Origin: an uncultured Candidatus Melainabacteria bacterium
GTDB lineage: Bacteria > Cyanobacteriota > Vampirovibrionia > Gastranaerophilales > Gastranaerophilaceae
NCBI GenBank assembly: GCA_947570135.1
Contig: CANOTP010000001.1
Location: 248,001 to 312,000, forward strand
Direction: 5' to 3'
Length of the DNA stretch: 64,000 bases
Shown here piece by piece: positions 1 to 64,000 of this stretch. The position numbers and the translations under genes were made by a program. Positions within the stretch are counted from its first letter, which is position 1. Each line of letters starts with the position of its first letter. The notes under the pieces are model-generated. The model saw only the letters and a list, made by a program, of their open reading frames with translations. It made no database searches and had not been told where the DNA came from.

Positions 1-525
1 CCAAAACTTTTGCACGGGTATCAAATGGACAGAATTAATATTTGGCTTAACCCCGGAAGTGACGCGCAAGGGAAGGGTTATAATATTATTCAATCGCTGA
101 TAGCGTTTGCCTCAGGAGGATTCAGCGGAGCCGGTTACGGCGGGTCTATTCAAAAACTTGCGTATCTGCCCGAATGTCACACGGACTTTATTTTTGCTAT
201 TATCGCAGAAGAATTTGGGTTTTTAGGATGTTTCTTTGTTGTAGGATTGTTTGTTGCGCTTGTTCATAGGGGCTTAAGAATTTCCAAACGCTGTCCTGAT
301 ATGTATGGCAAGCTTTTGGCTGTCGGGATTACTTTTATTTTTGGCTTCCAGGCGTTTTTGAATATGTCCGTTGCAAGTTCGTTCATGCCTGTAACAGGTG
401 TTACTCTGCCGTTTATAAGCTACGGCGGAACCTCTATTATTGTGTCGCTTGCTATGGTCGGTATTTTATTAAATATTTCAAAGCAGAGAATTAAACGAAT
501 CAGAGCGGAGGAAGTTAATGCGTAA
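1..525 (+). CDS. ftsW: Cell-division lipid II polymerase/flippase-family protein FtsW (C-terminal part)
   Basis: C-terminal part of a SEDS-family (FtsW/RodA/SpoVE) multi-pass membrane glycosyltransferase that polymerises lipid II at the division site. The frame is open from base 1, so the gene begins outside the window. Visible are the GxGYGGS-like loop, several hydrophobic membrane segments, and the family's C-terminal signature near PVTGVTLPFISYGG. The stop codon lies inside murG (8-nt overlap), the usual ftsW-murG coupling of division/cell-wall clusters. FtsW rather than RodA is chosen because murG follows directly. The truncation is only the window edge. Confidence 0.9.
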   Translation, partial: PKLLHGYQMDRINIWLNPGSDAQGKGYNIIQSLIAFASGGFSGAGYGGSIQKLAYLPECHTDFIFAIIAEEFGFLGCFFVVGLFVALVHRGLRISKRCPDMYGKLLAVGITFIFGFQAFLNMSVASSFMPVTGVTLPFISYGGTSIIVSLAMVGILLNISKQRIKRIRAEEVNA

Positions 526-1624
526 GTATTTTATAACAGGCGGTGGAACGGGCGGACATATTTACCCTGCGGTAGCTGTGGCGGATGAACTTTTAACGCT
601 TGGTGATACCGAAAAAATTTATTATGTCGGGAATCCCGATAATCTTGAAGCTTCAATTGTGAAAAATAAAAATTACGAGTTTTTACCCGTGAAATCTTCG
701 GGAATGCCGCGAAAAATTGGTTTTGAGATTGTTAAATGGTCGTTTAAGATGTTTTTTGCCTTCTTAAAATGCTGTAAATATATTCAAAAATACAAGCCTG
801 ATGTAATATTTGGGACAGGCGGTTATGTGTCTGCGCCTGTTGTTATGGCAGGAGCTTTTATGAAAGTTCCGTTTGTCCTGCACGATTGTGACGCTAACCC
901 GGGGCTTGTAACAAGGAAACTTGCGCCGTTTGCAAAAAGTTTATCTGTTGCATTTGAGGCGGCAAAATTTAAACTTAACAATACGAATTGTGTAGTTAAT
1001 GGAAACCCTATAAGAGAGAAGTTTTCAACATTGACAAAATCTCAGGCAAGAAAAGATTTGGGGTTAGATGACAGATTAACTCTATGTATAATGGGCGGTT
1101 CGCAAGGAGCTAAGAGTATAAATTCTGCGGCTGTCGGGATTTTAAAAGAATTGTCGCAGAAATATAATTTGCAGGTCATTTTTCAGACGGGAAAGAGAAA
1201 CTTTGAAGATGTTGAAGCTATGCTCAAAGAAATTTACCCCGAGTATAAAACCGATAAAAACCTTATTGTAAGACCTTATTTTGAAGATATGGTGACTGTT
1301 TTAAAATCTTGTGATATTGCGGTGTCGCGCGCAGGTTCGTTAAGTATCTCGGAACTTTGCGCAAGCGGGATTGCACCAATATTTGTCCCGTATCCTTATG
1401 CGGCTGCCGATCATCAGCGAAAAAACGCAAAATGTATGGTTGAATCAGGTGCTGGGTTGTATTTGGAGGATTCTGAAACTTCTGCGCAAACACTTTTGTC
1501 GCTAATAGTTGACCTTATAGAAAATCAGGATAAACTTGCTAAAATTCAACAATCATCGTTAAACCTTGCAAAATTGGATGGGGTAAAACGTATTGTTAAG
1601 CAAATTCAGGACTGTTTAGCTTAA
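518..1624 (+). CDS. murG: UDP-GlcNAc:lipid I N-acetylglucosaminyltransferase MurG
   Basis: Makes lipid II from lipid I and UDP-GlcNAc on the inner face of the cytoplasmic membrane (GT28 family). 368 residues, normal family length. The N-terminal Gly-rich loop GGGTGGHIYPA (about residues 8-18), the second Gly loop MGGSQGAKSIN and the nucleotide-binding stretch SRAGSLSISEL followed by PYPYAAADHQ are all present. The ATG overlaps the end of ftsW by 8 nt, indicating translational coupling. The 3' end overlaps the convergent M16 peptidase gene by 9 nt, with no room for a separate terminator. Confidence 0.95.
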   Translation: MRKYFITGGGTGGHIYPAVAVADELLTLGDTEKIYYVGNPDNLEASIVKNKNYEFLPVKSSGMPRKIGFEIVKWSFKMFFAFLKCCKYIQKYKPDVIFGTGGYVSAPVVMAGAFMKVPFVLHDCDANPGLVTRKLAPFAKSLSVAFEAAKFKLNNTNCVVNGNPIREKFSTLTKSQARKDLGLDDRLTLCIMGGSQGAKSINSAAVGILKELSQKYNLQVIFQTGKRNFEDVEAMLKEIYPEYKTDKNLIVRPYFEDMVTVLKSCDIAVSRAGSLSISELCASGIAPIFVPYPYAAADHQRKNAKCMVESGAGLYLEDSETSAQTLLSLIVDLIENQDKLAKIQQSSLNLAKLDGVKRIVKQIQDCLA

Positions 1625-4444
1625 ACTTGCCAGGTATTCTTTATTAGCGTCAAGCGTATCTTGGGTTGCAGTCATTGAGTAAACAGGTTTCCCTTTAAAA
1701 ATATAATTTGCTGCGTTAAAAATATCATCAGCGGTTATTGTGTCAATCGTTTCAAGTATTTTGTTTGCCATATCAACGCCGTAGAAAGACTTACTGCCTG
1801 AGTCTATTATTCTTGTTTTGACATCAGTTGATTCAAGCATTGTGAGTAAATTTGATTTTAATGTCTTTTTAGCCGCATCAAGTTCTTGAGGTGTAACTTT
1901 TTGGGTCTTTAATTTTGCGATGTTATCGTTGAATCCTTCTATTGCTTTTTGGATATTGTCAAATGATTTTTCACCTGTTTCAAGGTTTTCAGTGGTTGTT
2001 TGGATGTAAAGTTCCATAATTCCCATATCATCAAGGTAATCAATTTCAGAACCAACGCTATAGGCAAGGTGTCGTGTTTCTCTAAGGTCTGAGAACAGTC
2101 TTGAAGATGCGTTTCCACCAAGAATCATGTTTAAAATATCAAGTGTGACCTTATCTTTTAGGTTCCCGCTATGTTTAAATTTGAATCCTTCAATAATTTC
2201 AGCCTGATTTTTTTTGTTGGCTTGGGTGAATACTTTAGTTTCATTAACGGGTGTATAAGTTTTGTTTAGTGAAATATCTTTTGGTTGAACTTTAGGATAA
2301 ACATTCAGGGAATTAAATATTTCCTGTTTTAATTCAGGGTGTTTTGAAAACGGTGCTGATACCGTGATTGAGCCTTGAGCTTTTTGAAGTATTTCTTTAT
2401 GGAATGCAAGAACATCGTTTAGTGTAATTTTATCAAGGCTTTCCAGTTTATCTTTTGCGTTGAATTGCATTGGTAAGCCTTTAAACATTTCTGCTTCAAA
2501 TTTATCATAAGCTGACGGTTCTGCTGTAGATAATCTGTTTCTTAATCTTTCAACCGATTTTTCAAACAATTCCTGTGTAAAGACCGAATTTAGTATTCGT
2601 TCATTTGAGATTTCAAGTGCTTGTTTTAAGTTTTCAACAGGGACATTTAAGTTTAAAAATATACCGTAATTTCCTGCATTAAGAGATGATGAAACCCCTA
2701 AAGTATCAAACAGTTTTGAAATTTCGTTACCTGATTTATTTTTTATCCCTGCGTATTCAAACATATCGGATAAAACAGAGGCAGTTGCGGCTTGTTTCGG
2801 AGTCCATTTTTTTTCATCAAGATTTAATCTTACTTCCGCAGAGTTTGTATTAACATCGTTAAGGATTACTTCAATATTGTTATGAGTTTTATATGAAGTA
2901 ATTGTATTCGTATTTATCGGAGTTTTTTTGTTTGCGCCCGTAAAAGAGATATTTGAATTTTTTGAGAAGTTACTTTTAATACTAGCTTCTGTTGCCGTGC
3001 TAGGGTGAACTACCGTTAAGGCGGCTTTATTTAGGTTTGCATATTTTTTTGCGGCGTTCATAATATCTTCAGAGGTAATTGAATCAACAATTTTGTCAAA
3101 ATCTTGAATGCTGTCTTCAATACCGTTTAAGAAGGCTCTGCCAATGGTATTATTAAGTGCATGAGAGTATTCAAAAGTCCTTGATTGGGCTTTTTTCAAT
3201 CGGTTTTTTACAGCCGTAAGTTCTTCATTTGTGGCGGGAACTTTTGATAAATTATCTATTGCGCCGTATAAGTCTTTCAAAAACTCTTCGACTTTATCGT
3301 CAGGAATTGAAGCTCCGACCATTAGAAGTCCTTTATCTTGCGGTCGAGAACTTATTCTTTCCGTTTCAAAATGTATTCCGTTACCGTATTTTTTCTCAAT
3401 CGGTGCGGTTCTTGAATATATAAGTCCGCCTGCAAGTTCATTCATCGCACTTACTACAAGTTTTTCTTTATAATTGTTATTCTCGGGACCTGCAAAACCT
3501 AAAAATACGGATGCCGCACTTTCTGATTTTGGCGAAATAATATCTTGTCTTATTGTCTTTTCAATCGGTTTTAGGGTCTCAAAATGGCGATCTTGCGTTA
3601 TTTTATTCGGGGTGTTGAAGTATTTTGAAACAAGTTTCATTGTTTGATCAGGATCGACATCCCCCGTAATTACCGTTGTCATATTTGCAGGATAATAGTT
3701 GTTGTTAAAGTAATTAACAACATCATCCCTTGTTAATTTTGTTATATTATCAGTTGTTCCTGCAACCAAATCAAGTGAAGATGATTTTACGTTAAACAGG
3801 TTTTTAATTGTTTGGGTTTCGCCGATACTAAAGTCTTCACCCATATACATATTGATTTCGGAGTTAACGATTTTCTTTTCTTTTTCAAGCTTATCAACTA
3901 AAAATTTAGGTGATGTGAGCATTCCGGCATGAAGCTCTATTTCTTTTTCAAAATCGGTGTCTTCTAAAAGGTTTGAAGAGATAAAATAATCCGTTACGGA
4001 AAATGAGGTTGAAGCGTTTGTCCCTGCGCCCATTTTGTTAACTTCGTCAAAAAATACCTTATCACCAAGAGCCTCGGAACCGTTAAACAGGTTATGCTCG
4101 ATATAATGACTTATTCCGCGGATGTTGTCGGTTTCGTTAAACGAACCCGTGTTTACGTATGTTTTGACAACTGTCGGACCGTCTTTTGGTAGGATTACAA
4201 CCTTTTGACCGTTGGCAAGTCTGTAGCAGTTTGCTGTCAGGTCATCATTTAGCTTAATATCTTTGAGCTTTGTATACGCAATCGGTGTTCTTACGTTATA
4301 ATCGGGCTGAACGGATTGAAGCTCCGTTACATTAACCTCCGTACTCGGATTTGTAACGGTGTTTTTGCTTTTTTGTTTATTGTTTGTCCCTTGAACAGCC
4401 ACTGTATTGTTGGTTGTTAATAAATAATTTTGTATAAAGTTCAT
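1616..4444 (-). CDS. M16-family zinc metallopeptidase (two-lobed, PqqL/pitrilysin type)
   Basis: 942 residues. The inverted zinc motif HxxEH is seen as HYIEH at residues 113-117, with the downstream glutamate region EKEKKIVNSEINMYMGED. A second, inactive-looking M16 half follows from about residue 520, matching the family's two-half clamshell. M16 enzymes degrade peptides inside the clamshell; the substrate cannot be told from sequence. No signal peptide or lipobox is seen at the N-terminus, which is polar and Asn/Thr-rich for about 50 residues. A short SFTGANKK motif sits between the halves. Monocistronic; upstream is purA, also on the minus strand, 70 bp away. Confidence 0.85.
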   Translation of the reverse strand: MNFIQNYLLTTNNTVAVQGTNNKQKSKNTVTNPSTEVNVTELQSVQPDYNVRTPIAYTKLKDIKLNDDLTANCYRLANGQKVVILPKDGPTVVKTYVNTGSFNETDNIRGISHYIEHNLFNGSEALGDKVFFDEVNKMGAGTNASTSFSVTDYFISSNLLEDTDFEKEIELHAGMLTSPKFLVDKLEKEKKIVNSEINMYMGEDFSIGETQTIKNLFNVKSSSLDLVAGTTDNITKLTRDDVVNYFNNNYYPANMTTVITGDVDPDQTMKLVSKYFNTPNKITQDRHFETLKPIEKTIRQDIISPKSESAASVFLGFAGPENNNYKEKLVVSAMNELAGGLIYSRTAPIEKKYGNGIHFETERISSRPQDKGLLMVGASIPDDKVEEFLKDLYGAIDNLSKVPATNEELTAVKNRLKKAQSRTFEYSHALNNTIGRAFLNGIEDSIQDFDKIVDSITSEDIMNAAKKYANLNKAALTVVHPSTATEASIKSNFSKNSNISFTGANKKTPINTNTITSYKTHNNIEVILNDVNTNSAEVRLNLDEKKWTPKQAATASVLSDMFEYAGIKNKSGNEISKLFDTLGVSSSLNAGNYGIFLNLNVPVENLKQALEISNERILNSVFTQELFEKSVERLRNRLSTAEPSAYDKFEAEMFKGLPMQFNAKDKLESLDKITLNDVLAFHKEILQKAQGSITVSAPFSKHPELKQEIFNSLNVYPKVQPKDISLNKTYTPVNETKVFTQANKKNQAEIIEGFKFKHSGNLKDKVTLDILNMILGGNASSRLFSDLRETRHLAYSVGSEIDYLDDMGIMELYIQTTTENLETGEKSFDNIQKAIEGFNDNIAKLKTQKVTPQELDAAKKTLKSNLLTMLESTDVKTRIIDSGSKSFYGVDMANKILETIDTITADDIFNAANYIFKGKPVYSMTATQDTLDANKEYLASLS

Positions 4445-4514
4445 AAAAATCCTACCTATATATTTTTATAAAAAACATGTTTTTGTAAAAATTTGCGGAT
4501 TTTATTAAGAAATA

Positions 4515-5795
4515 TTACTTATTAATAGTCTGTTCTCTGTCAGGTCCGACTGAAACTATAGAAATCGGGGTTTCTAATATTTCTTCCAGACGTTCAAGAT
4601 ATTTTCTGCAATTTTCAGGCAGGTTTTTGTAATTGCGAATTCCTGTAATATTTTCACCCCAGCCTGCGTGGGTTTCGTAAATAGGTTCTAAGTATTTGTG
4701 AGAAAACACATCTGTAGGGTATGAGGTGTAAACTTTACCGTCACGGGTGTCTTTGTATGCCGTACAGATTTTAATCTCGTCAAATGTATCAAATACGTCA
4801 ATTTTTGTTAGAGCAATTGAGGTTAAACCGCCGACAAGACAAGCGTATTTCATTGTAACCGCATCAAACCAGCCGCATCTGCGAGGTCTGCCTGTTGTTA
4901 CTCCAAATTCGTGTCCGATTGTTTGGATTGATTCGCCTGTCTTGTCTGTTAATTCTGTTACAAACGGTCCTTCGCCAACCCTTGTTACGTAAGCTTTTGC
5001 AACCCCGATAACTTCATCAATTACTGTCGGCCCATATCCTGAACCTGTTCCCGCGCCGCCTCCGACAGGGTTTGAACTTGTTACAAACGGGTAGGTTCCG
5101 AAGTCAACATCAAGCATTACGCCCTGAGCGCCTTCAAATAAAACCTTTTTGCCTTCCCTTTTTGCATCGCGAAGCATGTCTTGCCAATCAAAACATACAT
5201 AAGGTCTGAAAATTTCAGCGTATCTTTTGCAAAGCTCAAGAACTTCTTCTTTTGTATAAGTTTTCAGGTTATAAACTTCTTTCAGTTGTTTATTTTTTAT
5301 AGGTAAAATTATGTCTAATTTTTCAGACAGAGCAACAGGTGAGTATAAATCTTCGATTTTTAAGCCGATTCTTTGCATTTTATCAGTGTAAGTCGGTCCG
5401 ATGCCTTTTTTAGTTGTACCGATTTTACCTTTGCCCGCAACACTTTCGCTGTATCCGTCGACTTCCGTGTGCCAAGGCATTGTTATTGAGGCAAGCGGGC
5501 TTACTTTTAACCCTGAAAGGTCGATATTTTCGGCTTTTAATCCGTTAAGTTCTTCTTCAAAATACTCAGGTAAAATAACCGTTCCGTTACCGATTAAACA
5601 AGTTTTTCCTTTATATAAAATTCCTGAAGGGATAAGGTGAAATTTGAATGTTTTGCCGTGTGCAACTACTGTATGCCCTGCATTACATCCGCCCTGGTAT
5701 CTTATAATTAAATCAGCGTCTTGAGCAAGTAAATCGGTAATTTTAGCCTTACCTTCATCACCCCATTGTGCGCCGACTACAACTCTGTTTGTCAT
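4515..5795 (-). CDS. purA: Adenylosuccinate synthetase PurA
   Basis: First committed step from IMP to AMP: IMP + Asp + GTP to adenylosuccinate. 426 residues from the chosen ATG at 5795, which has a GAGGG Shine-Dalgarno 8 nt upstream and gives the conserved start MTNRVVVGAQWGDEGKAK. An in-frame ATG at 5810 would add five residues and is less likely. The P-loop-like GDEGKAK replaces the commoner GDEGKGK. The IMP-site region TTKKGIGPTYTDK and the C-terminal SVGPDREQTI are present. It is divergent from the ABC ATPase gene, separated by about 110 bp. Confidence 0.95.
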   Translation of the reverse strand: MTNRVVVGAQWGDEGKAKITDLLAQDADLIIRYQGGCNAGHTVVAHGKTFKFHLIPSGILYKGKTCLIGNGTVILPEYFEEELNGLKAENIDLSGLKVSPLASITMPWHTEVDGYSESVAGKGKIGTTKKGIGPTYTDKMQRIGLKIEDLYSPVALSEKLDIILPIKNKQLKEVYNLKTYTKEEVLELCKRYAEIFRPYVCFDWQDMLRDAKREGKKVLFEGAQGVMLDVDFGTYPFVTSSNPVGGGAGTGSGYGPTVIDEVIGVAKAYVTRVGEGPFVTELTDKTGESIQTIGHEFGVTTGRPRRCGWFDAVTMKYACLVGGLTSIALTKIDVFDTFDEIKICTAYKDTRDGKVYTSYPTDVFSHKYLEPIYETHAGWGENITGIRNYKNLPENCRKYLERLEEILETPISIVSVGPDREQTINK

Positions 5796-5869
5796 AATTT
5801 TATCCCTCATAATTAAATGTCAACTGCAAAATTAATTTTATCACAAAAAGAAAGAGTCTGACAGTATAA

Positions 5870-5904
5870 TTGATTTTATATGAGAATTAAGTTAAACTCA
5901 TCTT
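5870..5904 (+). promoter_or_regulatory. Leaderless promoter of the oligopeptide ABC ATPase gene
   Basis: The -35 element TTGATT (5870-5875), a 17-bp spacer and the -10 element TAAACT (5893-5898) are followed after 6 nt by the ATG at 5905. There is no Shine-Dalgarno. The start point should fall on or within a base or two of the A of ATG, giving a leaderless mRNA. Confidence 0.65.
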
Positions 5905-6867
5905 ATGTCAGATAATCTTTTGGAAATAAAAAATCTTGATGTTGTATACAGATTGCAAAAAAGTGTATTAGGCGGTGAAAGTTTGGTTTATGCCGTAAAT
6001 GATGTGTCGCTTGATGTTAAAAAAGGCGAGATTCTTGCAATTGCAGGTGAATCAGGGTGCGGTAAGTCAACATTAGCCAAAACAGTTATGAAATTAATTA
6101 CTCCCGAGTGCGGTGAAATATTGTTTGAAGGTGAAAATATTAAAAATTTAAAAGATTTTTATAAAAAAGTTCAAATAATTTTCCAAAACCCCTATTCAAG
6201 TCTTAATCCCAAAATGAAAATCGGCGAGATTTTAAGTGAACCGCTTGTAATAAATACGAATTTAAATAAACCCGAAATCCAAAAAATTATCGAAGAGAAA
6301 ATTCAAAAAGTCGGGCTTGAAAAAAGTGTTTTGGAGTTATATCCGCACGAGTTTTCGGGCGGTCAAAGACAAAGAATTGCGATTGCCCGCTCTCTTATAT
6401 TAAGTCCCGAGTTTATTATCGCGGATGAACCGGTAAGCGCTTTGGATGTAAGTATTCAAGCGCAGATTATAAATCTTTTAAAACAATTAAAAGATGATTT
6501 TAATCTCACATTTTTATTTATTTCGCATGATTTGAGCGTTATAAAATATATTTCAGACAGGATTGCTGTTATGTATTTAGGGGAAATCGTTGAAATCGGT
6601 TTAACCGAAGAGATTTTCAATTCTCCGAAACATCCTTATACAAAAGCGTTATTAAGCGCAGTTCCCGAATTAAATCCTCAAAATGAAAAAGAACGGATTC
6701 AATTAGCTGGTGAGCTTCCTTCGCCTGAAAATATCCCGCAGGGTTGTAAATTCCATACCAGATGTCCTTATGTAATGGATATTTGCAAAAGCAAGCACCC
6801 CGAAAATATTAAATTTTCTGACAATCATTGCTGCAAGTGTTTTTTATATGAGAACTCTGTGGTATAA
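5905..6867 (+). CDS. Oligopeptide/dipeptide ABC transporter ATP-binding protein (OppF/DppF type)
   Basis: Energises uptake of peptides or related solutes. 320 residues with Walker A GESGCGKST, signature FSGGQRQR, Walker B FIIADEPVSALD and the H-loop in LFISHDLS. The C-terminal extension CKFHTRCPYVMDICKS is the Cys-containing oligopeptide-ABC domain that separates OppD/F and DppD/F from other ABC ATPases. The cognate binding protein and permeases are probably those at 37.2-41.1 kb, since no permease lies alongside and that cluster has no ATPase. The stop codon TAA lies inside the -10 hexamer of smpB. Confidence 0.9.
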   Translation: MSDNLLEIKNLDVVYRLQKSVLGGESLVYAVNDVSLDVKKGEILAIAGESGCGKSTLAKTVMKLITPECGEILFEGENIKNLKDFYKKVQIIFQNPYSSLNPKMKIGEILSEPLVINTNLNKPEIQKIIEEKIQKVGLEKSVLELYPHEFSGGQRQRIAIARSLILSPEFIIADEPVSALDVSIQAQIINLLKQLKDDFNLTFLFISHDLSVIKYISDRIAVMYLGEIVEIGLTEEIFNSPKHPYTKALLSAVPELNPQNEKERIQLAGELPSPENIPQGCKFHTRCPYVMDICKSKHPENIKFSDNHCCKCFLYENSVV

Positions 6868-6874
6868 TCCGAAT
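6863..6874 (+). promoter_or_regulatory. Leaderless extended -10 promoter of smpB
   Basis: TATAAT at 6863-6868 is preceded by TGG (an extended -10, TGn) and followed by exactly 6 nt before the smpB ATG. The hexamer contains the stop codon of the upstream ATPase gene. No convincing -35 and no Shine-Dalgarno are visible. Confidence 0.6.
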
Positions 6875-7324
6875 ATGGATAAAAAAGTTATAACCACAAA
6901 CAGAAAAGCTTTTCACGACTTCACGATTTTTGAAAAATACGAAGCCGGAATAGTTTTAATGGGTACAGAAATTAAATCCATAAGAAAAAGTGCTATAAAT
7001 TTAAAAGACAGTTTCTGCAAAATTGAAGATAACGAGATTTTTTTGTATAACTGCCATATTTCGCCTTATGAACAGGGCAACCGTTATAACCATAAAGCAG
7101 AACGGGTAAGAAAACTTCTTTTAACAAAAAAAGAAATTCTTAAAATGCATTCTAAAATTAAAAAAGACGGATATACAATAGTTCCTTTGGAAGTTTATAT
7201 CGTCAGAGGGTTTGCAAAGGTTCAAATCGGGCTTGCCAAAGGTAAAAAACTGCACGATAAACGCGAAGATATAGCTAAAAAAGACCAAAAACGCGAAATG
7301 GAACGAGCATCTCGACATGGATAG
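6875..7324 (+). CDS. smpB: SsrA-binding protein SmpB
   Basis: Binds tmRNA and brings it to stalled ribosomes for trans-translation. 149 residues from the ATG at 6875. An upstream in-frame ATG at 6848 lies inside the ATPase gene and would add nine atypical residues. Conserved features: NRKAFHDFTIFEKYEAGI near the N-terminus, the LMGTEIKSIR core, SPYEQGNRYNH, and the basic tail with GLAKGKKLHDKRE. The C-terminal tail, which acts in the decoding centre, is present. tmRNA itself (ssrA) is not in this window. Confidence 0.95.
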   Translation: MDKKVITTNRKAFHDFTIFEKYEAGIVLMGTEIKSIRKSAINLKDSFCKIEDNEIFLYNCHISPYEQGNRYNHKAERVRKLLLTKKEILKMHSKIKKDGYTIVPLEVYIVRGFAKVQIGLAKGKKLHDKREDIAKKDQKREMERASRHG

Positions 7325-7374
7325 TACGAAGAGGATGTGTAGTTGTTCTATATTTTATAGAGAGGAGAAAAAGT

Positions 7375-7448
7375 ATGAAAAAGCAGACTACAGTTAGGAT
7401 TGCGGGGGGGGTAACTCTTTAAGCTCCTCGGCCGGAGTGGGCACCATG
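7375..7448 (+). promoter_or_regulatory. Out-of-frame leader ORF with G8 tract and internal re-initiation site before the prepilin gene
   Basis: A Shine-Dalgarno (GAGGAG) precedes ATG 7375, which opens a 15-codon ORF starting MKKQTTVRIAGG and ending at TAA 7420-7422. It contains a run of eight G (7404-7411). The prepilin frame is +2 relative to this ATG, so adding one G (or losing two) would fuse them with no intervening stop. Downstream of the stop, GGAG (7434-7437) lies 8 nt before ATG 7446 and could re-initiate translation of the prepilin with a shorter leader. Confidence 0.7.
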
Positions 7449-8816
7449 CTACCAATGGAATTAACCCGACTCCGACAGCTCAGCTCCGCGGGAAATCAAC
7501 GAGCATTTACCCTGACAGAGGTATTACTTGCAATAGCGATAGTGGGAATAATCGCAGCGTTGGTATTGCCTATGATAGTGAAGGATTACCAGACAAAGAC
7601 CTTAGACGCCGCGCTAAAACGAGAAAAACAGACGATAGAATCATCAATAGCATCCTTACTGATAAATGAAAACACCGATGATTATAATAAAACGATGTTG
7701 TATACAGGTGAAACAGACCCGAGCAGTTATGCAAATACAAGCGGAAGGTATATAACAAAATACTTAAAAGTATCGAAGTATTGCGGGGACAATAACGGAG
7801 ATTGTTTTGCAAGTAAATATTACAAATACGAAAGTGGCGATAAATCAGTATACACCCCGACATATAAAGGAGCCTGCGCTTCTTTAAAAAATGGGAGCAG
7901 TATCTGTATGGAACCTAAAAATCCAACACATGGCGTAAAAATATTGTTAGATATAAACGGTAAAAAGGGTCCGAATATAAAAGGCCGTGATTTACATGAA
8001 TACGAGATTCCGTTACCCGATAAAGGCGGTTTAGACAGAACAAGTAATGATGTAACGTGGGATTACAGGTTGGTAGATATAAAACCAGTGTGCAGTGACG
8101 GCGATACAAGTGAAGAGTGTTGTGAAAGTAATTTCAGTACAGGTTGTTGTACGGCTTATCCTGAAAAATACGGAAGCCGAGCAGAATGTAAGACATGCAG
8201 TGCGACAAAGGGTACAGACGCTGAATGTTGTACAATATCAAAGGATTATGCAAATGCACATAAATCAAGTTGTTGCAGTAATATAAAAGAATACTTTGAT
8301 GATAATCAATTATCTTGTTGTTCACTAAAACCTGCAAATCCTTGGTGTCCGCAAAAATCTGCGTGTGAAACTTATCCTGATAGTTGGGCTTGTTGTAAAA
8401 CAAAAGATATTACTGATCCTTTAGATAAATGTTGTAATGATTATCCTTCGTTACAAGAAACTGATGCTTGTAAATATCATTGTCACATGGAATTTAAAGG
8501 CGGTAACGGTAAAGTTAATATTACCGTGACGGGTAATGGTGCTAAATATTGTGTTGGTATGGCGATTAAGTATGATGGTGGGAAAAATGGGTGGTTACCT
8601 ATTATTGCAGGAAGTGAAAGAAGTTATAATCCTAAAGAGATAGAGCAGTTTTGTGTGAATCCGACACTTGGTAGTCCCGGTTACGGACCTTGTGTTAATA
8701 ATACTTTCGGTAGAAATTCATTTAATTTTTCGCTTAACAGGTCATTTAAACCTAATCGTTCTTCCGGTAGTGGTAGCGGTTCAGGAACAGGAGGGAGGAA
8801 GCGGTACAGGTTTTAA
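7437..8816 (+). CDS. Type IV prepilin-like protein with a cysteine-pair-rich C-terminal domain
   Basis: The open frame starts at GTG 7437; ATG 7446 is the better internal start. With one extra G the leader ATG at 7375 would be in frame, adding about 20 residues. The prepilin segment is AFTLTEVLLAIAIVGIIAAL: hydrophobic helix with Glu at +5, although the residue before F is Ala rather than Gly. After the helix come a DINGKKGPN motif shared with the other prepilins here, then about 130 residues with repeated Cys-Cys pairs, and a Ser/Gly tail ending RKRYRF. The Cys-rich domain is probably disulphide-bonded outside the cell. Its function is unknown; minor pilin or adhesin is possible. Confidence 0.75.
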   Translation: MGTMLPMELTRLRQLSSAGNQRAFTLTEVLLAIAIVGIIAALVLPMIVKDYQTKTLDAALKREKQTIESSIASLLINENTDDYNKTMLYTGETDPSSYANTSGRYITKYLKVSKYCGDNNGDCFASKYYKYESGDKSVYTPTYKGACASLKNGSSICMEPKNPTHGVKILLDINGKKGPNIKGRDLHEYEIPLPDKGGLDRTSNDVTWDYRLVDIKPVCSDGDTSEECCESNFSTGCCTAYPEKYGSRAECKTCSATKGTDAECCTISKDYANAHKSSCCSNIKEYFDDNQLSCCSLKPANPWCPQKSACETYPDSWACCKTKDITDPLDKCCNDYPSLQETDACKYHCHMEFKGGNGKVNITVTGNGAKYCVGMAIKYDGGKNGWLPIIAGSERSYNPKEIEQFCVNPTLGSPGYGPCVNNTFGRNSFNFSLNRSFKPNRSSGSGSGSGTGGRKRYRF

Positions 8817-8862
8817 GCCTGTAGAAAATGAATTGCAACCAGCTTATCCTTAAATAATTTAA

Positions 8863-8900
8863 ATAAAGGGCTCACATAAAATGTGAGCCCTTTATACTAA
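8863..8900. terminator. Hairpin terminator after the Cys-rich prepilin gene
   Basis: A perfect 15-bp stem (8863-8877 with 8881-8895) has a 3-nt AAA loop. The stem contains GGGCTCACAT and its complement, and it is flanked by A/T-rich sequence on both sides, so it could work in either direction. Confidence 0.8.
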
Positions 8901-8927
8901 AAAAAACCTGATTTCAAAGAAATCAGG
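8897..8927 (-). terminator. Terminator of the 57-residue gene (minus strand)
   Basis: A 9-bp stem, CCTGATTTC (8907-8915) with GAAATCAGG (8919-8927), has an AAA loop. On the minus strand it is followed by a run of eight T. It lies about 55 nt past the stop of the small gene. Confidence 0.75.
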
Positions 8928-8981
8928 GATAAAATTTGTAGGGGAAAAATTAAATTGGAGTTAAATATAAAATAAAACCTG

Positions 8982-9155
8982 TTATGCGATGTGTAACAAC
9001 TGTTTGTTATATGCTGCAATGAAGTTCATTTGTTCAAATAATAAATCCGATTTATCAACAAACGGTTCAGGTGTTGCAGCAACTGTTGTTGTTACCTGAT
9101 CTTTATAAATATCTTGTAATTTCTTATCAATCTTTTTTAAGTTAGCTAATGCCAT
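8982..9155 (-). CDS. Small hypothetical protein, 57 residues
   Basis: ATG at 9155 with a purine-rich AGAGAGAG Shine-Dalgarno about 7 nt upstream; the ORF ends at TAA 8982-8984. The product begins MALANLKKIDKKLQDIYKDQ and ends QLLHIA. It is charged and probably helical, with no Cys and no membrane segment. It has its own ribosome-binding site and its own rho-independent terminator, which supports a real gene in what would otherwise be a 500-bp gap. I do not recognise the family. Confidence 0.65.
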   Translation of the reverse strand: MALANLKKIDKKLQDIYKDQVTTTVAATPEPFVDKSDLLFEQMNFIAAYNKQLLHIA

Positions 9156-9333
9156 TTTTTATCTCTCTCTTATTAGTTATCTCTCATGTATATATAAAGT
9201 ATATAACTTTTTAAAAATTTCACATTTAGCTTAATCTTGTTACATTTCGTTACATTATGAAAGATTTTTTCATAAATTAGCAAAATTTTGTCATAGAATG
9301 TTTTTATATACTTGTAGGGAAAAGGAAGTTTTC

Positions 9334-11343
9334 ATGTCCAATCAAGTTACTAATTTAAATATACCGAGTTTAGACAATAAAAAATCTGTTGTTTTTCAAC
9401 AAGGTACTTTACCCTCAATGCAAGGTGTTTCTGCCGAAAACGTAAAAAATGCGGTTGATAAAACCGTTGATACAAAGTATTTATCAAACAGGATGAATGC
9501 TTCTAAAGAAGCTGACCCTAGGGCCGTATTAGGAGCAACAGCAGGCACCTGGTATTTGACAAACCTGGCAATGGACAAGTTTGGACCGAAATGTGCGGGT
9601 GATTATGACAAATCTATTTTAGGAAGACTCGGAGGTTTGGGTGATAAGTTCTGCACAAAAACCTGGGTTGGCAGAAAAGTTGAAAGTCTTTTAAAATGGA
9701 CTGATTTAAAACTTGAAAATTTATCAAAAAAGAGTAAGATTATTTATTCTTTACGCAATCATAAAACCAACCCCGAATGGGGATTTGCAAAAGTTCCCGG
9801 TGCAGGTATTCACGGATTCCTGGCTCAGGATACGGAACACTTGTTTGAAGAGTTTTTAAAACCTATTGCAAATAAAAGTTCAATGATGGGTATGAATCAT
9901 TCAAACTGTTTCCAAAAACTTGAACAGTACGGAATGAGTTCAAAAGATATTAATGCATTTGCCAATAGGTTAAAAGGTAAGCCGTTCAATATACAAGCTT
10001 TGGCACTTCAGAAAAAAGAATTAAGCTTGCTCGGAGTTGATTCAAAAGTTATTGAAAGAATTTACAGAAATAAAGGTTTGGCAGGACTTCAAGGATATGC
10101 TCAGCATTTAAAAGTCCAAATGTTAGGCTTTAAGTCTATGAAGGAATTTAATGCGTTAAAAGGTAAATTCCTTGAAAATCCTCAAAAAATTATGCAGGCT
10201 TTAGAAAATGCCGTTAAGAAAAACCCTAACCTGAAAATTTCAATTTGGAGAAGTAAAGGCGGTTTAGGCAAAGTTAAAAACCATTTCTTTGGGAGAACTG
10301 CATCTTTAAGTGAATATTTAAATAAATATAAAGCTGCGTTAGGCTTAGGGAACAGCACAAAGCTCGGCAGATTTTTACCAAAAGCAATGGGCTGGCTTGC
10401 AGAAGGTTGTACTAACAGATTTGCGGGCGGAAAGCTTGGAGTATTAATGCAGGCTTACATCTTTGGAGATATGCTTGTAAATACTTATATGGCTCCGAAA
10501 GGCGAAAAATTTAAAACTTTAGCCGAAAGATTTGTTAATGACTTCTCATACTTCTTAGCATTGCCTTTGGGTATGTTTGCTATGCACAAAGTCGGCGGAT
10601 TTAAGTTTGCAGGTTTGGATAAAAAAAGTGTAGCCGCTTATGAAAAAGCTCTTAATAAATTGAATGCAAAGAATGCAAGAAAAGGGTTTGCAAGTAAAAA
10701 AGCTTATGAACAGGCGGTGAAAGAACTTAATAAAAAACTCGGTGCTAAAAATATTAAGAATCCGATAACAAAACTTCTTCATAAAGTCGGTAAATTTATA
10801 AATATGGGTAATCAAAGGATTAAACCTTATAAATCAGCCTCAAAATGGAACTTGAACTGGCTTAGAGCGTTTAAAAATGCAAACATCTTAGGTGTACCTC
10901 TAAGAATTATTATTCCTATGGCAATGGTATCACCATTTGTTGCAAAATGGGCTACAAAAGCGGTTCACGCTGTTTTTGGCAGACCGACTCACTCCGTGCT
11001 TGATGAAGAACCTGAAGAACCTCAGGAACCTCAGCAAAATGTCCCGTTCCAAGGGACACCGAAAAATCAGCAGACTCAAACCGCAGCAGCTCCCGTAAAG
11101 CCTGTTAATCCGAATGGTTTTGGAGATACAAATCTTATAAAACAAACAATTAACGGTAAAAAGCCGTCTAAGGTTGAAGAAAAAAACGAAGATGGTTTAG
11201 CTTCAGGTGAACCTGTAAGAACTTATATCCCCTCACCTGAACCTGTAGTTTTACAGCCAAAAGACGAAACTCCTGCTCAAATGGCGTTAGCTAAAGCCGA
11301 CAGGGCTGAAAAATATATTCAGGACACCTTAAAAGGAATGTAG
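9334..11343 (+). CDS. Large hypothetical protein with hydrophobic segments, lineage-specific
   Basis: 669 residues from ATG 9334, chosen because AAGGAAG precedes it by 5 nt. The in-frame ATG at 9298 lies in a likely promoter region. Lys/Gly/Ala-rich basic helical sequence makes up most of the protein. Hydrophobic stretches occur near residue 400 (MQAYIFGDMLVNTYM and FLALPLGMFAMHKVG) and near residue 530 (IIIPMAMVSPFVAKW). A Pro/Glu/Gln-rich tail follows (EEPEEPQEPQQ). No domain is recognised. It resembles in style the proteins at 47.9-51.5 kb and 60.3 kb. No signal peptide is seen. Confidence 0.75.
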   Translation: MSNQVTNLNIPSLDNKKSVVFQQGTLPSMQGVSAENVKNAVDKTVDTKYLSNRMNASKEADPRAVLGATAGTWYLTNLAMDKFGPKCAGDYDKSILGRLGGLGDKFCTKTWVGRKVESLLKWTDLKLENLSKKSKIIYSLRNHKTNPEWGFAKVPGAGIHGFLAQDTEHLFEEFLKPIANKSSMMGMNHSNCFQKLEQYGMSSKDINAFANRLKGKPFNIQALALQKKELSLLGVDSKVIERIYRNKGLAGLQGYAQHLKVQMLGFKSMKEFNALKGKFLENPQKIMQALENAVKKNPNLKISIWRSKGGLGKVKNHFFGRTASLSEYLNKYKAALGLGNSTKLGRFLPKAMGWLAEGCTNRFAGGKLGVLMQAYIFGDMLVNTYMAPKGEKFKTLAERFVNDFSYFLALPLGMFAMHKVGGFKFAGLDKKSVAAYEKALNKLNAKNARKGFASKKAYEQAVKELNKKLGAKNIKNPITKLLHKVGKFINMGNQRIKPYKSASKWNLNWLRAFKNANILGVPLRIIIPMAMVSPFVAKWATKAVHAVFGRPTHSVLDEEPEEPQEPQQNVPFQGTPKNQQTQTAAAPVKPVNPNGFGDTNLIKQTINGKKPSKVEEKNEDGLASGEPVRTYIPSPEPVVLQPKDETPAQMALAKADRAEKYIQDTLKGM

Positions 11344-11354
11344 TCTTTAGGGGC

Positions 11355-11390
11355 TTTACAAGTTTGTTAAATATATGATAGAATATATTA
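11355..11390 (+). promoter_or_regulatory. Promoter of the 6S-like RNA
   Basis: -35 TTTACA (11355-11360), an 18-bp spacer and -10 TAGAAT (11379-11384). The predicted start near 11391 coincides with the first base of the closing stem of the RNA. Confidence 0.65.
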
Positions 11391-11568
11391 AGCTTTCGTA
11401 TAGGCGTTAATTTTGTTCCTACATTTTTATAAATAGGGAGAGTTAACTCCAGGGCATTGAAGTATACCCGCCGATACTTGTATCGCCAGCGGGAAACGGA
11501 TTAGTCCGGGTTCTCACCCACCTGCGAGCAACAGCAGGTAACAAAATCCGCTTATACGGGGGCTTTTT
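11391..11568 (+). ncRNA. ssrS: 6S-like regulatory RNA
   Basis: The two ends of this roughly 178-nt stretch pair over their whole length: AGCTTTCGTATAGGCG at 11391 pairs with the segment ending CGCTTATACGGGGGCT near 11564, using G-U pairs. TTTTGTT near 11411 then pairs with AACAAAA near 11541 across a small internal loop. The closing stem is followed by five T. Inside are several small hairpins, including CCCGC/GCGGG enclosing CGATA/TATCG, and CCTGC/GCAGG. The length, long closing helix, central unpaired region and standalone promoter fit 6S RNA, which mimics an open promoter and sequesters RNA polymerase. No ORF covers it. Family assignment is by structure, not by search. Confidence 0.65.
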
Positions 11569-11569
11569 A

Positions 11570-11598
11570 TTGCGTTGTTGCACTTAATATGTTATAAT
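11570..11598 (+). promoter_or_regulatory. Promoter of the CpaE-like gene
   Basis: -35 TTGCGT (11570-11575), 17-bp spacer, -10 TATAAT (11593-11598). A leader of about 15 nt with AAGGGG precedes ATG 11620, so this is a conventional leadered promoter sitting directly after the 6S-like RNA. Confidence 0.6.
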
Positions 11599-11619
11599 CA
11601 GATTGTAAGGGGTGTGTTT

Positions 11620-12798
11620 ATGCGCAAAATTTCAACTATAATTTTGACAGATGAATTTTCAACCGCGGAAGTGTTAAAACTTTTTCTGGGGGAATTTGAT
11701 AATTTGGATATTGTTGAAGCTGCTCATAACATGTCTGACGTGTTTGATGTTATTTCAAATGTTCAGGACAAATCATTGTTTGTTGTTGATTTATCAGATA
11801 GAACTTTAGAAAAACTTGATTTAATCCTTCAAGTTTCAAAAAATTGTCCTGATTGTAAGATTCTTGCAATGTCTGATAATCCGTCGGTTGATTTGATTAT
11901 CAGGATAATGAGAGCGGGTGCTGCGGAATTTATTCCTATCCCTGTAATTAAGGGCGAATTTTTCGATGGAGTAAATAAACTTATTAAGGACAATGAAGAA
12001 GTTAAGAAAAACCGCAGGTGTAAAATTATTTCGGTATTTTCTAATAAAGGCGGTATCGGAAAAACCTCTCTGGCTGCAAATTTGGCGGTCGAGTTATCAA
12101 AAAATACTAAAGAAAATGTCGCACTTATTGATTTAAACTTCCAAATGGGCGATATTACAACGTTTTTGAACCTTAAGCCGTCATTTAATATTTCTTATAT
12201 GTTGGAAAACCTTGATAAGATTAACGAAACATTTCTGCTAAGCACATTGGAACGATATAAAAATTCAAGCCTATACGTGCTTGCGGATCCACCGTATTTT
12301 AAACAGGCAGATACAATTAAACCTGCGCAGATTACAAAATTGTTTGATACGTTAAAGGAAACTTTTTCATATATTATAGTTGACGCCGAGTCAAGTTTTG
12401 ACGGTAAAAATATAGCAGCGCTTGATAATTCAGATATTGTACTTTTGGTATCCGTTGCAAATCTTCCTGCGCTTCGCAATACCCAAAGATGCTTGGAACT
12501 TTTTGACAAACTGGGTTATGACAAGAACAAAACAAAAATTGTAATAAATCGGTATATGGAAAACGATGAAATAAAAGATACTGATGTTGAAACATTGTTA
12601 TCTAAAGAAATTTATTGGAAGATTCCGAACAATTACTTTGCGATAATGTCAGCGATAAATAAAGGGGTTCCTGTAAGTGATGTGAACGCTTCAACCAATG
12701 TTGCGCAAAGTTATAAAGATTTGGCATATCATATTTCTGATAATTTATTCAGACAAAATATGGTTAAAAAGTTTGAAAATATACTTAATAATCAATAG
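11620..12798 (+). CDS. CpaE/TadZ-like pilus-assembly ATPase (receiver-like domain + MinD-type ATPase)
   Basis: 392 residues from ATG 11620, preceded by AAGGGG. Residues 1-125 form a response-regulator-like fold (FVVDLSD, ILAMSDNPS, RAGAAEFIPIPV). A deviant Walker A, KGGIGKTS, occupies residues 143-150, followed by a MinD/ParA-type domain with ALIDLNFQMGDIT and YIIVDAESSFDG. This arrangement is that of CpaE/TadZ, which places Tad or type IV pilus machinery at a cell site. No other tad genes are adjacent, but several prepilins and a PilT-like ATPase lie in the window. The small gene following at 12807 is 8 nt downstream and probably co-transcribed. Confidence 0.85.
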   Translation: MRKISTIILTDEFSTAEVLKLFLGEFDNLDIVEAAHNMSDVFDVISNVQDKSLFVVDLSDRTLEKLDLILQVSKNCPDCKILAMSDNPSVDLIIRIMRAGAAEFIPIPVIKGEFFDGVNKLIKDNEEVKKNRRCKIISVFSNKGGIGKTSLAANLAVELSKNTKENVALIDLNFQMGDITTFLNLKPSFNISYMLENLDKINETFLLSTLERYKNSSLYVLADPPYFKQADTIKPAQITKLFDTLKETFSYIIVDAESSFDGKNIAALDNSDIVLLVSVANLPALRNTQRCLELFDKLGYDKNKTKIVINRYMENDEIKDTDVETLLSKEIYWKIPNNYFAIMSAINKGVPVSDVNASTNVAQSYKDLAYHISDNLFRQNMVKKFENILNNQ

Positions 12799-12806
12799 GG
12801 GAGAAA

Positions 12807-13103
12807 ATGGGATTAGCGGACAGATTTAGTGATAGTTTAGAAACCAAAGATATTTTTAAAACAACAAAAAAAGAAGTAAGTGTTGTTTTAAATCCGATAA
12901 AAAGGAGTCGTAACTTTGATGATTTGGAAACCGAAATTATTGACAAAATAAGAAAGACTCCTTACTGGAGCGAGTATTCAACATCTGAACAAAAAAATAT
13001 GATAGCTGCGTATTTTTGCTGTAAGTTAAAGGATAGGTCATATTCGGCGTTTGAGAGAGAAGAATTTGTACAAGATATTTTGGTATTATCTAATAACAAG
13101 TAA
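12807..13103 (+). CDS. Small hypothetical protein downstream of cpaE-like gene
   Basis: 98 residues. Starts 8 nt after the CpaE-like gene with GGGGAG just upstream of the ATG, so it is almost certainly in the same operon. Charged and probably alpha-helical, with no membrane segment and two adjacent Cys (YFCCKLKDR). No family is recognised. Its position suggests a partner or regulator of the ATPase, which is inference only. A terminator follows immediately. Confidence 0.7.
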   Translation: MGLADRFSDSLETKDIFKTTKKEVSVVLNPIKRSRNFDDLETEIIDKIRKTPYWSEYSTSEQKNMIAAYFCCKLKDRSYSAFEREEFVQDILVLSNNK

Positions 13104-13136
13104 AAAAAGAGGGGATTTAACCCCTCTTCATTTTTT
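13102..13136. terminator. Bidirectional terminator between convergent genes
   Basis: Stem AAGAGGGG (13107-13114) with CCCCTCTT (13121-13128) and loop ATTTAA. It is flanked by a 7-A run on the left and a T-rich run on the right, so it serves both the 98-residue gene and the minus-strand membrane protein. Confidence 0.85.
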
Positions 13137-13143
13137 ATTCTTT

Positions 13144-14025
13144 TTATTCAATGTTTTCTTTGTAAACATCAATAAAATCTGCCGCATATCCGAACCCTAC
13201 AATTGCGCTAATGTAGGATTCAATAACTCCGCATACGCTCATTAGAACAACAAATGCCGTTACAGTTAATGGGTGGTATTCAACGTTAGTGCTTTCAGGC
13301 GATGTAACTGCCATAATTGCCATAATCAACATCAAAAGCAGTACAAAGATTAAATAAACAAAACCTGAGCCAAATGCTGCAATAATGCCTGCAAGCAAAT
13401 ATTTTAAAGCTGTGATAATGGCAGGTTTGAATGATTTTTTGATATATTCGATAAGTGTTAACGGGTTAAATAAACGAGCTGAATATTCAAAATCTTTAGC
13501 ATATTCAATAATAATAAACATAAAAAACGGTGTCAGTATAACCATTGCAATTACTAATGCTATAACGAGTAATACTGATAATAATACACCAACCCATGTT
13601 AAGCCGGAAATGCTAGCAATAACTGTTGGAGCCAGTGCAACTGCAAGCAGAGCGAGAAACAGGATTACAGAATAAATACACCAAACGAAAGATAGCGGAA
13701 AGACTTTAAGACCTAAGATTAGTGATTCTTTTAGAGATTCTTTATTAACCTCAGGGAAATTTTCTTTTGCTCCTAAATATCTGTCATGAATAAACTTCAT
13801 TACATATCCTGAAATTGAAAACCACGGAATTATTGATAAAACAAAAAATATCAATGTTGCGATAAGTAATGCTGTTTTTAATGATGTCGGCATTTCTTTA
13901 TCAATATAGCTTTTAATGCTTCCCGCGATTGCAGGCAGAATAAATAATGTCGAATAAATCAGATGTCTTTTTACTACATCTTGCCCTTTGTAAAGGCTTT
14001 TGAGTGTTTCTAAGATTTTTTCCAT
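13144..14025 (-). CDS. Multi-pass membrane protein, DUF4013-like
   Basis: 293 residues, with AAGGAGC ahead of the ATG. At least five hydrophobic segments are visible (LFILPAIAG, TALLIATLIFFVLSIIPWF, FLALLAVALAPTVIASISG, ISGLTWVGVLLSVLLVIALV, FVYLIFVLLLMLIMAIMAV). The motif FNPLTLIEYIKKSFKPA resembles the NPL...KA motif of DUF4013 membrane proteins. A smaller relative lies at 16167-16934, on the other side of uvrB. Function unknown. Confidence 0.7.
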   Translation of the reverse strand: MEKILETLKSLYKGQDVVKRHLIYSTLFILPAIAGSIKSYIDKEMPTSLKTALLIATLIFFVLSIIPWFSISGYVMKFIHDRYLGAKENFPEVNKESLKESLILGLKVFPLSFVWCIYSVILFLALLAVALAPTVIASISGLTWVGVLLSVLLVIALVIAMVILTPFFMFIIIEYAKDFEYSARLFNPLTLIEYIKKSFKPAIITALKYLLAGIIAAFGSGFVYLIFVLLLMLIMAIMAVTSPESTNVEYHPLTVTAFVVLMSVCGVIESYISAIVGFGYAADFIDVYKENIE

Positions 14026-14120
14026 AACTTCTAAAGCTCCTTTTTTATTTTCTTATCATACCAGTTTTTCTGAATTTATCAAGTCCCTTTTTCAGGGGTT
14101 GGAGGGTTTTTAATTTGTGC

Positions 14121-14133
14121 TATTATGTTTAGT
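14121..14133 (+). promoter_or_regulatory. Leaderless extended -10 promoter of uvrB
   Basis: TATTAT at 14121-14126 is preceded by TGC (extended -10) and ends 7 nt before ATG 14134. TTGGAG about 16 bp upstream is a possible -35. There is no Shine-Dalgarno before the ATG. Confidence 0.55.
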
Positions 14134-16122
14134 ATGGAACACAGGGAATTTAAAATCAGTTCAAAATATTCACCTTCAGGTGATCAGCCAAAGGCTATCG
14201 AGCAGTTATCAAAAGGTGTAATTAAAGGTTGCGATACCCAGACACTTTTAGGAATAACGGGGTCGGGGAAAACTTTTACCATTGCAAACGTAATTGAAAA
14301 GGTTCAAAAACCGACGCTTATTATAGCTCATAACAAAACTCTTGCCGCTCAGTTGTATAACGAGTTTAAAGAACTTTTTCCCGATAATGCGGTTGAATAT
14401 TTTATAAGTTACTATGACTATTATCAACCTGAGGCTTATATCCCGCGAACAGATACTTATATTGAAAAATCTTCTTCCATAAACGAAGAAATCGACAGGC
14501 TTCGCCATAATACTACAAGAAGTCTTTATGAACGCGATGATGTTATTGTAATCTCGTCAGTCAGTTGTATTTACGGTTTGGGGCTGCCTGAGAATTATTT
14601 TAAGGGGTCTGTGGAAATCAATGTCGGTGATGAAATCGACAGAGATGATTTATTAAAACACTTTGTAAATGTAAGATATGAGCGTAATGATTTGGAGCTT
14701 ATGTGTTCAACATTCCGTGCGCGCGGGGATATTGTCGAAATTATGCCTGCGTATGAAAAAATTATCACAAGGTTTTATTTCTTCGGGGATGAAGTTGAAA
14801 AGATTGTCAGAATTGATAACGTATCGGGCGAGATTATTGAAACTCCGCAGTCTGTTGTTATTTACCCTGCGGTTCACTATTTGTCCGATGATGATAATGT
14901 TGATGAAACAATTGATTTGATAAGACAAGAGTTACAGCAACGCCTTATTGAACTTAATAACGAAAACAAACTTATTGAAGCTCAGCGTCTTGAGCAGCGG
15001 GTCAAATACGATATCGAAATGATTAAAGAAATGGGTTATTGTACGGGGATAGAAAATTACTCAAGAATTATTGAGCGTAGACCTCCTGGTAGTGCACCAG
15101 CAACCCTTTTAGATTATTTCCCGAAAGATTTCCTTGTTGTTGTTGATGAATCTCACGTTACATTGCCGCAAATAAAAGGCATGAGCCACGGGGATGCTGC
15201 ACGTAAAAATGTTCTTGTTGATTACGGGTTCAGACTGCCTTGTGCGAAAGATAACAGACCTCTTACAAATGAAGAGTTTTATAATAAAGTAGGACAAAAG
15301 ATTTATATCTCGGCGACTCCTGCCGCGTTTGAGCGTGAAACTTCAGAACAAATCGTTGAACAAATTATCAGACCGACAGGGCTTTTGGATCCGAAAGTTT
15401 CTGTTCGTCCTATTGATACACAGATTCAGGACTTAAAAACAGAAATTAAAAAACGAGCCGAAAAAGACGAAAGAATCCTTATCACAACACTTACAAAACG
15501 TATGGCGGAGGATTTGACAGATTTCTTTATCCAGGAAGGAATCCGTGTCAGATATCTGCACAGTGAAATTAAATCAATTGAGCGTGTTGAAATCCTTAGG
15601 GATTTACGTCTGGGTGAGTTTGATGTTTTAATCGGGGTAAACCTCTTAAGAGAGGGGCTCGATATTCCTGAAGTTTCGCTTGTTGCGATAATGGATGCCG
15701 ATAAAGAAGGCTTCCTGCGCTCAGAAACAAGTTTAATCCAGACAATAGGACGTGCTGCAAGAAACTCTTGCGGCGAGGTTATAATGTATGCGGATAAAAT
15801 GACCGAGTCAATGGAAAATGCCATTAAAGAAACCGAGCGACGTAGAAAACTTCAAATCGAGTATAACCAAAAATACGGAATTGTTCCGCAAACGATTAAG
15901 AAACCTGTTGAAAATAATTTACTGTCGCTTGTTGCAAGTTATCGGGATTTAGAAGATATAGTTGCCGAGGAAATGGTAGATTTGGGCATTGAGAAAAAAG
16001 ACCTGCCGAAACTTATCGATAAACTTGAAAAAGATATGCACAAAGCCGCTAGAATCCTTGATTTTGAGCGTGCGGCACAAATTCGTGACCAACTGAAAAA
16101 ACTTCGCGAAATGAAGGGGTAA
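14134..16122 (+). CDS. uvrB: Excinuclease ABC subunit B UvrB
   Basis: DNA-damage-verifying helicase of nucleotide excision repair: it receives DNA from UvrA, then recruits UvrC. 662 residues from ATG 14134. The ATG at 14125 overlaps the -10 hexamer and is unlikely. Walker A GITGSGKT at residues 40-47, the beta-hairpin SYYDYYQPEAYIP, the DESH box (VVDESHVTLPQ), motif VI near QTIGRAARN and a C-terminal UVR motif (ARILDFERAAQIRDQL) are all present. Complete. It stands alone, between two convergent or divergent membrane-protein genes. Confidence 0.97.
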   Translation: MEHREFKISSKYSPSGDQPKAIEQLSKGVIKGCDTQTLLGITGSGKTFTIANVIEKVQKPTLIIAHNKTLAAQLYNEFKELFPDNAVEYFISYYDYYQPEAYIPRTDTYIEKSSSINEEIDRLRHNTTRSLYERDDVIVISSVSCIYGLGLPENYFKGSVEINVGDEIDRDDLLKHFVNVRYERNDLELMCSTFRARGDIVEIMPAYEKIITRFYFFGDEVEKIVRIDNVSGEIIETPQSVVIYPAVHYLSDDDNVDETIDLIRQELQQRLIELNNENKLIEAQRLEQRVKYDIEMIKEMGYCTGIENYSRIIERRPPGSAPATLLDYFPKDFLVVVDESHVTLPQIKGMSHGDAARKNVLVDYGFRLPCAKDNRPLTNEEFYNKVGQKIYISATPAAFERETSEQIVEQIIRPTGLLDPKVSVRPIDTQIQDLKTEIKKRAEKDERILITTLTKRMAEDLTDFFIQEGIRVRYLHSEIKSIERVEILRDLRLGEFDVLIGVNLLREGLDIPEVSLVAIMDADKEGFLRSETSLIQTIGRAARNSCGEVIMYADKMTESMENAIKETERRRKLQIEYNQKYGIVPQTIKKPVENNLLSLVASYRDLEDIVAEEMVDLGIEKKDLPKLIDKLEKDMHKAARILDFERAAQIRDQLKKLREMKG

Positions 16123-16166
16123 ATATATAAGGGGTTGCCTCATCGCCAAGTGAGGAGTTTACCCTC

Positions 16167-16934
16167 CTATTGACCGTTCATTCTTGTTGCGGCATCATCA
16201 ATAACGTTAATTTGTACGTTTTCATCATATTCTTCGTTGTTGCCTTTTATTTGTTCATAAGAAGCCTGAGCAAGATAATTGGCAAGAATAGAAATATTTA
16301 CTACAAATGCCATTGAACAGTATGCAACAAATCCCCAGTGATTCATAAAATTAGGGTTAAATACCGAAAATACATACGCTACAGGTCCTATTAAGATTAC
16401 GTTTGCCAAAGCAAGCTGCGGAATAAAAAATAAAAAGCTTATCAAGACATCAATACAAGCTTCAAAGATAGCTTTATAGTTAAACCCCTGTTTAATTCTC
16501 AAATATTTTGCAAATGAAAGATAAGAAGTAAGGATTATCGAAAATACGATAGACCAGACCAAGATTGAATAAATCAGAGGAACTTGCGGTAAATCTATCG
16601 GAATAGTTACTTTTGTTGTTAAGTTATATCCGATAGCTCCAAATACAAGAATATTAGGCAGTAAGACTATTAAAGCTTTTATTAATGCTTTTCCCAGTTG
16701 CAATGGGTTAAATGACAGAATTTCACGTCGGTTCATCCTGACGTTATTTATTCCCTGGGTTAACAATGCAAGAAATAACAACCCTGCAATCGGTGCAAAA
16801 AACGGTAACGCATCTGTTTTACCTATTACAAACATATTTGCAATAATATATACGGGAATAGCGTAAATCGCAATTTTTACGTATGCCATATTTTCTGTCA
16901 ATGAGTCATTAAATGCGTCAACTATATTTGCCAT
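16167..16934 (-). CDS. Multi-pass membrane protein, DUF4013-like
   Basis: 255 residues, with AAGGAAA before the ATG. Several hydrophobic helices (IAIYAIPVYIIANMFVIG, FFAPIAGLLFLALLTQG, ALIVLLPNILVFGAIGYN, ILVWSIVFSIILTSYLSF). The LSFNPLQLGKALIKA motif matches the motif of the 293-residue protein at 13144-14025, so the two are probably paralogues. It lies downstream of pilT on the same strand but is separated from it by a terminator hairpin. Function unknown. Confidence 0.7.
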   Translation of the reverse strand: MANIVDAFNDSLTENMAYVKIAIYAIPVYIIANMFVIGKTDALPFFAPIAGLLFLALLTQGINNVRMNRREILSFNPLQLGKALIKALIVLLPNILVFGAIGYNLTTKVTIPIDLPQVPLIYSILVWSIVFSIILTSYLSFAKYLRIKQGFNYKAIFEACIDVLISFLFFIPQLALANVILIGPVAYVFSVFNPNFMNHWGFVAYCSMAFVVNISILANYLAQASYEQIKGNNEEYDENVQINVIDDAATRMNGQ

Positions 16935-16949
16935 AATATTTTCCTTTTT

Positions 16950-16982
16950 TATTTTAAAACGTTCCCGTTAAGGGAACGTTTA
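16950..16982 (-). terminator. Terminator after pilT (minus strand)
   Basis: Stem AAACGTTCCC (16957-16966) with GGGAACGTTT (16972-16981) and a 5-nt loop. On the minus strand it is followed by T/A-rich sequence. It separates pilT from the downstream membrane-protein gene. Confidence 0.75.
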
Positions 16983-16991
16983 TATCATTTT

Positions 16992-18059
16992 TTATCCTTG
17001 AATTAAACGTTTTAATTCGTTTGGTTTTGAAGATTTAGATAACGCATCTTCAATAGTAACCAAACCTTTTTTATATAACTCGGCAAGTGCAGCTTCAAGA
17101 GTCTGCATGCCTGCACCTGAGCTTGTTTGAATTGTAGAATAAATCTGTGCAGCTTTAGCTTCACGAATAAGGTTAGCTACAGCAGGAGTAACAACCATGA
17201 TTTCCTGAGCCATAACACGACCTTTTTTAGAACCGTCAGGTTGACGTTTTGAAAGAAGTGTTTGTGAAAATACAGCAACCAACGAGTTTGCAAGCTGTAC
17301 ACGGATTTGCTGTTGTTGACCTTCAGGGAAAACGTCGATGATACGGTCAATTGTTTGAGAAGCAGAAGATGTGTGCAGTGTTCCAAACACCAAGTGACCT
17401 GTTTCTGCGGCTGTTAGTGCTAACGAGATAGTTTCGTGGTCACGCATCTCACCTACCAGAATGATATCAGGGTCTTCACGGAGTGCGGATTTTAATGCGT
17501 TAGCAAAAGATCTTGTATCCATACCTAATTCTCTTTGGTGAATAATACTCATTTTAGATGTATGCACAAATTCGACAGGGTCTTCGATTGTCAGAATATG
17601 TTCGGCTCTTGTTCTGTTGATATAGTCAATCATAGCCGCAAGAGTTGTAGATTTACCTGAACCTGTAGGTCCTGTTACAAGAACAAGTCCGCGTGGTTTT
17701 TCTGCAATAGTTGTTACAATCGGCGGCATTCCGAGTTCTTCAAGCTGTGGAGCTGATGTTGCAATTGTACGGAAAGCTGCAGCATAAGAACCTTTATCTT
17801 TATAAAAGTTCACACGGAAACGGCCAACATTTTCGATACCGTAAGAAAAGTCAAGTTCCCATTCTTGTTCAAGGTGGCGTCTTTGTTCATTTGACATCAT
17901 AGGAAATAATAATGCTTCAACCTGTTCTGATGTCAGCGGATCGTAATCAAGTCTGATAAGTTTACCGTCGATACGTGCGATTGGCGGTAACTTACTTGAA
18001 ATATGTAAATCGGATCCTTTTTTATCAGACAATTCTTTTAATAAATCTTCTATAATCAT
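16992..18059 (-). CDS. pilT: Type IV pilus retraction ATPase PilT-like
   Basis: Hexameric secretion ATPase that depolymerises pili for retraction. 355 residues, standard PilT length. Walker A GPTGSGKST at residues 130-138, the Asp box region LTIEDPVEF, and the Walker B/AIRAREDPD-type stretch ALREDPDIILVGEMRD. The His box is near TGHLVFGTLHTSSA. AAGGGGC precedes the ATG. Preceded by an 83-residue gene on the same strand (20-nt gap), probably the same transcript. Consistent with the prepilins elsewhere in the window: retractile pili are likely. Confidence 0.92.
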   Translation of the reverse strand: MIIEDLLKELSDKKGSDLHISSKLPPIARIDGKLIRLDYDPLTSEQVEALLFPMMSNEQRRHLEQEWELDFSYGIENVGRFRVNFYKDKGSYAAAFRTIATSAPQLEELGMPPIVTTIAEKPRGLVLVTGPTGSGKSTTLAAMIDYINRTRAEHILTIEDPVEFVHTSKMSIIHQRELGMDTRSFANALKSALREDPDIILVGEMRDHETISLALTAAETGHLVFGTLHTSSASQTIDRIIDVFPEGQQQQIRVQLANSLVAVFSQTLLSKRQPDGSKKGRVMAQEIMVVTPAVANLIREAKAAQIYSTIQTSSGAGMQTLEAALAELYKKGLVTIEDALSKSSKPNELKRLIQG

Positions 18060-18079
18060 AACTTTACAAGCCCCTTTTC

Positions 18080-18331
18080 TTATTCTGAGTAATTCATAAT
18101 GGCATCATTTTCTTTAGATGCCATTTCGATAAGCAAATATGTCATATAAGCTCCCAAAGCAACTGCTTTAGGATCTAAATTAGTTTTATTTGCAGCTTCA
18201 ATAATTGCAGTATTAATTTCAGGATTTTCATCCTTTATATAATGAATCATTTTTTTTCGCCAGTTAGGCATATCTTCAAATATTTCACTGAAAGCCGTAG
18301 TTGCAATATCTTCTGAAATAACCGGTAACAT
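18080..18331 (-). CDS. Small hypothetical protein upstream of pilT
   Basis: 83 residues, acidic, probably helical, with no signal peptide or Cys. GAAGGG Shine-Dalgarno about 8 nt before the ATG. The stop is 20 nt upstream of pilT, so the two are probably co-transcribed. No family recognised; a pilT-associated role is only suggested by position. Confidence 0.65.
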   Translation of the reverse strand: MLPVISEDIATTAFSEIFEDMPNWRKKMIHYIKDENPEINTAIIEAANKTNLDPKAVALGAYMTYLLIEMASKENDAIMNYSE

Positions 18332-18427
18332 AATCTCTACCCTTCACTTAATATAACATTTAATATAATTAGTATACACCAAAATTAAGACCTTGTCTAT
18401 ATTTGACGAAAAATCATTTGTTTGAAG

Positions 18428-18439
18428 TATAATGATATT
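18428..18439 (+). promoter_or_regulatory. Leaderless promoter of recF
   Basis: TATAAT at 18428-18433 is followed by exactly 6 nt and then ATG 18440. TTGACG lies upstream at a rather long 19-bp spacing. No Shine-Dalgarno is present. Confidence 0.6.
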
Positions 18440-19540
18440 ATGAAACTTAAGTCGTTGGATTTGACAAATTATAGAAATTGTAAAGAGCTTTTACTTGAAT
18501 TTGATAAGTCAAAAATACTTATTATTGGGAAAAATGCTCAAGGCAAGACTAATATCCTGGAAAGTATTTATTTTTTGTCTTGTTTAAAATCTCCGCGGAC
18601 TTCTAATAATATTGAACTGATTAATTTTGAAAGTGAGTATTTCAAGCTTGAAGCAGATATTTTAAAATCTAATACCGATGTAAGTTTATATTATGCATAT
18701 AATAACGAAAAAAAACGCGAAGTTAAGGTTAATCACACAAAGTCGACAATAAAAGATTTTAAATCGGTTGTAAAAATAGTTCTTTTTTCAACAAATGATT
18801 TGCTTTTATTGAGAGGTGCACCGCAAGATAGGCGAGATTGGTTAGACAGTGCAATTTCGCAGATTTATCCTGCTTATGATGACAGGATGTCAAAATATGA
18901 AAAAATCAGGGTTCAGAAAAATAACTTTTTAAAAGAGTGCGCAAAAACGGGTAATATGAATGAAAATCTGCTTGATGTTTATAACGAGCAGTTATCAATT
19001 ACAGGCAGTAATATAATTTTTATCCGTCAAAAATATCTTAAAGAAATCGAAAAAACAGCAATAGAAAAACACAGAACGATAAGCGAAACCGAAAAACTTT
19101 CCATAAAATACGATTCCTCTGTCGGAGAGCATACTGAGATTGAAGATATTCAATACGCGTTTTTGGAACAACTTGAAGAGCGAAAGCAGGAAGAAATTCG
19201 TCGTTGCCAATCGTGTGTCGGACCGCACAGAGATGATGTTTTGTTTTATATAAATAACCTTGAGGCAACGAAATACGCATCCCAAGGTCAGCAAAGGACA
19301 ATTGTTTTGGCGCTTAAACTTTCAGAACTTGATATAATAACCGATAAAACGGGAGATGAGCCGATTTTACTGCTTGATGACGTTTTAGCCGAACTTGATG
19401 ATATCAGGCAAAATTACCTGCTAAAATCAATTGGTTCAAATACCCAAACAATCATAACATCTGTTGATACGATACTTTTTGAAGATGAATTTTTGAAAGA
19501 TGTCCAAATTTATAAAATAGACAACGGAAACATTGTATGA
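18440..19540 (+). CDS. recF: DNA replication and repair protein RecF
   Basis: SMC-like ATPase that helps load RecA at single-stranded gaps. 366 residues from ATG 18440, giving the canonical start MKLKSLDLTNYRNCKEL. The ATG at 18422 would sit upstream of the -10 hexamer. Walker A GKNAQGKTN at 30-38, SVGPHRDD-like signature region (SCVGPHRDDV), QGQQRTIVLALKLSE signature and Walker B ILLLDDVLAELDD. Complete. It is not beside dnaN or gyrB, its common neighbours. Confidence 0.92.
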   Translation: MKLKSLDLTNYRNCKELLLEFDKSKILIIGKNAQGKTNILESIYFLSCLKSPRTSNNIELINFESEYFKLEADILKSNTDVSLYYAYNNEKKREVKVNHTKSTIKDFKSVVKIVLFSTNDLLLLRGAPQDRRDWLDSAISQIYPAYDDRMSKYEKIRVQKNNFLKECAKTGNMNENLLDVYNEQLSITGSNIIFIRQKYLKEIEKTAIEKHRTISETEKLSIKYDSSVGEHTEIEDIQYAFLEQLEERKQEEIRRCQSCVGPHRDDVLFYINNLEATKYASQGQQRTIVLALKLSELDIITDKTGDEPILLLDDVLAELDDIRQNYLLKSIGSNTQTIITSVDTILFEDEFLKDVQIYKIDNGNIV

Positions 19541-19565
19541 TATTATATAAAAAAGGAGAAATAGT

Positions 19566-19671
19566 ATGAAAAGCAGACTATAGTTAGAATTTCGGGGGGG
19601 GGGGCTTTTCTCGCTCCTTAGTATTTACTCTGGCAGAAGGTGCTACGCACATAACTTCGCTACCAATTATT
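19566..19671 (+). promoter_or_regulatory. Poly-G leader of the second prepilin locus (G11, frameshifted, with duplicated FTLAE segment)
   Basis: GGAG precedes ATG 19566. As written the frame stops after five codons (MKSRL). Adding one A to the A4 run after the ATG, plus one G to the 11-G run (19594-19604), would open a frame without stops straight into the prepilin. The leader already contains a copy of the TTTACTCTGGCAGAAG segment that recurs at the true prepilin start, so it encodes FTLAE twice. The leader is homologous to the one at 7375. Confidence 0.6.
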
Positions 19672-20322
19672 GTGAGATTTGGTTTTACTCTGGCAGAAGT
19701 TCTTATCACTATCGGAATTATCGGGGTTGTTGCTGCAATGACTATTCCGAACTTAATGGCAAAAATTAGTGAAAAACGTTATCAGATATCTTACAGAAAA
19801 GCCTACAGCACAGTGAATCAGGCACTAAAATCTGCAATCGAAGACGGAGCTATTGGCAGTACAAAAGGCGGAGGATATAATCACGAAGGCGGCGCAAATA
19901 CAGGTAATAGTGCAATCGGTCAAAATTTTAAAGCTTTATCAGCTTATTTTAAGGGTGTAACTACTTGTTTTGATAATAATGCCGATAAATGTTGGGAGTG
20001 TCAAAATGGTGAGTCAGGTTTAGGCAACCTCCGCTGTATTGAATCTTCTTATGCTTTTATTGATGCTTCAGGTATTGCGTATTATCTTTATAATAATGAT
20101 GAGTGGCCTATTCTAGTTGATGTTAACGGGTTTTCGGGACCAAACAAGCTTGGTAAGGACCGTTATGTGTTGTTCTTTACAAACAGTATGACTAAAAAAT
20201 ATTATACTGATGATATAGACGTAATTTACCCTTGGAAAGATATTAAGGTGAAGCAACGCCGGTGTCCTTCAGGCGATTGTCCGAATACAAGCATGTTGTT
20301 CGGTAACGGTGGGGTAAATTAA
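19672..20322 (+). CDS. Type IV prepilin-like protein
   Basis: 216 residues if begun at GTG 19672, which has no ribosome-binding site; the natural start is probably the upstream leader ATG in another homopolymer state. Canonical prepilin N-terminus GFTLAEVLITIGIIGVVAAM: Gly before the cleavage point, Phe +1, Glu +5, hydrophobic helix. The C-terminal region carries four Cys in two pairs and the DVNGFSGPNKLGKDRYV motif shared by the prepilins in this window. Likely a major or minor pilin/pseudopilin. Convergent with the GlcD-like gene, with no clear terminator between them. Confidence 0.8.
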   Translation: MRFGFTLAEVLITIGIIGVVAAMTIPNLMAKISEKRYQISYRKAYSTVNQALKSAIEDGAIGSTKGGGYNHEGGANTGNSAIGQNFKALSAYFKGVTTCFDNNADKCWECQNGESGLGNLRCIESSYAFIDASGIAYYLYNNDEWPILVDVNGFSGPNKLGKDRYVLFFTNSMTKKYYTDDIDVIYPWKDIKVKQRRCPSGDCPNTSMLFGNGGVN

Positions 20323-20342
20323 AATGTTGATATTAACGCACC

Positions 20343-21728
20343 TTAAAAAATCTTATACGGGTTCAGGATATTATTCGGGTCAAAGATTTTCTTAATTTGA
20401 CGCATGTAATCAAGTGCTCCGCCTTCTACAACGTGTGGCAGGTAAGCTTTTTTCTCCAATCCGATGCCGTGCTCGCCCGAAATTGTTCCGCCTAAAGTTA
20501 CTGTAAGGTGATAAATTTCAGATTTGGCAATTTTGTAGTGTTTATATTCGTCTTTATTATTATAATCAATCGGGATTTGCGGGTGAATACTTCCATCTCC
20601 TACATGCCCGACCATACAGATATTAAGCTTGTGGCGGGTACAGATTTCCTGAATCCCTTTAACAAGTTTTGCAAGGTTTTCGCGTGGAACGATAACATCA
20701 TCTGTTGTCACGTTTGGGGCAAGCTTTGTACAAGCTGCCATTGAAAGCCTTCTGGCTGACCAAATATTATCTGCTTCGTTTTTGTTTGATGAAAACTGAA
20801 TTTTTGAGGCATTATTTTCTTTTAGAGTTTCACAAATTGTGCTGCGCTGATATTCAAGTGCCGATTTATACCCGTCAATTTCAATAATTAATGCGGATTC
20901 TTTGTCTGTTAGAAGCCCCGTCGGATAAAACTTTTCAACTGTTTGAATTGCATTTTTGTCCATAAAATCAATAGTTGCCGGGTGTACTTGCTTTTCAATG
21001 ATTTTGTTAACTGCAAGTACAGAATCTTCAACCGTATCAAAATAAGCCATAATAACTTGTGAGGCTTGAGGTTTTGTTAGAAGTTTTAATGTTGCTTCAA
21101 CAACGATTCCAAGAGTGCCCTCAGAACCGATAAAAAGACTGCCTAAGTTATATCCTGCGGCATTTTTAATAGTATTTGAACCCGTTCTGATAAGTCTGCC
21201 GTTAGCTGTGACAACAAGCATATCAATTATGTAATCCTTTGTTGCTCCGTATTTAAAACATCTTGCGCCTGCCGAGTTTTGTGCGATACTTCCGCCGATT
21301 GTCGATACTTTCAAGTTTGACGGGTCAGGCGGATAAAAAAGCCCGATTTTTTCAACTTCCCGCTGTAAATCTCCGACAATCACCCCGGGTTGAACTCGTG
21401 CAGTCATATTTTCAGGATTAATTTCAAGGATTTTGTTCATCTTGGAAAAATTTAATATAATTCCGCCATGGACAGGGGCGCATGCTCCAACCGTATTTGT
21501 GCCTGCTCCTCTGCAAATAACGGGTGTCATGTACTTGTTGGCTATTTTTACAATTTGTTGAACCTGTTCGATATTTTCCACAAAAACAACAGCATCAGGC
21601 AACTCAGTTTTAGCATACGGGTTGTTTGATGCATCAACCGAGTATACATAACGTTCTTCCGTATCTGTTAAGATATTTTCTTTAGGGAATGTTTTATTCA
21701 GTTCTTTTATTAAATTTCTAGTCAACAT
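20343..21728 (-). CDS. FAD-linked oxidase, GlcD/lactate dehydrogenase family
   Basis: 461 residues. N-terminal FAD-binding (PCMH) domain with VICRGAGTNTVGACAP, GGSIAQNSAGARCFKYG and YNLGSLFIGSEGTLGIV. The C-terminal FAD-oxidase domain contains GHVGDGSIHPQIPID and ends with GTISGEHGIGLEKK. This is the glycolate/D-lactate dehydrogenase GlcD-type layout: oxidation of a 2-hydroxyacid with an unknown acceptor. GlcE and GlcF partners are not nearby, so the substrate cannot be named. The ATG overlaps the end of the large coiled-coil gene by 11 nt, implying co-translation. Confidence 0.88.
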   Translation of the reverse strand: MLTRNLIKELNKTFPKENILTDTEERYVYSVDASNNPYAKTELPDAVVFVENIEQVQQIVKIANKYMTPVICRGAGTNTVGACAPVHGGIILNFSKMNKILEINPENMTARVQPGVIVGDLQREVEKIGLFYPPDPSNLKVSTIGGSIAQNSAGARCFKYGATKDYIIDMLVVTANGRLIRTGSNTIKNAAGYNLGSLFIGSEGTLGIVVEATLKLLTKPQASQVIMAYFDTVEDSVLAVNKIIEKQVHPATIDFMDKNAIQTVEKFYPTGLLTDKESALIIEIDGYKSALEYQRSTICETLKENNASKIQFSSNKNEADNIWSARRLSMAACTKLAPNVTTDDVIVPRENLAKLVKGIQEICTRHKLNICMVGHVGDGSIHPQIPIDYNNKDEYKHYKIAKSEIYHLTVTLGGTISGEHGIGLEKKAYLPHVVEGGALDYMRQIKKIFDPNNILNPYKIF

Positions 21729-24700
21729 ACGATGCTAATTTCTCGATATTTGTGCTTAATTTCAAAAGTTGTTTGTCTATTTTATCGATTTTTCTTGTAA
21801 CTTTTGAATCGTCTATGTCTTCAACCGCTGAAAGAATTTTATCCAAAGACATTTCAAGTCTGTCAATTCTTTCCTGCTGTTGTTCAAATCGTTCTTCCAT
21901 ATTACAAAGCTTATTGATTTGTTTTTCAAAGAACGCTAATCTTTCCTGCTGCTCATCAAATTTTTCTTCAATTGAGTTAAGAATACTTGTGTGCTGTGGG
22001 ATAACGGATTTTAAACTTTCAAGCGACAGTTTTACATCAACTATTTCATCTGAATTTGTTGAAATTTTATTCATTCTCTCGCTTGTTGAGTCAATCCATT
22101 CTCCGATATAAATCAGAGCCTGACGCATAACTTTATCGGAGTTATTTGAGCGTTCGATAAGTTTTGTTACTCTGTCAACTTTTGTTGATAATTGGTCATT
22201 GATTATTCTGCCGATTGAATCCGATACGTTTTCTTCTTTTGAAATAGTACTTTGAAGGTCTTCAACGGTTGTTCCTATACGATTAATATTATCAAGTATA
22301 AACGTTAACTGTTCGGAATCCTGGTCTGAGTTTTGAAGCTCGTTTAACGCTATTCTTAATTTTGCCAAATCGGATTCAATATCCTGCATTGAGTATGTGT
22401 AATCCGTATCGGTATTGGTTATTTGTTTTAACTGTTCGGTTACTTCGACAAGATTTTTGTTAATTTCGTCGGTTTTTTCTTCGACAAAATCTTTAATGTC
22501 TTCGGTTTCTTCAATGAAAGACACTTGTTCAAAAATGGTTACAACAGCAGCCATAATTGACTCTTTCATATCTTTAAGTGATTTTTGAATCTCTTGTGAG
22601 TTGTTTGAATTGATATTGTTAACTTCTGTGCTTAATTCATCAAGACATTTTTTGAAAGTTGCGGTGTTATTGTTGTTATCAAGCTTATCGAGGTTATCTT
22701 TTTGTTCTAAGATAAGTGCTTTAACATCTTCCAAGGCAAATTGAGTTTCAGAATCATCGTAATTTGCCAGGATATCTATCTTGTGGTTTAAAACTTCAAG
22801 CATAGATGTGATTTTGGCATCAGACTCGGATAACTTTTTGTTTTCGTTATCGTTTTCCTGAGAATTAAGTTTTTCTTCAATTGAGTCAAGTGTGAATCTG
22901 ATATCTTCAAAATCAGCAGAATTATCAGTAGCAGCTAAGATATCAATTTTTTCATTGATAAGGTTAAGCATTGACTGAATTTGGCTGTTTGATTCGATAA
23001 ACCCGCTTACATCTGTTTGACCTAAATCAGAGATTACCTGTTTTATATCTTCAACCCATTCGGTATTATCAGATAGCGCCAGAACATCGATTTTGCTGTT
23101 TATTTGATTAAGCATTGAGCGAATATCATCACCTGCTATGTAGTTTTTAACCTCTTCAAGCCAAGTGTTGTCAACAGAACCTGAATTTTGTTGAAGTTTT
23201 TTGATATCATCCTGCAAAAGCTCAAGTGCTTTTACTATATCAAAGCTGTCTGAATCTTCTTCAAGAATCTCAAATTCTTCCGTATTTTCAGACGGTACGG
23301 AACCAAGTTTTTCTTTTATGGCACTTAAAACTTCTTCCAGTTCAGGGTTTTGTTCTGATAAATCTCCTAAAAGTGTTGAAAACTTTTCAAAATCTTCTTT
23401 TATTTCAACCAATTTTGAATTTTCAAACTCTTTTTCATAATCATTGGTTCCGAAATCTTCATCAGAAGAATTTTGAGACATTTTTTGTTTCAGGTTTTCA
23501 ATGGCGCTAAGGATTTGCTCGCTGTTATCGTAAACCGAGAGAATAGATTTTATATCTTCTCTTTGGTTTGCAAATTGTTCTGAGATATTTGTATTAATAT
23601 CTGTTGCTATTTTTTCAAAAAGTTCCTGTTGTTCTTTTCTAAAACCATTTACCTGGGCGGCAAATTCTCTGAATTCCTTCATCTCAGATACATCAATCGG
23701 GGTGATTGTTGAAATTGAACTTTCAAGTTCTGATTTTAACGAATCAATTTTTATCAAAACAGCGTCAATATCAGAGAGTACAAAATCTCTCAAATTCATT
23801 TCATTTGTGCTTATTTCATTAGATATTTTAATATAAATTTCATCAAGTTTTTCTAAAGTCGAATTGTCTAAAATGACTTCGTTTGCAGTGTTTCGAATAT
23901 TTTCAAGAGGTTCTGACACTTGTCTAAAACTTGATTGAACTATATTAGATAACATATTTGATAAAAGTTCTTTAATCGGATTAAGTTCTTTTATCAGAAT
24001 TTCATTTCTTTCATTAATGTTATTTATAATATCTGTATTTACAAGTTCAAGTTCCTGTTTAAAGTCTATCAATTTGTTATCGGCAACGGTTAGTCTTTCG
24101 TACATATCAATGTTGCCGCTGTTTGAATGGCGTAGTTCTTTAATAAGTTCAAGAAGTAATGCCGTTTTTTCTTCAATAAGCTCTGAATTATAAACAAATC
24201 CTTGATTTATTTGTTTTTCTATATCAGTACTTATTTCTTCAAGTTTTTCCGAGATAAATTCTGAGATATTACCTTCATTCGAGCCCTTGCTAAAGTTTAA
24301 TGAATCAAATGAAGTTCCAAGAGTTTTAACTTGATTTTTTATCTCAGAAAGCTCGGAAATAGACTCATCCGGCATTTCAGCAGTTGATAAGTTTTCAAGT
24401 TTTTCAATTATTTTAGGCAAAGCTGACTCATTTACGGATTTCAAATTTGCAAGGTTTTCTTCCAAATCCGCTAATTTTGAAGTTATTTGAGCATTAGCTT
24501 CAGTATTATCAAGAGCGGTTTTTAGTTCTAATATATATGCTTCGATTTTTGAGAGAAGTCTGTTGTTTGTTGTATCAATATCTTCAATTTTAGATTTTTT
24601 TGTTTCAAGAATTTCTTTAATTTCAGCTATCGAGGTATCTATTGTTGCGGTACCTGTTTTCAAAGCTTCAAGGTTCAGTGCAAGATTTTCGATAAAAGAT

Positions 24701-26529
24701 TTTAAATCCTGAGTGAAACGGTCAAATTCTTCAACTGTTACAATATTTGATGCTGATTGTTGAAGTTCCGAAAGCGCAACTATTATTGAATCATTGTGCA
24801 TTTCTGTAGTGTTAATGAAGTCGTTTTTCAAGTCTTCAATCATTGAATAGACTTCGGAAACTGTACGATTTACTTTTTTAGCATCAGTATTTTTTGAAAG
24901 TTCTTCCAAATCCGTTGCAATTTTTTTAGATGTTGAAAGAATTTCTATAATATCTTTTTGGTTTGCTTTTTGCGGGAATTGTGAAAGAATCTCTTCAGAT
25001 TTTTCTTTAATTTTTGAATCAACAAGCCAGTTTTCTATTGTTGAAGTTTTATCGTAAAGTTGTTCAAATTCTTCATCAAAGTTAAGATTATCAATCATTT
25101 CTTCGATTTCATCGGATTTTGCTTCAAGCTTTTCAATATCGGATTTATTGGCAACTTCTTGAAGATTTTCAACTAAACTTAACTGGTTATTGTTAAGCGT
25201 TTCCATGTCTTGATGTGTCGGAAGTTTATCAAGCTTGTCCGCTAAAATATCAGTTTTTTCGATTAATGTTTCAACAGCGTTTTCTAAAACTCTGTCGATG
25301 TCTTCTTTTTGCGGAAGTTCAGCCAATATTTTTGAGATGTGGTTTTTGATATCATAACTTTGATTTTCAAATGAAATATCATCAATTGCATTTAATACTT
25401 TTGTTGTAATTACTTCATTTATGTCCGATGCAATATTTTTTATAACTGAAAGTTCGTTGGTAATAGTGTTAACTCGGGTATCAATTTCTGCAAGATTTTC
25501 TGATGAATCAAGTTTACTTATATCTTGAGAAAGACTTTCAAATTGTTTAAACAGATTTTGCAATGCATCTTCAAACATTCTTGTGTCAGGTTGAGCGTCG
25601 ATGTTTTTTGTAACATCTGCAAGTGTTTGCTTTATCTCATCTGTTTTAGAAATAAGAGCTTCTGTTTCTGCTGCAATTTTTGTAAATAATTCTTTTGTTA
25701 CCGCTTCGTCAAGCTTACAGTTCATAATGCTTGCGGCAGTTTCCAACCCCTTAATGTCAGCTTTATCTGCAAGCATTGTAAGTTTTTCTGATATTTCTTC
25801 AGATTTTTGTATAATTGAATCAATAACGCCTTGAGTAAGTTTTAAGCTTTCGTTTGTAGCAACATTTGACAGAATTTTTTCAAGGTTCTCATCACGCTTA
25901 TCTATTGTTGTTAAATAATTTACTATTTCGCTTGTTGCTTTGTACATGATGTCAACTTGTTCGCTGATTTTAGCGTTAGCGTCTGTCTGGTCAAGTTTTA
26001 TCATGTTTGACAGGATTGATTTTAAATCCGTATTAACACTGTCAATTGCGCTTTTGTAGCTGTGGTTCAGGTTTTCAAAATCGTTTCTTAAAAGCGTAAT
26101 TGTTCTTAAAATATCTTCTTTATCGGATTTATCTGTGCTGATATCGGCAAGACGGGATTCAATTCCGCTAAGGATAGCTTTTTGCTGACGGGATTCTGAG
26201 TAGAAATTATTAAGGTTTGCAGAGAAAATTTCAAAGAGTTCTTTAATTTCTTTGTTTTTGACATGCTCATCCTGAACTTTAAACATGGCGCTTAAGGCTT
26301 TTTCGATTTCCGTGAATCTTGCTTGGGTTGTTGAATACTTGTCATCAAGGTTTTTGGCAAGTTCTCCCAGGCAGGCTTTTAAAAGCTCTGCGGATGCGGA
26401 GTATCTTCCCATAGTGTCAATTTTGCTGCTTATTTCTGCCAACAGGTTATCAAAACTTTGTGAGTTTGAACTGTTAGCTCTTTTCATCTCCCTTAGTAAT
26501 TCAACGATTAATTCTAATTCCTGAGCCAT
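21718..26529 (-). CDS. Giant coiled-coil protein, 1603 residues
   Basis: Almost the whole length is acidic, Ser/Asn/Lys/Glu/Ile/Leu-rich helix with heptad-like spacing, and repeated short units of the type LEEI...KIDxL/ILS. No Pro/Gly-rich globular domain, signal peptide or clear membrane segment is visible. AAGGA precedes the ATG. Translation is coupled to the GlcD-like gene by an 11-nt overlap. Size and composition suggest a cytoskeletal, scaffold or tether role, but no family is recognised and no function can be assigned. The open frames on the opposite strand are artefacts of its composition. Confidence 0.85.
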   Translation of the reverse strand: MAQELELIVELLREMKRANSSNSQSFDNLLAEISSKIDTMGRYSASAELLKACLGELAKNLDDKYSTTQARFTEIEKALSAMFKVQDEHVKNKEIKELFEIFSANLNNFYSESRQQKAILSGIESRLADISTDKSDKEDILRTITLLRNDFENLNHSYKSAIDSVNTDLKSILSNMIKLDQTDANAKISEQVDIMYKATSEIVNYLTTIDKRDENLEKILSNVATNESLKLTQGVIDSIIQKSEEISEKLTMLADKADIKGLETAASIMNCKLDEAVTKELFTKIAAETEALISKTDEIKQTLADVTKNIDAQPDTRMFEDALQNLFKQFESLSQDISKLDSSENLAEIDTRVNTITNELSVIKNIASDINEVITTKVLNAIDDISFENQSYDIKNHISKILAELPQKEDIDRVLENAVETLIEKTDILADKLDKLPTHQDMETLNNNQLSLVENLQEVANKSDIEKLEAKSDEIEEMIDNLNFDEEFEQLYDKTSTIENWLVDSKIKEKSEEILSQFPQKANQKDIIEILSTSKKIATDLEELSKNTDAKKVNRTVSEVYSMIEDLKNDFINTTEMHNDSIIVALSELQQSASNIVTVEEFDRFTQDLKSFIENLALNLEALKTGTATIDTSIAEIKEILETKKSKIEDIDTTNNRLLSKIEAYILELKTALDNTEANAQITSKLADLEENLANLKSVNESALPKIIEKLENLSTAEMPDESISELSEIKNQVKTLGTSFDSLNFSKGSNEGNISEFISEKLEEISTDIEKQINQGFVYNSELIEEKTALLLELIKELRHSNSGNIDMYERLTVADNKLIDFKQELELVNTDIINNINERNEILIKELNPIKELLSNMLSNIVQSSFRQVSEPLENIRNTANEVILDNSTLEKLDEIYIKISNEISTNEMNLRDFVLSDIDAVLIKIDSLKSELESSISTITPIDVSEMKEFREFAAQVNGFRKEQQELFEKIATDINTNISEQFANQREDIKSILSVYDNSEQILSAIENLKQKMSQNSSDEDFGTNDYEKEFENSKLVEIKEDFEKFSTLLGDLSEQNPELEEVLSAIKEKLGSVPSENTEEFEILEEDSDSFDIVKALELLQDDIKKLQQNSGSVDNTWLEEVKNYIAGDDIRSMLNQINSKIDVLALSDNTEWVEDIKQVISDLGQTDVSGFIESNSQIQSMLNLINEKIDILAATDNSADFEDIRFTLDSIEEKLNSQENDNENKKLSESDAKITSMLEVLNHKIDILANYDDSETQFALEDVKALILEQKDNLDKLDNNNNTATFKKCLDELSTEVNNINSNNSQEIQKSLKDMKESIMAAVVTIFEQVSFIEETEDIKDFVEEKTDEINKNLVEVTEQLKQITNTDTDYTYSMQDIESDLAKLRIALNELQNSDQDSEQLTFILDNINRIGTTVEDLQSTISKEENVSDSIGRIINDQLSTKVDRVTKLIERSNNSDKVMRQALIYIGEWIDSTSERMNKISTNSDEIVDVKLSLESLKSVIPQHTSILNSIEEKFDEQQERLAFFEKQINKLCNMEERFEQQQERIDRLEMSLDKILSAVEDIDDSKVTRKIDKIDKQLLKLSTNIEKLASYVD

Positions 26530-26693
26530 TTTCTTTGTCCTTAAAATCTATCCCTACATTTTAATTTTAGCAGGCTTAAAATTTTTAGTAAATTTAATTA
26601 AGCAGTTTTATTACAAATGTTAAGATTAACTGCTAAAAAAAAGTTATTGGTGATAGAATGTTGTTATATTATTAATTCGGAATGAGGGATAGA

Positions 26694-26906
26694 ATGAGCA
26701 ATATAGTTATAGACGAATCCAGATGTAAGGCTTGCTATTTATGTATAAAAGAGTGTCCTAAAAAGCTTATAAAAGTGAGTGAGAGGACAAATAATCTAGG
26801 GAATAATGTTGTTGAATTTTGTGATCCTGACCATGAATGTTTGGGGTGTGCAATGTGTGCGACGCGTTGTCCTGATTTAGCTATCACAGAAGTTTATAGA
26901 GGATAA
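26694..26906 (+). CDS. korD: 2[4Fe-4S] ferredoxin subunit of a 2-oxoacid:ferredoxin oxidoreductase
   Basis: 70 residues from ATG 26694; GAGGG lies 6 nt upstream, and the ATG at 26682 is further from any site. Two CxxCxxCxxxCP clusters (CKACYLCIKECP and CLGCAMCATRCP) bind two 4Fe-4S centres that pass electrons to free ferredoxin. First gene of a four-gene operon with alpha, beta and gamma subunits; only 7 nt separate it from the next start. Kor versus Vor naming is provisional. Confidence 0.85.
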   Translation: MSNIVIDESRCKACYLCIKECPKKLIKVSERTNNLGNNVVEFCDPDHECLGCAMCATRCPDLAITEVYRG

Positions 26907-26913
26907 ATATATT

Positions 26914-27981
26914 ATGGCAGTTGAATGTTTAACAGGTAAAAAAGTTTTAATAAAAGGTAATTATGCAATAGCTCAGGCTGCTGTTAATGCGGGTTGTGAA
27001 TGCTATTTTGGGTATCCGATTACTCCGCAGAGTGAGATTGGCGAGTTTATGAGCGGAAAGATGCAGGAGCTTGGCAGAGCTTATGTCTCAGCAGAAAGTG
27101 AACTTGCTGCAATCAATATGGTACTTGGGGCATGCTCAACAGGTGTTAAGGCTATGTCTTCATCATCTTCTTGTGCGGTAGCTTTAATGCAGGAAGCTCT
27201 GTCTTACGCAACGGCTGATGAATTGCCTGTTGTCTTGGTAAGCGTTATGCGCGGGGGGCCGGGGTTAGGTAATATTTATCCTTCTCAAGGTGATTATAAT
27301 CAGTCAACAAAAGGTGGCGGAAATGGTGATTATAAACTTATTGTTCTTGCTCCGTCTACGGTTCAGGAATGTGCAGATTTAACTTATAAAGCTTTTTATC
27401 TTGCACATAAATACAAAAATCCGACAGTTTTACTTGCAGACGGTTTGTTGGGACAAATGATGGAACCTGTTGAATTCAAGCCTTATCCGTATCCTGAAAT
27501 AGATAACTCATCTTGGGCTTTAACGGGAGCTAAAGGTCGTGACGGCAGAATTATTCGTTCTTATGCTCCATTAGCTGACAGGCAGTGTGAATTTTTAGAA
27601 AAACTTTACGATAAATACAAAAAAATTGAAGAAAATGAAACAGAATGGGAAGAATTAAATGCCGAGGATGCGGATGTCGTTTTGGTAAGTTTCGGGTCAA
27701 CTTCAAGAAATGTTAATTCGGCAGCAAAACTTCTCAGACAAAAAGGTTTAAAAGTCGGAACATTCAGACCGATTACATTGTTCCCGTTCCCTAATAATCG
27801 ATTGGCAGAACTTTCAAAATCTGTCAAAAAGTTTGTAGTTGTGGAGGTTAATATGGGACAAATGGTTAATGATGTTAAGCTTGCCGTTAACGGCAGGGTT
27901 CCTGTAGAACTTATAAATAAGGGTGTCGGCACACCGCCTTCTCCTGAAGAGATTGCAGCAAAAGTTGAGGAGTTAATGTAA
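26914..27981 (+). CDS. korA: 2-oxoacid:ferredoxin oxidoreductase alpha subunit (VorB/KorA type)
   Basis: 355 residues. Core of the CoA-dependent oxidative decarboxylation of a 2-oxoacid with ferredoxin as acceptor. Conserved YPITPQSEI near the N-terminus, AESELAAINMVLGA, the SSSSS stretch and RGGPGLGNIYPSQGDY. The sequence is of the type annotated as VorB (branched-chain 2-oxoacids) or KorA (2-oxoglutarate); sequence reading cannot separate these. Stop and the beta-subunit ATG overlap (TAATG). A key anaerobic carbon-metabolism enzyme. Confidence 0.88.
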   Translation: MAVECLTGKKVLIKGNYAIAQAAVNAGCECYFGYPITPQSEIGEFMSGKMQELGRAYVSAESELAAINMVLGACSTGVKAMSSSSSCAVALMQEALSYATADELPVVLVSVMRGGPGLGNIYPSQGDYNQSTKGGGNGDYKLIVLAPSTVQECADLTYKAFYLAHKYKNPTVLLADGLLGQMMEPVEFKPYPYPEIDNSSWALTGAKGRDGRIIRSYAPLADRQCEFLEKLYDKYKKIEENETEWEELNAEDADVVLVSFGSTSRNVNSAAKLLRQKGLKVGTFRPITLFPFPNNRLAELSKSVKKFVVVEVNMGQMVNDVKLAVNGRVPVELINKGVGTPPSPEEIAAKVEELM

Positions 27982-28739
27982 TGGCAACACAAGTTTTTAA
28001 AATCGCAGATACATTCAGAAAAGATGTGAAATATACTTTCTGTCCGGGGTGTGACCATGGGGTTGCCGTAAGACTTGTTGCTGAAGTCTTAGAAGAACTC
28101 GGGTTAAAAGAAAAAGCGATTGTGGCCGCTGCGATCGGTTGTTCAGTGACAATTTATGATTTTTTGAATATTGATGCTTTGGAATCTCCTCACGGCAGAG
28201 CAATGGCTGAAGCTACAGGGATTAAAAGAGCAAGACCCGATAAATTTGTATTCACATACCAAGGTGACGGGGATTTTGCGTCAATCGGTTTGGCTGAAAG
28301 TATGCATGCTGCTTTGCGCGGAGAAAAAATTTCGGCAATTTGTATAAATAATACAACTTACGGAATGACAGGCGGACAGCTTGGACCTACAACAATGGTC
28401 GGGCAGGTTACAACAACTTCGCCAACAGGAAGAAACCTTGAATACTACGGTTATCCGATTAAGGTAGCAGAACATATTGCGCTTTGTGACGGTACAGCAT
28501 TTAGTGCAAGGGTTTCTCTGGATACGGTTGCAAATATCAGAAAAGCTAAACAAGCTATTAAAAAAGCTTTTGAAGTTCAATTAAAAGGTTTAGGTTTCGG
28601 GTTTGTAGAAATTCTTTCAAGTTGCCCTACAAACTGGAAAATGACACCCGAGCAGGCGCATGACAGAGTCAGAAACGAAATGATGCAGGTGTTTAAACCG
28701 GGTATATATAAAGATATTACAGAAAAGTCAGGTAAATAA
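27981..28739 (+). CDS. korB: 2-oxoacid:ferredoxin oxidoreductase beta subunit (TPP-binding)
   Basis: 252 residues. CPGCDHG (Cys21 and Cys24) near the N-terminus and the thiamine diphosphate motif beginning GDGDFASIGLAE and ending in ICINN. It also has the family TYGMTGGQLGPTT stretch. Starts one base inside the alpha-subunit stop and ends 2 nt before the gamma subunit, so all three are co-translated. Binds TPP and forms the active site with the alpha subunit. Confidence 0.9.
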   Translation: MATQVFKIADTFRKDVKYTFCPGCDHGVAVRLVAEVLEELGLKEKAIVAAAIGCSVTIYDFLNIDALESPHGRAMAEATGIKRARPDKFVFTYQGDGDFASIGLAESMHAALRGEKISAICINNTTYGMTGGQLGPTTMVGQVTTTSPTGRNLEYYGYPIKVAEHIALCDGTAFSARVSLDTVANIRKAKQAIKKAFEVQLKGLGFGFVEILSSCPTNWKMTPEQAHDRVRNEMMQVFKPGIYKDITEKSGK

Positions 28740-28741
28740 TT

Positions 28742-29290
28742 ATGGAAAAAGATATTATTATTGCAGGATTTGGCGGACAGGGTGTATTGTTAGCAGGAGA
28801 AGTTTTGGCTAACGGGTTTATGATAGATGATAAAAATGTCACCTGGTACCCTTCTTATGGTGCGGAGATGCGCGGAGGAACCGTTAATTGTACTGTTGTA
28901 ATGTCAGATGATGATGTCAGTGCAGTTCAAAAATCACAGGCTGATTATATTATAGTTCTGAATCAGGCATCATTTGACAGGTTTGAAGCAGGTGTTAAAA
29001 AAGGCGGTACAATTATTGTTAATTCATCTTTAGCTCAGGTTAAAAAATCAAGGGATGATATTAATTATATCTCTGTTCCTATCACCCAAACAGCTCATGA
29101 CAGGCTCTCAAATGTAAGAATGTCTAATATACTTGCATTAGGTGTTTTTGCTCGTGTAAGTAATCTTGTTTCTTTAGAAACTTTAGAAAAAGCTTTAAAC
29201 AACGTGATTCCGCCGCATCGTAAAGCTTTAATTCCGAAAAATATCGAGGCTTTAAAACTCGGTTATGAGTATGATTTATTGAAGGTTTAG
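28742..29290 (+). CDS. korC: 2-oxoacid:ferredoxin oxidoreductase gamma subunit
   Basis: 182 residues, typical of the gamma domain that binds CoA. N-terminal GFGGQGVLLAGEVLA and the following TWYPSYGAEMRGGTVNCTVV are family hallmarks. Last gene of the ferredoxin-alpha-beta-gamma operon. No clear terminator before the small gene at 29355. Confidence 0.9.
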   Translation: MEKDIIIAGFGGQGVLLAGEVLANGFMIDDKNVTWYPSYGAEMRGGTVNCTVVMSDDDVSAVQKSQADYIIVLNQASFDRFEAGVKKGGTIIVNSSLAQVKKSRDDINYISVPITQTAHDRLSNVRMSNILALGVFARVSNLVSLETLEKALNNVIPPHRKALIPKNIEALKLGYEYDLLKV

Positions 29291-29354
29291 TTTAAAATCA
29301 CCTAAAAAGTTGATTTTAAATCTTAAAGAACAGTTTATTCTTTTAATGTGATAT

Positions 29355-29603
29355 ATGAGAGGTTTAAGTAAAGTGAAACAAAATCTTATTTTTTCTATCC
29401 GAGAAAAAGAATTACAACTGTCGAAATTAAGCGAACACATCGATAAGAGTGTTGTTTGCGCGGATTTGTATAATAAAATTTTAATAGAAAAAGCTACTCT
29501 GAAAAAGGAATTAGAAGACTTACAGAATAAATCTATAGTAAATCGCATAAAACATTTACTTCCGCATCGTGAAAAATTAATTTGTGATTATTTTACAAAG
29601 TAA
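29355..29603 (+). CDS. Small hypothetical helical protein
   Basis: 82 residues from ATG 29355, or 76 from GTG 29373, which is better placed relative to an AGAGGT site. Charged, Leu/Lys/Glu-rich, probably a coiled coil in the middle (KATLKKELEDLQNK). No family recognised. It follows the oxidoreductase operon by 65 nt and precedes the decayed prepilin. Confidence 0.5.
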   Translation: MRGLSKVKQNLIFSIREKELQLSKLSEHIDKSVVCADLYNKILIEKATLKKELEDLQNKSIVNRIKHLLPHREKLICDYFTK

Positions 29604-29619
29604 ATAAAGAAGAGATAGT

Positions 29620-29940
29620 ATGAAAAGTGCAATATGATCGGAATTTCGAGGGGGGATATCTTTACGCCGTTATTGGTTCCGAGTATTTCCGCTTTTTTAA
29701 CCTGGGATGGTTTTATGTAAGTATTTTAGATTTTACATCTGTGCGTTCAGTTATAATTTTAGATATAAACGGCTCAACTGCTCCAAATAGATTTGAACGG
29801 GATGTTTTTTCTTAGTTGCCGAAGAGGGTGTTATATACCCAGAATGTAATGATTCTCCAACAGCTTATGTTAACGCTTATTGCAGAGGGGATAACGATGG
29901 AAGATGTTGTGCAGAGAAAATTCGTCGTGCATGGTGGTAG
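29620..29940 (+). pseudogene. Decayed type IV prepilin gene with poly-G leader remnant
   Basis: ATG 29620 begins a leader homologous to those at 7375 and 19566, and a shortened G6 run follows at 29650-29655. The frame stops after five codons, and the prepilin helix (FTLAEV...) is missing. The C-terminal part is still readable: ILDINGSTAPNRFERDVF, then after a -1 slip at a T6 run (29805-29810), FLVAEEGVIYPECND and a terminal CCAEKIRRAWW before TAG 29938-29940. The DING...PN motif and the ending resemble those of the intact prepilins. Internal deletion plus frameshifts make it a pseudogene. Confidence 0.75.
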
Positions 29941-29976
29941 ATTGAGAAATCTTATCCGATGAAATAAACCTCCGTG

Positions 29977-30005
29977 TTGACCTTTTTTTAGGTTTGTATT
30001 ATACT
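29977..30005 (+). promoter_or_regulatory. Promoter of rpsU
   Basis: -35 TTGACC (29977-29982), 17-bp spacer, -10 TATACT (30000-30005). Near-consensus, about 40 nt ahead of the rpsU ATG, with an AAGGTGG ribosome-binding site in the leader. Confidence 0.75.
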
Positions 30006-30044
30006 GTACCTGTAAAACAAGCTATAAAGGTGGTGAAAATATAA

Positions 30045-30218
30045 ATGGCAGAAGTTAAAGTTGGCGAAAACGAAAGTATCGAAAGCGCTTTAAGACGTTT
30101 CAAAAAGAAAATCCAAAAAGCAGGTATTCTTTCTGAAGTGAAAAAACGCGAAAGATATGAAAAGCCAAGCGTTAAAAGAAAACATAAATCTGAAGCAGCT
30201 CGTAAAAGGAAAGTGTAA
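30045..30218 (+). CDS. rpsU: 30S ribosomal protein S21
   Basis: 57 residues, shorter than usual ORF cut-offs. Sequence from [20 protein letters not shown] to the basic tail RKRKV is typical of bS21: [40 protein letters not shown] precedes the ATG, a strong promoter lies upstream and a terminator follows at once, so it is a single-gene unit. S21 helps the 30S subunit in initiation near the anti-Shine-Dalgarno region, which bears on the leaderless genes in this window. Confidence 0.95.
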
Positions 30219-30235
30219 GATTTTGTAATAATTTT

Positions 30236-30277
30236 AAAAAGGGCAGAAGTTCATTTTGAACTTCTGCCCTTTTTTTA
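30236..30277. terminator. Bidirectional terminator between rpsU and the minus-strand Cys-rich gene
   Basis: A 13-bp perfect stem (GGGCAGAAGTTCA at 30241-30253 with its complement at 30257-30269) has a TTT loop, preceded by five A and followed by about seven T. It ends exactly at the stop of the minus-strand gene. Confidence 0.9.
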
Positions 30278-30571
30278 TTAACCAAGAATACTGAAACCTA
30301 CGATTGCGTTTGTGCTTACATTAAACCAATCGTAAGCTACAAAAACTTCGATATTACATTCGCAGCCTTGTTTATTGCAGTTGCAAACTTCTTCTAGTCG
30401 AGCAACTTTAACATCTTTTAACGCGATAAGACAATCGTGGCAACTTTTACATTTACCTTCGTAATCATGTATTGTTCCAAGAATTTGTAAGTGATTTGTA
30501 ATTATCATTACTTGTTTTGTTGAATTCTGTTCCATAATATGGTTAATAACTTCGCCTAAATTTTTTGACAT
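30278..30571 (-). CDS. Small Cys-rich hypothetical protein
   Basis: 97 residues from the ATG at 30571, which has AAGGAGG 6 nt upstream; the in-frame ATG at 30610 lacks such a site. Contains CKSCHDC and a CNCNKQGCEC cluster, suggesting metal binding or disulphides, and a beta-rich middle part (QVMIITNHLQILGTIHDY). Last of a minus-strand group with a zinc-ribbon-like gene and cdd. No family is recognised. Possibly an Sm-fold-like hydrophobic pattern, but this is weak. Confidence 0.65.
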   Translation of the reverse strand: MSKNLGEVINHIMEQNSTKQVMIITNHLQILGTIHDYEGKCKSCHDCLIALKDVKVARLEEVCNCNKQGCECNIEVFVAYDWFNVSTNAIVGFSILG

Positions 30572-30596
30572 AAAAACCTCCTTTTGTGAAAACAGT

Positions 30597-30827
30597 TTAA
30601 GGAAGTTCAATGTTTTTTGTATCCGCCATATTATTATTTCTTAGTTTATTTTTATGAATGACAAGTCCGCAATATTTGCAGGCAAAAAACTCATTAGAAG
30701 AATCCAACGGCATAAAAAGATGATTGCAATTTTTACTATCATCTTCTTGAGAAATCTCTAGAGGGTCAAAAACATCTTTTTGTTTATTCTTTTTAAAAGC
30801 TTGTGTTATCAGTTCAAAAATATACAT
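30597..30827 (-). CDS. Small zinc-ribbon-like hypothetical protein
   Basis: 76 residues. A single CKYCG pair near residue 50 plus an earlier Cys and His (KNCNHLFMP) could form a small zinc site. ATG follows the cdd stop by 2 nt, so it is co-transcribed with cdd. No family recognised. Confidence 0.55.
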   Translation of the reverse strand: MYIFELITQAFKKNKQKDVFDPLEISQEDDSKNCNHLFMPLDSSNEFFACKYCGLVIHKNKLRNNNMADTKNIELP

Positions 30828-30829
30828 AA

Positions 30830-31216
30830 TTAAAGAGTAAAGCTTTCGGGAAGAAGCTGAGCCAGCGTGTAAGTTTTTAATTCTTCTCCGACTTTAACTA
30901 TAACTTCAAGTTCTTCATCCCGTTCGCAAAATTCATGTAAAACTTGGCGGCATGCACCGCATGGTGTGCAATTATCTTGATTTGGAGAGTATATTGCAAT
31001 CGCTTTTACTTTTCTTTCACCGTTTGCAATGGCATTTCCTATGGCGTTTCGTTCTGCGCAAATCGTCATACCTAAACTTCCGTTTTCAAAGTTGCACCCG
31101 ACATAAGTGTTGCCTTTATCTGTCAGAATACATGCTCCTACTGGAAACTTTGAGTAAGGTGAATAGGAGTTTTTGGAAACATCTACAGCTTTTTGCATTA
31201 ACTCTTCATTAGTCAT
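30830..31216 (-). CDS. cdd: Cytidine deaminase
   Basis: Deaminates cytidine/deoxycytidine to uridine/deoxyuridine in pyrimidine salvage. 128 residues, the homotetrameric Cdd length. Zinc-site motifs CAERNAI (catalytic Glu) and PCGACRQVL are present, as is the NGSLGMTICAE substrate-loop region. AAGGA precedes the ATG. First of three minus-strand genes. Confidence 0.95.
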   Translation of the reverse strand: MTNEELMQKAVDVSKNSYSPYSKFPVGACILTDKGNTYVGCNFENGSLGMTICAERNAIGNAIANGERKVKAIAIYSPNQDNCTPCGACRQVLHEFCERDEELEVIVKVGEELKTYTLAQLLPESFTL

Positions 31217-31375
31217 AGTTAAATCCTTTTTTCTTTTATTATAACCGTAATTTCAAAAAAGGTATCCATTAATTAGAGGAAAACGATTAATATTTGTTAA
31301 TATTAGGGGTAGTTTTTAAAGTTTTATTGTCAGAATGCCGTAATCAATAATAAGATAAAAAACTAAGGACTTACT

Positions 31376-32461
31376 ATGGAAATTTCCGCGATAAGTGCAG
31401 TTTCACCAAAAGAAATAGATTGGCGTAGGCTGACTGCAAAAGAAATAATTAAATATGAAAATGAAGGTGTCGAGGTTCCTGATGAGTATTTGCAGTGGGC
31501 AAAAGACTTTCAAAACGCGCTGCAAGCAGGTGATAACGATGATACAACTTATGAAACGGCAGCTGCTGCAAGTGCTAATACAACAGCCCAGCCTCAGAGT
31601 GAAGAAGCTTCCGAAGGCTCAGAAGAACAAGAGTCTGAAAAACTTACAGCAGAACAGCGTCGAGATAAAATGCTGGAATCAGGGGAAAGTTATTATAAGG
31701 TTGCAAGAACATTTTCATCAGAAAGTAAAGTTAAAGCCGCAGAGTCTGTGATTGCTGATGCTATTTTAAATGAAACAGGGAGTAATTCAGACAGTAAAGT
31801 TGAAAGCCTTGAGTCTTCAATTAGCGCGTTATTGGAAGAGGCTGATGAATTAAAATCGCAAATAGAATCATTAAAAAATAAAAATTCTAAAGATAATAAA
31901 TTGGATAATGCTGCAAAAATTATTCAACTGCAGCGTCAATTAAAACAGCTTGGAGCATCAGGTCAGGCAATGACAGCAGGAACGGACGCGGATTTAAATG
32001 AATATAACTCAGTTATTGATTCACAACGTTCAATTGGCGCTGATGCTGTTGACACGGGTAATGTAACTGTTGAAATGGGTGAAAAACTTAAAAAATCGAG
32101 TTGGATATCTTTGTTTATAATAGGTAAAAAAATAATTAAAAACGGTAAAAAATCTATAGAAAAAGGTGATATGGCTCAGCAAACAGCACAAGAGGTTTCA
32201 AGCATAAATTCCCAAAATATATCACAAGTTTCAAAAAAACAAAACGAAATTTTTGCCAAAACAGGTGCAGCAGCTGTTTCGTTTGATGAAGGTGATGCTA
32301 AATCAAAAGATGCTAAAAATGATGGCGAAGAAAGTTCCAAAGCTCAAACAGAAGAAAAAAGCGGAGAAAATCAACAAGCCGCAATTGCAAGTGGAAATAT
32401 TGACGAAATTATGAAATATAAGATTCGCAAAGGCGAAGACGTAAACTCAGAATCATCTTAA
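31376..32461 (+). CDS. Hypothetical acidic coiled-coil protein
   Basis: 361 residues with AAGGA before the ATG. The N-terminal 40 residues look folded (KEIDWRRLTAKEIIKYENEG), followed by a Ser/Glu/Gln/Ala-rich low-complexity linker. A coiled coil follows at about residues 140-190 (SISALLEEADELKSQIESL). A short hydrophobic SLFIIGKKIIK segment occurs near residue 245, and the tail is polar. No signal peptide and no family recognised. Its 3' end overlaps the convergent rpe gene by 9 nt. Confidence 0.65.
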   Translation: MEISAISAVSPKEIDWRRLTAKEIIKYENEGVEVPDEYLQWAKDFQNALQAGDNDDTTYETAAAASANTTAQPQSEEASEGSEEQESEKLTAEQRRDKMLESGESYYKVARTFSSESKVKAAESVIADAILNETGSNSDSKVESLESSISALLEEADELKSQIESLKNKNSKDNKLDNAAKIIQLQRQLKQLGASGQAMTAGTDADLNEYNSVIDSQRSIGADAVDTGNVTVEMGEKLKKSSWISLFIIGKKIIKNGKKSIEKGDMAQQTAQEVSSINSQNISQVSKKQNEIFAKTGAAAVSFDEGDAKSKDAKNDGEESSKAQTEEKSGENQQAAIASGNIDEIMKYKIRKGEDVNSESS

Positions 32462-33097
32462 AGATTCGATTGCTTTTTTAATATCGTCTGATTTATAGAT
32501 GTAATTTCCTGCAACAAGCGAGTTGGCACCTTTATTACGGCAAATTTTGCCCGTAACTTTGTTTATTCCGCCGTCAACTTGGATTATTAACCCTTGTGGG
32601 GCGTTAGATTTAATTAGCGGGATTTTATCTGCGCAATCTTCCATAAATTTTTGTCCGCCAAACCCCGGTTCTACCGTCATTACAAGCACTAAATCCAAGT
32701 CCTTTAAATATGGGCAAATAACACTTGGTTCAGTTTTTGGTTTTATTGATAATCCGGCTTTTTTACCTGCTGATTTTATCATTTGAATGACAGATTCAAT
32801 TTTGTCCTTCTCTACAGCTTCATAGTGAAACGTGATTATATCTGCTCCTGCATTAGCAAAATCATTTATGTATTTTTCGGGATTTTCTATCATTAAATGA
32901 ACATCCAGAGGTAAATTCGTAACTTTTCTAAGTGATTTTACAACTGGAATTCCGATTGTAATATTTGAGACAAAATGCCCGTCCATAACATCAACATGAA
33001 TCCAATCGGCATCGTTTGATTCAACAAGTTTAATATCTCGTTCTAAATTTGCAAAATCAGCAGATAGTATTGACGGTGATATGTAAATTTTTGTCAT
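32453..33097 (-). CDS. rpe: Ribulose-phosphate 3-epimerase
   Basis: Interconverts ribulose-5-P and xylulose-5-P in the pentose phosphate pathway. 214 residues, TIM barrel. SILSADFANL at the N-terminus, HVDVMDGHFV, DVHLMI, HYEA, VMTVEPGFGGQKF and QVDGGI are all conserved metal/phosphate-site motifs. The ATG lies 2 nt downstream of the rnc stop, ending the pyrH-frr-cdsA-rnc-rpe run. Confidence 0.96.
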   Translation of the reverse strand: MTKIYISPSILSADFANLERDIKLVESNDADWIHVDVMDGHFVSNITIGIPVVKSLRKVTNLPLDVHLMIENPEKYINDFANAGADIITFHYEAVEKDKIESVIQMIKSAGKKAGLSIKPKTEPSVICPYLKDLDLVLVMTVEPGFGGQKFMEDCADKIPLIKSNAPQGLIIQVDGGINKVTGKICRNKGANSLVAGNYIYKSDDIKKAIESLR

Positions 33098-33099
33098 TT

Positions 33100-33783
33100 T
33101 TATATAATTCCTAATTTTTTACAAGCCGTGTATGCGCATTTTTGTTCGGCTTCTTTTTTTGTAGAACCTTTTTCTACAGCTAAAACTTCGCCGTTATAGC
33201 TTACCTCTATTTCAAACACTCTTTTATGCTGTGGACCTGTTTCATTTATAAGAGTGTATACAGGTGTGTTTTTTGTAAGCCCTTGAGTGTATTCTTGCAG
33301 GATTGCTTTTGCGTTAAACTTCTCAAAATGTTTTTGAACATCTTCAATATACGGTTCAAATGTTGTTTTTATATATTCGACAATTTCGTTATACTTCCCG
33401 TCCAGATAATACGCTCCAAGGGTTGCTTCAAATGCGCACGCACAAATAGAATTAAGGTTTCTGCATCCTTGTTTTTCTTCGTGTTTACTCATTATGATAA
33501 GTTTTTGAAGTCCGTTTTTCTTAGCAATATCAGCCAATGTGTTATCAGAAACAATAATGCTTCTGATTTTTGAAAGTTCGCCCTCGGGAGAATCAGGATA
33601 TTTTCTGAATAAAACATCAGATATTGAGAGTTTTAAGACTGCATCTCCCAAAAACTCCAAACGTTCGTAGCATTCTGTTGCAGGTAAATTTAAATCTTTA
33701 GTATATGAAGAGTGTGTAAGTGCGTATCTGTAAAGGTCTTTGCTAATTGTTTCAATTCCGAAAATTTCAGCAACCGATTTCAT
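33100..33783 (-). CDS. rnc: Ribonuclease III
   Basis: Cuts double-stranded RNA in rRNA maturation and mRNA processing. 227 residues from the ATG at 33783, which overlaps the cdsA stop as TAATG. A longer in-frame start at 33846 lies inside cdsA and is rejected. Catalytic signature ERLEFLGDAVLKL near residue 40 with the second acidic cluster around FEATLGAYYLDG, and a C-terminal dsRNA-binding domain ending KKEAEQKCAYTACKKL. Complete. Confidence 0.95.
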   Translation of the reverse strand: MKSVAEIFGIETISKDLYRYALTHSSYTKDLNLPATECYERLEFLGDAVLKLSISDVLFRKYPDSPEGELSKIRSIIVSDNTLADIAKKNGLQKLIIMSKHEEKQGCRNLNSICACAFEATLGAYYLDGKYNEIVEYIKTTFEPYIEDVQKHFEKFNAKAILQEYTQGLTKNTPVYTLINETGPQHKRVFEIEVSYNGEVLAVEKGSTKKEAEQKCAYTACKKLGII

Positions 33784-34670
33784 TAGAACAATCCTTTCAC
33801 AAAGTTGCCAAGGGTTTGCATCCATTCGGTGTGGAAAATAAAGCACTTACAGAAATAATACATAACAGGAATTGTTAAGATAAAACTGTCAGTTCTGTCT
33901 AAGAACCCGCCGTGCCCTGGAAGACTTGTACCTGAATCTTTAACTCCCGCATCACGTTTAATTAATGATTCGCAAAGGTCACCGATTTGGGCAAATAATG
34001 TACAAATTACAGCGCCGCAAACCATTACATACCAATGTACTTCAATATGTAAAAGGTAATTCATATAAGCCCAGATTAAAAGAGAGCCTATTATTGCAAA
34101 AGTCATTCCGCCAACAGAACCTTCAATTGTTTTATTAGGACTGATAACTGGTGCAAGTTTATGTTTGCCGAATTTACTTCCTATATAATATCCGCCGATA
34201 TCGGTTAGTAATATTGACGTAAACATTAGTATAATAAAACCTAAACCGCTGTCATATTTAGTATTTGAAAGGTTTCTCAGAAACATTAAGTGAAGCGGGA
34301 ACCAACCACAATAAACCATACCGAGTAATGTTGTTGCAACGTTTGCAATATATGGTTGTCTGCCCTTAAACAGCACCCACATAAATGAACAAATTGCACA
34401 AATAGTTAAGGTTATTGCAACCAAATCTACTCTGTTAAAATAAACTACGGTTGCTAAGATTGCCTCAGTCAGATAAATGACTTTAAGGCTTGGATAAAAA
34501 CCTTTATGGTTAAGGATTTTTACATATTCTCTTGAACCTACTATTAACATAAATATAAGCAGAGCAAGTAAATAAATTCCTCCTGCCATAATACAAGACA
34601 ATACTATTGTGCCCATTATGAGGCCCGTGAGCATTCTTGTTGCGTTTTTATTCAAGTCTAAGTCAATCAT
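33783..34670 (-). CDS. cdsA: Phosphatidate cytidylyltransferase
   Basis: Makes CDP-diacylglycerol from phosphatidate and CTP, the entry to bacterial phospholipids. 295 residues with about eight membrane segments. The C-terminal CDP-DG signature is present: SLIKRDAGVKDSGTSLPGHG followed by GFLDRTDS. One-base overlaps with frr upstream and rnc downstream show translational coupling. Confidence 0.95.
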   Translation of the reverse strand: MIDLDLNKNATRMLTGLIMGTIVLSCIMAGGIYLLALLIFMLIVGSREYVKILNHKGFYPSLKVIYLTEAILATVVYFNRVDLVAITLTICAICSFMWVLFKGRQPYIANVATTLLGMVYCGWFPLHLMFLRNLSNTKYDSGLGFIILMFTSILLTDIGGYYIGSKFGKHKLAPVISPNKTIEGSVGGMTFAIIGSLLIWAYMNYLLHIEVHWYVMVCGAVICTLFAQIGDLCESLIKRDAGVKDSGTSLPGHGGFLDRTDSFILTIPVMYYFCKCFIFHTEWMQTLGNFVKGLF

Positions 34671-35236
34671 TATACAGTCATAACCTCTTTTTCTTTTACT
34701 GCAACTGCAGAATCAATGTTTGCAGTATATTTATCCGTTAATTTTTGGATTTTATCCTGATTATCTTTAACCAAATCTTCAGGAAGATTTTCACTTTTTT
34801 CTAATTTTTTAAGGTTATCAGTCATATCGCGGCGAATATTTCTTACTGCAACTTTCGCATCTTCTCCTAACTTTTTAACGTCTTTTGTAATTTCACGTCT
34901 TCTGTCTTCTGTTAGAGGAGGGAAAACCAATCTTAAGCAGGTTCCGTCGCTGTTTGGAGTAATTCCGATTTCAGCTTTGATGATTGCTTTTTCGATTTCT
35001 TTCATAATAGATTTATCATAAGGTGTGATAACAAGTGTTGTACCGTCTTGAACGGATACTTGTGACATTTGTCTTAGTGGGGTTGGTGCTCCGTAGTATT
35101 CAACGATAACTTTGTCTAAAATACCCGGGTTAGCACGTCCTGAGCGAATTGAACCAAATTCTTTTTGTAATTGGGCTATCGCTTTTTCCATTTTTTCTTC
35201 TCCGAATAAAAATAATTCTTCTAAAGATTCTGTCAT
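34670..35236 (-). CDS. frr: Ribosome recycling factor
   Basis: Splits post-termination ribosomes with EF-G. 188 residues. The three-helix-bundle motifs include FGSIRSGRANPGILD and, in the middle, GTTLVITPYDKS and PPLTEDRRREITK. Sits between pyrH (22-nt gap) and cdsA (1-nt overlap), the classic pyrH-frr-cdsA order. Confidence 0.96.
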   Translation of the reverse strand: MTESLEELFLFGEEKMEKAIAQLQKEFGSIRSGRANPGILDKVIVEYYGAPTPLRQMSQVSVQDGTTLVITPYDKSIMKEIEKAIIKAEIGITPNSDGTCLRLVFPPLTEDRRREITKDVKKLGEDAKVAVRNIRRDMTDNLKKLEKSENLPEDLVKDNQDKIQKLTDKYTANIDSAVAVKEKEVMTV

Positions 35237-35258
35237 TTTTTACCTCTTTCGTTATTAA

Positions 35259-35969
35259 CTAATTAATATATGTTCCTAATTTTTCACCGTTAAGGATGTT
35301 TTTAATTCCGTCTTCTTTTTTGAAGTCAAATACGACAATCGGAATATTATTTTGCTTACATAATGCGCAAGCTGAAGTATCCATTACTTTTAAGCCGTTT
35401 TTTATAATATCGTCGTAGTTGATATTTTCAAGTTTTTTAGCATCAGGATTAGTGTTCGGGTCATCAGTGTAAACTCCGTCAACACCGTTTTTAGCCATTA
35501 ACATTGCTTCTGCGTTAATTTCGGATGCTCTTAGAGCTGCTGCAGTGTCTGTTGTGAAAAACGGATTGCCTGTTCCTGCCGCAAATATTACGACTCTGCC
35601 TTTTTCAAGGTGTCTGATTGCTCTGTGGCGGATGTACGGTTCCGCAATTTGGTTCATCGCGATTGCCGATTGAACTCTGCATTGTACACCGATTTGTGTT
35701 AAAGCACTTTGCAGTGCAATTGCGTTCATCACAGTTGCAAGCATTCCGACATAATCGCCTGATGCTTGATCCATACCGAGTTTTGCGCTGTTTCTCATCC
35801 CGCGGAAGATGTTTCCGCCGCCTACTACTACCGCAACCTGAGCGCCGTTTTGTGTAACTTTTTTAATTTCATTTGCAATCATTGCAACAGGTGTTTGGTC
35901 AATACCGAACTGTTGTTCGCCAAGTAATGCTTCTCCGCTTATTTTTAATAAAATTCGTTTATATTTCAA
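35259..35969 (-). CDS. pyrH: UMP kinase
   Basis: Phosphorylates UMP to UDP, allosterically controlled. The start is uncertain. ATG 36026 would add 19 residues not typical of the family. TTG 35969 gives LKYKRILLKISGEALLGEQ, matching the normal PyrH N-terminus, with GGGAG 8 nt upstream, and is preferred (236 residues). VVVGGGNIFRG, GTGNPFFTTDTAAALRA and DGVYTDDPN are hallmark motifs of the hexameric bacterial enzyme. First gene of the pyrH-frr-cdsA-rnc-rpe set. Confidence 0.93.
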   Translation of the reverse strand: MKYKRILLKISGEALLGEQQFGIDQTPVAMIANEIKKVTQNGAQVAVVVGGGNIFRGMRNSAKLGMDQASGDYVGMLATVMNAIALQSALTQIGVQCRVQSAIAMNQIAEPYIRHRAIRHLEKGRVVIFAAGTGNPFFTTDTAAALRASEINAEAMLMAKNGVDGVYTDDPNTNPDAKKLENINYDDIIKNGLKVMDTSACALCKQNNIPIVVFDFKKEDGIKNILNGEKLGTYIN

Positions 35970-36064
35970 TGTTGTTTCTCCCTTTATATTCCCTTGGATG
36001 TTGCGAGGGTTGAATAAATTTACCATTTTTATCCTAGCCTAAACTCAGCCTAAAGTAAAGCATT

Positions 36065-36787
36065 TTACTCCATATATTCCTGAATTGTAATAGATTCTAT
36101 TCCTTCAAGGTTTTGGAAGGTTTTATATAAGTCTTTTATAGGTTTTCTTCCTGTCACATCTAAGATACAACTTATTTTGGTGCTTGGTGATTCATCGTTT
36201 TTAAGGCTTTTTTTAGAAAATTCCGAAATTTCGTCGTATTTGTCTAATATAAAGTTATGAATTTTTTCTGTGCAATCTTTGACGCAGACAAGGCTCAGTT
36301 TAACTCTGCGGGTTTTCTTTGTGCTTGTCGGAAGAACTTTGCGTTCTAAAACTCTTATAGAGACAAGGGTTAAAATTGCAAGAATTGTTCCCGAAAACGC
36401 AATATCAAACATTCCAGCACCGCATGCCATACCGATACTTGCGGCAATCCACAGGGTTGCTGCTGTTGTAAGTCCTAAAACTATCGGACCGTTTCTTAAA
36501 ACCGTACCGGCACCGATAAAACCGATACCTGTTACGATTTGCGCGGCAACACGGGATGTGTCGCGTATACCTGTTGCTTGATCAATAATTACGTTATCGC
36601 CGGGTGCAAATGTCGGGAATCCGTAGATTGAAATAAGTGTGAATACGCAAGCGCCCAAACATACTAAGATATGTGTTCTTAACCCTGCATATTTGTTTGT
36701 AAGTTCTCTTTCCAATCCGATACAAAACCCGAATGCAACGGCAACGGCAATTCTTATGAAAAATTCTAAATTAATAAGACCTTCCAT
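36065..36787 (-). CDS. MgtC/SapB-family membrane protein
   Basis: 240 residues. Four or five hydrophobic segments in the first 140 residues, with the MgtC signature GFCIGLERELTNKYAGLRTH, ARVAAQIVTGIGFIGAGTVL and the downstream GLTTAATLWIAASIGMACGAG. A C-terminal soluble region of about 90 residues resembles the ACT-like domain of longer MgtC proteins. Family roles involve magnesium limitation and membrane ATPase control; the role here is not known. The start abuts the next gene's stop (one-base overlap). Confidence 0.88.
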   Translation of the reverse strand: MEGLINLEFFIRIAVAVAFGFCIGLERELTNKYAGLRTHILVCLGACVFTLISIYGFPTFAPGDNVIIDQATGIRDTSRVAAQIVTGIGFIGAGTVLRNGPIVLGLTTAATLWIAASIGMACGAGMFDIAFSGTILAILTLVSIRVLERKVLPTSTKKTRRVKLSLVCVKDCTEKIHNFILDKYDEISEFSKKSLKNDESPSTKISCILDVTGRKPIKDLYKTFQNLEGIESITIQEYME

Positions 36788-37200
36788 TATTTCCTCTTTT
36801 CTTTTATTTTATTATAAATTTTTGTCTGAATTTTTTTATTCCCTGATTCTATGGCATATTGTATAGCGTTTTCTAAATCCCCAAGTTGCATATATGAAAA
36901 CGATGCAAGATATTTTATGCTGTTATCTAAAGGTTTAAGTTTTTCCAAATCTTTAATATATTCAATTGCGCCTAAATAATCTTTTGTGATAACAAGAGTT
37001 GGAATTGCTGATTCAAGTGCGTATTTTTTCTGTGGATTAAACAGTGAGATTTTTACAGCGGTATTTAATAATTTAAGTTCTTTTTGTTTATCTGTTTGAT
37101 TAAAAGAATTCCAAACAAGTATAAACGGCAAACCCCATTCAAATATCAGGATTGCAATTATCAATATACTTAATATAATAATCTTTTTCATCTTAGACAT
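36787..37200 (-). CDS. Membrane-anchored TPR-like hypothetical protein
   Basis: 137 residues. One N-terminal membrane anchor (IIILSILIIAILIFEWGLPFI), then helical repeats of TPR type (DYLGAIEYIKDLEKLKPLDN, LASFSYMQLGDLENAIQYAI). Follows the permease gene by 5 nt and overlaps the MgtC-like gene by one base. No specific family. Probably a protein-binding accessory. Confidence 0.65.
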   Translation of the reverse strand: MSKMKKIIILSILIIAILIFEWGLPFILVWNSFNQTDKQKELKLLNTAVKISLFNPQKKYALESAIPTLVITKDYLGAIEYIKDLEKLKPLDNSIKYLASFSYMQLGDLENAIQYAIESGNKKIQTKIYNKIKEKRK

Positions 37201-37205
37201 AAAAC

Positions 37206-38273
37206 TTATCTCACTTTAGATTTTGGGTCTAATATATCTCTAATAGTATCACCTATTAAATTAAATGCCAAAACTGATACAAAAATTAAAAAACCCGGAG
37301 TTAGAAGCCATGGTCTGTATAGGATGTTTGTAAACTCCTGGGCTTCTTTTAACATATTTCCCCAACTTGCATCCGGCTGTTGAATTCCAAGTCCTAAGAA
37401 GCTTAAACCTGATTCAGAGAGAATATAAGACGGAACAGATAATGTCATTGCTACGATTACAAAGCTTGTGGTCTGTGGCAGAAGGTGTTTTGTAATAATT
37501 CGCATTTTTGAAGCTCCGATTGATTGAGCCGCTTGAATGTATTCCTGATTCTTAACAGATAGAACCATTCCTCTTACAACTCTTGCGAACCCTGCCCAAC
37601 CGATTAGTGCAAGGATTATAACAATAAGCATAAACCTTTGGGTGCTTGTCATTCCTGACGGTAGAATCGAGGCTAATATTATCAAAAGATAAAAACTCGG
37701 GATTGACATAATGGCTTCTGCGAACCTCATCATAATACTGTCTACCCTTCCGCCAATGTAACCCGAAATTCCACCGAACAAAAGCCCTATCGGGAATAAT
37801 ACAAATAAGGCAAGAAATCCGATAGTCATTGAAATTCTTCCGCCAAATAACAGTCTTGAAAATACATCACGACCGTTGATATCTGTGCCGAGTAAGAATA
37901 TTCTTCCGTCACGGTCTGTTGTAAACAAATGTCGTTTCATAGGGATAAGCCCTAAAAACTTATACGGTTGACCTTTTGAGAAAAACTTTATGTAATGTTT
38001 TTTACTTCTGTCAAGCCTGTATTTTATTTCAAGGTTATTTTTGTCAAACTCGCGGACATAATTATATGTATAAGGTTTTGAAAGTTTTCCGTTTTCATCT
38101 ATCGTAAAGAGTTTAGACGGCGGAACATAAGCCATTGTTCTATCTGAAAAATCCTTAGTATAAGGTGCGATAAAATCAGCTAAAAACAGTGCAATATAGA
38201 TTACCCCGAGAACAAGAAGGGCAATTCTTGCAAATTTATCTTTCCAAAGTTGTTTAAATATATCTTTTATCAT
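37206..38273 (-). CDS. Oligopeptide ABC transporter permease (OppC/DppC type)
   Basis: 355 residues. Family transmembrane segments, with the conserved HLFTTDRDGRIFLLGTDING-type segment and DVFSRLLFGGRISM before the permease domain. The EAA-like loop AAQSIGASKMRIITKHLLPQ contacts the ATPase, and GLGIQQPDASWGNMLKEA is typical. Overlaps the OppB-type gene by 4 nt. Partner of the binding protein at 39241-41085 and probably of the ATPase at 5905-6867. Confidence 0.92.
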   Translation of the reverse strand: MIKDIFKQLWKDKFARIALLVLGVIYIALFLADFIAPYTKDFSDRTMAYVPPSKLFTIDENGKLSKPYTYNYVREFDKNNLEIKYRLDRSKKHYIKFFSKGQPYKFLGLIPMKRHLFTTDRDGRIFLLGTDINGRDVFSRLLFGGRISMTIGFLALFVLFPIGLLFGGISGYIGGRVDSIMMRFAEAIMSIPSFYLLIILASILPSGMTSTQRFMLIVIILALIGWAGFARVVRGMVLSVKNQEYIQAAQSIGASKMRIITKHLLPQTTSFVIVAMTLSVPSYILSESGLSFLGLGIQQPDASWGNMLKEAQEFTNILYRPWLLTPGFLIFVSVLAFNLIGDTIRDILDPKSKVR

Positions 38274-39241
38274 GATTTCACCCTAATCCTCGGGTCGGTA
38301 ATAATAAGGAGAATATCTGCTATCAGGTTTCCCAAGATAAGCATAACTGCCCCCATCATAAGTGACGCCATAACAAGATTGATGTCAGACTTTAGAACGG
38401 CTTCTAAGATTAGTCTGCCAAGTCCCGGGTACTGAAAAACATACTCGGTCAGCGCAGCACCTGATAATAACCCAGCAAACTCAAACCCCAGAAGTGTTAT
38501 CATAGGATTAACAGCGTTTCTGAGTGCGTGTTTATATATAACAACGCTTTCAGGTAATCCTTTTGCCCGTGCAAATTTTACGTAATCGCTATCTAAAACA
38601 TCAAGCATATTTGCTCTCATTTGGCGCTGCAAGCCCGCTAGAGATATCGTAAACAGTACAAATACAGGTAAAACCAAATGATAAGCAATATCTATAAACT
38701 TCCCGCCGAAACTTAGGTCGGAAAAATTAGGGCTTGTTAAGCCGCCAATCGGAAACCACCCTGTTTTTACGGCAAATAAAAGTAATAAAACCGCAAAGAA
38801 AAATGAAGGAATAGCCATTCCGATACTTGTTAAAACCGTTAATATTCTGTCAATCGGAGTTTTCCACTTAACTGCCGCGATAATCCCTAACGGTACCCCC
38901 ACAAGCCAGGTTAAAAAGATTACGATTGAAGTTAATAAAAGAGTATTCGGAATTCGTTCTTTTAATTTTTGGCTGACTTTTTCGCCCGTTGAAGTTACTC
39001 CTAAATCGCCTTTAATAAATGAAAACGCCCATTTGCCGTATTGAATTATTACAGGCTTATCAAGTCCTAAGCGTTGGCGTTCTTTTTCTACTGTTTCAGG
39101 AGAAATCGACGGGTTTAATTTTAACTCAGCGAGCGGGTCAACGGGTGATAATCTTATTATAAAAAAGCTTATTAAAGATACTATTATAAGTAACGGTATC
39201 GTCTGGATAATCCTTTTAAATATGTATTTAAAAAGTTCCAT
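38270..39241 (-). CDS. Oligopeptide ABC transporter permease (OppB/DppB type)
   Basis: 323 residues. Six predicted membrane segments, with N-terminal IPLLIIVSLISFFIIRLSPVDP and GLDKPVIIQYGKWAFSFIKGDLG, and the ATPase-contact loop KFARAKGLPESVVIYKHALR. OppB/DppB rather than OppC by these motifs. Overlaps the neighbouring permease and binding-protein genes by 4 nt and 1 nt, so the three are co-translated. Confidence 0.93.
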   Translation of the reverse strand: MELFKYIFKRIIQTIPLLIIVSLISFFIIRLSPVDPLAELKLNPSISPETVEKERQRLGLDKPVIIQYGKWAFSFIKGDLGVTSTGEKVSQKLKERIPNTLLLTSIVIFLTWLVGVPLGIIAAVKWKTPIDRILTVLTSIGMAIPSFFFAVLLLLFAVKTGWFPIGGLTSPNFSDLSFGGKFIDIAYHLVLPVFVLFTISLAGLQRQMRANMLDVLDSDYVKFARAKGLPESVVIYKHALRNAVNPMITLLGFEFAGLLSGAALTEYVFQYPGLGRLILEAVLKSDINLVMASLMMGAVMLILGNLIADILLIITDPRIRVKS

Positions 39242-41085
39242 TATTTCTCCCTCCCGACATAAATTTCTTCAATGTTATGCGTAATTCCGCCTAAACTTGA
39301 AGGGTAAATGTTTTTAAATTTATCTCTGATTGCAACAATTACAACAGGAGAATAAATATAAACAAACGGTTTTTCACGGTTTACGATTTCCTGATATCTG
39401 TCGTAATGTTTTTTTCTGTCTTCAAATTTAGTTGCCAAAGCGCCTTTGGTAAAACAGTCATCAAGCTCTTTTTCCCACGATAAAATCCCGATTTTACCTT
39501 CCTGCGGGGTTCTCATATTGAACATATGGAGTCTTCCGTCAGAAAGCCAAACGTTTTTTCCGCCGTTTGGTTCTAATGGTGAGCCTGTAAGACCCATAAT
39601 TACCATATCCCAGTCAAATGTACTTACAAGTTTATTTACAAGCGAGTTAAATTCGATAGGTTTAAAATTAACCTTCATCCCCAAGTCTTCCAAATCCTGT
39701 TTGACCATAACACCGATTGCTTCACGTTCGGTGTTTCCCGCGTTTGTATACAGGTCAAATTCGACGCGGTTTCCGTCTTTATCGTATAGCACGCCTTTTT
39801 TTGTGTAAAAACCTGATTTTTTTAATAATTCTTTTGATTTTTCAAGGTCTTTATCGTAAGGTTTTATGTTTTTATTTAAGTAAATTGAGTTTAAGCTTTC
39901 TGGAGTAAACAACGGTGCCGCAATTCCGTTTGCTATATTAAACACCATATTTTTTCTGTCAATCGCATAATCAACCGCGTGTCTGAAATTTATATCCTGA
40001 AACCATTTTTGCTTGACAGGGTTTACGTAAAACTTGCCGTCTTTATTTTTGCGGTTATTTAAGTTCATTGATAAATAAGTTGTGCTTGTCGTTGGACCAA
40101 GGTTATACAGTTTAAAATCAGAATGCGGTTCAAGTGATTTATATCGTGCGACTTTTGAACCCTGGAGCGATATAACGTCAAGTTCTTTTGCTTCAAACTT
40201 TAAAACTTCGTTATTTAAATCCCCGACGATTAAAAATATGTATTTATCCAAATACGGTAATTTTTGGTCCTTTTTATTTATTTCGTAATAATTCGGATTT
40301 CTTTCAAATACTACTCTTTGCGCGGGAACGTATTCTTTTAACTTAAACGCACCTGAGGTTACAAAATCTTTTGGTGGAGTGTTTGTTGATAAAAACGAGT
40401 CAAAATATTCTTTTCCTTTTTTAACGGCAGGCATGAATATATGTTTTGGCGCAATTGAAGCAGATAGCAGCCTTATAAACGGTGCGTAAGGTTTATGGGT
40501 TGTAAATTCCACTGTATAATCATCAATTTTGCGAACTTGCGGTAATTTATCATCAATTACAAGCGAATCCCTGGTTGATGTGTCGCCAAAGCCCGCAAAA
40601 ATTATATCTCGCCATGTGAAAACAACATCATTTGCGGTTATTGGTTTTCCGTCAGACCACTTAACACCATGACGAAGTTTTATTGTATAAGTTTTTCCGT
40701 CAGGTGAGATTGAATATGATTTTGCAAGTTTCGGGATTGTTTCTCCGTAGATCGGATCGGTTGTCAAAAGCCCGTCATACATAATACTTGCCATAACTTG
40801 AGAGGTATTATCTTTACAATTAAACGGGTTAAAAGTTTTAGGACCTTCACCAATAGTAGAGGTTATAAGTTCTCCTCCAAAGTTTCCGATTGGAGCTTGT
40901 GATTGCAGATAATCGACTCCATTTATTGTTACGTTTTTTGGTGTCGGATAGGTCCAATCTGATGATATATTTTTATCTTCACTTGGTTTAACATCACTTT
41001 CGGGAACATCTTTTACGAGGCAGCCTTTTAGCAGCAATGCTGCAAGTAAAATTACCGTTAAAACCTTAAAAACTCTCCTAATCAT
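39241..41085 (-). CDS. Oligopeptide-type ABC transporter substrate-binding lipoprotein
   Basis: 614 residues, SBP_bac_5 family. N-terminal lipoprotein signal (VILLAALLLKGC, lipidated Cys22). Conserved IYDGLLTTDPIYGE, LRHGVKWSDGKPITANDVVF and the C-terminal YDRYQEIVNREKPFVYIY. Binds peptides or similar solutes in the periplasm and delivers them to the two permeases that follow. The gene has a leaderless promoter. Confidence 0.9.
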   Translation of the reverse strand: MIRRVFKVLTVILLAALLLKGCLVKDVPESDVKPSEDKNISSDWTYPTPKNVTINGVDYLQSQAPIGNFGGELITSTIGEGPKTFNPFNCKDNTSQVMASIMYDGLLTTDPIYGETIPKLAKSYSISPDGKTYTIKLRHGVKWSDGKPITANDVVFTWRDIIFAGFGDTSTRDSLVIDDKLPQVRKIDDYTVEFTTHKPYAPFIRLLSASIAPKHIFMPAVKKGKEYFDSFLSTNTPPKDFVTSGAFKLKEYVPAQRVVFERNPNYYEINKKDQKLPYLDKYIFLIVGDLNNEVLKFEAKELDVISLQGSKVARYKSLEPHSDFKLYNLGPTTSTTYLSMNLNNRKNKDGKFYVNPVKQKWFQDINFRHAVDYAIDRKNMVFNIANGIAAPLFTPESLNSIYLNKNIKPYDKDLEKSKELLKKSGFYTKKGVLYDKDGNRVEFDLYTNAGNTEREAIGVMVKQDLEDLGMKVNFKPIEFNSLVNKLVSTFDWDMVIMGLTGSPLEPNGGKNVWLSDGRLHMFNMRTPQEGKIGILSWEKELDDCFTKGALATKFEDRKKHYDRYQEIVNREKPFVYIYSPVVIVAIRDKFKNIYPSSLGGITHNIEEIYVGREK

Positions 41086-41097
41086 GTTTTCAATATA
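41086..41097 (-). promoter_or_regulatory. Leaderless promoter of the oppA-like gene
   Basis: On the minus strand TATATT (41092-41097) is followed by GAAAAC (6 nt) and then the ATG at 41085. There is no Shine-Dalgarno in the gap. No strong -35 is apparent. Confidence 0.55.
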
Positions 41098-41249
41098 TCA
41101 TAAAAAGAATGAATTGTATTATCTTACAGGATATAGCTGAATATTTAATTGTAACAAAATATTAAGTATTTGGTTTATATTTAACAAGTTTTTTTTTGTT
41201 TGAACTTATAATGAACAATAATACATAAAAATTTAGGAGAAATTGAATT

Positions 41250-41840
41250 ATGCGAGTTGCACCTGTTTCTGTAAATACTAATAAAAATAACCAACATTTT
41301 GGGCTTTTAAAATATGAATTGGATAAGCCGTCAAAAGAATTATATTATCAATTATGTAGTGAGCGACCTTACTCTTCGACAAAAACCATCCATGAAGAAA
41401 TTGTTGCATTGGATAAAGCATTGGATGATTTTAATGAAGAATCAGAACAAAAAGTTCAAAGTTTTCTTAATTGCAACCCTGCGACAAGACCTCTTGTCGC
41501 AAGAGAAGTTTGGCCTGAAGATAAACCCGTAAACATTTCTGTCAAACGAGTAAATGTTGATGATAAAGAAACTTTAATTGCTACTTTTGATGGTAAATAT
41601 ACCAGAAAAGCCGAAGAATTGATTGAAATAGAAGAGGCTCGTCCGCTTGTCACTGATTTCAGAAGATTCTTGCGCAGAATGGTCAGAGATCCGCAAATTT
41701 CAAATGCGTTAATAATACCTGAAGTTTCAAAAAAACCGTTGTATATTGAAACTTTAAAAAGACAGGAAAGATTAGACAGCTTAGATCCTGAAGAAAAAGA
41801 ACGAGAACTTCGTGAAGATATCAATGAATGGATTGGTTAA
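41250..41840 (+). CDS. Hypothetical protein upstream of nrdJ
   Basis: 196 residues, with AGGAGA before the ATG. Starts MRVAPVSVNTNKNNQHFGLL; the rest is charged and apparently soluble, with an EELIEIEEARPLVTDFRRFL helix and a charged tail. Ends 26 nt before nrdJ, so probably co-transcribed, but no family or role is recognised. Confidence 0.65.
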   Translation: MRVAPVSVNTNKNNQHFGLLKYELDKPSKELYYQLCSERPYSSTKTIHEEIVALDKALDDFNEESEQKVQSFLNCNPATRPLVAREVWPEDKPVNISVKRVNVDDKETLIATFDGKYTRKAEELIEIEEARPLVTDFRRFLRRMVRDPQISNALIIPEVSKKPLYIETLKRQERLDSLDPEEKERELREDINEWIG

Positions 41841-41866
41841 GTCCTGATATTTAAAAAGGAGAGATT

Positions 41867-43762
41867 ATGCAGGATAACAAAAATTGTCCTGAGAGTTTAG
41901 GTTTTTCCGAAAATGCCTTAAAAGTTTTAGAAAAAAGATACTTAAACAGGGATAATAAGGGAAATTGTATCGAAACCCCAAAAGAAATGTTACAAAGGGT
42001 TTCGAATACGATTGCGTTAGGAAACCCAGATGAAGCCAATCAATTTTATGATGTTATGGCAAAGCGATATTTTATCCCGAATTCTCCTACATTGATGAAT
42101 GCGGGGAAAAAACTCGGACAGCTTGCCGCGTGTTTTGTTCTGCCGATTGAAGACAGTTTGGTAAGTATTTTTGATACTTTAAAAAGCACTGCATTAATTC
42201 ATCAATCGGGTGGCGGTACAGGTTTTTCATTCTCACGATTGCGTCCGAAAAACAGTATTGTAAAGTCAACTATGGGTGTATCCTCAGGTCCTGTTTCTTT
42301 TATGGAGGTTTATAACGCGGCAACAGAAGCCGTTAAACAAGGCGGAACAAGGCGTGGGGCGAATATGGGTATCTTGCGTGTCGATCATCCTGATATTATT
42401 GACTTTATTAATTGTAAAACAGATTTAAATAAGTTAAATAACTTTAATATCTCGGTTGCGATAACCGATAAGTTTATGGAAGCCTACATTAATGGAGAGG
42501 ATTATGAACTGATAAATCCTCAGGACTGTGAAGTTTTTGCGAAGAAAAGTGCGAAAGAGGTTTTTGAACTGTTGGTTGAGCGTTCTTGGCAGAACGGGGA
42601 ACCGGGGGTTATATTTATTGACAGAATAAATACGGATAATCCGACACCTGAGTTAGGAGAAATAGAATCGACAAATCCTTGCGGAGAAGTGCCGTTATTG
42701 CCGTATGAGGCTTGTAACTTAGGTTCAATAAATCTGGGGCAAATGGTTGATGATTCGAGTGAGATTGATTGGGATTTACTGGAGCAAACCGTCAGGACTG
42801 CTATGAGATTTTTGGATAATGTCATTACCGTAAATAAGTACCCGCTGCCTGAGATTAAAGAAATTGTATCAAATAACCGTAAAATTGGTCTTGGTGTAAT
42901 GGGTTGGGCTGATATGCTTATGAAACTCGGTATATCTTACGCCTCAGATAAGGGGGTAAAACTTGCGGCTGAGGTTATGGAGTTTATAAACTATGTTTCC
43001 AAAACAGAATCCGTGGAAATGGCTAAAAACCGTGGACGATTCAATAATTTTCACGGAAGTCTTTATGATAGCGAAAATTATTTTTACAACAAATATCGTG
43101 GTGGAAAAATTACGGATGAGCAGTGGCAAAAACTTGATGAAGATGTTAAAAAATACGGTATTCGAAATGCCACAACAACCTGTATCGCACCGACAGGTAC
43201 GATTTCAATGATAGCAGGAGCTTCAGGCGGGATAGAACCGTTGTTCGGACTTGTGTTTTCCCGTAATATTATGGACGGCACGGAACTTCTTGAAGTAAAT
43301 CCGATATTTGAAAATTACATGAAATCTCACGAATTATATACAGATGAGCTTATGTCAAAAATATCAAAAGAGGGTTCTGTTGCTCATATTGAAGAAATTC
43401 CGAATGAGGTTAAAGCCGTTTTTCAAACCGCGCATGATATAACACCATTCTGGCATGTGAAAATGCAATCGGCTTTCCAAAAATATACGGATAATGCGGT
43501 ATCAAAAACGGTTAATTTCGTGGAATCAGCGACAAAAGATGATATAAAAGAAACGTATATTCTCGCGTATAAGAATAATTTAAAGGGGATAACCGTATAT
43601 CGAAACAATTCTCGAAACTTTCAGCCGATGAACCTCGAGGTAAAAAAAGAAGAATCTACAGGTGAGATAAAAACCGTAAAATGTCCCGAATGCGGGAATG
43701 AAATTCAAATGGCGGAAGGTTGTTTTATTTGTTTAAACTGCGGATACTCAGGGTGCTCGTAA
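41867..43762 (+). CDS. nrdJ: Adenosylcobalamin-dependent (class II) ribonucleotide reductase
   Basis: Reduces ribonucleotides to deoxyribonucleotides by a cobalamin-generated thiyl radical, oxygen-independent. 631 residues. Conserved PTLMNAGKKLGQLAACF, HQSGGGTGFSFSRLRPK, KQGGTRRGANMGIL, STNPCGEVPLLPYEACNLGS (active-site Cys) and PTGTISMIAGASGGIEPLFG. A C-terminal zinc ribbon, CPECGNE...CLNCGYSGCS, may re-reduce the active-site disulphide. AAGGAGA precedes the ATG. No cobalamin riboswitch is visible in the short upstream gap. Confidence 0.93.
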   Translation: MQDNKNCPESLGFSENALKVLEKRYLNRDNKGNCIETPKEMLQRVSNTIALGNPDEANQFYDVMAKRYFIPNSPTLMNAGKKLGQLAACFVLPIEDSLVSIFDTLKSTALIHQSGGGTGFSFSRLRPKNSIVKSTMGVSSGPVSFMEVYNAATEAVKQGGTRRGANMGILRVDHPDIIDFINCKTDLNKLNNFNISVAITDKFMEAYINGEDYELINPQDCEVFAKKSAKEVFELLVERSWQNGEPGVIFIDRINTDNPTPELGEIESTNPCGEVPLLPYEACNLGSINLGQMVDDSSEIDWDLLEQTVRTAMRFLDNVITVNKYPLPEIKEIVSNNRKIGLGVMGWADMLMKLGISYASDKGVKLAAEVMEFINYVSKTESVEMAKNRGRFNNFHGSLYDSENYFYNKYRGGKITDEQWQKLDEDVKKYGIRNATTTCIAPTGTISMIAGASGGIEPLFGLVFSRNIMDGTELLEVNPIFENYMKSHELYTDELMSKISKEGSVAHIEEIPNEVKAVFQTAHDITPFWHVKMQSAFQKYTDNAVSKTVNFVESATKDDIKETYILAYKNNLKGITVYRNNSRNFQPMNLEVKKEESTGEIKTVKCPECGNEIQMAEGCFICLNCGYSGCS

Positions 43763-43818
43763 ATTGACATTTAAAAATAACTCGGGTATGATTAATTTGT
43801 TCAAGGAGGATAAAAAAG

Positions 43819-43892
43819 ATGAAAAACGTTACTATGACTAAGATTTCGGGGGGGGTAACTTTTTAAGCTCCTCGGCCGGAGTGGGCACCATG
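43819..43892 (+). promoter_or_regulatory. Out-of-frame leader ORF with G8 tract and internal re-initiation site before the third prepilin gene
   Basis: AAGGAGG precedes ATG 43819. The 15-codon ORF (MKNVTMTKISGG...) contains eight G (43848-43855) and stops at TAA 43864-43866. The prepilin frame is +2; with nine G the frame runs through without a stop. After the stop, GGAG (43878-43881) lies 8 nt before ATG 43890. The layout is nearly identical to that at 7375-7448. Confidence 0.7.
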
Positions 43893-44609
43893 CCACCAAC
43901 GGTATTTATACGACTTCAACAGCTCAGCTCCGCAAGTAGGGGGTTTACATTAGCGGAGGTATTAATTACCCTTGGAATAATCGGCGTTGTCTCCGCTATA
44001 ACTATAACGATGTTAATGACTAATTATCAACGAACCCGTGATGTTAATATATTAAAAAAGCAATACTCCGAACTTTCTCAGGCTTTTCGCTCAGCATCTC
44101 AGGAATACGATTTATATTCATCTACCCCTAAAGAAATTGTAGATGCTTTAAAACCCCATATAAAGTGGTCAGGTACTTTTGAAAATTCACAATATGATGC
44201 ACTAAAAGCCATGTGCTATAATCCGAACCGCCAATATTGGGGAGGGCGGAAGGTAAAACGAAACGGCGGTTATCTTTGGCAAGGCGGAAATTGCGGTATT
44301 TCAAATCCTATAGCGGAAGTTCGTGCGTCTATGGAATTACATAACGGAGCTTGTGTCGGATTTGGACCAAGGCATGAAATTATTCTTGATACAAACGGTT
44401 CTTATACATTACCAAACATTGTTGGAAAAGATGTTTTTATTTTTGAAGTTAACAATAAAAACGGGATAGAACCAAAGGGTAAAAATTTATCTGATAGTGC
44501 CGTTAAAACAGGAGGCAACGGGTGTAATAAGACTTTAAAAAATTGCGGGGCAGGAATGTATTGTGCTGCCAGAATTCTGCGAGAGGGGTGGCAGATAAAT
44601 TATTATTAG
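43881..44609 (+). CDS. Type IV prepilin-like protein behind a poly-G leader
   Basis: The open frame starts at GTG 43881; ATG 43890 is a better internal start. Fused to the leader it would start at 43819. The leader peptide contains RLQQLSSASRG and cleavage should occur at G|FTLAEVLITLGIIGVVSA, a canonical prepilin N-terminus with Glu at +5. The soluble domain has scattered Cys and a DTNGSYTLPNIVGKDVF motif matching the other prepilins, and ends CAARILREGWQINYY. Likely a pilin or minor pilin. It follows nrdJ but has its own ribosome-binding site. Confidence 0.8.
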   Translation: MGTMPPTVFIRLQQLSSASRGFTLAEVLITLGIIGVVSAITITMLMTNYQRTRDVNILKKQYSELSQAFRSASQEYDLYSSTPKEIVDALKPHIKWSGTFENSQYDALKAMCYNPNRQYWGGRKVKRNGGYLWQGGNCGISNPIAEVRASMELHNGACVGFGPRHEIILDTNGSYTLPNIVGKDVFIFEVNNKNGIEPKGKNLSDSAVKTGGNGCNKTLKNCGAGMYCAARILREGWQINYY

Positions 44610-44611
44610 TG

Positions 44612-44617
44612 TATAAT
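44612..44617 (+). promoter_or_regulatory. -10 element upstream of the 140-residue gene
   Basis: TATAAT three bases after the prepilin stop codon; a short leader with AAGGAG leads to ATG 44641. No distinct -35 seen. Confidence 0.5.
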
Positions 44618-44640
44618 CTGAAAAGTAAAAGGAGATTTTT

Positions 44641-45063
44641 ATGAAAGTTGTACCTGTAAAGATTATACAAGATTATGATAACAAAACCGTGCATGCTGCG
44701 CTAAAAAGACTTCAGTCCGTTCATGGTTTGTTTGTCCCTTATGTTAAGGAGAATAAGGTTAATGTCTGTATTGCCAAGGCTTCAAACTTAATTGACTCTG
44801 CTCCTGATGTCGCACACGTTTTAGAAAAAGCAGCAGATAATGATATCGCGGTTTTAGTCAGAAACAACCGCACCCAAAGATGCGGGGTTTCATTACTATC
44901 TTCTGCTCAAGATTCTTTTGAATACTCTGAACCAAAGCAGGTTATTGTTGCGGGAGACAGGGGCTTAAGAACATTAAATACAATTTTCCCGCACGAAGAT
45001 AATTTAGTCAGAACGGTTTGTCGCTCAATAGAAATGTTGACTAAGTTTGTAAATCGTAAGTAA
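44641..45063 (+). CDS. Hypothetical protein
   Basis: 140 residues with AAGGAG before the ATG. Mixed alpha/beta composition without membrane segments: KVVPVKIIQDYDNKTVHAAL at the start, then CIAKASNLIDSAPDVAHVL and VIVAGDRGLRTLNTIFPHED. No family is recognised. It has its own promoter element and stands between the prepilin gene and kdsD. Confidence 0.65.
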   Translation: MKVVPVKIIQDYDNKTVHAALKRLQSVHGLFVPYVKENKVNVCIAKASNLIDSAPDVAHVLEKAADNDIAVLVRNNRTQRCGVSLLSSAQDSFEYSEPKQVIVAGDRGLRTLNTIFPHEDNLVRTVCRSIEMLTKFVNRK

Positions 45064-45087
45064 ATAATAAAATTTTTGTAAAGATAG

Positions 45088-45115
45088 TTCAAATGATTGA
45101 TGTTTGTTGTATAAT
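45088..45115 (+). promoter_or_regulatory. Promoter of the kdsD operon
   Basis: -35-like TTCAAA (45088-45093), 16-bp spacer, -10 TATAAT (45110-45115). A leader of about 20 nt with GAGGTGGG leads to ATG 45143, so it is conventionally leadered. Confidence 0.6.
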
Positions 45116-45142
45116 TTTGTCATGAGTTAAGTGAGGTGGGAT

Positions 45143-46123
45143 ATGACAACTATGACATTAAGCAGAATTAACGAACTGGCAAAAGAAGTTTTAGAAATTG
45201 AAGCAAATTCGATTTTACGTTTAAAAACAAATATCGGCGAAGAATTTGATAAAGCTATTGATATTTTATACAATTGCAAAGGCAGAGTTATTGTTACGGG
45301 TATGGGAAAATCAGGCTTGATAGGTAAAAAAATTGCCGCGACAATGTCTTCAACTGGTACTCCGTCATACTTTTTACATCCTGCAGAAAGTACTCATGGG
45401 GATTCAGGTGTAATAACACGAGATGACGTTATTATCGCGATTTCTAACAGCGGTGAAACTCAGGAATTGATGAACTTATTACCGCTGATTAAGCGTTTTG
45501 GCTGCCCGATGATCGGGATGACAGGTAATATGAGCTCAACTTTGGCTAAAACAAGTGAAGTAGTCTTAGATATTTCTGTTGAACGTGAAGCTTGTCCTTT
45601 AGGTAAAGCGCCGACTGCAAGTACCACTGCAACTTTAGCAATGGGTGATACTTTGGCTGTTTGCTTAATGGAGAAAAAAGGGTTTACTAAAGAAGACTTC
45701 TTAATGTTCCACCCATCAGGCAAACTTGGTAAAGGCTTAACTTACAAAGTCAACGATTTGATGATAACAGGTGACAGAATGCCTGTTGTATCCGATTCTG
45801 AAAGCTTTATGTCTGTAATTAATACAATATCAGAGTTCAAACTGGGTATGGCAATGATTGTAGATAACAAAGGACATTTAATCGGGGTTTTAACAGACGG
45901 TGACATCAGAAGAACCATTATTAAACACCAAAATTCATCAGTATTGTCAGTAAAAGATGTAATGACAGTTAATCCGAAAAGAATCACCGAAGAGGCTTAC
46001 GCAGCTTCAGCACTTAACTTGATGGAAAAATATTCAATTACGGCGTTGGCTGTAGTAGATTCTGATAATATTCCTGTCGGAGTAATTCATGTTCACGACT
46101 TATTAAGAGCGGGTGTTGCATAA
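45143..46123 (+). CDS. kdsD: Arabinose-5-phosphate isomerase (KdsD/KpsF/GutQ family)
   Basis: Converts ribulose-5-P to arabinose-5-P, the first step to KDO for lipopolysaccharide. 326 residues from ATG 45143, preceded by GAGGTGGG; the ATG at 45131 overlaps that site. N-terminal SIS domain (GMGKSGLIGKKIAATMSSTG, HGDSGVITRDDV, ISNSGETQE) and two C-terminal CBS domains (VSDSESFMSVINTI, ITEEAYAASALNLM). The ATG of kdsC overlaps its stop. The pairing with kdsC confirms the pathway. Confidence 0.95.
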   Translation: MTTMTLSRINELAKEVLEIEANSILRLKTNIGEEFDKAIDILYNCKGRVIVTGMGKSGLIGKKIAATMSSTGTPSYFLHPAESTHGDSGVITRDDVIIAISNSGETQELMNLLPLIKRFGCPMIGMTGNMSSTLAKTSEVVLDISVEREACPLGKAPTASTTATLAMGDTLAVCLMEKKGFTKEDFLMFHPSGKLGKGLTYKVNDLMITGDRMPVVSDSESFMSVINTISEFKLGMAMIVDNKGHLIGVLTDGDIRRTIIKHQNSSVLSVKDVMTVNPKRITEEAYAASALNLMEKYSITALAVVDSDNIPVGVIHVHDLLRAGVA

Positions 46124-46614
46124 TGACGTTAGAAGAAAATGCAAAGAAAATAAAATTACTGGCTTTTGATGTTGACGGTGTTATGACTGACGGCAGTATA
46201 ACTTATGATGAAAACGGCGTTGAGTATAAAACATTTAACGCAAAAGACGGGCATGGACTGGCTAAAATGGCTAAAAACGGGTTTGTTACAGCTATTATTA
46301 CGGGACGTAAAAACGGAACTGTTGATTGCCGTGCAGCTGATTTATGCGTAACAGAAGTTTTTCAGGGTGTTAAAAACAAGCTTCCTATATTGGAAGGTAT
46401 TATGCAAAAATACGGGTTTGAGTTTGACGAAGTTGCTTATATGGGAGATGATGAACCTGATATTTGTATTTTAGACAAAGTCGGAATTGCGGCATGCCCA
46501 AAAGATGCTGTACCAAAGGTTCAGGCTGTATGTAATTTTATCGCAAATAACGGTGGTGGACGCGGTGCCGTTCGAGAGTTATGTGATTTTGTTTTTGATA
46601 ACAGACAAGTTTAA
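46123..46614 (+). CDS. kdsC: 3-deoxy-D-manno-octulosonate 8-phosphate phosphatase
   Basis: HAD-family hydrolase releasing KDO from KDO-8-P. 163 residues, cap-less type as in KdsC. Nucleophile motif FDVDGVMTDG, then the second motif region TGRKNGTV and the MGDDEPDI acidic motif. One-base overlap with kdsD. Together these two genes point to a KDO-containing outer-membrane lipopolysaccharide. Confidence 0.94.
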   Translation: MTLEENAKKIKLLAFDVDGVMTDGSITYDENGVEYKTFNAKDGHGLAKMAKNGFVTAIITGRKNGTVDCRAADLCVTEVFQGVKNKLPILEGIMQKYGFEFDEVAYMGDDEPDICILDKVGIAACPKDAVPKVQAVCNFIANNGGGRGAVRELCDFVFDNRQV

Positions 46615-46636
46615 TTATTAAATAAGGAGATAAGGG

Positions 46637-46999
46637 ATGTACGAAATTAAGACACAAGCGTTTTTTTCAGCAGCGCATCATTTGCTGAATTATGACGGTG
46701 AATGCGAAAATCAACACGGGCATAATTGGATGGTTGAGGCTTTTGTTCAGGGTGAAAGTTTGAATAAAAGTAATATCCTAATTGATTACAAAGTTCTAAA
46801 AAGAGAATTGAACGCGGTTTTAGAAACTCTTGATCATAAGGATTTAAATGAATTACCTGATTTTAAAGGTGAAAGCCCTTCAAGCGAGATGATTTCAGCT
46901 TATATTTATATGAAATTGAAAGAAAGAATCGTTCAGTTGAGCAAAATTACTGTTTGGGAAACTCAGACTTCCTGCTGTTCGTATTTTGAAGAGGTTTAG
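46637..46999 (+). CDS. queD: 6-carboxy-5,6,7,8-tetrahydropterin synthase (QueD)
   Basis: Converts dihydroneopterin triphosphate to 6-carboxytetrahydropterin in queuosine/7-deazaguanine synthesis. 120 residues. Zinc-binding His residues in SAAHHLLNYDG and CENQHGHNW, then LDHKDLNELP with the catalytic region, and ESPSSEMISAYIY. QueD rather than eukaryotic-type PTPS is inferred from size and the bacterial context. AAGGAGA precedes the ATG. Located between kdsC and uppP with short gaps. Confidence 0.88.
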   Translation: MYEIKTQAFFSAAHHLLNYDGECENQHGHNWMVEAFVQGESLNKSNILIDYKVLKRELNAVLETLDHKDLNELPDFKGESPSSEMISAYIYMKLKERIVQLSKITVWETQTSCCSYFEEV

Positions 47000-47003
47000 T
47001 TAA

Positions 47004-47852
47004 GTGAATTTAATTCAATCGGTTTTGATGGGAATAGTTCAGGGGTTGAGCGAATTTTTACCTGTGTCTAGTTCTGCGCATCTTGTATTTACATCTAATT
47101 TTTATAAAGTCTTTCAAAATATACCTATTGTAGAGCAATCAAATGAAGAAGTATTTTTTGATATTATGCTGCATTTAGGAACGTTGATAGCAGTATTGAT
47201 ATTCTTTAGGAAAGATGTAATTGAAATTTGCAAGGCATTATTGGATGCGTTAAAATCACGAGATTTTTCTTCTTATAATGCTAAATTAGGATTGTATATA
47301 ATTCTCGGCACTTTTGTAACCGTGTTGTTTGCCCTGCCGTTTAACGGGGTTGCTAATCATCTTGTGTATCACCCTGCGCTTGTCGGGGGATTGTTAATCC
47401 TTACTGGTGGTGTATTATTTTTTAGTGAATACTTGTCATCAAGGAGGGGTAAATTTAAAGAGAGTGAACTGAATTTAAAACAGGCTGTTTTAATCGGGCT
47501 TGCTCAGGGGTTGGCTGTACTTCCGGGTTTTTCACGGTCCGGGTGGACAATTGCAACAGGGCTGTTTGCGGGGTTAGACAGGCAAACTTCGGCAAGGTAT
47601 TCGTTTTTACTGAGTATTCCTATAATTTTGGGAGCCTCAATGGTTTATCCTTTTGTTAAAATCGATGTATCCGAAGCTGTAACGTATAATTGGATTGCCA
47701 TAATTTTAGGAACGATAGTTTCAGGAGTTGTCGGTTATCTGTGTATAAAATATTTTATGAAATTTATATCAAAATTTTCACTTAATTTCTTTGGCTGTTA
47801 TTGTGTGATAATGGGAGTTTTCACACTAATATTTTTCAGCGTTTTTAAGTAA
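47004..47852 (+). CDS. uppP: Undecaprenyl-diphosphate phosphatase UppP (BacA)
   Basis: Recycles undecaprenyl diphosphate to the monophosphate carrier for peptidoglycan and LPS. 282 residues, multi-pass. Hallmarks: VQGLSEFLPVSSSAHL near the N-terminus and LPGFSRSGWTIATGL in the second half. Starts with GTG at 47004, 4 nt after queD. Fits the envelope theme of the kdsD-kdsC operon. Confidence 0.95.
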   Translation: MNLIQSVLMGIVQGLSEFLPVSSSAHLVFTSNFYKVFQNIPIVEQSNEEVFFDIMLHLGTLIAVLIFFRKDVIEICKALLDALKSRDFSSYNAKLGLYIILGTFVTVLFALPFNGVANHLVYHPALVGGLLILTGGVLFFSEYLSSRRGKFKESELNLKQAVLIGLAQGLAVLPGFSRSGWTIATGLFAGLDRQTSARYSFLLSIPIILGASMVYPFVKIDVSEAVTYNWIAIILGTIVSGVVGYLCIKYFMKFISKFSLNFFGCYCVIMGVFTLIFFSVFK

Positions 47853-47857
47853 AATTT

Positions 47858-47886
47858 TTGTTAAAATTTGTAAACAAGAATAAACT
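47858..47886 (+). promoter_or_regulatory. Promoter of the 47.9-53.2 kb three-gene operon
   Basis: -35 TTGTTA (47858-47863), 17-bp spacer, -10 TAAACT (47881-47886), the same -10 hexamer as the ABC ATPase gene at 5905. About 45 nt of leader with GGAG precedes ATG 47937. Confidence 0.55.
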
Positions 47887-47936
47887 AAAGTAACAAAAAA
47901 TTTTATTGACAAGTATTCTAATGATGTGGAGTTATC

Positions 47937-48986
47937 ATGATATCAGCTATTAGTAAGGGTATAAACGGGAATAACAGGACATTTCAGGCTCGTGAAAAGG
48001 GAGAGGGACAGGCGCCTGAATTACCTTATGAACATGATACGCTTTTAAAAAATAATTTATCTACCCGTACCAGAATCGGTATGGAAAAGTTTATAAAGGC
48101 CTTTACTGTATACCCTGCAAATGGTATTAATGGTAGTAAAAACTCTAATTTCTACGAATTTTTAACAATGGGTAATTTCCCTAATGTTGTCGGAAGTTTA
48201 ACATTAATGGCAATATTTAATTCCGCTAATCCGTTTTTCTCACATTTTGGGTGTAAAGAAGCATCCCGTCTTGGCAATAAAATGGCACTTGGCGTCCTGT
48301 TTTACGGCTTATTTAAGCGGTTTTCAAAAACCCTTATCAATTATCCAGTAAAACTTGCAACAGGTATTGATACAGAGCTTCCTTATGCGAAAGTAAATAA
48401 CAGATTACAGGAACATCCGAATGATTTTGATTTGAAGTCTATTGAATATCACAAAGTCGGTGAAAGCGTTGATTTTACATATTGGGATATGCTTTATGGC
48501 GACCCTAAAAAAGGTGAAAAACGGAATTTCAGGTTTGATAAGATTGCAAAAAGAGTAGGCTTAGGTAAGGATTTGAATGATTCCGATCAGGAAGTAAAAC
48601 CTATTTATAAAGAAGTTTTGGTAAAATCAAAAGTTGCAAAAAGTATTTCAACCTTTTTGTGGGCTGCAACGGGTGTTTGTTTGGCGTTCCAGGATGCATG
48701 GATTGAGTATTTCAATTGTGCAACTTTTAAGTTCTGGAAAGGTAAAGATTTTGCTCACTCAATGAAAATTTTTGGCAGAAGTTTTAAAGAGGCGTCAAAA
48801 GAATTGTGGCACGGCAAGGAAAATGCGGTGAAAATGGTCGATAAGCATGCAGGTAAAGCTATAATCGGTTTAGCAGTATTATCAACAGTGGCAGGTGTCT
48901 TAAATACAATCCATATAACCAAGAAACCGTCAAAACTGAAAGCCGAAGAAGTTATGGATAAAAAGAAAGAATGTGTGGTGGGTTAG
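47937..48986 (+). CDS. Hypothetical membrane-associated protein, operon gene 1
   Basis: 349 residues. GGAG lies 6 nt before the ATG. Hydrophobic stretches near residues 80-125 (NVVGSLTLMAIFNSANPF, MALGVLFYGLF), 235-255 (STFLWAATGVCLAFQDAW) and 315-330 (AIIGLAVLSTVAGVLNTI). The segment INYPVKLATGIDTELPY and the following TYWDMLYGD have counterparts in the next gene product (LQLPARLVHGFDIRQKY, IPWDLYSDKE), so the two share a domain. No known family. TAGATG: zero-base gap to gene 2. Confidence 0.75.
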   Translation: MISAISKGINGNNRTFQAREKGEGQAPELPYEHDTLLKNNLSTRTRIGMEKFIKAFTVYPANGINGSKNSNFYEFLTMGNFPNVVGSLTLMAIFNSANPFFSHFGCKEASRLGNKMALGVLFYGLFKRFSKTLINYPVKLATGIDTELPYAKVNNRLQEHPNDFDLKSIEYHKVGESVDFTYWDMLYGDPKKGEKRNFRFDKIAKRVGLGKDLNDSDQEVKPIYKEVLVKSKVAKSISTFLWAATGVCLAFQDAWIEYFNCATFKFWKGKDFAHSMKIFGRSFKEASKELWHGKENAVKMVDKHAGKAIIGLAVLSTVAGVLNTIHITKKPSKLKAEEVMDKKKECVVG

Positions 48987-51512
48987 ATGAGAACAGATAA
49001 TTTAATTCAAGCATACGTAAATTCACATCCTGCATCAAGAAAGTATAATGCAGATAAAGCTGTTAAGAATTTTGATGTAAATAAAGAACTGATGAGTCGT
49101 ACTTTTATTAAACCTCTTCCTGGTAACGGAAAATTGGTACGACCGAGTTTATTTGATATGCCGTCAGAAATTTCAAAAGGCTTGAAATACGATTGGAATG
49201 CTTTCAGGCACGCGCTAAGCGGTAAAGCTAACGATCACGAGCTCGGTAAACTGAACGATGTCGGTATGAAAATCGGCGGGCTTGCAATAGCATCTTACCT
49301 GTTTACAAGAAAAGGTACACCGATGACAAAGTGGTTTGAGTTCATTGGATTAACCGCGTTTTTCGGAGCAATGAATATTTGGCCGAAACTATTCTTACAG
49401 CTTCCTGCACGACTTGTTCACGGTTTTGATATAAGACAAAAATATGAAGATAATTACGGAAGAAAGAAAATGGTCTTTTCAGATCATCAATTTATTCCGT
49501 GGGATTTGTACTCCGATAAAGAAATCAATAAAATCGGCGACAGGCTGAGAGTACCGAAAGATATTCCGAACAGAAGAGATTATATTCAGGAAAAAATGCG
49601 TAAAATTGCATTGCAAAATAATACAATGTGGATGTTAACCTCAGGTTTTGCAACTCCGCTGTTAAGTGCGTTGATTTGTAACAGGTTGGAAGGTCCTGTG
49701 GCAAAATATCTTCATAACAGAAAAGATAAGCAAAGTGAAGAATTATTGACTCATTTTAACGAAGAAATAAGTAAAGCTGATTTCAAGCCTCGTCAAATGG
49801 CTTTAGATAATATAATTGAAGATAATTTTGGTCAACCTTTAACTCGGGATTTATTTAATCAAATTGTATCAAATATAACGCAAGGGCAAGATCCTGCCGT
49901 TGTAAAATCTGTAACGGAAGATTTACGTTCAGTTATACCTGTCGGGGAACATTTTAGTATTTCAACCGTAACTTTGGATAATGTACGTGAAGCATTTAAA
50001 AATATGTTGAAACCCGCAGGTTTATCAGAAGAAGAACTTGCTAAACTTCTTCCTGAAAACAGTACAATGCTTAACTTCTTAACTGATAAAGGTTTAGTCG
50101 GCGGAGAGTATAAAGAGTTTTCATCACATTCTCTTGCAATGCAGGAATTGTTAACAAACAGAATTACTGCATTTGTCGGACAAAAACCTGAATCTGTTCA
50201 GTCAAGACGTTTGAGTTTCTTGTTGGATAAAATGATTCACCAAGCTCAAAAAGGGCAAGATTCTCCGCTCGAACAGGCGTTTAAGACTCAAAGTTCACGT
50301 GTTTTAACAGAAGATATTGCAAAACATATAAGACAAATCGGTTCTATATTTGATACCTTAAGATCTAAAACTTCCGTTCTTGATAAATATTCGCATATAA
50401 AAGTTGCGCAGGATCAGGAAACTATCTTGGCTGATATTTGGAACCAAACAGCTGATGATTTTATTAAAGCGCTTAAATTGACACCTGAAGAAATTGCTAA
50501 AGCAAGACTTGACAGTAAAGTTGCAGGTGATGTATTAAGAGCACGAATTGAAAATATAGTTGCAGATAAAACCGCGTGCGGTGAGTTGGTATCAAGAATG
50601 GAAAAACTTCTATCCGTTGTATATTCAAAAACCGCTCCGTTGGAAAAAGATAATCATTTGTATCATGATTTGGTTAATTCTTCATTTAAGGATGCGGCAG
50701 AAGAATTACGTAAGTTAGGTTTAGACAGAACTGTTGATTCACTTTTAGGCTTTGGAGAAAACGGTGCAACAGGTATAAAAGGTTTATATCATGCGTTTAT
50801 GAATGAAAGAATTACGGGTGTAAGAAGTTCGTTCTACCGCTTATTGCAAACTATAAATACTTATTACAAAATAGCTCATGATAAAGGAATTAATGGTGTT
50901 ATCGGAGACTTTAGACCGAGAGAAGTTAAAGAAGAAATGGTTGAACTTGTAAAATCAATTCTTATGGAAGGTCATACGGCTGATTTTGCGGTAAAACTTT
51001 ACCAAAGACGTAATTTAACACCTGATTTATCTGATATAGGCGATATTAAAGTAGTAAACGGTAAAGTTCAGTATGATTATTATGGAAAAACTCCTGCACA
51101 CAGTCGCGTATCAATGCCAAACGACAGTAATTACTTTAGTGATGCTATGAAATTGATGTTTGGTGATGTTCATTCTGATATTGCGGAAAGAATCAAAAGT
51201 TCTGTATTCTTTAACGACTTCCAGGCATACCGCGAAGATGCAATTAAAAAACTTGGTGGAGAACGAAATTTTGCATTCCCGCAAGTTTTAGTTGACGGAA
51301 TCGAACATAAAGCTAATTCAACAGAAAGATTCAACAGGCTTGGGGCTGCGACAAACGAATTTATGTATAAACTTGCAAACAATAAATTTAACAGCGGCAA
51401 GTGGTTCTCAATATTTGGAAAACTCGGAGCTGCTGTTATTGGTGTAACCTTGGTATCTCAGTTCTTTATGGGTAGAATGAAAAAGCCTGAACCTGTAAAG
51501 GAGGCAGCATAG
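48987..51512 (+). CDS. Large hypothetical protein, operon gene 2 (shares domain with gene 1)
   Basis: 841 residues. Residues 1-250 correspond to the preceding gene product (GLAIASYLFTRKG, FFGAMNIWPKLFLQLPAR, TMWMLTSGFATPLLSALIC hydrophobic regions). Then about 550 mostly helical, charged residues without recognisable domain, and a C-terminal hydrophobic segment (FGKLGAAVIGVTLVSQFFMG) before a short basic tail. Predicted to be membrane-anchored at both ends. Only one base separates it from the GH13-like gene. Family unknown. Confidence 0.75.
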   Translation: MRTDNLIQAYVNSHPASRKYNADKAVKNFDVNKELMSRTFIKPLPGNGKLVRPSLFDMPSEISKGLKYDWNAFRHALSGKANDHELGKLNDVGMKIGGLAIASYLFTRKGTPMTKWFEFIGLTAFFGAMNIWPKLFLQLPARLVHGFDIRQKYEDNYGRKKMVFSDHQFIPWDLYSDKEINKIGDRLRVPKDIPNRRDYIQEKMRKIALQNNTMWMLTSGFATPLLSALICNRLEGPVAKYLHNRKDKQSEELLTHFNEEISKADFKPRQMALDNIIEDNFGQPLTRDLFNQIVSNITQGQDPAVVKSVTEDLRSVIPVGEHFSISTVTLDNVREAFKNMLKPAGLSEEELAKLLPENSTMLNFLTDKGLVGGEYKEFSSHSLAMQELLTNRITAFVGQKPESVQSRRLSFLLDKMIHQAQKGQDSPLEQAFKTQSSRVLTEDIAKHIRQIGSIFDTLRSKTSVLDKYSHIKVAQDQETILADIWNQTADDFIKALKLTPEEIAKARLDSKVAGDVLRARIENIVADKTACGELVSRMEKLLSVVYSKTAPLEKDNHLYHDLVNSSFKDAAEELRKLGLDRTVDSLLGFGENGATGIKGLYHAFMNERITGVRSSFYRLLQTINTYYKIAHDKGINGVIGDFRPREVKEEMVELVKSILMEGHTADFAVKLYQRRNLTPDLSDIGDIKVVNGKVQYDYYGKTPAHSRVSMPNDSNYFSDAMKLMFGDVHSDIAERIKSSVFFNDFQAYREDAIKKLGGERNFAFPQVLVDGIEHKANSTERFNRLGAATNEFMYKLANNKFNSGKWFSIFGKLGAAVIGVTLVSQFFMGRMKKPEPVKEAA

Positions 51513-51513
51513 T

Positions 51514-53247
51514 ATGATGAATGTTTCTACAAATTTAATATCTAAAGTCGTAAGTACTTATCAGCCTGCTGTTCCTAAAAAGCAGGATGCGCAAGTGCAA
51601 ATAAATCCTCAGGTTAAAGATAGTTCGAACCTGCTGACTCAGTATTTAGATAACCTTGCAGCAATTAATACTCCTGCGGTTACAAAGACTACAGAAGCTG
51701 CAACCGTTGTTCATAAACCTTATCGAAACGATTTAAGAACATTATTTTTGACAAACGGTGCAAAAATTTTGGCTATGATTCCAAGGACATTTAATGCTAA
51801 AGATACAAACAATAACGAATATATCGATGGAAACGAACAACACGGAACCTTCTTAAATGCTATAGAAAGACTTGATGAAGTTAAAGCTCAAGGGTTTAAT
51901 ACACTTCACGTTCTTCCGATAAATCCTCCGGGGAAAAATAATGCAATGGGAACAGCCGGTTCTTTGTATTCACCGTTAGATATGCTTGAACTTGATCCTA
52001 AACTTATAGACAAAAACGATCCGCGAACTCCTCAAGAACAGTTTAAAGAGTTTGTAAGCGCATGTCATGACAGAGACATTAGGGTTATGGTTGATATGCC
52101 AAGTTGCGCGTCTTACGATTTGTATCTTGCAAAACCCGAACTTATGGCAAAAGATCGTTACGGCTTAGCTAAAACTCCGCAGGGCTGGGAAGATATCAGA
52201 ATGTTTCAGCCATGGAAAGACGAAGGTAAAAGAACTTTAAATCCTGAACTTCTAGAATATCACAGAAAATTTGTTGATATGATGATAGATGCGGGAGTTG
52301 ACGGAATTAGAGCTGATGTTGCCAGAGCTAAACCTGTAGAGTTTTGGGATATAATTATTCCGTATTCAAGAAAACGCAACCCTGAATTTGCTTGGCTTGC
52401 AGAAACTTATACCTATGAAGATGCTTCACCTCAGGCAAATATGCCTTACGACAGACCTGAAGATTCTCTTCGCGCAGGGTTTGATGCTTATTATGGTCAG
52501 TATCATATATTCCATGAATGGACAACAGCAAAAGACTTGCATGATTACGTAAGAGAAAATCTTAACCTGTCATATAGAGTAGAACGCGGGAAATCTTTAA
52601 TTGGTTCATTTGCAACCCATGATGATGTTTCTCCTATGTATCACGGCGGCGAAGTTTTCTGTAACCTGACTACAGGTTTGCAGGTCGCTTTACCTATGTT
52701 GAATCCGTATTTTGTCGACGGTTTCCAATCAGGTGATATGTATGATTACAGCTATCGTGATAAGTATGTTGAAAAATCCGATACCGATTATAATTATATG
52801 AAGGTTCACCCGGGAAAATTGGATATCTTTAACCTTTCAAGAAAGCCAGGAGGTGATAAACCTCAAATCGGTGAATTTATGACAGCTGCGTTAAAGTTTA
52901 GAGATGATTATGCAAATGTTTTAAAACGCGGTTCATATATAATGCTTGATAAGAAAAAAGACAAACAGGATCAGATAATATCATTTGCCCGTCACAGACA
53001 GGGAAAAACTCTTCTTGTTTTGGCAAATAAAAATGTTGACAGATCCGTAGCCGCAATCGTTAAGGTTCCGACCCTGAAGGAAAATCAGGAATTAAAAAAT
53101 CTGTTGCCAAAATACGGGCAGGAAAGTAAATTCCAGGTTTCAAAAGGTGAAATCGCACTTGAGTTAGGACCTGGTCGTATTCACATATTTGAAATTGATA
53201 CCCCGTATATAGAAAGTAATTCTAAAAAAGTATATAAACAACATTAG
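51514..53247 (+). CDS. GH13-family (alpha-amylase-like) glycoside hydrolase, operon gene 3
   Basis: 577 residues, (beta/alpha)8 barrel. Family motifs: region II GIRAD with nucleophile Asp268, region III AETY with acid/base Glu297, region IV ATHDD with Asp370. Region I reads VMVDMPSCAS, without the usual Asn-His pair. Residues 97-108 (DTNNNEYIDGNE) match an EF-hand calcium loop. Residues 1-70 are a polar, low-complexity extension and no signal peptide is visible, so it appears intracellular or exported unusually. Substrate unknown; alpha-glucan is the family default. It shares an operon with two membrane-associated proteins. A terminator follows. Confidence 0.85.
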   Translation: MMNVSTNLISKVVSTYQPAVPKKQDAQVQINPQVKDSSNLLTQYLDNLAAINTPAVTKTTEAATVVHKPYRNDLRTLFLTNGAKILAMIPRTFNAKDTNNNEYIDGNEQHGTFLNAIERLDEVKAQGFNTLHVLPINPPGKNNAMGTAGSLYSPLDMLELDPKLIDKNDPRTPQEQFKEFVSACHDRDIRVMVDMPSCASYDLYLAKPELMAKDRYGLAKTPQGWEDIRMFQPWKDEGKRTLNPELLEYHRKFVDMMIDAGVDGIRADVARAKPVEFWDIIIPYSRKRNPEFAWLAETYTYEDASPQANMPYDRPEDSLRAGFDAYYGQYHIFHEWTTAKDLHDYVRENLNLSYRVERGKSLIGSFATHDDVSPMYHGGEVFCNLTTGLQVALPMLNPYFVDGFQSGDMYDYSYRDKYVEKSDTDYNYMKVHPGKLDIFNLSRKPGGDKPQIGEFMTAALKFRDDYANVLKRGSYIMLDKKKDKQDQIISFARHRQGKTLLVLANKNVDRSVAAIVKVPTLKENQELKNLLPKYGQESKFQVSKGEIALELGPGRIHIFEIDTPYIESNSKKVYKQH

Positions 53248-53250
53248 ACA

Positions 53251-53288
53251 AAAAAAGAGGCGGAGCCGCAGGCTCCGCCTCTTCCAAT
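53251..53288. terminator. Bidirectional terminator between GH13-like gene and leuC
   Basis: 11-bp GC-rich stem, GAGGCGGAGCC (53257-53267) with GGCTCCGCCTC (53271-53281), 3-nt GCA loop. A run of six A precedes it and T-rich sequence follows, serving both convergent genes. Confidence 0.9.
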
Positions 53289-53294
53289 TTTATT

Positions 53295-54536
53295 CTATTT
53301 ACAACTTATATAACCGTTTAATGCCGTATATGCTGCAACATAAGGTGAAGATAAATAAATATAACCTTTAGTATTACCTAATCGGCCTTGGAAGTTTCTG
53401 TTTTGGGTTGTCAAGCAAACTTCATCATCTGCTAAGATTCCTGCGTGGATTCCTACACAAGGACCGCAGCCGGGTGGTAGTATTGTTGCGTTTGAATCTA
53501 CAAAGATTTCTAACAAACCTTCTTGCAAAGCCTGTTTATAAACATCACGGGAAGCAGGGCAAATAAGCATTCTGACACCTTCATGAACTTTTTTACCTTT
53601 TAAAATTTTAGCAACCGTTCTCATATCTTCGATTCTTCCGTTTGTACAAGTCCCGACATAAACCTGCTGAACTTTTACATCGTTTAAGTCTTTTGCAAGT
53701 TTAGTATTATCAACGGTGTGCGGGCATGAAACGGTATGTTCGATAGTGGATGCGTCAATTTCAATTACTCTTTCATATACGGCATCACTATCAGGTTCGA
53801 TTTTTTGATATTTATCGCCGCGTCCACGAGAAATTAAGTATTCTTTTGTTTTTTCATCAGGTACAAATAAACCGCATTTAGCACCAGCTTCAACTGCCAT
53901 ATTAGCAAGAGTAAAGCGCTCTGCCATACACATATTGTCAATAGTATCCCCGCAAAATTCCAAAGCCTTGTATGTCGCGCCGTCTGCACCAATCATTCCA
54001 ATTAAGTGCAGCATAAGATCCTTAGAACATATGCCATCATTAAATTTACCCCTGACGACAATTTTGAATGTTTGAGGAACTTTTAACCAGGTTTTACCTA
54101 AAGCCATAGCAACCGCAACATCGGTTGAGCCCATACCTGTTGCAAACGCGCCTAATGCACCTGATGTACAGGTGTGGGAATCAGCACCCACTAAGATTTC
54201 TGTAGGGTTAACAAAAGTTTCTACCAAACGCTGGTGACAAACTCCCGAGCCGACTTCCGATAAAACAGCACCGTATTCGCGTGAAAAAACACGTAAAATC
54301 GTGTGCATATTTGATAACTCTTTTTTAGGACTCGGGGAAGCATGGTCAATAAACAGGATTGTGCGCTCAGGGTTGTTTAATTTGTCTTTACCGAGTTTTT
54401 TAAATTCCTGAACCGTTAAAGGTCCCGTACCGTCTTGTACCGCGCAAACATCAACTTTTGCGATAACAAGTTCGCCTGCTTTAACGCTATGTCCTGCGTG
54501 GTTTGATATAATTTTTTCTACTAAAGTTTGTCCCAT
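53295..54536 (-). CDS. leuC: 3-isopropylmalate dehydratase large subunit (LeuC family)
   Basis: Aconitase-superfamily isomerase of leucine synthesis. 413 residues, the shorter bacterial/archaeal LeuC-HacA type. The three Fe-S Cys sit in SCPHTVDN, CTNGRIEDMR and PGCGPCVG. FIDHASPSPKKE and VGADSHTCTSGALGAFATGMG are the conserved substrate-site stretches. No leuD small subunit lies alongside, so LeuC versus homoaconitase is not settled. GAGGGA precedes the ATG. Confidence 0.88.
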   Translation of the reverse strand: MGQTLVEKIISNHAGHSVKAGELVIAKVDVCAVQDGTGPLTVQEFKKLGKDKLNNPERTILFIDHASPSPKKELSNMHTILRVFSREYGAVLSEVGSGVCHQRLVETFVNPTEILVGADSHTCTSGALGAFATGMGSTDVAVAMALGKTWLKVPQTFKIVVRGKFNDGICSKDLMLHLIGMIGADGATYKALEFCGDTIDNMCMAERFTLANMAVEAGAKCGLFVPDEKTKEYLISRGRGDKYQKIEPDSDAVYERVIEIDASTIEHTVSCPHTVDNTKLAKDLNDVKVQQVYVGTCTNGRIEDMRTVAKILKGKKVHEGVRMLICPASRDVYKQALQEGLLEIFVDSNATILPPGCGPCVGIHAGILADDEVCLTTQNRNFQGRLGNTKGYIYLSSPYVAAYTALNGYISCK

Positions 54537-54600
54537 TTTATTTCCCTCATATTCTTATATTTTTATACTAACACAAAGTTAGAAAATCTTTACATCATCA

Positions 54601-54629
54601 TTGACATGATACTTTATTTGTGTTACATT
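54601..54629 (+). promoter_or_regulatory. Promoter of the rpsE operon
   Basis: -35 TTGACA (54601-54606), 17-bp spacer, -10 TACATT (54624-54629). About 130 nt of leader precede the rpsE ATG. Confidence 0.7.
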
Positions 54630-54634
54630 TACCC

Positions 54635-54767
54635 TTGTCAGAAGTTAACAGTCGAATACGATTTCAAAATAGCTCAAAAACAGCTTATGTTTTGGCGTAT
54701 TCTTTATATCGGGTAACCCAAAACCTGAAAATAAATGTTATTAAACAATTTTAGAAAGGTAAAATCA
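54635..54767 (+). promoter_or_regulatory. Structured 5' leader of the rpsE-rpmD-rplO-secY mRNA
   Basis: The long leader folds into a two-part hairpin: GAATACG (54654-54660) pairs with CGTATTC (54696-54702). Inside it CAAAA-TA-GCT (54665-54674) pairs with AGC-TA-TTTTG within 54682-54694, with small bulges. A weaker GGGT-AA-CCC element follows near 54711. No open reading frame accounts for this stretch. A candidate r-protein autoregulatory leader; no known leader family was recognised. Confidence 0.45.
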
Positions 54768-55424
54768 ATGGAAAACAATGAAGAATTAAAAGTTACTGAA
54801 TCTGTAGAAGCTGCAGAAGAAGTTAAAGCTGAAGAAACTGTTGAAGTTGTTGAATCAACTGAAGCTGTTTCTGAAGAAAAACCTGCTCGTGGCAGAAAAG
54901 GTCGCGGCAGAAGACAAAAAATCGAAACAACAGAAGAAAAACCTCAATCTGATTGGACTGAAACAGTTGTTCAAATCAGCCGTGTTACAAAAGTTGTAAA
55001 GGGTGGTAAAAAATTAAGCTTCCGTGCTATCGTTATCGTTGGTAACAAAAAAGGCCAGGTAGGTATCGGTTGTGCTAAAGCTGCTGAAGTTATCATTGCT
55101 ATTCAAAAAGCTATCGCTGACGGTAGAAAAAATGTTATCAATGTTCCTATCTTTAAAACAACTATTCCTCACCCAATCACAGGTAAGTCAGGTGCAGGTG
55201 CTGTTATGTTAAGACCTGCTTCAGAAGGTACAGGTATTATCGCAGGCGGTGCTGTTCGTTCAGTATTGGAACTTGCAGGTATTGAAAACATCCTTTCAAA
55301 ATCTTTAGGTTCAAAATCTCCGCTTAACGCAGCTAATGCTACTATAGAAGCTTTGAAATCATTAACTCCGTTTAATGATGTTGCTAAAAAACGCGGTCTT
55401 ACTATGGCTGAACTTTTAAACTAG
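54768..55424 (+). CDS. rpsE: 30S ribosomal protein S5 (with acidic N-terminal extension)
   Basis: 218 residues from ATG 54768, preceded by AGAAAGG; ATG 54735 is upstream of that site. Residues 1-62 form an acidic Glu/Val/Ala-rich extension ending in the basic [11 protein letters not shown], longer than usual for S5. The core is canonical: [35 protein letters not shown] and [20 protein letters not shown]. First gene of a detached part of the spc operon, with its own promoter and structured leader. Confidence 0.95.
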
Positions 55425-55466
55425 TAATAAGTAGTATTTAAATTAAAATTATAAGGAATTAAAATT

Positions 55467-55658
55467 ATGACAGATAAGAAAAATGATATGATAAAAATTA
55501 AGCTTGTTAAAAGTTTAATCGGCTCTTCTGAGCACCAACGCAGAGTTGTTAGAGGCTTAGGCTTAACTAAAAAAGACCAAGTTGTTGAACACGCAGCTTC
55601 TGCTACAATCATGGGTATGGTTAACAAAGTTTCTCACTTGTTAGAAGTTGTTAAATAA
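55467..55658 (+). CDS. rpmD: 50S ribosomal protein L30
   Basis: 63 residues. IKIKLVKSLIGSSEHQRRVV, RGLGLTKKDQVVEH and IMGMVNKVSHLLEV follow the uL30 pattern. AAGGAA precedes the ATG. Lies between rpsE and rplO as in most bacteria. Photosynthetic cyanobacteria, as I recall, lack rpmD, so its presence is informative about lineage. Confidence 0.95.
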   Translation: MTDKKNDMIKIKLVKSLIGSSEHQRRVVRGLGLTKKDQVVEHAASATIMGMVNKVSHLLEVVK

Positions 55659-55709
55659 TTACTCAAATACTTAGATTTATTATAAATTACAAAGAAAGAG
55701 GAAAATAAT

Positions 55710-56159
55710 ATGTCAAATATAACATTAGAAGATTTAAGACCGGCTGAAGGTTCTACATCTAAATCTAAAAGAGTCGGTAGAGGACGTTCATCAGGACACG
55801 GTAAAACTTCTTGCCGTGGTCATAACGGTGAAGGTCAAAGATCAGGAAACTCTGCTAAAAGAGGTTTTGAAGGCGGACAAATGCCTGCTTACAGAAGACT
55901 TCCTAAATTGAAAGGCTTCCAGGTTTATAACAAACTTAACTATGCTCAAATCAATGTTGGCAGACTTGATGATTTAGGTCTTAAAGAAGTTTCTTTAGAA
56001 ACATTAAAAGAAAAATTAACAATTCATCCGTCTTGCGTGGGCTTAAGAGTTTTAGGCAACGGTGAAATTAAATCAGCAGTTACAGTTAAGGCAGCTTACG
56101 TAACTCCATCAGCTAAGGAAAAAATTGAAGCTGCCGGAGGAAAGGTTGAGTTAGTATAA
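55710..56159 (+). CDS. rplO: 50S ribosomal protein L15
   Basis: 149 residues. N-terminal LEDLRPAEGSTSKSKRVGRG and GRSSGHGKTSCRGHNGEGQR, then GFEGGQMPAYRRLPKLKGF, all typical of uL15. GAAAGAGG precedes the ATG. The TAATG junction overlaps secY by one base, so they are translationally coupled. Confidence 0.96.
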   Translation: MSNITLEDLRPAEGSTSKSKRVGRGRSSGHGKTSCRGHNGEGQRSGNSAKRGFEGGQMPAYRRLPKLKGFQVYNKLNYAQINVGRLDDLGLKEVSLETLKEKLTIHPSCVGLRVLGNGEIKSAVTVKAAYVTPSAKEKIEAAGGKVELV

Positions 56160-57499
56160 TGGCACAAAATTTAAAAATGCCGACAACTGATGATTTGATG
56201 TCAATGTGGAATGCTTCGGGTTTAAAGCAGAAGATTATTTTCTCATTGCTGATGATTGCTGTTTGGAGATTGGGTGTTCAAATGCCTTTGTATGGTATTA
56301 ATAACCAGGCGTTTGTCGCACTTGCTCAAAGTAATTCTTTAATAGGATTTCTTGACTTATTTTCAGGCGGAGCATTAGGTAAGGTATCTATCCTTGCGTT
56401 AGGTATCGGACCTTTCATCACTTCATCAATCATTGTTCAACTTGTTTCTGTAGTTATTCCTTCATTGGAAAAATTACAAAAAGAAGAGGGCGAAGCGGGA
56501 AGAAGAAAATTATCACAGTATACAAGAATATTTACCGTGGTATTGGCTATCTTCCAATCATTTGTATTTATGATGTATTTGCATCATGTACCGAACGCTA
56601 TTATGGCGCAGGTTAACCCTGTTGCGTTTTATGCAAGTTCAGTTTGCGTATTAACGGCAGGTGCAGTTCTTGTTATGTGGATATCAGAACTTATAACCGA
56701 AAATGGTATCGGAAACGGGGGTTCGTTGATAATCTTCTGTGGTATCTTATCGGGTATTCCGATATACGCATCAAATACGGCAAAAATTGTTAAAGCAAGT
56801 TCTCAAATGCAGCTCGGGTTAGTCCTTTTACTTGCAATATTTTTCCTTGCAATGGTTCTAGTTGTAATTATGCAGGAAGCTGTAAGAAAAGTTATTATAG
56901 TTAACCCGAAAAGACAAATCGGTAACAAGGTTTACGGCGGTATGAATTCGTTTATCCCGTTTAAACTTAACCCGGGCGGGGTTATGCCGATAATCTTTGC
57001 TATTGCGATTTTATTGTTCCCGTCTACGATTTTTGAATTGTTAAGGCAGGCAAATGTAGGGTCCGTTGCGTTTAACAATGTTATTGCAAAAATGGCTACT
57101 GTATTGAGTCCTAGCGGTGTTTGGTACTATGTGTTGTATGTAGGTTTGATTATTGCGTTGACATTTTTCTACGCATCAATTATGCCGAATATGCAGCCAA
57201 AAGATATTGCCGATAACTTGAAAAAGTACGGTTCATCAATTCCGGGTATTAAACCAGGCAGACCTACAGCAGAAGCTTTGGATAAAATTTTATCTAAAAC
57301 AACATTTATCGGAGCTATAGGTTTGGGGATAATCGCGCTTGTTCCGTCATTGGCAAGCGGTTTAACACATATCGAAACCTTGCAGGGTATCGGTTCTACA
57401 TCGTTAATCATTATGGTTGGTGTGGCACTTGATTTAATTAATCAGGTTAAGACACACTTGCTTGCAAGAAATTACGAATCTTTCCTAAAAGATATGTAA
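56159..57499 (+). CDS. secY: Protein translocase subunit SecY
   Basis: Channel of the Sec translocon in the cytoplasmic membrane. 446 residues with ten membrane helices. LFSGGALGKVSILALGIGPF (plug region), VVIPSLEKLQKEEGEAGRRK and the RQIGNKVYGGMNSFIPFKLN region are conserved. Ends with the loop PGIKPGRPTAEALDK and the final helices. Last gene of the rpsE-rpmD-rplO-secY block; adk and map, common followers, are absent here. Confidence 0.97.
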   Translation: MAQNLKMPTTDDLMSMWNASGLKQKIIFSLLMIAVWRLGVQMPLYGINNQAFVALAQSNSLIGFLDLFSGGALGKVSILALGIGPFITSSIIVQLVSVVIPSLEKLQKEEGEAGRRKLSQYTRIFTVVLAIFQSFVFMMYLHHVPNAIMAQVNPVAFYASSVCVLTAGAVLVMWISELITENGIGNGGSLIIFCGILSGIPIYASNTAKIVKASSQMQLGLVLLLAIFFLAMVLVVIMQEAVRKVIIVNPKRQIGNKVYGGMNSFIPFKLNPGGVMPIIFAIAILLFPSTIFELLRQANVGSVAFNNVIAKMATVLSPSGVWYYVLYVGLIIALTFFYASIMPNMQPKDIADNLKKYGSSIPGIKPGRPTAEALDKILSKTTFIGAIGLGIIALVPSLASGLTHIETLQGIGSTSLIIMVGVALDLINQVKTHLLARNYESFLKDM

Positions 57500-57514
57500 T
57501 TTTATAGATAATAT

Positions 57515-57547
57515 AAAAAAGCTCTCCGATTTTGGAGGGCTTTTTTG
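57515..57547 (+). terminator. Terminator of the rpsE-secY operon
   Basis: Stem GCTCTCC (57521-57527) with GGAGGGC (57534-57540), loop GATTTT, six A before and about six T after. Confidence 0.9.
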
Positions 57548-57757
57548 TTATCTTATGTTATTTGATGTTTTTAAGTAATCAGGATCATCTTTTGTTTTAA
57601 CGGTACAGGCTATTCCATTCGTCGTGGAATTACTGTTATCATTGCATTCTCTTGTTAAATTCGGCTATGCAGAACGAGGTTCTCCCATTGGTACAGGTTC
57701 CTCTATACCAACTAATAGTTGAAATGTAAATACGTCATATCTCAGTCTGTTTGGATG
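57548..57757 (-). pseudogene. C-terminal remnant of a type IV prepilin-like gene
   Basis: Read on the minus strand from about 57757, the frame gives HPNRLRYDVFTFQLLVGIEE, then an in-frame TAG, then PNLTRECNDNSN and GIACTVKTKDD before TAA at 57548-57550. PNRLRYDVFTFQL matches the (N)G...PN...DVF motif of the intact prepilins here, and the GIAC ending resembles their C-termini. No N-terminal helix or start remains. It directly abuts the secY terminator and lies just downstream of an intact prepilin gene on the same strand. Confidence 0.65.
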
Positions 57758-57891
57758 TATCTTATGAAGAGATTTTTAAGTTTAAGCTTTTAGTACCTAA
57801 AAATGAATTGATTCAAAAGATTTATAAAAGACTTGAAGCTTTAGATGAAACTAAACTAATGCTTGTTTATAATATTGTAAATGAATTGTAG
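57757..57891 (+). pseudogene. Short C-terminal gene fragment of unknown family
   Basis: Open frame without start codon or ribosome-binding site, reading DVSYEEIFKFKLLVPKNELI and ending KLMLVYNIVNEL before TAG 57889-57891. Looks like the end of a helical protein inserted next to the prepilin remnant. Stops one base before the convergent prepilin gene's stop. Could be chance coding. Confidence 0.35.
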
Positions 57892-57892
57892 A

Positions 57893-58615
57893 TTATTTTG
57901 TTGTATTAAGAACATATCTTGCGGCGGCTGAGGCGGGGGCAACGGTACCGTCATAAAATACTACAGGAAATACGTCTCCCATGTAATTTGGAGAGTTAGG
58001 TACAACACAAGATGCGTTAATATCTCGAGTGTGTGATTTTCCGTCTTTGCAACGAACTTCTTTATTTGGAAGACTTACTCCATTAACATCTATCCACCCA
58101 AGGCAATATCTGTGGAATTGTGTTTCTGTCATTCGTTGTTCTAATGTTTTGTTGCCAAGAGAACATTCTGTTGTTGGCGAGTGGAAAGCGAAGAAAGAAC
58201 CGTCTTTTAATTGGTAGTAGTATAAATTAACACCTCGCTCTTTAATTTCAGTATCTGAAGTTGTGCCTTTATTATATAAGTCTTTGTAATAAAGAGTGTT
58301 GTTGGCTGTTTTTAATTGTGTATAGTTGAAAATAGTAACTCCAGTCATTGTTCCATTAAATATTGCACAAACAGACATTGTAGTTTCAGGGTTATCTGTT
58401 TTGTTGCAGGCTTGCCCTGCGGAACCAAAGTCAAAATCATGTTTTGCGATATTCATTTTTACTGCCTGATTTAGTGAAGAAAGGGTCTTTTTGTATTGAG
58501 AACGGTATTTTGCACCGTTTGTGTTTGCAATCAGTGTCGGGATTGTCATTGCAGCAACTACGCCTATTATACCTAGGGTGATTAATATTTCAGCCAGTGT
58601 AAAACCTTTTTTCAT
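57893..58615 (-). CDS. Type IV prepilin-like protein without poly-G leader
   Basis: 240 residues. Starts MKKGFTLAEILITLGIIGVV, so the cleavable leader is only three residues and a good AAAGGGA site precedes the ATG. Glu +5 present, hydrophobic helix complete. The C-terminal domain carries Cys residues (ACNKTDNPETTMSVC, CSLGNKTLEQRM, RCKDGKSHT...CVVPN) and a GWIDVNGVSLPNKEVRC motif shared with the others. A minor pilin or pseudopilin. It provides the intact comparison for the poly-G-led copies. Confidence 0.85.
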   Translation of the reverse strand: MKKGFTLAEILITLGIIGVVAAMTIPTLIANTNGAKYRSQYKKTLSSLNQAVKMNIAKHDFDFGSAGQACNKTDNPETTMSVCAIFNGTMTGVTIFNYTQLKTANNTLYYKDLYNKGTTSDTEIKERGVNLYYYQLKDGSFFAFHSPTTECSLGNKTLEQRMTETQFHRYCLGWIDVNGVSLPNKEVRCKDGKSHTRDINASCVVPNSPNYMGDVFPVVFYDGTVAPASAAARYVLNTTK

Positions 58616-58701
58616 AAATATTCCCTTTCTTTTATAAATATATCACTATTATAATAAAGATAAAACTATAATAATATATAGATAGTGAAAGGTCAATAAT
58701 A

Positions 58702-58713
58702 TATGATAAAAAC
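58702..58713 (+). promoter_or_regulatory. Leaderless promoter of the XRE regulator gene
   Basis: TATGAT (58702-58707) followed by 6 nt (AAAAAC) and ATG 58714. There is no Shine-Dalgarno in the gap; a GAAAGG further up is too distant. Confidence 0.5.
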
Positions 58714-58935
58714 ATGGATAAAGACAGTTTTAAAAAAGAAATCGGGTTTAAGATTAAAGTTGAGAGAATGCGCAGGAAAATTTCTCAGGAAAAATTAGCG
58801 GAAATGGCTGATTGCAGTCTTTCTTACATAGGTTTTGTCGAGCGGGGCGAGATGTCTTTATCGTTATATAATTTTGTCAAAATATCTTCTATTTTAGAGT
58901 TGGATGTTGACGAATTTTTAAAAGAATTTGTTTAG
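58714..58935 (+). CDS. Small XRE-family helix-turn-helix transcriptional regulator
   Basis: 73 residues, essentially only a Cro/C1-type DNA-binding domain: GFKIKVERMRRKISQEKLAE, then ADCSLSYIGFVERGEMSLSL (recognition helix) and ISSILELDVDEFLKEF. Its target is unknown; it is divergent from the prepilin gene at 57893-58615, which makes that promoter one candidate. Overlaps the convergent mtaB by 4 nt. Confidence 0.88.
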   Translation: MDKDSFKKEIGFKIKVERMRRKISQEKLAEMADCSLSYIGFVERGEMSLSLYNFVKISSILELDVDEFLKEFV

Positions 58936-60215
58936 ATAAATTCCCCGTAAATTTTACCGTTTTCGTATTTTACCAGTTTTACGTTTTTGAGCGTGTTAAA
59001 CAGGTCTTCTCTGTCTGAAATTATTTGTACTGTCAGATAATTTCTTGTCATACCTTTTAGGTTACCTGAATTTTTTGCTCTGTGTTTTTCTATAAGAACT
59101 TCTTTTATTGAGCCGATGTTTTTTAGGATAAATTCTTCAAGTTTTTGTTTTGAAATTTCTTTTATAATTGTGGCTCTGCGGTTTTTTTCTACATCCGTGA
59201 CCTGATCCGGCAGTGATTCTCCGATTGTGCCTGCGCGTTTTGAATACGGAAATGTGTGAATTTGGGTTAAGCCTGAATTGGTCAGGTTTTTTCGAGTTAT
59301 TTCAAAATCGCCTTCGGTTTCTCCTGCAAATCCTGCTATTATGTCGCTTCCCAAAAACGGCAGGTCAAAAGTTTGATTGATTTTTTCAATTTGAGCAAGA
59401 TAGTCTTCTGTTTTATAGAATCTGTTCATTGAACGCAAGGTTTTATCATTTGCAGATTGCAGTGACAGGTGAAAATGCGGGCAGAATTTTGTTGATGTTT
59501 TTAAAAATTCAAGCATTTCGGGTGTGATTTCTGTAGGGTTCAGTGAACCTAATCTGTAGCGTTCGATTTTTGTTTTTGTTTCGATTTCTTTTAACAGGTC
59601 TAAAAGAGTTAACCCTAAATCCTTGCCCCATTGCCCGATATGGATGCCTGTTAACATAACCTCTTTAAATCCTGCATCCGAAAAATTATTGATTTGTTCT
59701 AAAATAAACGGGATATCTGCACTTCTGCTTTTTCCGCGAGCTTTCCAGATTATACAATAAGTACAGCGGTTGTCGCATCCGTCTTGGATTTTTAGGCTTG
59801 CACGGGTTTTTGTGGTGTCGGTTAATACTACTTTATTAAACTCTATTTGTTTTAGGATATCTTTTGCATGAAGTCTTACGTCAGAATTTATGTATTCATA
59901 GAGATGAAGTTTCTCATCGTTTCCTATAACATAATCAATAAAATCGTTTTTTAATAATTCTTCTTTTGCGATTTGAGCGTAACATCCTGTCACAACGTTA
60001 ATAATCTCGGGATTTTTATGTTTTGCTGCACGTAAAAGATAAAGTGCTTCGTTATCGCTTTTATGTGTAACCGAGCACGAATTTAAGATATAAATATCGG
60101 CATCTTCGGTGTCTGAAACTTTTTTTAACCCGTGAGATATTAAATTTTCTTCTATTATCGAACTTTCAAATTGGTTAGCTTTACAGCCCATTGTGTGAAT
60201 GTTAAACTTTTTCAT
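58932..60215 (-). CDS. mtaB: tRNA t6A37 methylthiotransferase MtaB
   Basis: Radical-SAM enzyme converting t6A37 to ms2t6A37 in tRNA. 427 residues. N-terminal UPF0004 domain with Cys11, Cys47 and Cys78 (HTMGCKANQFES, SCSVTHKSD, TGCYAQ). The radical-SAM cluster is CDNRCTYC (Cys147, 151, 154) and a C-terminal TRAM-like region ends the protein. MtaB rather than MiaB or RimO by the HTMGCKANQFES start. The gene has a leaderless promoter. Confidence 0.92.
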   Translation of the reverse strand: MKKFNIHTMGCKANQFESSIIEENLISHGLKKVSDTEDADIYILNSCSVTHKSDNEALYLLRAAKHKNPEIINVVTGCYAQIAKEELLKNDFIDYVIGNDEKLHLYEYINSDVRLHAKDILKQIEFNKVVLTDTTKTRASLKIQDGCDNRCTYCIIWKARGKSRSADIPFILEQINNFSDAGFKEVMLTGIHIGQWGKDLGLTLLDLLKEIETKTKIERYRLGSLNPTEITPEMLEFLKTSTKFCPHFHLSLQSANDKTLRSMNRFYKTEDYLAQIEKINQTFDLPFLGSDIIAGFAGETEGDFEITRKNLTNSGLTQIHTFPYSKRAGTIGESLPDQVTDVEKNRRATIIKEISKQKLEEFILKNIGSIKEVLIEKHRAKNSGNLKGMTRNYLTVQIISDREDLFNTLKNVKLVKYENGKIYGEFI

Positions 60216-60250
60216 TCTTTTATAATATAGAAAACAATTATTATTGTAAA
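60216..60250 (-). promoter_or_regulatory. Leaderless promoter of mtaB
   Basis: On the minus strand: -35 TTTACA (60245-60250), 17-bp spacer, -10 TATTAT (60222-60227), then 6 nt (AAAAGA) and the ATG at 60215. The clearest leaderless arrangement in the window, with no Shine-Dalgarno. Confidence 0.7.
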
Positions 60251-60342
60251 TCTTTCTTTACATATATTATAAATTTGGCAAAATAATTTACTTTCCGTTT
60301 TAAAATGTATATAATTAAAATGTGAAAGGTAAGGGTGTACAC

Positions 60343-61167
60343 ATGCATTTAAATTCAGTTTCATTAGCATCACAGAGTTTTGAAGGTAAGAAAAGGCCTC
60401 AACAAAAGAGAATGGTCGAAATTACTCCTGAAAAATTTGCTAATATGGATGATAGAGATTTAAAAATATTAGCTAATATCACAGCAGCAAATCAGGTAAA
60501 TGATAAAAAACACAGAAAAATAAACAATACAATGTTTGCATTATTACCAACAGCAGGCGGTTTAGCCGTATTGGCAGGTTCAAAAGGTTTGTCAAGACTT
60601 GGTAAATTAGGTGCTTTCTTTGGCGGTTCAATGGCAATGACAGCAGGTTTGTTTGCTGTTGATAAAATGCTTGACGGTAAAAATGCTTTAGAACGTAAAA
60701 TACCTAAGTTGCGAGAAGTCAGAGAAAAACATCCGATGTTAACTATGGGTGCTACTATTGCAGGTTTATTTGCTGCATTGACTCTGGGTGGACGCGGTCT
60801 TGTTAAGGCAGCTAATAAATTATTACCAAAAGTTACGGATACAAAACTTTATGCAAAAGTTGCTCCAAAAGTGACTAAAGGACTTGAAAGAGCTTCAAAA
60901 TTCTTAGACAATCATGCGGGTTTAAACAAAGTTTCAAAACTTGTTCATAAACTTCCGTCTTCAATAAAATCAGCAGCTAAGTGGGTCGCATCTTATTCTC
61001 CTGCCATTCTTGCAGGCGGAATTTTCGCTCATGGCTTAAACCATGTGAATGTACGAAACAGAGTTGCAATGGATAATTTTGTTCAACTTAAAGAAGCTCA
61101 AGAAGAAGTAAGACAAAATCTTATGGATAGCGAAATCGCTGACAGAATGGCAGCAGAAGAAGTTTAG
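60343..61167 (+). CDS. Hypothetical membrane protein
   Basis: 274 residues from ATG 60343 with AAGGG about 8 nt upstream; GTG 60322 is an alternative. Begins MHLNSVSLASQSFEGKKRPQ. Two or three hydrophobic Ala/Gly-rich segments (TMFALLPTAGGLAVLAG, GAFFGGSMAMTAGLFAV, LTMGATIAGLFAALTLGG) and one near residue 230 (YSPAILAGGIFAHGL), in a basic Lys-rich context. No family recognised; compositionally like the proteins at 9334 and 47937. Confidence 0.7.
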   Translation: MHLNSVSLASQSFEGKKRPQQKRMVEITPEKFANMDDRDLKILANITAANQVNDKKHRKINNTMFALLPTAGGLAVLAGSKGLSRLGKLGAFFGGSMAMTAGLFAVDKMLDGKNALERKIPKLREVREKHPMLTMGATIAGLFAALTLGGRGLVKAANKLLPKVTDTKLYAKVAPKVTKGLERASKFLDNHAGLNKVSKLVHKLPSSIKSAAKWVASYSPAILAGGIFAHGLNHVNVRNRVAMDNFVQLKEAQEEVRQNLMDSEIADRMAAEEV

Positions 61168-61190
61168 TTTTAAGCTTGAAAATATATATT

Positions 61191-61230
61191 AAAAAGTGTT
61201 TCGGAAATTTACCCGAGGCACTTTTTATTT
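61191..61230 (+). terminator. Terminator of the 60.3-kb membrane-protein gene, overlapping the next promoter
   Basis: 14-bp stem with two G-U pairs (61191-61204 with 61213-61226), loop AAATTTAC, followed by a T-rich run that merges into the promoter of the formyltransferase. Confidence 0.7.
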
Positions 61231-61243
61231 TATAATATTTTTT
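61231..61243 (+). promoter_or_regulatory. Leaderless promoter of the formyltransferase gene
   Basis: TATAAT (61231-61236) followed by 7 nt (A and six T) and ATG 61244. No Shine-Dalgarno is present. Confidence 0.6.
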
Positions 61244-62164
61244 ATGAAAGTTGTTGTTTTAGGTAAAGGGTTAATGCTTGCAAATATTTTGTTGGGGTTG
61301 CAAGACTCAGGTGCGAATATTGTCGGAGTACTTCGCTACGAACAGACTTGTACAAGTCCGTTAAAACTTTTTTTACAAGATATTTTTAATCCGTCAAAAG
61401 AATTAACTTTGATAAAACAAATGAATTTGCCTCAATTACGAGTGAAATCAGCTAACAGCGAGGAATTTAAACGGTTTTTAATTTCTAATAATGTTGATTT
61501 GGTGATTATCGGAACCTGGCGTGAGCGCTTAAGGAAAGATATTTTTACTGTGCCGACAATCGGTACCGTAAATGTTCATCCTTCTCTTTTGCCAAAATAT
61601 CGCGGTCCAAATCCTTATATGCAAGTGATTTTGCACGGAGAAAAAGAATCAGGGGTTACGCTGCATTTAGTTGATGAAAATTATGATACGGGAGCAATTT
61701 TGAATCAGGTTAAAGTGAAAATTAACACCGATGACACCTCAAAAGAACTTCGTCAGCGAACGGTTACCGCGGCTCGGGGGCTTGTGGCGGAGTTTATTAT
61801 GAGTTTAAACGATAATATAACAATGCCGATTGCGCAAAGTGAACGCTTGGCAAGTTATTTCCCGAATATTTCGGGGGATGAGAAAATGCTTGATTTTACG
61901 GTTCAGACATCAGACGAGATTTTTAGGACTGTCAAAGCGCTTCATCCGTTTTTGCCTTGTTATATTACTCATAGGGGTAAATTTTTTATAGTAAATCCGT
62001 ATGGGGTCAAAGTTTTAGGTGCGGTAGATGCCAAAGCGGGTGAAATTATTGCAAAAGATTCTAAAACCCGTTCTCTGACGATTGTTTGCCGTGATGGCAA
62101 AGCTGTCAGTTTTGACGGTATAAAACTGTATCGCTGGGGCTTTTTAACAGGTTTATTTCTTTAG
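61244..62164 (+). CDS. Methionyl-tRNA formyltransferase-like protein
   Basis: 306 residues from ATG 61244, which gives the conserved start MKVVVLGKGLMLANILLGLQ. The ATG at 61196 lies inside the preceding hairpin. Formyltransferase active site: NVHPSLLPKYRGPNP (Asn, His) and the downstream VDENYDTGAIL (catalytic Asp). A C-terminal domain follows. Fmt formylates initiator Met-tRNA from 10-formyl-THF; the short N-terminal part and missing first domain motif (IVFMGTP) leave a sugar or other formyltransferase possible. Overlaps the convergent mnmG end by 12 nt. Confidence 0.8.
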   Translation: MKVVVLGKGLMLANILLGLQDSGANIVGVLRYEQTCTSPLKLFLQDIFNPSKELTLIKQMNLPQLRVKSANSEEFKRFLISNNVDLVIIGTWRERLRKDIFTVPTIGTVNVHPSLLPKYRGPNPYMQVILHGEKESGVTLHLVDENYDTGAILNQVKVKINTDDTSKELRQRTVTAARGLVAEFIMSLNDNITMPIAQSERLASYFPNISGDEKMLDFTVQTSDEIFRTVKALHPFLPCYITHRGKFFIVNPYGVKVLGAVDAKAGEIIAKDSKTRSLTIVCRDGKAVSFDGIKLYRWGFLTGLFL

Positions 62165-64000
62165 TCCGCGGTCAAGCATTACCATTAAAATTGAAATATC
62201 CGCAGGCTTTACCCCTCCGATACGGGATGCTTGGGCAAGGTTTTTCGGACGTATTTTTGAAAGTTTATCTTTGGTTTCCGATGATATATGCTCTATTTTA
62301 GAGTAATCAATATCATCAGGGATTTTGAATTTTTCAAGTTTTCCTGCCTGATTAACCTGATCTTCCTGACGTTTTATGTATCCGTCGTATTTTATTATAA
62401 CTTCTACCTGCTCATAAACATCTTTTGGCATGCTTAAAGTCGGGTCAAGTTCTTGAAGCACTTTATAAGTAATATTCGGACGTTTCAAGAGTTCTGAAGC
62501 TCTCATGCCGCGGTCAATATGTTCACCGTATTTAGATAATATTTCGTTCACTTCTTCGCAGGCTGAGATTTTTAACCCGTCAAGACGCTCTTTTTCTTCT
62601 TTAATCAATTGTTGTTTGGTATTAAATCTTTCAAATTGCGCATCATCAATCAATCCGACTTTGTGACCGATTGGAGTTAAGCGTTCATCAGCGTTATCCT
62701 GTCTTAAAAGTAATCTGTATTCTGAGCGCGAAGTGAGCATCCTGTAAGGATCTTGGATATCTTTTGTTACCAAATCATCAATAAGTGTCCCGATATAAGA
62801 TGAACTTCTTAAAAGTTCAAGCATTTCAGTTCCGTTAAGGTAATTAAATGCGTTAATCCCTGCGATAAGTCCTTGCGCTGCGGCTTCTTCATAACCGCTT
62901 GTTCCGTTGATTTGACCGCCGAAGAACAATCCATTAACCTTTTTAGACATCAGAGAATGAGTTGTCTGAACTGCGGGTACATAATCGTATTCAACAGCGT
63001 AAGCAGGTTTTATGATATGCGCGTTTTCAAGTCCCGGTAAGCTTCTCAGCATCCTTTCCTGAACATCATAAGGCAAGCTTGTTGAAAAGCCTTGAATATA
63101 AGTTTCATAAGTTCCTAAACCCTCAGGTTCGATAAAAATATGATGAGAAGGGTTTGAAGCAAATCTTACGATTTTATCCTCGATTGACGGACAATATCTT
63201 GGTCCGACTCCGTGAATCAAACCTTGGTACATAGGTGATTTATCAAGGTTTGAGCGGATAATCTCGTGGGTTTCTTCTGTTGTGCGGGTTAAGTAACACG
63301 GATAAGTCTTTCTTATCGGGCGGTTCGGCTTAAACGAGAAGAAACTTAATTCTTCATCTCCCGGTTGAATCGTCATTTTTGAATAATCAATCGTTCTTTT
63401 ATCAACACGGGCAGGCGTTCCTGTTTTTAATTTTTTTGTTTCGATACCTAATCTGTGCAGAGAATCTGATAACCCGATTGCGGCTTTTTCACCTAATCGT
63501 CCTGCACTGTAAGCTTTTAATCCGACAAAAATCCGTCCTTCAAGAGAGGTTCCAGTTGTTAATACAACTGCTCTTGCGCTGTAATTTACCCCGAATTCAT
63601 CCATTGCGCCGACTATTCTGTCGTTTTCAACGAGTAATTCAGTTATACAGCATTGTTTTAAGTAAATATTTTCGTTACTTTCGATTAAATTACGCATATA
63701 TCGGGTATATTCGGCTTTATCTGATTGTGCGCGAAGTGCTCTTACAGCAGGTCCTTTTGAAGAATTTAAAACTTTTAACTGTAAGTATGTGGCGTCAGTT
63801 ACTTCACCCATAACCCCGCCCAATGCGTCAATTTCACGTACTAAAGTTGATTTAGCCGGTCCGCCGACAGCAGGGTTGCAAGGTTGAAGTGCAATGTTAT
63901 CAACGTTTAATGTACAAAGCAAAACCTTTGTTCCTAATTTTGCGCAAGCCAAAGCAGCTTCACATCCTGCGTGTCCCGCACCAACGATAATTATGTCAAA
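62153..64000 (-). CDS. mnmG: tRNA uridine 5-carboxymethylaminomethyl modification enzyme MnmG (partial, N-terminus cut by window)
   Basis: With MnmE, builds cmnm5U34 in tRNAs. The reading frame continues to base 64000, giving FDIIIVGAGHAGCEAALACA, so the FAD-binding GxGxxG is present and only the first few residues lie outside. GGPAKSTLVREIDALGG, TGTSLEGRIFVG, RYCPSIEDKIVRF and YDYVPAVQTTHSLM are family motifs. The C-terminal helical domain, ending with GGVKPADISILMVML, is complete. Confidence 0.96.
   Translation of the reverse strand, partial: FDIIIVGAGHAGCEAALACAKLGTKVLLCTLNVDNIALQPCNPAVGGPAKSTLVREIDALGGVMGEVTDATYLQLKVLNSSKGPAVRALRAQSDKAEYTRYMRNLIESNENIYLKQCCITELLVENDRIVGAMDEFGVNYSARAVVLTTGTSLEGRIFVGLKAYSAGRLGEKAAIGLSDSLHRLGIETKKLKTGTPARVDKRTIDYSKMTIQPGDEELSFFSFKPNRPIRKTYPCYLTRTTEETHEIIRSNLDKSPMYQGLIHGVGPRYCPSIEDKIVRFASNPSHHIFIEPEGLGTYETYIQGFSTSLPYDVQERMLRSLPGLENAHIIKPAYAVEYDYVPAVQTTHSLMSKKVNGLFFGGQINGTSGYEEAAAQGLIAGINAFNYLNGTEMLELLRSSSYIGTLIDDLVTKDIQDPYRMLTSRSEYRLLLRQDNADERLTPIGHKVGLIDDAQFERFNTKQQLIKEEKERLDGLKISACEEVNEILSKYGEHIDRGMRASELLKRPNITYKVLQELDPTLSMPKDVYEQVEVIIKYDGYIKRQEDQVNQAGKLEKFKIPDDIDYSKIEHISSETKDKLSKIRPKNLAQASRIGGVKPADISILMVMLDRGLKK

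Follow-up and report, generated by a model that had tools for sequence, protein, structure and literature searches.

Contingency loci of Campylobacter jejuni carry alleles of G8 to G13, among which there may be a preferred out-of-frame length (PMC3025981). The pilin loci described here resemble those poly-G/C loci in that tracts of G8–G13 lie within coding starts and one-base changes restore or break the reading frame (PMC3025981). In C. jejuni the tracts belong to a variety of surface-modification genes whose starts are unrelated. Here, by contrast, a single leader module is common to dozens of paralogous pilins, and the loci are ~90% out of frame and on one strand. A poly-G frameshift switch is also attributed to Neisseria pilC (Jonsson 1991, cited in PMC5084427); in both systems a homopolymer in the signal region places type IV pili under frameshift control. 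The pilC gene encodes a pilus assembly/adhesin protein, whereas here the tract sits in pilin-like subunits themselves, in some 30–40 copies. Programmed transcriptional slippage and -1 ribosomal frameshifting are similar in having a homopolymer near the start and a product in another frame. Unlike those systems, the offset here is sometimes not -1, no stimulatory structure was found downstream of the tract at the 25 loci analysed, and natural in-frame alleles exist. Our literature search for poly-G pilins in this bacterial group returned no paper.

The window is a 64-kb stretch of an uncultured Candidatus Melainabacteria genome (G000). The initial annotation had described a Shine-Dalgarno sequence and an ATG opening a short leader that contains a G tract and then stops, and direct reading confirmed each element. 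On the plus strand, AGGAG (7363–7367), which is kept in other copies, precedes a 15-codon leader, MKKQTTVRIAGGVTL, that runs with its stop from 7375 to 7422 (ATG at 7375, TAA at 7420–7422), as comparison of copies also indicated; the G8 tract occupies 7404–7411, and the same length was read in 22 G000 leader-pilin pairs. The claim that the prepilin lies one G away from the leader frame was likewise borne out. The prepilin reading frame (7398–8816, plus strand, stop at 8814–8816) is intact and in -1 relative to the leader ATG, one additional G carries the leader frame into AFTLTEVLLAIAIVGIIAALVLP, and two natural G9 copies in this genome (L018, L052) are in frame. Treating the locus as a single switch was correct as to the tract, but the locus proved to be one member of a family of ~40 copies.

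The window prepilin is type IV pilin-like: a cleavage and N-methylation motif is followed by a hydrophobic helix that begins at 7506, with profile matches to PF07963 (26.9 bits) and TIGR02532. Counted from codon 7485 on, it contains 28 Cys. Between tract and helix lies a dispersed G+C-rich inserted repeat, CTCCTCGGCCGGAG..ACCATG (7422–7485, plus strand), which is open in the pilin frame and was delimited by comparison of L002, L003 and L019, the last being a tract-free copy of the repeat at G000:C1:361100. In the nearest relative with the same leader module (G026, matching public record CAMDYM01, also an uncultured Candidatus Melainabacteria), the pilin directly after smpB (L405) lies at the position syntenic with the window locus. 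Its ORF is shorter (197 residues), runs open from what may be a TTG start, and has neither the Cys-rich part nor a tract. By this comparison, both the leader module and the G+C-rich repeat seem to have been inserted at the start of the window pilin or to have replaced what stood there. At the other end of the gene (8770–8853), a second frame runs on past the pilin stop as GSGTGFKPVENELQPAYP, so the C-terminus of the window pilin may be frameshifted; the ends of relatives differ.

Type IV pilus machinery in the window is represented by the PilT retraction ATPase (16992–18059, minus strand; TIGR01420, 504.5 bits). A search for the prepilin peptidase of G000 gave a weak match to the A24 peptidase profile (PF01478, 19.3 bits, G000:C9:39923–40381). 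This profile was below its curated cut-off in G000 and in most same-genus genomes tested, despite more than 100 pilin helices, and scored well in other families of the order.

We searched the whole G000 genome with 261 bases around the window leader and obtained matches at 40 places, corresponding to ~40 dispersed copies; a scan of viral contigs gave one match. Three copies fall within the window. The second (L020, 19566–20322, plus strand) has a leader with a disturbed frame, an A-run shorter by one and G11, with a prepilin 3' of it. The third (L002, 43819–44609, plus strand) has a leader that reads MKNVTMTKISGGVTF to a stop, G8 at 43848–43855 and a prepilin in the -1 frame. For comparison, sequence reading identified an ordinary prepilin at 57893–58615 on the minus strand, with a normal start (MKKGFTLAEILITLG) and no tract. 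Nearly all G000 copies share one anatomy: a Shine-Dalgarno sequence, ATGAAAAA..., G8, TAACTTTT, an early stop, and the helix FTLAEVLITLGIIGVVAA in the -1 frame. Pairing of the Shine-Dalgarno sequence with CTCCT was rejected as a general feature, being present in some copies and absent in the GCTTAG variants. The leaderless G000 pilins that were read have normal starts (MKKGFTLAE... and similar), except for a few that carry degenerate leader remnants. G/C homopolymers of at least about seven bases in or near the 5' coding region exceeded chance: the window contains 9 G7 matches versus 1.56 in shuffles, and G000 contains 37 runs of G8 or longer on one strand versus ~3 expected (i.i.d. estimate). 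In several copies (L004, L024, L105, L112 and others) palindromic-repeat-like insertions such as CATTGCGAGGAGCATAGCGACGCGGTAATCC lie in frame between tract and helix, upstream of the prepilin cleavage site. The leader stretch may tolerate insertions provided that the frame stays open, because prepilin peptidase presumably removes the leader.

Six other genomes that we examined likewise have leaders of this kind ahead of pilin genes, all genomes compared being draft assemblies. Besides G026, these are four of the same genus as G000 (G001, G041, G007, G014) and one of another genus in the same family (G066); in these five the poly-G leaders ahead of pilins are of other sequence. A strict pattern, GGG...GTAACTTT, had implied few genomes and was abandoned as too narrow, since relatives carry other bases after the tract. 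The number of G8 or longer runs per genome among relatives ranged from 0 to 117. Such runs need not mark pilins: the 20 G tracts fetched from G058 were mostly not pilin leaders, and several of its contigs carry a repeated sequence, G10 then TAAACCGCTCAYACCAAAGG, that apparently represents a different poly-G family.

Frame state was scored in 107 leader-pilin pairs from the seven genomes. Of the pilins, 69 were in -1, 27 were in +1 and 11 were in frame; thus, 96 of 107 were out of frame. The in-frame share differs from the one-third expected at random (p ~3e-8), a significance that is overstated since leaders share ancestry. The G014 frames were mostly inferred from the conserved TAACCTTTTAAGG 3' of the tract, because contigs there end shortly beyond it; only three were read to the helix. 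The typical tract was G8 in G000 and G026, G9 in G001, G041 and G014, G10 in G066 and G11 in G007. Modal length was very uniform inside each genome although the leaders have diverged. Both offsets occur: the 18 G007 loci combine G11 with a +1 offset, and in G014 both 30-nt and 31-nt leaders are modal at G9. Several changes in upstream length are offset by the tract so that the same out-of-frame register results (28+G9 in L025, 26+G11 in L298, 31+G9 in G026, 29+G12 in L245). Tract length nonetheless varies among related copies and species, ON versus OFF states included. L052 of G000 is G9 and in frame, whereas L109, the G026 orthologue that shares 85% identity with it, is G8 and out of frame; within the window pilin's own group, the G041 orthologue is G9 and out of frame and the G001 orthologue is G10 and in frame. 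The natural in-frame G9, G10 and G11 copies demonstrate that a one-base change in the tract joins or breaks an otherwise intact reading frame. We concluded that a poly-G pilin family that is out of frame by default is real and widespread, a conclusion that is well supported.

The out-of-frame genes do not resemble relics. In G000, 27 of 29 pilin ORFs extend more than 200 residues beyond the helix start, and orthologue pairs in which neither species has the pilin in frame (L014/L116, L010/L112, L027/L117, L221/L218) gave dN/dS of 0.09–0.14 at dS of ~0.4–1.4. Out-of-frame pilin ORFs are thus under strong purifying selection. That is, because these pilins are both full length and constrained, they must be expressed somehow, and often enough for selection to act.

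All leader copies in G000 are on the plus strand, whereas its ~105 pilin-type helices are divided between plus (59) and minus (46). GC skew was positive in all G000 stretches sampled (8 contigs), even where minus-strand genes dominate. In G026, whose contigs are mixed in orientation, the leader strand matched the sign of the skew in 11 of 11 sampled stretches on 10 contigs, and it likewise fitted the skew in the G041 and G066 stretches checked. Because the leader strand tracks skew while ordinary pilins occur on both strands, the leader module is restricted to the G-rich strand, which is presumably the leading strand. The bias could arise if selection disfavours G tracts that face the replication fork, or if leaders are copied in a strand-biased way. 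A pilin with an unrelated leader (L201, G000:C1:240977; G9, +1 state) is the sole tract-bearing pilin that we saw on the minus strand.

We consider it probable, though by no means certain, that these genes form a default-OFF, poly-G phase-variable pilin repertoire. Under this reading, ~40 pilin genes would each be headed by a short leader holding a G tract; at the usual length for the species the leader frame would run into an early stop and the prepilin would not be made. One G gained or lost by slipped-strand replication would fuse leader to prepilin, the fused leader presumably being cleaved at G/A^F by prepilin peptidase, and individual cells would display few of the many pilins. DNA slippage allows both the -1 and the +1 offset, and this one mechanism also covers the in-frame copies and the differences between orthologues. 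From sequence comparison we infer that the DNA slips in living populations, that slippage affects expression, and that the pilins have a surface role. Contig ends are suggestive of mixed tract alleles in the sample: the ends of C1 and C3 have an identical leader and 55 identical downstream bases yet differ as G8 versus G9, and C15 breaks off at the last base of a G8 and shares a 55-base overlap with C5, ending where a 55-mer assembly graph would branch given a longer-tract allele. Repeats could also cause these breaks. Contig breaks near tracts in G014 were rejected as evidence of heterogeneity, their distances being varied and the downstream sequence itself repeated.

Slipped-strand phase variation was also the mechanism proposed in the initial annotation. 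Its proposal to compare the tract across related genomes yielded species-typical G8, G9, G10 or G11 and orthologues that differ. The mechanism gains from this variation among paralogues and orthologues, from the existence of ON copies and from intact, constrained genes downstream, but the strong out-of-frame bias and near-constant modal lengths leave room for programmed recoding. Fast-mutating tracts should spread more than the uniform modal lengths that we observed, the compensating upstream and tract changes preserve the same out-of-frame register, and the window copy may be translated from an internal start.

Programmed recoding, which we regard as possible but rather unlikely, would treat the G8–G11 tract as a constant slippery site where RNA polymerase inserts or skips a G, or where the ribosome slips -1 on G GGG GGG, so that every gene yields a small fixed share of prepilin. 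It fits the dominance in each genome of one out-of-frame register that survives compensating indels, the strong constraint on out-of-frame genes, the -1 offset in 69 of 96 out-of-frame pairs and the possible -1 heptamer G GGG GGG in the leader frame. The heptamer with a conserved -1 offset holds in G000, G026, G001, G041 and G066, but G007 and part of G014 are offset +1. A universal -1 ribosomal frameshift, which we favoured for a time, was dropped on this ground, since a pure -1 frameshift is contradicted by G007 and by half of the G014 leaders, where the opposite direction is needed; bidirectional RNA slippage would escape this objection. In-frame orthologues and paralogues also speak against recoding. 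Pseudoknot-free RNA structure in the 60 nt after the tract was no stronger than in shuffles (mean z 0.01, n = 25 loci), and no Rfam element was found. A stricter version, in which dozens of pilins per genome are expressed only via programmed slippage of RNA polymerase or ribosome on a fixed-length tract and leaders spread only in the leading-strand orientation, is in our judgement unlikely; if true, these pilins would rank among the largest families of recoded genes in any bacterium.

It is much less plausible that the window pilin is translated from an internal start 3' of the tract (GTG 7437, ATG 7446 or ATG 7455, all in frame), the leader being merely a regulatory or relic peptide. GGAG does lie 8 nt before ATG 7446, within the inserted repeat. 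However, 73 of 96 loci with an out-of-frame pilin (19 of 27 in G000) lack any ATG, GTG or TTG between tract and helix, so internal starts cannot account for the majority; the window copy belongs to the remainder, which have candidates. Error in sequencing or assembling G homopolymers, already judged a poor explanation in the initial annotation, is highly improbable: the genomes are drafts and long tracts such as G12 with NN occur in G007, but the majority are just G8–G10, dozens of loci repeat one and the same offset, and this holds in several species that each have a typical length of their own.

For gene calling, automatic annotation may miscall tract-led pilin genes; the automatic ORF listing, for example, started the window pilin at a GTG inside the inserted repeat. 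If the phase-variable reading holds, this uncultured, Cyanobacteria-related lineage has a surface repertoire that is among the larger ones switched by homopolymers, and one reusable start module silences most of its pilins by default. The spread of the repertoire, its restriction to one strand, and whether a constant OFF length reflects silent genes or programmed slippage would then become testable.
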